Part shown: piece by piece, positions 1 through 22,882 of the stretch
Position numbering within the stretch: the first letter of the stretch is position 1
How the letters are laid out: every line of letters starts with the position of its first letter
Source of the DNA: Nitrospirae bacterium CG2_30_53_67
GTDB taxonomy: Bacteria > CG2-30-53-67
DNA length: 22,882 nucleotides
Assembly (NCBI GenBank): GCA_001873285.1
Contig: MNYV01000146.1
Span: 1 to 22,882, forward strand
Direction of reading: 5' to 3'
Position numbers and translations under genes: made by a program
Notes under the pieces: model-generated
What the model was told of the DNA's origin: nothing
Databases searched by the model: none
Seen by the model: only the letters and a program-made list of their open reading frames with translations

Positions 1-1559
1 TGCGGCACAAAATCCTCTTTATCCTCCCCATCATCGTCCTCTTCGTGGTCAGCATGAAGCAGATACCTCTTGCCGGACGGGACCTGATGCCGCCCATGGA
101 CACGGGGATCATCAAGATCGCCTTTGAGACTGAATCCGACGCCTCCCTGTCCGCGACCGAGGCGGCTGCGGAAAAGATCGAAGCAATTCTCAAGAAGATG
201 CCGGGGATGGAGAATATCTCCACGACCGTGGGATCCGAGATCGGCGTCATCAGCTTCGGGACCGGACGCATCCCGCAGCAGGGACTCATGACCGTGCACT
301 TCGTGGACCGTTTTCACCGGGACAAGACCATCTGGCAGTTGGAGGATGATATCCGTGAACAGGCCGCCGGAATTCCCGGGCTCAAGTCCCTGGACGTCTA
401 TGATTTCGGGGCCACGCCCCTCTCCTCGATCAGCGCTCCCGTGGACGTGATGATCTCCGGCCCCGATCCTAAGGTCCTGGACTCCCTGGCCGATCAAGCG
501 GCGGAGCGGCTCCGGAAGGTACGGGGTCTCACCACGGTGACGCGATCCTGGACCCTGGACAAGCGGCAACTCCTTCTCACCATAGACGTGGAAAAATCAA
601 GCCGGTACGGCGTGGGGCCCGTGGAGATCAGCCGTCAGCTCACAGAGGCCCTCAAAGGCGGGCCGGCCTCGGTCCTGCGGGTCCCGGGTGAGGACGGCTA
701 CCTGATCCGGGTCCGTTATCCTGAAGGGGCCAGGGACAGTCTTTCCGCGCTAAAGGCCGTGCAGATCGCTACACAACTGGGGCCGGCGCCGCTCTCCGAG
801 CTCGCGGTCGTGAAAAAGGGAGTGACACGAACCCGCTTCACCCGCCAGGACCTGCAACCCACGGTGGACATCTACGGGTACCGGGGGACCACCGCCATCT
901 CACACCTCCAGGAACGGGTGCAGAAGGCCCTCTCCGGCCTTCCGCTCCCGCCGGGCTATTATATCAGTCATGAAGGAGAAATCAAGAACATGGAGGAGGC
1001 AGGGGGCAGACTCAAGCGCGCCCTGCTCCTGGCCGTGATCCTCCTCTTCTTCTCCCTGGCGCCCACCTTCCGGTCCTGGGCCAACCCGGTCACGATCATG
1101 TCCGCCATCCCCCTGGCCATGATCGGCGGGGCCTGGGGGCTCCTGATCACGGGCCGGCACGCCTGCATGCCCTCGAACATGGGGATGATCCTGCTCGCGG
1201 GGATCGTGGTGAACAACTCCATCCTGCTCATCGACTTCATCGAGAAGGCCCGGGCCAAAGGAGCGGAGATCCAGGACGCCATCGAGCAGGCCGTCCGGGT
1301 CCGGACCCGGCCCATCCTCATGACCGCAGCCGGCACCATCGTGGGGATGCTCCCCATCGCCGCCCAGCGGGCCTTGGGATTGGAGAGGCTTTCCCCCCTC
1401 GCAGTGGTCGCCATCGGAGGACTCTTCGTGGCCACCTTTCTGACTCTGATCTACGTGCCGATCTTCTACAGTCTCATGGACGGCCTCCGTCAGCGAGGAA
1501 AAAGCTGGGTCGAAAAACGGCGCGCCGCGTCGTCCGCCGTCCCAGGGCCTGAACTTTGA
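1..1559 (+). CDS. RND-family efflux permease, C-terminal half (5' end outside window)
   Basis: This is the inner-membrane proton-driven pump of a tripartite efflux system. The frame is open from position 3, so the ATG at 45 is internal and the N-terminal half lies outside the window. Visible order: a transmembrane segment (equivalent to TM7) ending at KQIPLAGRDLMPP, a large periplasmic porter/docking loop of about 300 residues, then five closely spaced helices, with NPVTIMSAIPLAMIGGAWG in TM9, NMGMILLAGIVVNNSILLID in TM10 and RTRPILMTAAGTIVGMLPI in TM11. This is the second repeat of the AcrB/MdtB-type fold. The C-terminus ends in a short basic tail. No fusion protein or outer-membrane partner follows, so any partners must be upstream. 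Substrate (drug, solvent or metal) cannot be read from this half. The family call is firm; the subfamily is not. Confidence 0.93.
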   Translation, partial: RHKILFILPIIVLFVVSMKQIPLAGRDLMPPMDTGIIKIAFETESDASLSATEAAAEKIEAILKKMPGMENISTTVGSEIGVISFGTGRIPQQGLMTVHFVDRFHRDKTIWQLEDDIREQAAGIPGLKSLDVYDFGATPLSSISAPVDVMISGPDPKVLDSLADQAAERLRKVRGLTTVTRSWTLDKRQLLLTIDVEKSSRYGVGPVEISRQLTEALKGGPASVLRVPGEDGYLIRVRYPEGARDSLSALKAVQIATQLGPAPLSELAVVKKGVTRTRFTRQDLQPTVDIYGYRGTTAISHLQERVQKALSGLPLPPGYYISHEGEIKNMEEAGGRLKRALLLAVILLFFSLAPTFRSWANPVTIMSAIPLAMIGGAWGLLITGRHACMPSNMGMILLAGIVVNNSILLIDFIEKARAKGAEIQDAIEQAVRVRTRPILMTAAGTIVGMLPIAAQRALGLERLSPLAVVAIGGLFVATFLTLIYVPIFYSLMDGLRQRGKSWVEKRRAASSAVPGPEL

Positions 1560-1808
1560 TCATGAGAGGATTGTCCGGCGTTCCCCATCAGGGGTTCGGA
1601 TACCGCCTCGCCTGCATGGGTTTGTTAGCGGTGCTATTTGAATTGGTCGTCCGATTTCCGGCTGAACATGTCAAAGACCATCCCAAAAACAGAGGAGGTG
1701 ACTTGACAGGGATACGGAATAGCGGTAAATAAGGCAGCGGGAATTTTCGCGGCACTCGTCAGGGGGGGGCGTGTTAAGACCGCTCCTGTTTGAAAGTGAA
1801 AGGCCTCC

Positions 1809-3011
1809 ATGGAAGATGGACGGTTAAAAAGGATCCTGACGATCAACAGCGGTTCTTCCAGCATCAAGTTTTCCCTGTACCGGATGGGACAGCGGGAGAC
1901 GCTGGCCCTCAGAGGCGAAATCCAGGGGATCGGTCTCTCCGGAAGTCTCTTCCACGCCGGGAACGCGGACGGCACAAGCCTGATCAAAGAGCAGCGGGAC
2001 CTCCCGGACCACACTGCGGCCTTGAAGGTCATCCTGGAATGGCTGCACGAGAATTCCCTGGACCGGGACCTGAACGCGGCGGGGCACAGGGTGGTGCACG
2101 GCGGAACGCAGTACAGCCGGCCGCGTCTCATCACCCCGGATCTGCTTGCGGAGCTCAGAAGACTCAGCCCCTTCGTGCCGGAACATCTTCCCCACGAACT
2201 CGACGCCATCGATGCGATCCGCCGGCACGATCCCGCCCTCCAGCAGGTTGCGTGCTTCGACACTATGTTTCACCGGCAGATGCCCCGCGTGGCCCAGCTC
2301 TATCCGCTCCCCAAGAAGCTTCGGGACCTGGGCATCCTCCGCTACGGCTTTCACGGTCTTTCCTATGAGTATATCATGGAGGAGCTGCGGCGGGAGGCCG
2401 GCGAAGAGGCGGCCGGCGGCCGCATCATCATCGCCCACCTCGGTCACGGGGCCAGCATGGCCGCCGTGCACAAGGGGAGATGCCTGGATACCACCATGGG
2501 CTTTACCCCGGCCGGGGGTCTGGTCATGAGCACCCGTACCGGGGATCTGGACCCCGGTGTGCTCCTCTACCTTCTGGAGCAAGAGGGGATGGCCCCCCGA
2601 GAGCTGAATGAACTTGTAAATCGCAGGGCCGGTCTTCTGGGGGTTTCCGGCATCACCGGCGATATGAAAGAACTCCTGGAACGGGAGGCGGATGAACCGC
2701 AGGCCAAGGATGCCGTGGATCTCTTCTGCTGCCAGGCCAGGAAATTTCTGGGCGGCCTGGCCGCGGTTCTGGGCGGGGTGGACACCCTGGTCTTCACCGG
2801 CGGGATCGGGGAGAACGCGCCCGAGGTGCGGCGGCGCATCTCAGTCAGGCTGGAATTCCTGGGGCTCGATCTTGATCCGGAGCAAAACCTGAGAAACGCG
2901 GCCATCATCTCAGAATCCGGCTCTCCGGCGACCGTCCGTATCATCCATACCAATGAAGAGCTGATGATCGCCCGGCACACGTATATGCTTCTTTCTCAGA
3001 CCAACGCGTAA
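1809..3011 (+). CDS. ackA: Acetate kinase
   Basis: Converts acetyl-phosphate and ADP to acetate and ATP in the cytoplasm. The 400-residue length is normal. Visible landmarks: INSGSSSIKFSL at 12-23 (ASKHA phosphate motif), HRVVHGG at 93-99 with substrate arginine R94, CFDTMFH at 149-155 with D151, RYGFHGLSY at 178-186 with H182, HLGHG at 210-214, STRTGDLDPG at 241-250 with R243, FTGGIGENAPEVR at 329-341, and TNEEL at 381-385. The position usually Asn (HLGNG) is His here, and STRTGD replaces the more common GTRSGD. The ATG at 1809 has only a weak purine-rich upstream stretch, but it gives the expected short N-terminus before the ASKHA motif. It lies 322 bp upstream of phosphoketolase, whose product is this enzyme's substrate, which supports acetate rather than propionate or butyrate as the physiological acid. 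Confidence 0.95.
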   Translation: MEDGRLKRILTINSGSSSIKFSLYRMGQRETLALRGEIQGIGLSGSLFHAGNADGTSLIKEQRDLPDHTAALKVILEWLHENSLDRDLNAAGHRVVHGGTQYSRPRLITPDLLAELRRLSPFVPEHLPHELDAIDAIRRHDPALQQVACFDTMFHRQMPRVAQLYPLPKKLRDLGILRYGFHGLSYEYIMEELRREAGEEAAGGRIIIAHLGHGASMAAVHKGRCLDTTMGFTPAGGLVMSTRTGDLDPGVLLYLLEQEGMAPRELNELVNRRAGLLGVSGITGDMKELLEREADEPQAKDAVDLFCCQARKFLGGLAAVLGGVDTLVFTGGIGENAPEVRRRISVRLEFLGLDLDPEQNLRNAAIISESGSPATVRIIHTNEELMIARHTYMLLSQTNA

Positions 3012-3333
3012 GAAAAGGAGCATGCTCTCGCAGGAACGGGTGAAGACTTCAGGGCTGAAGGGTTCGAGGGGCCAAGGATCCAAGGGGTCAAGTGAAGTGT
3101 GAGAAAAAGACAAGTGACAGACAAGAAACTTAGGGACTCAGAAGTTCTCAAACATTGCAGGAAGTTAAAGGTGTTGTCTTTTACTTGGACCCTCGGCCCC
3201 TTGACCCAGAGATACCTTAGTGTAGTGGCCGTTGTAGACGGCAAAGATTGAGAAAAGCGGGGCACGCGAAGCGTAATCCTTGAACCCTTTTTACCCGGGA
3301 AATGGGATAAGAACCAATAAGAAGGAGCGTACA
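3012..3333. other. Intergenic region ackA-xfp, mostly a palindromic dispersed repeat
   Basis: No gene is supported here. Most of it is a copy of the GGGGTCAAG repeat family (about 3061-3208), followed by a short stretch up to the xfp Shine-Dalgarno AAGGAG at 3322-3327. I see no convincing promoter or terminator hairpin with a T-run. Confidence 0.6.
3061..3208. repeat. Palindromic GGGGTCAAG-type dispersed repeat, copy 1
   Basis: The left arm carries GAGGGGCCAAGG and CAAGGGGTCAAGTGAA; the right arm carries the complement as ACTTGGACCCTCGGCCCCTTGACCC-like sequence split over about 3181-3208. The arms flank a GAAACTTAGG-containing centre. The same arms and a similar centre recur at 16945-17104. 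It is a non-coding dispersed repeat of unknown mobility. Confidence 0.7.
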
Positions 3334-5706
3334 ATGAATAAATCTCTTTCCACGGATCAGTTAAAGAATATGGACGCCTACTGGCGGGCGGCCAACTACC
3401 TCTCGGTGGGACAGATCTATCTCTACGACAATCCCCTGCTCAAAGAACCTCTAACTCTCAATCACATCAAGCCCCGCCTCCTGGGGCACTGGGGGACCAC
3501 GCCGGGACTTAACTTTATCTACGTGCATCTCAACCGCGTCATCCGCGAACAGAATCTCAATATGATCTACATCGCCGGCCCAGGTCACGGAGGTCCCGGC
3601 CTGGTCGCGAACACCTATCTGGAAGGAACGTATAGCGAATTCTATCCCGACATCTCTCGGGATGCTGAGGGGATGAAGAAGCTCTTCCGCCAGTTTTCTT
3701 TCCCGGGCGGTATTCCAAGCCACGTGGCCCCCGAGACCCCGGGCTCCATCCATGAAGGGGGGGAGCTGGGCTACTCGATCGCCCACGCCTATGGCGCGGT
3801 CTTTGACAATCCCGACCTCATTGCCGCCTGCGTGGTGGGCGACGGGGAGGCAGAAACCGGCCCTCTGGCCGCAGCATGGCATTCGAACAAATTTCTCAAT
3901 CCCGTCCGTGACGGCGCCGTGCTTCCCATCCTGCACCTGAACGGCTACAAGATCGCCAATCCCGCGGTTCTTGCCCGCATCCCTCATGCGGAGTTGGAGA
4001 GTCTCTTTGCGGGTTACGGTTACAAGCCTTATTTTGTAGAGGGCGAAGATCCAGGGCTGATGCACCGGGCCATGGCTGAAACCCTGGACACTGTATTCGG
4101 CAAGATCAAGACCATTCAGGAAAAGGCCCGGACCAGAGGTCTGACCGGCCGTCCCCGTTGGCCCATGATCGTCCTGCGAACCCCCAAGGGATGGACCGGC
4201 CCCAAGGAGGTCGATGGACTCAAGACCGAGGGGTTCTGGCGGTCGCACCAGGTCCCCCTGTCCGAGATGGCGGCCAAGCCCGGACACGTGAAGCTCCTCG
4301 AAACATGGATGAAGGGCTACCGGTCCGAGGAACTCTTTGATGAGAACGGATCTTTGCGTCCCGAACTCGCCGAGCTTGCGCCCAAGGGAGAGCGCCGTAT
4401 GGGGGCCAACCCCCATGCCAACGGAGGTCTTCTGCTCCGTGACCTGAAACTTCCGGACTTCAAGGATTATGCCGTGGAGGCGCCGGAGCCGGGCCGGGTC
4501 TCGGCCGAGGCGACCCGCGTCATGGGCCGTTTCCTGCGAGATGTGATGAAACGTAATATGGAAGAGAGGAATTTCCGCGTCTTCGGTCCGGATGAGACCG
4601 CCTCGAACCGTCTGAGCGCCCTGTTCGAGGTCACGGATCGGACCTGGATGGACCCGACCATCCCCGAAGATGACCATCTCTCCCCGGACGGCCGTGTCAT
4701 GGAGATCCTGAGCGAGCATACCTGCCAGGGCTGGCTGGAGGGGTATCTTCTCACGGGCCGGCACGGCTTCTTCTCCTGCTACGAGGCCTTCATCCATATT
4801 ATCGATTCCATGTTCAACCAGCACGCCAAGTGGCTCAAGGTGACGAGGGACGAAATCCCCTGGCGGCGGCCCATCGCCTCCCTCAACTATCTGCTGACTT
4901 CCCACGTCTGGCGCCAGGACCACAACGGCTTTTCCCACCAGGACCCGGGCTTCATAGATCACGTGGTCAACAAGAAGGCCGACATCGTCCGGGTCTACTT
5001 CCCGCCTGATGCCAACACCCTCCTCTCGGTCACGGATCATTGTCTCAGGAGCCGGAACTATGTGAATGTCATCGTGGCCGGGAAACAGCCCGCGCTCCAG
5101 TACCTGGACATGGATGCGGCGGTCAAGCACTGCTCCTCGGGCATCGGGATCTGGGAGTGGGCGAGCAGTGATTTCGGCGCCGACCCCGACGTGGTCATGG
5201 CCTGTGCCGGGGATGTTCCCACGCTGGAGACCCTGGCCGCCGTGGACCTGCTCCGCGAACATGTGCCGGATCTTAAGATCCGCGTAATCAACGTCGTGGA
5301 CCTCATGACCCTCCAGCCCAGGGAAGAACATCCCCACGGGCTTTCGGACAATGATTTCGACGACCTCTTCACCGCGGACAAACCGATCATCTTTGCCTTC
5401 CACGGCTATCCCTGGCTGATCCACCGGCTGACGTACCGGCGGACCAACCATAAGAACCTGCACGTGCGGGGCTACAAGGAAGAGGGAACCACGACCACCC
5501 CTTTTGACATGGCCGTCCGCAATGATCTGGACCGGTTCCATCTGACGGCGGACGTGATCGACCGCGTGCCCAAACTCGATGCCATCGCGGCCTATACAAA
5601 ACAGTTCATCCGGGACAAGTTGATTGAACACCGGGAGTATATCACCCGCTACGGCCAGGACATGCCTGAAATTCTGAAATGGACATGGAAAGGCGGCAAG
5701 AGATGA
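3334..5706 (+). CDS. xfp: Xylulose-5-phosphate/fructose-6-phosphate phosphoketolase
   Basis: A thiamine-diphosphate enzyme that cleaves xylulose-5-P and/or fructose-6-P with inorganic phosphate to acetyl-phosphate plus glyceraldehyde-3-P or erythrose-4-P. The ATG at 3334 is chosen because AAGGAG lies 7 bases upstream and the N-terminus [10 protein letters not shown] fits the family; an upstream in-frame ATG at 3280 would add 18 unrelated residues. At 790 residues it matches bacterial XFPs. Landmarks: GHWGTTPG at 51-58, GPGHGGPG at 82-89, [19 protein letters not shown] at 128-146 (catalytic histidines), and GDGEAETGP at 169-177 (ThDP/Mg motif). The middle and C-terminal transketolase-like domains are intact to the end. 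It is flanked by acetate kinase, which consumes acetyl-phosphate, and glucan phosphorylase, which feeds hexose phosphate. X5P-only versus dual specificity cannot be read with certainty. Confidence 0.96.
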
Positions 5707-5773
5707 GAAAGTGAGCAGGGACTCGGACCGGCCGGCGCCTGCGCGGCGCATGGACACATGAAAGACCAACAGA

Positions 5774-5793
5774 AACCACAGAGCTCTGTGGTT
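5774..5793. promoter_or_regulatory. Perfect 20-bp palindrome in the glgP leader
   Basis: AACCACAGAGCTCTGTGGTT is its own reverse complement over all 20 bases, with no loop. It lies 40 bp upstream of the glgP start and 67 bp after the xfp stop. The absence of a loop and of a following T-run argues against a classical terminator, so a dimeric regulator site is the more likely reading, without identification of the regulator. Confidence 0.45.
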
Positions 5794-5833
5794 ATATCTT
5801 GACGCTACCTGATAACAGATAAGGAGCAGAACC

Positions 5834-8407
5834 ATGGAGACCACACCCTTTTTCCCTCGAAAACTTCCCGCCGGCCTGGAGCCGTGGGCAACCCTGGTGA
5901 CCGACCTCCGCTGGATGTGGAGTCATGCCGGTGATGCCCTGTGGAGTGACGTGGACCCGGAAACATGGGAACGGACAAAAAGTCCCTACGTGGTCCTGCA
6001 GAACCTTTCACGGGAGCGCCTGGAGGATCTGGCCGGAGATGCAAAATTCAGGAAAGAGCTCAAGCGTCTGGCTAAGGACCGAGAGTCGTATCTTGGCTGT
6101 TCCTGTTGGAGCCACGGGATTTTCGGGGAGACCCATGCGCCCACGATCGCCTACTTCAGCATGGAGTTCGGTTTGAGCGAGGCCCTGCCCATCTATGCCG
6201 GAGGTCTGGGGATCCTTGCAGGAGACTACCTCAAGGCGGCGAGCGACCTGGGCGTGCCGGTGGTCGGCGTGGGCCTGCTCTATCAGGAAGGGTATTTCCG
6301 GCAGGTCATCGATGCCGGCGGCTGGCAGCAGGAGGTCTATCCGTATAATGATCCCACGAGCCTCCCCATTACGCCGGTACTTGCGGAAAACGGGACCTGG
6401 CTCCACGTCTCCTTCGATGCCCCCGGACGAACCGTACGCTTCCGAGTCTGGAAGGCTGAAGTCGGCCGGGTCATGCTCTACCTCCTGGACAGCAACGATC
6501 CATTAAACAGTCCGAACGACCGGGGCATCACCGGCAAGCTCTACGGCGGAGGGCAGGAGATGCGCCTGGCCCAGGAGATCGCCTTGGGGATCTGCGGCTG
6601 GCAGTTGATTGAGGCGCTCGGTCTCCCCGTGGAGGTCTGCCATCTTAACGAGGGGCACGCGGCCTTCGTGACTCTGGAACGGGCACGCCGCCTCATGGAG
6701 CAAAACCACCTAAATTTCTGGGAGGCGCTCTGGGCCACGAGGGCGGGCAATGTCTTTACCACGCATACGCCGGTTGCCGCCGGCTTCGATATCTTCCCCC
6801 GGGAGCTTCTGGAAAAATACGGCCGGGATTATGCAGACCGCCTCGGCGTTTCTCCCCATGAGTTGGCGGCCCTGGGGCGTAAGAACCCCGATGACACCCA
6901 AGAGCCGTTCAATATGGCCTACCTCGCGCTCCGCACCTGCGGAATCACCAACGGGGTGAGCCGCCTGCACGGAGAGGTCAGCCGCCGGATCTTTCAGGAT
7001 CTTTTCCCGCGATGGCCTGATCACGAGGTGCCGGTGACTCATGTCACCAACGGGGTGCATGTTCCCTCCTGGGATTCGCCCTGGGCGGATGAGGCCTGGA
7101 CCCAGGTCTGCGGTAAGGAACGCTGGCAGGGGACCCTTAAGGCCCTGACCGGGACTATCCTGAAAAAAATGAGCGATGAGGACTTGTGGTCCTTTTGCAG
7201 TGCGGAACGGGCGGACCTGGTGGACTATGCCCGCAGGCGCCTTGCCCTTCACCTGGGACAGCGCGGACTGCCGCCGGACCGGGTGGCCCTGTCGGAAAAG
7301 GTCCTGGACCCCCATGTGCTCACCCTGGGATTTGCCCGCCGCTTTGCCGAGTACAAGCGCCCGAATCTCCTGCTCCAGGACACGGAGCGGCTGGTTCGTC
7401 TGCTGGGCAACCCGGACCGGCCCGTGCAGATCATCGTGGCCGGCAAGGCCCATCCGCAGGACGAGACCGGCAAACGCCTGGTGCAGGAATGGGCCCGGTT
7501 CGTGGAACGGCCGGAGGTGCGTGCCCACGCGGTTTTTCTGGAGGACTACGACATGAACCTCGCCCAGGAACTGGTACAGGGTGTGGATGTCTGGCTCAAC
7601 ACCCCTCGGCGGCCCTGGGAGGCGTCGGGGACGAGCGGCATGAAAGTCCTGGTCAACGGCGGCCTCAACCTTTCCTCCCTCGACGGCTGGTGGGCCGAGG
7701 CCTACTCCCCGGATGTGGGCTGGGCCCTCGGCGATGGTCAGGAGCGCCCTGCGGGGGAGTGGGACCGCGTGGAAGCGGAACAGCTATACCGGCTCCTGGA
7801 GGAGGAGGTCGTCCCGGAATTCTACGACCGGGACGAGGCCGGACTCCCCAGGGCCTGGATCCAGCGGATGCGGGCGAGTATGGCCCACCTCACGCCCCGT
7901 TTCAGCAGCAACCGCATGGTGCGGGAATACGCGGAAAAACTCTACCTCCCTGCCGCGGCAGCGTTTCAACGCAGAATGGCGAGAAAAGGGCGCCTGGCCA
8001 AGGAGCTCCGGGCGTGGGAACGGACCCTCGCGGATCACTGGCATGAGGTCCAATGGGGGGATCTTGCGGCAATTCAGGAGCAAGACGGCTGGACCTTCGA
8101 GGTCCGGCTTGATCTCGGTGGAATTCCGCCGGACTTTGTTCAAGTGCAGCTTTACGCGGACCCTGTGGGTTCCGAAGAACCGATACGGCAGGTGATGAAA
8201 CGTCGTGCCGGGGTCCCGGTCGCGGCAAAGGGTGATCGGTATGTCTGCCGTGTCAAGACCTCGCGTCCGCCCGCGCATTTTACGCCCCGCCTCGTCGCCC
8301 GTCACCTCGACGCACGGATACCGGCAGAGTGCAGCCTGATTCTATGGTATTCGGGGGCCTTAGTTCTGTTAAAACGCGCTCAAACCCTCGTGCGCAATTT
8401 ATCCTGA
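5834..8407 (+). CDS. glgP: Alpha-glucan (glycogen) phosphorylase, GT35
   Basis: A PLP enzyme that phosphorolyses alpha-1,4-glucan to glucose-1-phosphate. At 857 residues with an N-terminal DUF3417-type segment (about 10-120, including LRWMWSHAGDALWSDVDPE) it belongs to the long bacterial type also seen in Mycobacterium and Thermus, rather than the E. coli GlgP/MalP type. Landmarks: AYFSMEFGLSEALPIYAGGLG near 110-131, HLNEGHAAF near 275, FTTHTPVAAGFD near 312, THVTNGVH near 400, FARRFAEYKRPNLL near 503, and ASGTSGMK with PLP lysine K604. GGAG of AAGGAG lies 7-8 bases before the ATG at 5834. It follows xfp in the same direction with a 127-bp gap containing a perfect palindrome, so it may be separately controlled. 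Its 3' end converges on the next gene with 13 bp between stops. Confidence 0.95.
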   Translation: METTPFFPRKLPAGLEPWATLVTDLRWMWSHAGDALWSDVDPETWERTKSPYVVLQNLSRERLEDLAGDAKFRKELKRLAKDRESYLGCSCWSHGIFGETHAPTIAYFSMEFGLSEALPIYAGGLGILAGDYLKAASDLGVPVVGVGLLYQEGYFRQVIDAGGWQQEVYPYNDPTSLPITPVLAENGTWLHVSFDAPGRTVRFRVWKAEVGRVMLYLLDSNDPLNSPNDRGITGKLYGGGQEMRLAQEIALGICGWQLIEALGLPVEVCHLNEGHAAFVTLERARRLMEQNHLNFWEALWATRAGNVFTTHTPVAAGFDIFPRELLEKYGRDYADRLGVSPHELAALGRKNPDDTQEPFNMAYLALRTCGITNGVSRLHGEVSRRIFQDLFPRWPDHEVPVTHVTNGVHVPSWDSPWADEAWTQVCGKERWQGTLKALTGTILKKMSDEDLWSFCSAERADLVDYARRRLALHLGQRGLPPDRVALSEKVLDPHVLTLGFARRFAEYKRPNLLLQDTERLVRLLGNPDRPVQIIVAGKAHPQDETGKRLVQEWARFVERPEVRAHAVFLEDYDMNLAQELVQGVDVWLNTPRRPWEASGTSGMKVLVNGGLNLSSLDGWWAEAYSPDVGWALGDGQERPAGEWDRVEAEQLYRLLEEEVVPEFYDRDEAGLPRAWIQRMRASMAHLTPRFSSNRMVREYAEKLYLPAAAAFQRRMARKGRLAKELRAWERTLADHWHEVQWGDLAAIQEQDGWTFEVRLDLGGIPPDFVQVQLYADPVGSEEPIRQVMKRRAGVPVAAKGDRYVCRVKTSRPPAHFTPRLVARHLDARIPAECSLILWYSGALVLLKRAQTLVRNLS

Positions 8408-8420
8408 CAGAAAGCGGCTT

Positions 8421-10088
8421 TCATCCATGAAGAGGGTCACTCTGTTCTTGACGAACGGCCGGGCAGAAGAGCAGGGGATCCTTGAGTCCGGCTTCGATGT
8501 GCGGCCGCAGCGCCTGACAACGGCCGCTCTGTAATTGCAGACCGTACGCCTGCAGGGCTGCACGAGCCGCATCCTGCTCATAGGAGCGGTACAAAATATA
8601 GAGCGGTCCGGAGTGCTCTGCGACGAGTTGATGCATCAGCCGGTCAAAGCCGTTGGGTTGATCCGAGGGCCCGGTGAAATAGCTTTGTATTCTCAGAAAA
8701 CGGATAGCCTGAGGGAAGAAGGGAATGACATAGGCCATCGGGTCGTAACCGGCCATGAGCGCCATGGTGTGATCGGGGTCGGCAAGCGTCGGCGGTGTGA
8801 CGCCGAAGTAGTCATTACTCCATGGTATCCGCCCCCAGGCGGCGGGGCGCAGGGTCGCCAGCACAAGCACGAGGGCCATGAGTCCTGCGGCCATGCGGAT
8901 TCTGCGGCCGCTGAAGATCCGCGCCAGAATCAGCCAGATACCGAGCGGGGCAAGCATTTCGATGATCGTGATGTAGCGGTAGATGGAGAAGAGTTTCAGC
9001 CATGCAAGGTAAGAGACCACCCCTGCAGTCAGCATAAATCGAACCCCGAAGACGGACAAGTGCGGCTCCATACTGTGAGTTTCGTGACGAAGACCCGGAG
9101 CGGCACGCAGTCTAAGGATTGCATGAAGGGCCAGCACCATGAGAAGACCATAGAGCAAGGGGATGCGCAGATCCCGGAAATAAATTTCCGACGTGTGCAA
9201 CGAATTCAATGCGAAGAGCAGCGGGAAAAACACCGTTTCGAGCACGCCTTGAGGCAGAAAACGTTCATCACGATAATTTCCTATCGTCGCCATGGGCGAT
9301 TGAAACAGATCATTGAAGTAGGGAAAGAGCGGATTGCCGAATTTCACCCACAGGCGAACCATCCAGTATCCGTCGGTCATGGCGACACCGGCCAGCACAC
9401 CCAGTCCGAACCATAGGGCATACAGGACCCTCCGTTTCGGGGAGGCCGGCACGGTTAGGAACGCCGCACATAAGCCGACAGCGAAGATGGCCGCCGGCTG
9501 CTTCAGTCCCGCCGCTAAACCGGCCGCTGCGCCGGCGCCGGCCACCCTGACGAGAAGACCGGGGGATGGAGCGCCGGACAGACGTGCGTCATTCGCCAGT
9601 ACGATCAGGAGAGAGACAAGCACCAGGATGCTCAAGATATTGTCGGCAGACATGGCGCCGACTTCGGAAAGATTTCCGGCGCCGAGCACGCCGGTCAGTG
9701 CAATCACAAAACCCAAGAAAGCGGCTTTGCGCCCGTGAAGCGGGACCAGCAAACGGTGTGCAATCAAAAACAAGACCGGAAAATTCAGCCCCTGCACCGT
9801 ACCCAGCAGGAATCCAACCGCTTTGGGTGGAAGATGGACGACCATTTCATAAAAGGGGACATAGAGGATCGGATTATAGAAATTTGCAACCTGCGCCGGC
9901 ACGATATCGAAATTCATTCGACCGTGCAGAAATGCGTAGGGGTTGTAGAAATGGTAGTTTCGCAGATCCCAGCCTGCGTCCTGCCCCATGACAATGGCAA
10001 GCAAGCCGAAAGCGGCCGGCATGATCAGCCAGGCCGTGATAAGCAAAAGCCGCGGGATTTGCGGCACGTGATTGGTGGAACGATCCAT
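8421..10088 (-). CDS. Polytopic membrane protein, GT-C/glycosyltransferase-87-like layout
   Basis: I do not recognise a named family with certainty. The protein has 555 residues with roughly 10-12 hydrophobic helices, beginning with TM1 at about 12-34. TM1 is followed immediately by an acidic extracytoplasmic loop QDAGWDLRNYHFYNPYAFL (about 36-54) with D37 and D41. A short acidic motif just after TM1 is characteristic of GT-C-fold, lipid-phosphosugar-dependent glycosyltransferases (families such as GT39, GT83, GT87). A soluble C-terminal portion of about 130 residues follows the last helix, with PDHTMALMAGYDPMAYVIPF near its start. The start at 10088 has only a weak Shine-Dalgarno. It is a single gene, convergent with glgP, and no glycan-assembly partners are adjacent. 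Function is inference from topology. Confidence 0.6.
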   Translation of the reverse strand: MDRSTNHVPQIPRLLLITAWLIMPAAFGLLAIVMGQDAGWDLRNYHFYNPYAFLHGRMNFDIVPAQVANFYNPILYVPFYEMVVHLPPKAVGFLLGTVQGLNFPVLFLIAHRLLVPLHGRKAAFLGFVIALTGVLGAGNLSEVGAMSADNILSILVLVSLLIVLANDARLSGAPSPGLLVRVAGAGAAAGLAAGLKQPAAIFAVGLCAAFLTVPASPKRRVLYALWFGLGVLAGVAMTDGYWMVRLWVKFGNPLFPYFNDLFQSPMATIGNYRDERFLPQGVLETVFFPLLFALNSLHTSEIYFRDLRIPLLYGLLMVLALHAILRLRAAPGLRHETHSMEPHLSVFGVRFMLTAGVVSYLAWLKLFSIYRYITIIEMLAPLGIWLILARIFSGRRIRMAAGLMALVLVLATLRPAAWGRIPWSNDYFGVTPPTLADPDHTMALMAGYDPMAYVIPFFPQAIRFLRIQSYFTGPSDQPNGFDRLMHQLVAEHSGPLYILYRSYEQDAARAALQAYGLQLQSGRCQALRPHIEAGLKDPLLFCPAVRQEQSDPLHG

Positions 10089-10406
10089 GTGGGAGACCCC
10101 GGAAGAAAAATTCCCTCGTAAATAATTGAGAAATGAACGTGCAGAATATAACGAAGAACTGAATCCGGTGTCAAGCTTGAAAAGCCCGACTCAAGATATT
10201 GCCAGTTAGTCTCAAGTTTGACGGCTTCGTATTTCGTTATGCCGGACCTGATCAGGCATCCGTTTCTTTGTTCGTCATTATCCGGCTCCCCGATCCAGCC
10301 TCCCCTCGACTGTGATCGGGGGGCGGAGGACGGGTCCGGCCGGATCATCCGGTTTATTTTGTCTGGATTCCTCGATCAAGCATAGGCGTCAGGGCAGGGT
10401 CGCCTC
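10089..10406. other. Intergenic region with a small dispersed palindrome
   Basis: No gene is supported. At 10240-10257 there is TGCC-N10-GGCA within TGCCGGACCTGATCAGGCAT, resembling the widespread bacterial dispersed repeat family with GCCGGACTTGATCCGGC. At about 10337-10352 there is a TCCGGCCGGATCATCCGG stretch. I see no strong promoter for the leftward membrane-protein gene and no T-tailed terminator for the rightmost trio. Confidence 0.45.
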
Positions 10407-10598
10407 TCAGCGTTGAAGAGCGCTGTTCAGTGCATCCATCAGGTTCTCCAGGTCGGCGCCATCTTTTTGGGCCGTGGATTCAATGGATGCCCCTCCGCCG
10501 CAGCAGGAATCCACATTAAACCGGTTGAAGACTGAAATGGTCTCCGGATACTGCCTGATCACGTCATTGATGATCATCTCCCGGGTGATCCTCGTCAT
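10407..10598 (-). CDS. Stand-alone ScdA/RIC N-terminal domain protein (DUF542)
   Basis: A 63-residue protein matching only the N-terminal domain of ScdA/YtfE/RIC iron-sulphur repair proteins: REMIINDVIRQYPETISVFN followed by the signature DSCCGGG. The di-iron hemerythrin-like domain that follows in full RIC proteins is absent, and the gene ends cleanly at a stop. Candidate starts are GTG 10607, ATG 10604 and ATG 10598. I choose 10598 because GAGGTGAT, complementary to the 16S 3' end, then lies about 8 bases upstream with standard spacing. In full-length RIC the cysteine pair is thought to act in NO/iron chemistry. Here it ends a three-gene operon (DUF1858, cupin, DUF542) next to NO reductase, implying a role in nitrosative stress, perhaps as a partner to a separate di-iron protein. 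Confidence 0.85.
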   Translation of the reverse strand: MTRITREMIINDVIRQYPETISVFNRFNVDSCCGGGASIESTAQKDGADLENLMDALNSALQR

Positions 10599-10624
10599 CC
10601 TCATCACCTCTCTGCTAAATGGTC

Positions 10625-10936
10625 CTATTCGGGCCTCGGCGCCACAACGGCCAGAACAGAAAGGCGCGTCAGGGCCCGGATGCCATGGGGGACATTCGGC
10701 TCGCAGTGAAAGATGCTCCCTTCCGAACCTCTCTTTTTTTCCTGGCCCACGGTGAACTCCCCTTCACCTTCCAGAACCTGCATCATGACCGTGGAGGGGG
10801 CTACATGGGAGACGATCTCCTGGCCGGCCTCCAGACACAGGAGGGCCATGCGCAGATGTTCCGAGTCGTGAAGAAGCTGCTTGACCGGATGCTCTTTGGA
10901 ATATTTCTTCAGTGCGTTCAGTTCAATGGTTTCCAT
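10625..10936 (-). CDS. Small cupin-domain protein
   Basis: A 103-residue single-domain cupin. The first conserved region is AGQEIVSHVAPSTVMMQVLEGEGEF (about 37-61, conserved glycines and H44) and the second is GSIFHCEPNVPHGIRA (about 72-87, with the Pro-X2-His pattern). The metal set looks incomplete, because the usual HxH in motif 1 reads SHVAPST, so metal binding is uncertain. The start at 10936 is preferred because AGGAG lies 7 bases upstream; the longer in-frame start at 10951 lacks this. It sits 38 nt after the DUF1858 gene and 26 nt before the DUF542 gene, all on the - strand, so it is the middle gene of a small operon. Function is unknown; the context suggests nitrosative or redox stress. 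Confidence 0.85.
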   Translation of the reverse strand: METIELNALKKYSKEHPVKQLLHDSEHLRMALLCLEAGQEIVSHVAPSTVMMQVLEGEGEFTVGQEKKRGSEGSIFHCEPNVPHGIRALTRLSVLAVVAPRPE

Positions 10937-10974
10937 AACCACTCCTATCATGATGAATGAATTTCGATCCCTGT

Positions 10975-11184
10975 TTAAACCTTGATCTTCAAAACCTCGT
11001 TGATCTCGTCCACGATCACCTTCGGGTCCAGGTTGTGCATGGTGGAACCGAAGGCAATGCTCTCCATATTGATCCCGGGACAGGTGAAGCAGCCGTTTCC
11101 AAAATGTTTCTCAATGACGGCTCTGGCCTCTGGACAGAGCTTGATCACATCCCCGATCACCGTGTCTTTTGTGATTTCTTTCAT
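10975..11184 (-). CDS. DUF1858 redox-disulfide domain protein (hybrid-cluster-protein-associated type)
   Basis: A 69-residue protein consisting of one DUF1858 domain: DTVIGDVIKLCPEARAVIEK followed by a CxxC motif in NGCFTCPG (about 30-37). Such short CxxC proteins are often encoded next to hybrid cluster protein (Hcp) and other nitrosative-stress genes. The start is secure, because AAGGAGGA lies 6-8 bases upstream of the ATG at 11184. It is the first gene of the DUF1858-cupin-DUF542 operon. About 220 bp upstream is a GTGA-N6-TCAC palindrome with a correctly spaced -10 box, which would give a leader of roughly 180 nt running through a palindromic repeat. Confidence 0.88.
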   Translation of the reverse strand: MKEITKDTVIGDVIKLCPEARAVIEKHFGNGCFTCPGINMESIAFGSTMHNLDPKVIVDEINEVLKIKV

Positions 11185-11265
11185 GTTGATTCCTCCTTAA
11201 TATTTTTTATGCAACTGCAGCACGGTAAACTATCCATCAGCCATATTTGTCTGCTGCCTGAAACG

Positions 11266-11323
11266 CATAATTTATACAAAACCGGAAACCCTTGGCCACG
11301 AATCTTCACGAATGAGGCACGAA
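11266..11323 (+). repeat. Direct repeat copy 1 (CCACGAAT family)
   Basis: About 58 bp starting CATAATTTATACAAAAC and ending GCACGAA. A second copy at 11416-11474 starts CATAATTGATACAAAAAC and ends ACACGAA, with most positions identical. Both carry the CCACGAA-N4-5-CACGAATGAG core of a repeat type common in environmental bacterial genomes. Confidence 0.7.
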
Positions 11324-11358
11324 AAAAAACTTCGCGTAGATTCGTGTCCATTCGTGGC
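11295..11358. repeat. CCACGAAT hairpin (9+7 bp stem)
   Basis: GCCACGAAT-CTT-CACGAAT at 11295-11313 is mirrored by ATTCGTG-TCC-ATTCGTGGC at 11340-11358. This gives a two-part stem of 7 and 9 bp with a 3-nt internal mismatch. It lies in the predicted 5' leader of the DUF1858 transcript and could act as an mRNA structure or simply be a dispersed palindrome. Confidence 0.65.
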
Positions 11359-11374
11359 AAACTCATCTGTTCAT

Positions 11375-11416
11375 ATATTAACACAACGTTGCATAAAAAA
11401 TAGTGACGTGAATCAC
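11375..11416 (-). promoter_or_regulatory. CRP/HcpR-type promoter for the DUF1858-cupin-DUF542 operon
   Basis: The palindrome GTGA-CGTGAA-TCAC at 11403-11416 is centred at 11409.5. On the - strand TAATAT at 11375-11380 is centred 32 bp downstream, placing the activator site near -41.5 of a start around 11368 (class II geometry). The half-sites resemble CRP/HcpR (TGTGA) rather than FNR (TTGAT). The identical arrangement occurs upstream of the gene at 17342. Confidence 0.6.
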
Positions 11417-11474
11417 ATAATTGATACAAAAACAGAAACCCTTTCGCCACGAACCTTCACGAATGAGACACGAA
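11416..11474 (+). repeat. Direct repeat copy 2 (CCACGAAT family)
   Basis: Partner of the copy at 11266-11323, in direct orientation with a period of about 150 bp. It lacks the right-hand ATTCGTGGC arm, so it cannot form the full hairpin. It sits between the regulatory palindrome and the norD stop codon. Confidence 0.6.
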
Positions 11475-11520
11475 CATGGGTGGCGTCTTGGCGAACGTCA
11501 TCATCAAGACGGAGAAACTT

Positions 11521-13605
11521 TTAACGGGACGAGCCGTTCAGTCCCGTCAGTTTCCGGTACATCCCCACCAGCTTCTGCGGCAGGGATCGGATATCTTCCA
11601 GAACCAGAAAGTTCCCCCGCTCAAAGATAGTGGGAAGATATTCCCTTGCCTCGGTGTCTACGGTGATGCAATAAGACTGGATGCCTGAGGCCCTCGCTTC
11701 GAGCAGGGCCTTCCTGATGTCTTCAATGCCGTATTTGCCTTCATAGACGTCAAAATCGTTGGGCTTGCCGTCGCTCAGGATGATCATGAGTTTGGTCCGG
11801 GCCCGAACGTTTTTGAGGATCCCGGTCAGATGACGGATGGCCGGCCCCATTCGGGTATAGTCCAGGGGCTTCATCCCGCCGATCCGGGCCTTGATATCGG
11901 GGCCGTAGTTCTCGTCGAACCCCTTGAGGGTAAAGAAATCACACTGTTTACGGGTCTTGCTTGAAAAACCGTAGATGGCATAACGGTCCTGGATCGCCTC
12001 CATGGCCTCACCCAGGAGCAGGAGGGCCTCGCGCTGCTGGTCCATGATCCTCATGTTCTTGACATAGGCATCGGTGGATGCCGAAAGATCGGCCAGAAAA
12101 GCCGTGGCAATCTCCTTTCTCCGCCGAGACCGTTTGATATAGATCTTCTCGGACGGCGCCACACCGGCACGGATGTCGGCCAGCGCCTCGATGAAGGCGT
12201 CATGGTCCACCTCTTCGCCGTCAATCCGCTTCCGGAGCTTCTGGTACTCGGGACGGAGGGCCATGAATTCCTTCCGGATCCTGGTGAAAAGCCGGCTTTC
12301 TCTCTGCATCAGGTTCTCGGCCCATTCCGCATCCAGCCGGTTATAGGTCCTCTCATGCAGGGTGCACCAGTCCTCGCGAAAAGAGCCGATCCGGCAGTCC
12401 CATTCGTCATAGAGGATCCCCGGTGGTCCGTCCCCCGTGTCCACATCCTCCGCTTCCGTATCGAAATCAAAATCGTCTTCTACCAAAAGGATGCTCCCGG
12501 CCTTGCGTGCGGTCCGGATCATTCCCGTGGATTCCAGTTCGTCCAGAGACTTCCTGAGGTCTTCCACATCCTCGTCCGTATCCAGAGGGCGGCTGATATT
12601 GAAATACTTGGCGATCATGCTGATCTTGTCAAACCGGTTGAGCAGAATCCCCCTCTTGGCCTCTTCTTCATCAAACTCGGTGGACTCCGGCGCGACCTTT
12701 CTCTGTGTGGTGAGTTCCTTCTGCTTCTGCTCGGCATCTTCGGCCTCTCCGTCCCCAGCGTGGCCCACGGTTTCGACTTGGATGGCCCCTCGAAGCGTCC
12801 GGAGCACGGCATTCAGGTTGATCCTTCCCCGGTAGGGCACAGGATCCACGCCCCGGTATTCACCCTCCTCTCGGTTCAGGTCTCCCATGATCCCAAGGGC
12901 GAGCCGGGCCGAATCCGTCGCCGTGCTCCCGTTTCCGATCAGGTGCAGCATCTCTTCCCGATAGGGCTCCGCCCAGGTTCTCACCCCATCCGGAAAAGGC
13001 GCAAGATTGTTATGGGGATCCAGGCTGACCCGGACAAGGGCCTCCACCCTTGCCTGCTTGGGGGACATGGATGGGATCCCGTTCCTCACTTTAAGCGAAT
13101 TCGACCTATGGGCCGCAAGAAGCCTTTTCAGCCCGCCCAGTTCATCCACAAGGCGCCGCTCCATACGAGCATCTTCAATGAGCGCAAAAAGATCGCGGAC
13201 CAGATCCGGATTTTCGATCTTTTCAAAGAGCCCGAGTACCTCAAGACTCCCGAAGCGGATCTGGCCGTACTTGTGGGCAATGATGGCCTTGTAAAAATTG
13301 AAGTTCCCATCGGCATCGGGGAATGTGTTGATTTCCTCGGGGAGAAAGATCCGTTTGAGGTCGGTGTAGGAATCCTCCGGGTCTGAAGGGACCTGTTTGT
13401 CGGCCATGCGGATCAGACCAAAGGCATACCCCTTCCCCTCCTGCCAGATCCGGTTTTCCCGCACGCTTAGGGGCTGTTTCATGAGCCCGGAGAGATATAT
13501 ATCCAAGACCTCCTGAATCTCCTGCAGGCGAACGACGCTTGAAGAAGCGTCCTGCCTCTCCCGGGAATTTCTGTTGATCGTTCTGTCAATGAATGCCTGG
13601 ATCAT
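11521..13605 (-). CDS. norD: NorD-like von Willebrand A protein (NO reductase activation)
   Basis: A 694-residue cytoplasmic protein with a long alpha-helical N-terminal part and a C-terminal VWA domain starting near residue 500. The MIDAS is visible as DLSAS (about 506-510), with the second ligand region TRMGPAIRH and the third ILSDGKPND. NorD-type VWA proteins pair with a NorQ AAA+ ATPase to insert the non-haem iron or otherwise mature NorB. The ATG at 13605 is chosen because TAGGA is then 5-6 bases upstream; the ATG at 13611 abuts it. An acidic stretch (LVEDDFDFDTEAEDVDTG) sits mid-protein. It follows norQ by about 200 bp occupied by a palindromic repeat, so it may be partly uncoupled from the nor transcript. 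Family assignment is strong from the VWA features and context. Confidence 0.9.
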   Translation of the reverse strand: MIQAFIDRTINRNSRERQDASSSVVRLQEIQEVLDIYLSGLMKQPLSVRENRIWQEGKGYAFGLIRMADKQVPSDPEDSYTDLKRIFLPEEINTFPDADGNFNFYKAIIAHKYGQIRFGSLEVLGLFEKIENPDLVRDLFALIEDARMERRLVDELGGLKRLLAAHRSNSLKVRNGIPSMSPKQARVEALVRVSLDPHNNLAPFPDGVRTWAEPYREEMLHLIGNGSTATDSARLALGIMGDLNREEGEYRGVDPVPYRGRINLNAVLRTLRGAIQVETVGHAGDGEAEDAEQKQKELTTQRKVAPESTEFDEEEAKRGILLNRFDKISMIAKYFNISRPLDTDEDVEDLRKSLDELESTGMIRTARKAGSILLVEDDFDFDTEAEDVDTGDGPPGILYDEWDCRIGSFREDWCTLHERTYNRLDAEWAENLMQRESRLFTRIRKEFMALRPEYQKLRKRIDGEEVDHDAFIEALADIRAGVAPSEKIYIKRSRRRKEIATAFLADLSASTDAYVKNMRIMDQQREALLLLGEAMEAIQDRYAIYGFSSKTRKQCDFFTLKGFDENYGPDIKARIGGMKPLDYTRMGPAIRHLTGILKNVRARTKLMIILSDGKPNDFDVYEGKYGIEDIRKALLEARASGIQSYCITVDTEAREYLPTIFERGNFLVLEDIRSLPQKLVGMYRKLTGLNGSSR

Positions 13606-13621
13606 GTACATCCTACAGATA

Positions 13622-13757
13622 TACCAAATACTAAATCCTAATATCTAAACCCTAAACAATATCTAATGACAAAAATTCAAAACAGCCCTGCTTTGTACAT
13701 TTGAATTTTGAAATTTGGATTTGTTTAGGATTTAGGATTTCGAAATTAGAATTTGAA
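13622..13757. repeat. Palindromic AAATCCTAA/TTAGGATTT dispersed repeat
   Basis: The left arm, with ACTAAATCCTAATATCTAAA and AAAAATTCAAAA, is mirrored by TTTGAATTTTGAAATTT and GTTTAGGATTTAGGATTT on the right, around a CAGCCCTG centre. It is strongly AT-rich against its surroundings and fills the norQ-norD gap. This class of repeat is widespread in uncultured Nitrospirota and Desulfobacterota-like genomes, as I recall. No coding content. Confidence 0.75.
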
Positions 13758-13807
13758 CACCCTAAGCTTCCTCTTCATACCCAAACTTCACCTTTTTGCC
13801 CAAAAGA

Positions 13808-14626
13808 CTAAAACACGGACGTAATCAACTCCCTGATCCCTCTCTTCACCTCGGGCTCGTCGGTAATCGGCTGCAGCATGGCCAGCTCACAGGCCCTCGG
13901 CGAAGGGATCCCGCCTTGTATCAACTGCCCGGCATAAACCAGAAGCCGGGTGCTGACCGTCTCCTCGAGTCCTTTGTCCTTGAGATTCCGGATCTTGCTC
14001 CCCAGAAGGATTAGGGAACGGGCGGTCGAGATCTCCACACCGCTTTCGTGTGCCACGATCTCCGCCTCCTTGTCCGCAGCCGGATAATCAAATTCCAGAG
14101 CCAAGAACCGCTGTTTGGTGGAGGGTTTCAGATCCTTGAGCAGGCTCTGGTATCCGGGGTTAAACGAGATCACCAGCATGAACTCATCCGGCGCCGTCAG
14201 GGTCTCCCCGGTCTTCTCTACGGGAAGAATCCTCCGGTCATCGGTCAAAGGATGGATCACCACGGTGGTGTCCTGCCTGGCCTCCACGATCTCATCTAAG
14301 TAACAGATGGCCCCGATCCGCACGGCGTGGGTCAGCGGCCCGTCGATCCAGACCGTCTCTCCGCCCTTGACCAGGTAACGCCCTACCAGGTCGCCGGCGG
14401 TGAGATCATCGTGGCAGGCCACGGTCACCACCGGCCGTCCCAGACGATGCGCCATGTACCGTATGAACCGGGTCTTTCCGCAGCCGGTCGGCCCTTTGAG
14501 CATGAGCGGGAGCTTCTTCCGGTAGGCGGTTTCAAATACCACCGCCTCGTCCCCGATGGGGATGTAATAAGGCATGGCTTGTTCCGGACTCTCCACTTCG
14601 TCGGCCTGTTCAAGATAGGATTTCAT
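13808..14626 (-). CDS. norQ: NorQ/CbbQ-type AAA+ ATPase (MoxR family)
   Basis: A 272-residue ATPase that works with NorD to activate NO reductase. Walker A is GPTGCGKT at 45-52 and Walker B is ICYLDEI at 107-113. The conserved NorQ/CbbQ substrate-loop region [17 protein letters not shown] (about 68-84) and the sensor-like VISFNPGYQ (152-160) are present. The start at 14626 is decided by AAGGAGA about 7 bases upstream; the longer in-frame start at 14647 would put this Shine-Dalgarno inside the gene. It lies between norB and norD, the usual norCBQD order. An 82-bp gap to norB contains a small palindromic repeat. Assignment to NorQ rather than a Rubisco CbbQ is by context, with no Rubisco gene here. 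Confidence 0.93.
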
Positions 14627-14648
14627 CTTTGCTTCTCCTTGATACAAA

Positions 14649-14717
14649 AAGCGATCAGCAATCAGATGCCAGCAAAGGCCCAGGATTCGGTTTTTCTGCT
14701 GACCGCTGAAAGCTGAA
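14649..14717. repeat. Palindromic GCTGACCGCTGA-type repeat between norB and norQ
   Basis: AGCGATCAGCAATCAG on the left is roughly mirrored by CTGCTGACCGCTGAAAGCTG on the right. This resembles a dispersed repeat with alternating GCTGA/TCAGC words. It fills almost all of the 82-bp gap and no coding potential is seen. Confidence 0.6.
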
Positions 14718-14729
14718 CGCGGGTGACTG

Positions 14730-16061
14730 TCACGCCGCCCGTTTTACCCCGCCCTGGAAAAAGGCCTTGACAAAGTACAGGACACCGACGGCAAAGACAA
14801 CCCCTCCGGCAAGGCGGATGGCATAGAAGAGCCACATTTGGTTCTGCACCACCATGAACGGCATGTGGTTGTAGCGTTCCATAAAGGATTGCACGACCCC
14901 TGCGCCGAACAGGGCCAGGGTCATATCGGACATGCCGATGACCATGAGCCAGAAAGCGGTGAGCGCAGTCCGCTTGTCAAAGCCGTCTTTACCCTTCATA
15001 GCCGGAATGGCATAGGCCATCATGGCGAGATTGATCATGGCATAGGCGCCGAAAAAGGCCAGATGGCCATGGGATGCCGTGATCTGGGAACCGTGGGTAT
15101 ATCGGTTGATCTGAGGCAGGGTATGCATGAGCCCCCAGATACCGGCCCCCAGAAAGGCAAAGATCGCGCAGCCAAGGGTGAAATAGATGGCGGCCCGGTT
15201 CGGATGCGCGCGGCCTGCCTTCTCCATCATGGCAAAGGCATAGATGGTCATGCCCAGGAAGGCAAAGGGTTCAGCGGCCGAGAAAATCCCGCCGATCCAG
15301 AGCCAGTAAGAAGGATACCCTTCCCAGTAATAGTGATGGCCGGTCCCCAGGATGCCTGAGAAAAAGGTGATCCCCACGATCACATAGAGCCATTTCTCGA
15401 GGACCTCCCGGTCCACGCCGGTCAGCTTCAGGAGCAGGAAGGAAAGCATAGCGCCCATGATCAGCTCCCAGACCCCTTCCACCCAGAGATGCACGGTCCA
15501 CCACCAGAAGTACTTGTCCACGGAGAGATTACGATAAGCGCCCACATGGTTCCCCAGTGCCGGGAGAAAGAAGAGCGCCGCCCCTACCAGTCCCATGACC
15601 AGCACGATCTGAACCGAGGTCCACTTTCCGCCCTTTATGATGGTCATGATGATATTCAGGACAAAGGCCAGGACCACGACCGTGATCGCCAGTTTGATGA
15701 TGAAGGGCTGCTCCAGGAACTCACGTCCGTCGGTTATTCCGAAGAGATACCCGACGATGGCAGCCACGCCGCCGATCACGAATCCCGCGAGGTGGATATT
15801 GGCCAGGGCCGGGCTCCAGACCTCGGTCTCGGACTCCTCCACCACGAGGTAGTAAGAGGCGCCCATAAACCCGATGAGGATCCAGACGATGAGCAGATTG
15901 ATGTGAATGGTCCTCATGACATTAAAATCAATGACCTGATAAAAGAAATCCGGAAAAACATACTGGATGCCGATCCAAAGCCCGGCAATGACCTGAAGCA
16001 CTAAAAGCAATAGGGCCACGACAAAATGATTGTAGGCCACACTCTGGGTCTTGTATTTCAT
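14730..16061 (-). CDS. norB: Nitric oxide reductase large subunit (cNOR type)
   Basis: The membrane-bound catalytic subunit that reduces two NO to N2O at a haem b3/non-haem iron centre. At 443 residues with 12 predicted helices it lacks the N-terminal extension of quinol-dependent qNOR. Key residues are all present: H53 (TIHIN) for low-spin haem b, H191 and E195/E199 in [12 protein letters not shown]242-H243 in [11 protein letters not shown]331 and H333 in ASHGHLAF, and E264 in the [10 protein letters not shown] helix. Three histidines plus E195 give the FeB site typical of NorB rather than an oxidase CuB site. AGGAGG precedes the ATG at 16061 and overlaps the norC stop codon, so translation is likely coupled. 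It is the second gene of norCBQD. Confidence 0.97.
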
Positions 16062-16073
16062 TCTGACTTCCTC

Positions 16074-16697
16074 CTATAGGGTTTTGAGATAGGCGGTGAT
16101 TGCCTGGATCTCTTCATCTTTGAATCCGAAAATGGGCATGATGGACTCCGGATTCACAGACTTCGGGTCTTTCAGCCTCTTATGAAGCGTATCGGGATCC
16201 AGTCTCTTGGTCACGCCGGTGAGATCCGGCCCCACGGTCTGCCCTACACCCTTGATCTTATGGCATGAGGTGCATCCCTTTTCCGTAACCAGTCTCCTCC
16301 CTTCCTCGACCTCGTGGTCAGCCGCAGTTTTCTGGACCGGTTTGGAAGCAGTCATACCCGGTTCCGCCGCTTCTGCCTCTACGGCCTTTGCCGGCCTTGG
16401 CGGCCAGTTGTGGGTATCGATCTTGTCGATCCACTCGAAGAAGGCAATCAGATGGCTGATCTCTTCATCCGAGAGGTGCAGGTTGGGCATCTTTCTCTGG
16501 CCTTTGGCCTTCTCGATCCCGCCATACCAGACCTTGACCGGGTCCTTGAGAAAGGCCCGGATAAAGTCCGGCCCTTTCTGGCTGTAGATATCCTTGAGTT
16601 CCGGTGCGTAGTATGCGCCCTCCCCCACGAGGGTATGGCAGCCGATGCAGTCGTACTTTTCCCAGACCTTCTTGCCCGAGATGACGTCGTCCGTCAA
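16074..16697 (-). CDS. norC: NorC-like dihaem cytochrome c, haem-bearing part of an interrupted norC
   Basis: The electron-entry subunit of cNOR. The first domain matches NorC: SGKKVWEKYDCIGCHTLVGE with haem motif CIGCH at 17-21, GAYYAPEL, axial-Met candidate M70 in KMPNLHLS, and the NorC-like ending KIDTHNWPP. A Pro/Ala/Glu linker (about 100-125) joins a second cytochrome c domain with CTSCH at 142-146 and M187, which ordinary NorC of about 150 residues lacks. The only start in this open frame before the haem is a TTG at 16697 with poor ribosome binding and no signal peptide. The membrane anchor is encoded in the same frame just upstream but is separated by a TAA at 16704-16706. As written, the haem domains would stay cytoplasmic, so this is a nonsense-mutated gene, an unusual readthrough case or a sequence error. 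Confidence 0.85.
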   Translation of the reverse strand: MTDDVISGKKVWEKYDCIGCHTLVGEGAYYAPELKDIYSQKGPDFIRAFLKDPVKVWYGGIEKAKGQRKMPNLHLSDEEISHLIAFFEWIDKIDTHNWPPRPAKAVEAEAAEPGMTASKPVQKTAADHEVEEGRRLVTEKGCTSCHKIKGVGQTVGPDLTGVTKRLDPDTLHKRLKDPKSVNPESIMPIFGFKDEEIQAITAYLKTL

Positions 16698-16703
16698 ATT
16701 CTC

Positions 16704-16817
16704 TTAATGCGTATAATCCTTGATGGTCGACATGGTATGGATCGACAATGCAAAAAAGATTACCAGACAGGCCATGGTCCCGATGAAGAACCAGTTCCTT
16801 GCAGTATTTTTGGTCAT
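16704..16817 (-). CDS. norC: NorC N-terminal membrane anchor, 37-codon ORF ending at TAA
   Basis: The ATG at 16817 has an excellent AAGGAG 8 bases upstream. The peptide begins MTKNTARNWFFIGTMACLVI and continues to a hydrophobic helix ending FFALSIHT, which is the typical NorC start (Arg-Asn, then one transmembrane helix, then a short periplasmic stretch). It ends DYTH and a TAA. Two codons after the TAA, in the same frame, begin the residues that precede the first NorC haem. Whole NorC would therefore run 16817 to 16074 with a single internal stop. Too short to be a separate known protein; I read it as the 5' part of norC. Confidence 0.8.
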   Translation of the reverse strand: MTKNTARNWFFIGTMACLVIFFALSIHTMSTIKDYTH

Positions 16818-16912
16818 AATTTCGTCTCCTTAGTCGTTATCCTATTTAAACACCACAAATTATCGCACACCCTCCTCTCTTCGTCACCCCCTCTCATTTT
16901 GGTTGTTCTCCT

Positions 16913-16928
16913 CTACGAGCCATCGGCC
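16913..16928. other. Small conserved hairpin element, copy 1
   Basis: CTACGAGCCATCGGCC contains GCC-ATC-GGC, a 3-bp stem on a 3-nt loop. The same element occurs at 21568-21583 as CTACGAGTCATCGACC, where the two differences preserve base pairing (GTC-ATC-GAC). Function unknown. Confidence 0.4.
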
Positions 16929-16944
16929 CTTTAGCGGGTAAGAA

Positions 16945-17104
16945 GGGGTCGAGGGTTCCAGGGGTCAAGGGGTCAAGTGAAATACTGAAACGCAAGCAAA
17001 ATCTCCAGATAAAAACACTGGAACCCTTGAAACTTAGGACCCTCTGCCCCTTATGTTTTTAGCACTTCACTTGGCCCCTGGAATCCTTGACCCCTTGACC
17101 CCTG
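16945..17104. repeat. Palindromic GGGGTCAAG-type dispersed repeat, copy 2
   Basis: The left arm contains GGGTTCCAGGGGTCAAGG and GGGGTCAAGTGAA; the right arm contains TTCACTTGGCCCCTGGAATCC-like and CCTTGACCCCTTGACCCC-like words in mirror order. The centre shares a GAAACTTAGG word with copy 1 at 3061-3208. The arms point inward with CAAGTGAA/TTCACTTG. It occupies the norC upstream region. Confidence 0.75.
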
Positions 17105-17232
17105 ATGTTTTCATCCACTCTTTTGAAGATGATCCTTATTTTTGGGGTCTCTTTAATAATGCCATTGCAAAAAAGGCAATCTTGGGCTATAAACTTACCA
17201 TTGATTTATAGCATTGGCAAGTCAACTCCACA

Positions 17233-17274
17233 GTGACCTATATCACAGAAGTTTTTGTTTTCCCGGAGTAATAT
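17233..17274 (+). promoter_or_regulatory. CRP/HcpR-type promoter for the gene at 17342
   Basis: GTGA-CCTATA-TCAC at 17233-17246 is centred at 17239.5. TAATAT at 17269-17274 is centred 32 bp downstream, implying a start near 17281 and an activator site near -41.5. A leader of about 60 nt then reaches AGGAGG before the ATG. The same motif and spacing occur at 11375-11416 on the other strand. Confidence 0.65.
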
Positions 17275-17341
17275 TAAGAAAGAATTCGTCTTTTCGTAAA
17301 GAATATGAGATCAACACGGCTGATTTAAGGAGGAAAGAGAC

Positions 17342-17752
17342 ATGGATAGATTCGTAAAAAGATTTATTTTCATGGGGATTCTCTACCTGATGATCGCAAG
17401 CGTCCTGGGAGCGGCCATGATGGTTTTTCCGGTATCGGCAAAACTGCGCTTTGCCCATGTCCACCTGAACCTTCTCGGATGGATGTCCATGATGATCTTC
17501 GGGGTGGGCTATCATATCCTCCCCCGCTTCACCGGACGCCCCCTCTACAGCAGCCGCCTCGGAGAAATCCAGTTCTGGCTCGCCAATATCGGACTGATCG
17601 GCATGGCGCTGATCTCCATGACCGGACAGATAACGCCGGATAAGCCGCTTTTCCCGATCTTTATCATTTCAGGTCTTGTGGAGGTACTCTCCATCTTCAT
17701 CTTCTGCTACAACATGATCATGACCGTCTTTGTGAAAGGCGAGGCGGTATGA
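17342..17752 (+). CDS. Small haem-copper-oxidase-like (NorB/CcoN-related) membrane protein
   Basis: A 136-residue protein with four hydrophobic helices (about 9-30, 38-60, 77-95, 103-128). RFAHVHLNLLGWMSMMIFGV at 36-55, with H39, H41 and later H58, resembles the second helix of haem-copper oxidase subunit I and NorB (compare [11 protein letters not shown] in the NorB encoded here). It is far too short to hold an active site, so it is not an oxidase on its own. A role in haem binding, NO sensing, or assembly and electron supply for the neighbouring NorB is possible. AGGAGG lies 10 bases before the ATG. It is transcribed divergently from norCBQD under a promoter matching that of the DUF1858 operon. 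Family resemblance is moderate; function is unknown. Confidence 0.75.
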   Translation: MDRFVKRFIFMGILYLMIASVLGAAMMVFPVSAKLRFAHVHLNLLGWMSMMIFGVGYHILPRFTGRPLYSSRLGEIQFWLANIGLIGMALISMTGQITPDKPLFPIFIISGLVEVLSIFIFCYNMIMTVFVKGEAV

Positions 17753-17889
17753 TATGGGGAAACCCGTGTACTCGGTTTACTGGTGGTGGGCAGTAAGCGT
17801 AACCAGCAATGTTATGTTGGAGGCATGGCTTCTAATGAAAGGGAATTGGGATTCGTTAAGGGTGGCGGGTCAGTCTACCGCCCTTCTGT
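17753..17889. other. Junction segment; possible truncated ORF from 17754
   Basis: One base after the preceding stop, an ATG at 17754 with GAGG upstream opens MGKPVYSVYWWW and then loses any protein-like character, ending at 17948 antisense to the next gene. It may be the first codons of a former downstream operon gene cut off where the accessory island begins. Nothing else is recognised. Confidence 0.35.
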
Positions 17890-18087
17890 CTACCTTGCGG
17901 ATTTTGCTTTTGACTGTACGGCTGCTTTCCGGGACAACTCAAATTTAACATACCGCCGCAGGTGTAACTCCTGCATCATAGGATCGCTTGGAAACTCACT
18001 TAGAACTTCTTTTATAAGTTCTTTTATTTGTCTTGTGGTCAAACCCGAATTCTTGACTAATGCCTCAACATCGAATGAATAATTCAT
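17890..18087 (-). CDS. Small hypothetical protein downstream of HigBA-type pair
   Basis: A 65-residue basic protein beginning MNYSFDVEALVKNSGLTTRQ and ending in a Lys/Arg/Ala tail. A helix-turn-helix-like start (LVKNSGLTTRQIKELIKEVL) is possible but I do not recognise a family. The ATG at 18087 is preferred over 18096 because AAGGGAAGG then has usable spacing. It lies 82 bp downstream of the antitoxin gene on the same strand and may be cotranscribed with it. Whether it is a real gene is moderately supported by the ribosome site and orientation only. Confidence 0.45.
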   Translation of the reverse strand: MNYSFDVEALVKNSGLTTRQIKELIKEVLSEFPSDPMMQELHLRRYVKFELSRKAAVQSKAKSAR

Positions 18088-18169
18088 CACCGGCATCCTT
18101 CCCTTTTAAAATTCTGGTGGAGCAATAATTTCGATTAGGTATTGTCCCCGGAATCTATCCCATCGATTT

Positions 18170-18448
18170 TTAGGCCACCCTTTGGATTTCTTTTCCCTCA
18201 TACTCCGGAAACATGATGATGGCAGGATGGACATCAAAGGCTTTTGCGATCTGCTCCACACGTTTTTTGCCGATTTCCACCTTGCCGTTTTCCAAGAGGC
18301 TGATATTGGTTGCGCTGATGCCGGAGCGCCTGGCAAGTTCCGCCTGGGTCCAGCCTTTCAGTTCCCGAAGCATCCGAATGACCTCACCGGTCGTCAGTTT
18401 TGCATGAGGTTTTGCCGGTACAAATTCAGCACGCTTACGAGCTTTCAT
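18170..18448 (-). CDS. higA: XRE-family antitoxin, HigA-like
   Basis: A 92-residue DNA-binding antitoxin. A Cro/CI-type helix-turn-helix is plain at about 21-70: TTGEVIRMLRELKGWTQAEL followed by ARRSGISATNISLLENGKVE and the RVEQIAKAFDVHPA helix. The ATG at 18448 has AGGAGA 6 bases upstream. The longer open frame back to 18649 is only antisense-like extension into the toxin gene. It begins 8 nt after the toxin stop codon, in toxin-first order, as in higBA. It should neutralise the toxin and repress the shared promoter, whose spacer contains an inverted repeat. Confidence 0.9.
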   Translation of the reverse strand: MKARKRAEFVPAKPHAKLTTGEVIRMLRELKGWTQAELARRSGISATNISLLENGKVEIGKKRVEQIAKAFDVHPAIIMFPEYEGKEIQRVA

Positions 18449-18456
18449 ATGTTCTC

Positions 18457-18729
18457 CTAATAGTTGTGCGGCGTTATTTCCAAAACAAGAACCGTGACTA
18501 TTTCCCTCTTCACGGTATAGATGACCCTGTATTGCAGACTCAGACGCGAAGACCGCTGCTCCCCTCGCTTCCCTTTCAGCTTCTCGTCGTGGAACCAAGG
18601 GAAGGCTCTCAACTTTTCTGGCCCATGCCTGAATACAATGTCCTTCCACAGCTCGTATTTCTTAACAACCGCCGGTGGAAGCCCGCGGCAGATTTTTGCA
18701 ATCTCTCGATGCTCTTTTATGCGCCACAT
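18457..18729 (-). CDS. higB: RelE/HigB-like toxin
   Basis: A 90-residue ParE/RelE-superfamily protein, predicted to be a ribosome-dependent mRNA interferase as in HigB/RelE relatives. It has N-terminal helices followed by the beta-sheet core with the recognisable GKRGEQRSSRLSLQYRVIYT (about 53-72) and C-terminal VLEITPHNY. The basic residues and the C-terminal His are typical of active members, though catalysis cannot be proved by eye. The ATG at 18729 has no Shine-Dalgarno. A strong promoter places the transcript start within a few bases of the ATG, so it is probably leaderless or nearly so. The upstream promoter overlaps the first unit of a tandem repeat. Confidence 0.88.
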   Translation of the reverse strand: MWRIKEHREIAKICRGLPPAVVKKYELWKDIVFRHGPEKLRAFPWFHDEKLKGKRGEQRSSRLSLQYRVIYTVKREIVTVLVLEITPHNY

Positions 18730-18737
18730 TACGGTTT

Positions 18738-18766
18738 ATAATAACTTATTAAATGTGATAAGTCAA
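18738..18766 (-). promoter_or_regulatory. Promoter and operator of the higBA-like operon
   Basis: On the - strand TTGACT (18761-18766), a 17-bp spacer and TATTAT (18738-18743) form a near-consensus sigma-70 promoter. The -10 is only 8 bases from the toxin ATG. In the spacer, ACTTAT (18744-18749) and ATAAGT (18758-18763) form an inverted repeat with an 8-bp centre, suited to antitoxin binding. The -35 lies inside tandem-repeat unit 1. Confidence 0.65.
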
Positions 18767-18912
18767 GTCTTCTGTTATTTGCTGTAATAATGGGCGCTGT
18801 CCCTATTAAGAGTTGTCAATGTGATAAGTCAAGTCTTCTGTTATTTGCTGTAATAATGGGCGCTGTCCCTATTAAGAGTTCTGTCCCTATTAAGAGTTCC
18901 CTATTAAGAGTT
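18752..18912 (+). repeat. Tandem array A: two 63-bp copies plus two truncated copies
   Basis: Copy 1 is 18752-18814 and copy 2 is 18818-18880, identical over 63 bp and separated by GTC. They are followed by an 18-bp copy (18881-18898) and a 14-bp copy (18899-18912) that retain only the 3' end (CCCTATTAAGAGTT). Each full copy contains AATGGGCGCTGTCCCTATT, shared with array B at 22507-22651 in inverted orientation. Confidence 0.85.
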
Positions 18913-18950
18913 CAAAAGGCTCCAAAAGGCTTCGGACCCCAAAAGGCTTC
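18913..18950 (+). repeat. Short CAAAAGGCTTC tandem words
   Basis: Three copies of CAAAAGGCT with growing flanks at 18913-18921, 18922-18932 and 18940-18950 immediately follow array A and lead into the HepT remnant. They look like further nested partial duplications at the same breakpoint. Confidence 0.6.
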
Positions 18951-18962
18951 CGCATTTCCGGG

Positions 18963-19127
18963 ATGAGGTGTTGGGCCTGGCAGAGGTGCAGTATGATCAT
19001 CGGAATGCGTAATCGGCTTGTTCACGGGTATGATGTAATAGACTTCGATTTGCTGTGGGACACGGTGACGGACGACCTGCCGCCACTAATCGCGGCGCTG
19101 CAAGAGATCGTGAGGAAAAAGGAATAG
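18963..19127 (+). pseudogene. HepT-like (DUF86, HEPN) C-terminal remnant
   Basis: An ORF of about 54 codons whose last 44 (from 18993) match the C-terminus of HepT toxins: IIGMRNRLVHGYDVIDFDLL followed by WDTVTDDLPPLIAALQEIV. The HEPN active motif R-X4-H-X-Y is present as RNRLVHGY. Full HepT proteins are about 110-140 residues, so most of the N-terminal half is missing, and no MNT nucleotidyltransferase antitoxin is adjacent. The break lies at the tandem repeats just upstream. It is therefore a truncated toxin gene, most likely inactive. Confidence 0.75.
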
Positions 19128-19154
19128 CGCCGGTGGTGGGGAATAAACAAGGAG

Positions 19155-19201
19155 GAACAAATAAGGACCATTTAAATAACGGTCGCTGTCCCCCTTTTAC
19201 C
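19155..19201 (+). repeat. REP-like element related to the tandem arrays
   Basis: CATTTAAATAACGGTCGCTG runs into TCCCCCTTTTACC. The word GGTCGCTGTCCC is a variant of GGGCGCTGTCCC in arrays A and B and has the orientation of array A. It lies just past the stop codon of the leftward gene at 19209, where a cassette attC would otherwise be expected. Confidence 0.5.
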
Positions 19202-19208
19202 TGAACCA

Positions 19209-19733
19209 TCAGAGCTCTTCTCTCTGGGGCTCAATCGGGACTTCCTCAAAACACGGAACGTCGACTCCGCTGATAAAGACACGCCGAAAAGCTCTTACGG
19301 GGATTGGCCCCAGGTATGCAGCTTCGATCTTAGGCATGATAGTGTGCCCATACGCTTTGTCTTGATGCCATCTCTTGAGAAGTGTTTCTGCACTTACGAA
19401 ATGATCAGCAATCGTATGACGGTCTATCTCGATCCATACAGAAATGCCCCAACAATGCCTGTATGGTACGAATTCCTGCCAAGTGGATAACGGATACTTT
19501 GCACTATAGCTTTCGGGCTCAAAGCCATAAAAATCGAACAGACTCACCCCACCGAGAGTGCGTACGTATGGATAGTATTCGGGGCCTCCACCCGTTTTCC
19601 ACCTCTCACAATCTGGAATAGGAGGGTTTGGCAGAATCAATCCCGCCTCCAGAATCTTCTGATAGCGATCGGGGTGTGTTGCGTGCCATAAGAGCCCGTG
19701 AAGCACGTTTGGAAATTCTGTTTCGTCAGTCAT
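19209..19733 (-). CDS. Unknown cassette-type protein, weak ADP-ribosyltransferase-like start
   Basis: A 174-residue protein that I do not assign to a family. It opens with LLWHATHPDRYQKILEAGLI (about 14-33), in which H-x-T followed by an I-x2-x-G-L helix resembles the first motif of ADP-ribosyltransferase-fold proteins (DarT, KptA, PARP-like). GGVSLFDF (61-68) and WGISVWIEIDR (about 95-105) could be later strands. No clear catalytic Glu motif can be pointed to. The in-frame ATG at 19781 lies inside the attC-like site, so the ATG at 19733, about 23 nt past the recombination point, is preferred although its Shine-Dalgarno is poor. Position right after an attC supports a gene-cassette origin. 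Confidence 0.6.
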   Translation of the reverse strand: MTDETEFPNVLHGLLWHATHPDRYQKILEAGLILPNPPIPDCERWKTGGGPEYYPYVRTLGGVSLFDFYGFEPESYSAKYPLSTWQEFVPYRHCWGISVWIEIDRHTIADHFVSAETLLKRWHQDKAYGHTIMPKIEAAYLGPIPVRAFRRVFISGVDVPCFEEVPIEPQREEL

Positions 19734-19750
19734 CGTTGATCTTTTGGGAG

Positions 19751-19837
19751 GCGTAACGCTCCGCGTGAGCCGAGCCGCCACAAGACATCAGGAAACAGTA
19801 CGCCGTCTTCGGCGTCGGCTCCACGCGGTTGTTGGGC
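19751..19837 (-). other. attC-like integron recombination site
   Basis: Read on the - strand, the 87-bp site begins GCCCAAC (fits RYYYAAC) and ends GTTACGC (GTTRRRY with one mismatch). Between them, CCGCGTG-G-AGCCG and CGGCT-CACGCGG form complementary arms differing by one extrahelical G. Unpaired spacers AA and AGC sit next to the outer boxes, and an ACGCCG-AAGA-CGGCGT hairpin lies in the variable loop. It sits 13 nt after one leftward stop codon and about 18 nt before the next leftward gene. Confidence 0.65.
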
Positions 19838-19849
19838 TCCCAGACTGCC

Positions 19850-20428
19850 TTAGATGCCACGATAAATCTCTTCTAAGACTTCTCGCAAAGACGCCACCTC
19901 TGCTGGAGAGAAGACCACTAACTTATAGACTCGGTCTGCGGGCGAATCTGGCCCTCCGAAACTCAACAACCAAGAGTCAAAGGTGAGCGTCAGAACCGGT
20001 GCCTCATTTTCTTTACGTTCTACATTGAGGATTAGCCGATCATCTTTGGCGCTTTCACCAAGGCGTTTTAGTTTGATATCCGTTCTGTATAGCCAACCAA
20101 TGGCGCTACTGCGCTCCGACGAAGATTGCCTAACGATAGATTGATAGTTATTGATTGCATCAATTACCATTTCCAATTGCTCGCGAGACAGGGCGAATCG
20201 ATATGTATCAAGATTTACTCGAAGTTGAATTAGTGCGTAGTCAGACTCGCGAATTCTCTGTTTCCATACAGACAAGGTCGACGACACTGGTTGCGCTTCT
20301 TTGCCCCAATTTTCAACAATACCGCTTACCTCTTTCGGAGAAGATCGAAGATATTCGGGAGATTCCAGAGTGGATGCGCATCCGGCTATCACCATAGCCA
20401 AGGCAAACCCAACAAGCGACTTCCTCAT
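19850..20428 (-). CDS. Putative lipoprotein carried on an integron-like cassette
   Basis: A 192-residue protein with a lipoprotein signal: MRKSLVGFALAMVIAGCAST, with lipobox VIAGC and acylated C17. The mature part is mostly helical with a C-terminal strand-rich segment (PVLTLTFDSWLLSFGG). I recognise no family, so function is unknown, and the location is the inner or outer membrane. A GGGGGCAGGA stretch precedes the ATG at 20428. The gene is bounded on its 3' side by an attC-like site and on its 5' side, 41 nt upstream, by GTTGGGC (20469-20475). That heptamer is the exact complement of the attC's GCCCAAC, as expected for the two ends of one circularisable cassette. Promoters are usually absent inside cassettes and none is seen. 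Confidence 0.75.
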   Translation of the reverse strand: MRKSLVGFALAMVIAGCASTLESPEYLRSSPKEVSGIVENWGKEAQPVSSTLSVWKQRIRESDYALIQLRVNLDTYRFALSREQLEMVIDAINNYQSIVRQSSSERSSAIGWLYRTDIKLKRLGESAKDDRLILNVERKENEAPVLTLTFDSWLLSFGGPDSPADRVYKLVVFSPAEVASLREVLEEIYRGI

Positions 20429-20468
20429 TCCTGCCCCCTTTCAATAGCTCAGGTGTGCGCCCTCTGAG

Positions 20469-20475
20469 GCCCAAC
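20469..20475 (-). other. Cassette 5' boundary GTTGGGC
   Basis: GTTGGGC on the - strand fits the GTTRRRY recombination core and exactly complements the R'' box at 19831-19837. With that site it delimits a cassette of about 718 bp (19758-20475). No full attC or attI is recognisable on the outer side. Confidence 0.5.
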
Positions 20476-20653
20476 TATTGATTATATGGTTTCCAGATAA
20501 GACTCATTTTCATTCCCGTTTCCGCATAATACGCACCCGCTACAGTTTTCTAAGCGTCTCGGCAGGACTGCGTACGCCATGACCTCCACGATTCAGAACA
20601 TGGGTATAGATCATCATGGTTCGCACATCATTCTACCAATTTATAAGTTAGAG

Positions 20654-21379
20654 TCAATGGCTCTTTCTCTTCAACCCTATCACCCCCACCAACCCTGTAC
20701 CCAGCAAGATAAGTGAGGTGGGTTCAGGGACCGCCGTGGAACGAACAGCCCAGGCGTAGAGCCTGTCGTCTTTGCCCTTGCCTAAGAGGCGCTGGCGGCC
20801 GCCATTGAAAAAGAAGTGCCACACGTAGTCCGGCCAGTCAGCATACTCCGTACCCGACCAGTAGTAGTCGGGTCGCAGGTTGGTAAAGGGACCGGTGTTG
20901 GTTAATCCCCAGCCCGGCTGTGCATAATTGCCGGAGGTGTCACTATAGCCCTTATTCCCAAGCTCGTAATAGTACATGTAGGCCATTTCACTCCCTGTGC
21001 TGCCAGGATACGCCGATCCGGTGGCGCTGATGTTGTAACCATAATCCGTGGAACCATTATCACTCTGATTATAATTATACGTGTTCCCATTGACAGGCAG
21101 GGTCGCGGGCAGCCGCCAGTCGTTGTGGCCGAGATAATTAGCGCTGTTAAGAGATGCGATCCAGTCATTAGCTCGGTACCAGCTCATCATGCCATCTCCA
21201 AAAGGATCATAGCCTGATCCTTGAGCAGCGTTTGCATCCTTGAGCCACATAAGCTGTGATCCGTCAATCCGGACCTGGGTCACGGTGCCGTCTAAGTTGT
21301 CTATGAGTTGGGCATAAGAATTAACTGTCAGCATGGATACAGACAAACATACAGCAAACAATAGAAATAGTTTTTTCAT
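20654..21379 (-). CDS. PEP-CTERM-anchored DUF1566-type surface protein
   Basis: A 241-residue exported protein. The signal peptide is MKKLFLLFAVCLSVSMLTVN followed by SYAQ. The body begins IDNLDGTVTQVRIDGSQLMW and contains LGHNDWRLPA, YYWSGTEY and AWAVRS, the hallmarks of the DUF1566/Lcl C-terminal domain, rich in aromatic residues, Asn and Ser. The C-terminus is VPEPTSLILLGTGLVGVIGL followed by KRKSH, a canonical PEP-CTERM sorting signal for exosortase processing. The ATG at 21379 is chosen because AGAGGAG lies 8 bases upstream; the GTG at 21388 falls inside the ribosome site. No exosortase is in the window. It is probably a biofilm or surface-matrix protein. Confidence 0.9.
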   Translation of the reverse strand: MKKLFLLFAVCLSVSMLTVNSYAQLIDNLDGTVTQVRIDGSQLMWLKDANAAQGSGYDPFGDGMMSWYRANDWIASLNSANYLGHNDWRLPATLPVNGNTYNYNQSDNGSTDYGYNISATGSAYPGSTGSEMAYMYYYELGNKGYSDTSGNYAQPGWGLTNTGPFTNLRPDYYWSGTEYADWPDYVWHFFFNGGRQRLLGKGKDDRLYAWAVRSTAVPEPTSLILLGTGLVGVIGLKRKSH

Positions 21380-21567
21380 GACTCCCACTCCTCTTAAATA
21401 AAAAATCCCCTTGAAGAATGTGATGATATAAGAACATGCCTAACCTAAATCAGGCAGTAAACGGCAGGTAATACAGAATAATGCTTAATTAATAGCACAG
21501 AATCTGGGAAAGTCAATGATAATTAATTTGGCATAGGTTTTTTGGCTAAATAAAAAGTCCTGCCTCT

Positions 21568-21583
21568 CTACGAGTCATCGACC
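21568..21583. other. Small conserved hairpin element, copy 2
   Basis: CTACGAGTCATCGACC, with the 3-bp stem GTC-ATC-GAC, lies about 190 bp upstream of the PEP-CTERM gene. An outer TCTCT/AGAGA pair (about 21565-21590) encloses it. See the matching element at 16913-16928. Confidence 0.4.
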
Positions 21584-21627
21584 GAAGAGACAGACTCCAA
21601 TGCCGCTATGCCGCTGATCCATGCAAG

Positions 21628-21999
21628 TCATACTGTCTTAATCCACTTGGAATATTTGGGTGAGAGTATAACAAGATGGTTCCTGAACTGCTCTGCAGTA
21701 TGAAGGCGTAAGAAAGGTAAAAGAAGCCTTGTCACATTTTTGGACGTTGTGGGATTGACCTTTAGCCGAACGACTCCAGAATGTTCTCTCAATGGAAGAA
21801 TGACCCAATCTCCGAAATGCTCGTCAAGAGTGATAAGGATTCTGTTTTCAGCAATCGCTCTCTCTAAAATCTGCCGGTCATCTGCTCGAGCTTGACCGAC
21901 TTCTGATGCACGTACAACATTGTGTTTTTCATTGCGTAAGGCCTGGGCTACATCCAGACGAAACATTTGATCCAGATAGAGATTAAGGGATTCAGGCAC
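21628..21999 (-). CDS. DUF5615 PIN-like toxin
   Basis: A 123-residue PIN-like (Mut7-C/DUF5615) protein, the predicted RNase toxin of a VapC-related pair. Visible acidic positions: LYLDQMF near 8-14, the variable helix EVGQARADDRQILERAIAEN (about 33-52) with the conserved ADD, and RILITLDEHFGDW (about 53-65) with LDEHFGD, which make up the metal-binding cluster. The Arg-Leu-rich tail is typical. Its ATG at 21999 overlaps the end of the DUF433 gene by 8 nt, so the two are translationally coupled. It is expected to be held inactive by the DUF433 partner. Confidence 0.87.
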   Translation of the reverse strand: MPESLNLYLDQMFRLDVAQALRNEKHNVVRASEVGQARADDRQILERAIAENRILITLDEHFGDWVILPLREHSGVVRLKVNPTTSKNVTRLLLPFLRLHTAEQFRNHLVILSPKYSKWIKTV

Positions 22000-22222
22000 C
22001 GACTACCCTCACCTCAGTGTGTTCGAGAGATGCTCTGGCATAGAGTAAAGCTGCTTGAATATCTTCCTTCTTCAATTCCGGATAGCCGGCAAGCAAAGTA
22101 TCCCATGTCCCATCTTCTGCTATTTGTTCCAGAATAACGGAAACAGGAATTCGAGTTCCTTTAATCACGGGTCTGCCGTTGCACACTCTGGGATCAAGCT
22201 CGATCCGGTCAAGTAAATTCAT
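21992..22222 (-). CDS. DUF433 antitoxin
   Basis: A 76-residue DUF433 protein, the usual antitoxin partner of DUF5615 toxins (VapB45-like). The signature RIELDPRVCNGRPVIKGTRI, then PVSVILEQIAEDGTWDTLLA and GYPELKKEDIQAALLYA, are complete. This is a winged/helix-turn-helix DNA-binding fold. AAGGGA lies about 6 bases before the ATG at 22222. It is the first gene of the operon, overlapping the toxin start by 8 nt. Autoregulation is likely through the 7-bp inverted repeat that overlaps the -10 box upstream. Confidence 0.9.
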   Translation of the reverse strand: MNLLDRIELDPRVCNGRPVIKGTRIPVSVILEQIAEDGTWDTLLAGYPELKKEDIQAALLYARASLEHTEVRVVGA

Positions 22223-22643
22223 CTTCTATCCCTTATAATAATCATTCTTTACTTTCAGATTCAACCGAGTATATAAAAGACTATACTCCTATGATTATTT
22301 CACGTCAATGGATTTTTAAAAAGGCTTTTGCGATCTGCTCTACCTTAACCATCACTATTTTCCATAAGACAGAAACAACTGGACGTCAGTACTACCCATC
22401 CGCATCTGCAATTTTGCGATGTCGCAATTTCTTTCAATGGAATTACGAATAGTATCTTTCCGTAACCTTTTTCCACTTGTTCTGGGTTTTGAGGATGATC
22501 TCGATAGGGAAAAATAGACGGAAAAATAGGGACGGAAAAATAGGGACAGCGCCCATTTATTGCTTGACGGAAAAATAGGGACAGCGCCCATTTATTGCTT
22601 TCACTTCCGACGGAAAAATAGGGACAGCGCCCATTTATTGCTT
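22223..22643. other. Intergenic region: TA promoter, antitoxin-like fragment, repeat array
   Basis: From left to right it holds the DUF433 promoter/operator, a 20-bp fragment identical to higA coding sequence (22323-22342), a stretch with a weak leftward reading frame of unknown identity (22355-22500, ending MGSTDVQLFLSYGK), and tandem array B. I do not support a complete gene here. Confidence 0.45.
22267..22308 (-). promoter_or_regulatory. Promoter and operator of the DUF433-DUF5615 operon
   Basis: On the - strand TTGACG (22303-22308), a 17-bp spacer and TATAGT (22280-22285) form a near-consensus sigma-70 promoter. A perfect inverted repeat GAGTATA (22267-22273) / TATACTC (22282-22288) with an 8-bp centre overlaps the -10, the expected place for antitoxin autorepression. 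Confidence 0.7.
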
Positions 22644-22651
22644 TCACTTCC
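22507..22651 (-). repeat. Tandem array B at the 3' end of the transposase gene
   Basis: Read on the - strand there are two 43-bp copies (22609-22651, 22566-22608), a 35-bp copy lacking its first 8 bases (22531-22565), and shorter pieces at 22518-22530 and 22507-22516. All share the 3' end CCTATTTTTCCGTC. The full unit starts GGAAGTGA, whose AAG-TGA are the last codon and stop of the adjacent transposase. The core AATGGGCGCTGTCCCTATT matches array A. Confidence 0.85.
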
Positions 22652-22882
22652 GAGGTCTCCCCCTCGGCATTGCCTGCAACCTTCTGCCAAGCATCTTTCC
22701 TGCCTGTGCGTGTCCGCACGCAGACAGGTCAAGTCGCAATATCAACCGGCTGTCTCCGCAGGGCCGACCCGTTCTCGTATTCAGATGAATCGCATCAATC
22801 AGATGTTTATCTTCCTTTTCTCTAAGATAGGCAGACCAGTTTGAAATGGATTCAAGCATGTGACAGTCATTTGAAAGAACAG
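22644..22882 (-). CDS. REP-associated tyrosine (Y1) transposase, C-terminal fragment
   Basis: The frame is open to the window edge, so the catalytic HUH/Y1 part lies outside. The visible 79 residues include WSAYLREKEDKHLID, then TRTGRPCGDS, LGRRLQ and the terminal PRGRPRK. This matches the conserved tail of TnpA_REP/IS200-like transposases (TGRPLG followed by LGR-L and GRPRK). The ATG at 22859 is internal. A 30-bp palindrome at 22699-22728 interrupts the tail in frame and encodes the atypical stretch DLSACGHAQAG. The stop codon lies inside the first full unit of array B, linking the repeat to the transposase's 3' flank. Such enzymes process single-stranded REP-like hairpins. Confidence 0.75.
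   Translation of the reverse strand, partial: VLSNDCHMLESISNWSAYLREKEDKHLIDAIHLNTRTGRPCGDSRLILRLDLSACGHAQAGKMLGRRLQAMPRGRPRK
22699..22728. repeat. 30-bp palindromic repeat inserted in frame in the transposase
   Basis: CCTGCCTGTGCGTG, then TCC, then GCACGCAGACAGG forms an imperfect hairpin resembling the CCTGCCTG/CAGGCAGG dispersed palindromes of many uncultured bacteria. It interrupts the otherwise conserved C-terminal tail of the transposase without shifting its frame. Confidence 0.55.

Follow-up and report, generated by a model that had tools for sequence, protein, structure and literature searches.

Introduction

Can a norC gene that carries a stop codon within its reading frame still provide NorB with a partner, or has the NO reductase of this organism been switched off? 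The question is raised by the window, by which we mean the whole 22,882-nucleotide stretch of DNA analysed here. A previous sequence-only reading described its norC as split by one in-frame TAA at 16704-16706 between the membrane anchor and the haem domains, and left three options for the origin of this stop, namely a recent nonsense mutation, stop readthrough or recoding, and a base-call or assembly error. It is argued below that a recent nonsense allele inactivating the NO reductase is the likely explanation, and the other options are weighed where the evidence bearing on them is given.

Results and Discussion

The norC gene lies on the minus strand and runs from ATG 16817, which has TAAGGAG upstream, to its normal end at 16074. 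Retranslation shows that both the coordinates and the description given earlier are right: the TAA at 16706-16704 is the sole in-frame internal stop, and neither a second stop nor a frameshift is found. The translated frame (window:16074-16817:-) reads MTKNTARNWFFIGTMACLVIFFALSIHTMSTIKDYTH, then the internal stop, then ENLTDDVISGKKVWEKYDCIGCH and onwards to LKTL and the terminal stop. On the basis of translation, hydropathy and homology, the 5' part (16704..16817, minus strand) comprises the start codon, a single transmembrane anchor of 37 codons and the in-frame TAA. Beyond the TAA the homologous frame resumes and stays open to 16074, as had been claimed, and translation and homology assign to this continuation (16074..16703, minus strand) the NorC haem-c domain with the site CIGCH, a linker, a second C-terminal haem-c domain with the site CTSCH, and the normal stop. 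Of the features expected of the NorC of a cytochrome c-type NO reductase (cNOR), the window thus has the N-terminal transmembrane anchor, the CxxCH haem-c domain following it and the position adjoining norB, while the continuous single reading frame is interrupted at 16706-16704.

Directly downstream of norC is norB, encoding the catalytic subunit of the cytochrome c-type NO reductase (14730..16061), followed by norQ, an AAA ATPase of the CbbQ/NirQ/NorQ type (13808..14626), and a norD-type gene for a VWA-domain protein (11521..13611), all on the minus strand and assigned by homology. The view that these three genes are intact was upheld, as all are uninterrupted, norD over the part that was tested, with identities to the nearest relative of 97% for norB, 89% for norQ and 83% for that part of norD. 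The gene belongs to a cytochrome c-type NO reductase operon of the ordinary kind, norCBQD. On the other side, a divergent gene for a small COX1-like membrane protein (17342..17752, plus strand; homology) is a neighbour of norC that is conserved in relatives. Between norC and this ORF, at 16927-17143, there is a dispersed MITE- or REP-like repeat with inverted arms (GGGGTCAAGGGGTCAAG type), of which the window's genome holds dozens of copies (roughly 79-94% identity) and a genome of the same genus, G001, holds many. Further along, at 18170-18729, an HTH and RelE-like pair resembles a toxin-antitoxin module, and one stretch of it is 96% identical in G001.

The codon at the stop can be compared with that of four close relatives with an intact gene, three genomes of the same family and the MAG Syntrophobacterales bacterium GWC2_56_13 (locus L033), a comparison that had been proposed as a check. 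In all four, NorC is one uninterrupted frame of 240-246 residues and norC stands directly before norB. The window NorC is 74% identical to that of L033, the closest relative. In the alignment, the codon corresponding to the TAA (16704..16706, minus strand) is TCA in L033 and TCC, TCG and TCG in the other three, that is, serine in every case, and TAA is one base apart from TCA. The residues flanking the stop align without gaps to the single-ORF NorC of the relatives, with no indel at the stop. Because the parts on either side of the stop both align in this way, chance cannot account for the open frame. A wider search, with the family alignment as query against 290 genomes (E ≤ 1e-25), gave norC matches in 12, and only in the window's genome does a stop fall inside the match. 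One further candidate, a TAA in G007, was rejected since it is the normal end of that gene, which the match had overrun. No second norC was found elsewhere in the window's genome.

Comparison with a structurally known protein places the gene further. The anchor and the haem-c domain of the L033 protein align with NorC of the Pseudomonas aeruginosa cNOR (PDB 3o0r chain C) over residues 2-142, with E = 7e-35. The window copy departs from this protein by the stop between anchor and haem domain, and NorC of the window's family by a further haem-c domain at the C-terminus, about 80 residues long. This extra domain (16074-16390 in the window), with the CTSCH site that the sequence-only reading had missed, recurs within the family and in a distant genome (L119); both haem-c sites are present in NorC of the close relatives and in L119, the one distant genome inspected. 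Literature searches gave no description of a NorC form with an extra C-terminal haem-c domain, and no papers on premature stops in norC were found in the open literature searched.

We now consider what would be made from the interrupted gene. The only close start past the TAA is TTG 16697, six bases beyond the stop, with at best TAAG nearby upstream. The piece after the stop opens hydrophilic: the best 19-residue hydropathy within its first 80 residues is 0.27, compared to 2.04 in the anchor, and no signal peptide or other export signal is evident. The earlier description of a TTG start with poor ribosome binding and no export signal is thereby confirmed. This piece contains both haem-c sites, CIGCH belonging to NorC proper and CTSCH to the extra C-terminal cytochrome c domain. 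Attachment of haem c to cytochromes c occurs in the periplasm, and a piece that is not exported cannot receive it.

These observations also bear on the idea that NorC is naturally two proteins here, one a peptide with the anchor and the other the cytochrome. The position of TTG 16697 just past the stop would permit reinitiation, but all intact homologues are one ORF, and the downstream piece has a weak ribosome-binding site and lacks a signal peptide. Homologues with the anchor and the haem protein in separate genes, which would have spoken against a disrupted gene, were not seen, and we have rejected this architecture as having next to no chance of being correct.

With a nonsense allele, the sequence of events would be as follows. 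In the sequenced population, the serine codon conserved at this place, past the anchor and ahead of the first haem domain, would have become TAA through one base change, and translation would yield no more than the 37-residue anchor. Were ribosomes to reinitiate at TTG 16697, the resulting cytochrome would lack an export signal and could not be supplied with haem c, which is attached in the periplasm. NorB would be left without its electron-delivering partner and the NO reductase would be off. As to the question posed previously of how NorB gets electrons, should the TAA be real, the simple answer is probably that it gets none. In Ensifer meliloti, norC mutants have practically nil NO consumption (PMC4064527), and loss of NO reductase activity would likewise be the expected outcome of the TAA. 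Both the presence of the change in actual cells and the loss of activity are, it should be noted, steps that we infer. That the enzyme works in spite of the broken gene, with some NorC made by readthrough or with NorB fed via another anchored cytochrome, appears highly improbable.

Recoding and readthrough were among the options offered originally, and neither found support. In a 332-kb sample of the window's genome, TAA terminates 69 of the 178 long frames (at least 300 codons), and none of the 37 tRNAs of the genome (ARAGORN, all read) has the TAA-reading anticodon TTA. General reassignment of TAA, or a suppressor tRNA, is excluded, since TAA is a regular terminator and no tRNA reads it. As to programmed readthrough, for which a stop conserved among orthologues would be expected, no other norC found has a stop; because it is conserved in no relative, nothing supports this mechanism. 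The remaining version, in which readthrough gives enough full-length NorC for activity, has in its favour that the frame continues into a constrained haem domain. Against it stand the absence of the stop from every relative, the lack of a suppressor tRNA and the fact that TAA is the least leaky stop codon. Nor did the 332-kb sample yield another convincing stop-interrupted gene among its highest-scoring candidates, the ten best of which proved on inspection by eye to be antisense frames or tandem genes in one frame; short upstream pieces are poorly detected by this search, and norC itself scored low in it. We accordingly give this version only a very slim chance.

The age of the change can be judged from the substitution patterns. 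Between the window and L033, dN/dS is 0.06 for norB and 0.16 for norC, and of the polarised norB changes that fall on the window lineage, 12 are synonymous and 2 nonsynonymous. Both norB and norQ still look constrained. For norC, the ratio of nonsynonymous to synonymous polarised changes is 27:11 in the window and 23:17 in L033, a difference that is not significant (Fisher p = 0.24), and relaxed selection on the window branch was rejected for this reason. As norB and norQ are constrained and norC shows no lesion besides the stop, the change is either recent or not real: either the operon was preserved up to recent times, or the base is an error and norC remains intact. Separately, in norC the region of the linker and the second haem domain (16074-16390) has dS 2.3 and dN 0.33 against L033, compared to dS 0.36 and dN 0.02 for norB, a strong divergence that may point to recombination or very rapid evolution.

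It is important to point out that the genome is a draft of 183 contigs, probably derived from a metagenome, and that one consensus base decides the stop. A scan of genome contigs gave matches from other species only. A consensus error in the assembly, with the organism having an intact serine codon and a normal NorC, would fit a draft of this kind, a single substitution and the otherwise intact and constrained norC, norB and norQ, and it would equally explain the lack of further decay in norC. Consensus substitution errors are rare, however; about one nonsense error is expected per draft genome of this size, which is fewer than the real nonsense alleles. On these base rates, which are general knowledge and not measured here, a real recent allele is favoured. 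The allele could also be real but confined to some cells, with intact norC in others and the consensus recording the stop. A recent change is compatible with such a polymorphism, and strains do get merged in genomes assembled from metagenomes; we nevertheless hold it to be improbable.

The history of the locus in the family also speaks against a mere error. In G004, a genome of the same family (L123, G004:C17:18800-22200), the conserved COX1-like and cupin genes flank a norC remnant of only the first ~56 codons; norBQD and the remainder of norC are missing from that site, and a close norB was not found elsewhere in this genome, which is 89% complete. G001 has no norC and retains a truncated norB-like fragment (L124, G001:C14:5800-8200) of about 45% identity that ends in unrelated repeat-like sequence. 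The family is thus losing the nor locus independently of the window, and the locus looks dispensable in the group. With nor lost in both genomes, a real loss of norC is plausible, and an error in the consensus, though it is the main rival and deserves to be taken seriously, is in our judgement unlikely. In the window's genome (G000), copper nitrite reductase and cytochrome cd1 gave no match. The hybrid-cluster protein (Hcp, TIGR01703), present in 5/5 other genomes of the same family, was not found in it, which may reflect an assembly gap.

Conclusions

A recent nonsense allele is thus the option of the original three that we favour: the relatives have serine, one substitution from the stop, norC shows no further lesion, and nor has been lost independently elsewhere in the family. 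The case resembles recent bacterial nonsense pseudogenes, in which one substitution creates a stop, the gene is intact in relatives, the neighbours are intact and sister lineages can do without the function. The stop is here absent from the orthologues and one step from a serine codon (TCA in the nearest), and the sole difference is the doubt whether the base in the window is real. Most simply, the stop is an ordinary finding rather than a novel route to NorC, with no bearing on translation or on the route by which NorB is supplied with electrons. If the allele is real, it would be a further example of the decay of NO reductase, in a lineage of uncultured bacteria about which little is known, and the presence of norB alone would be an unsafe basis for calling this organism an NO reducer.
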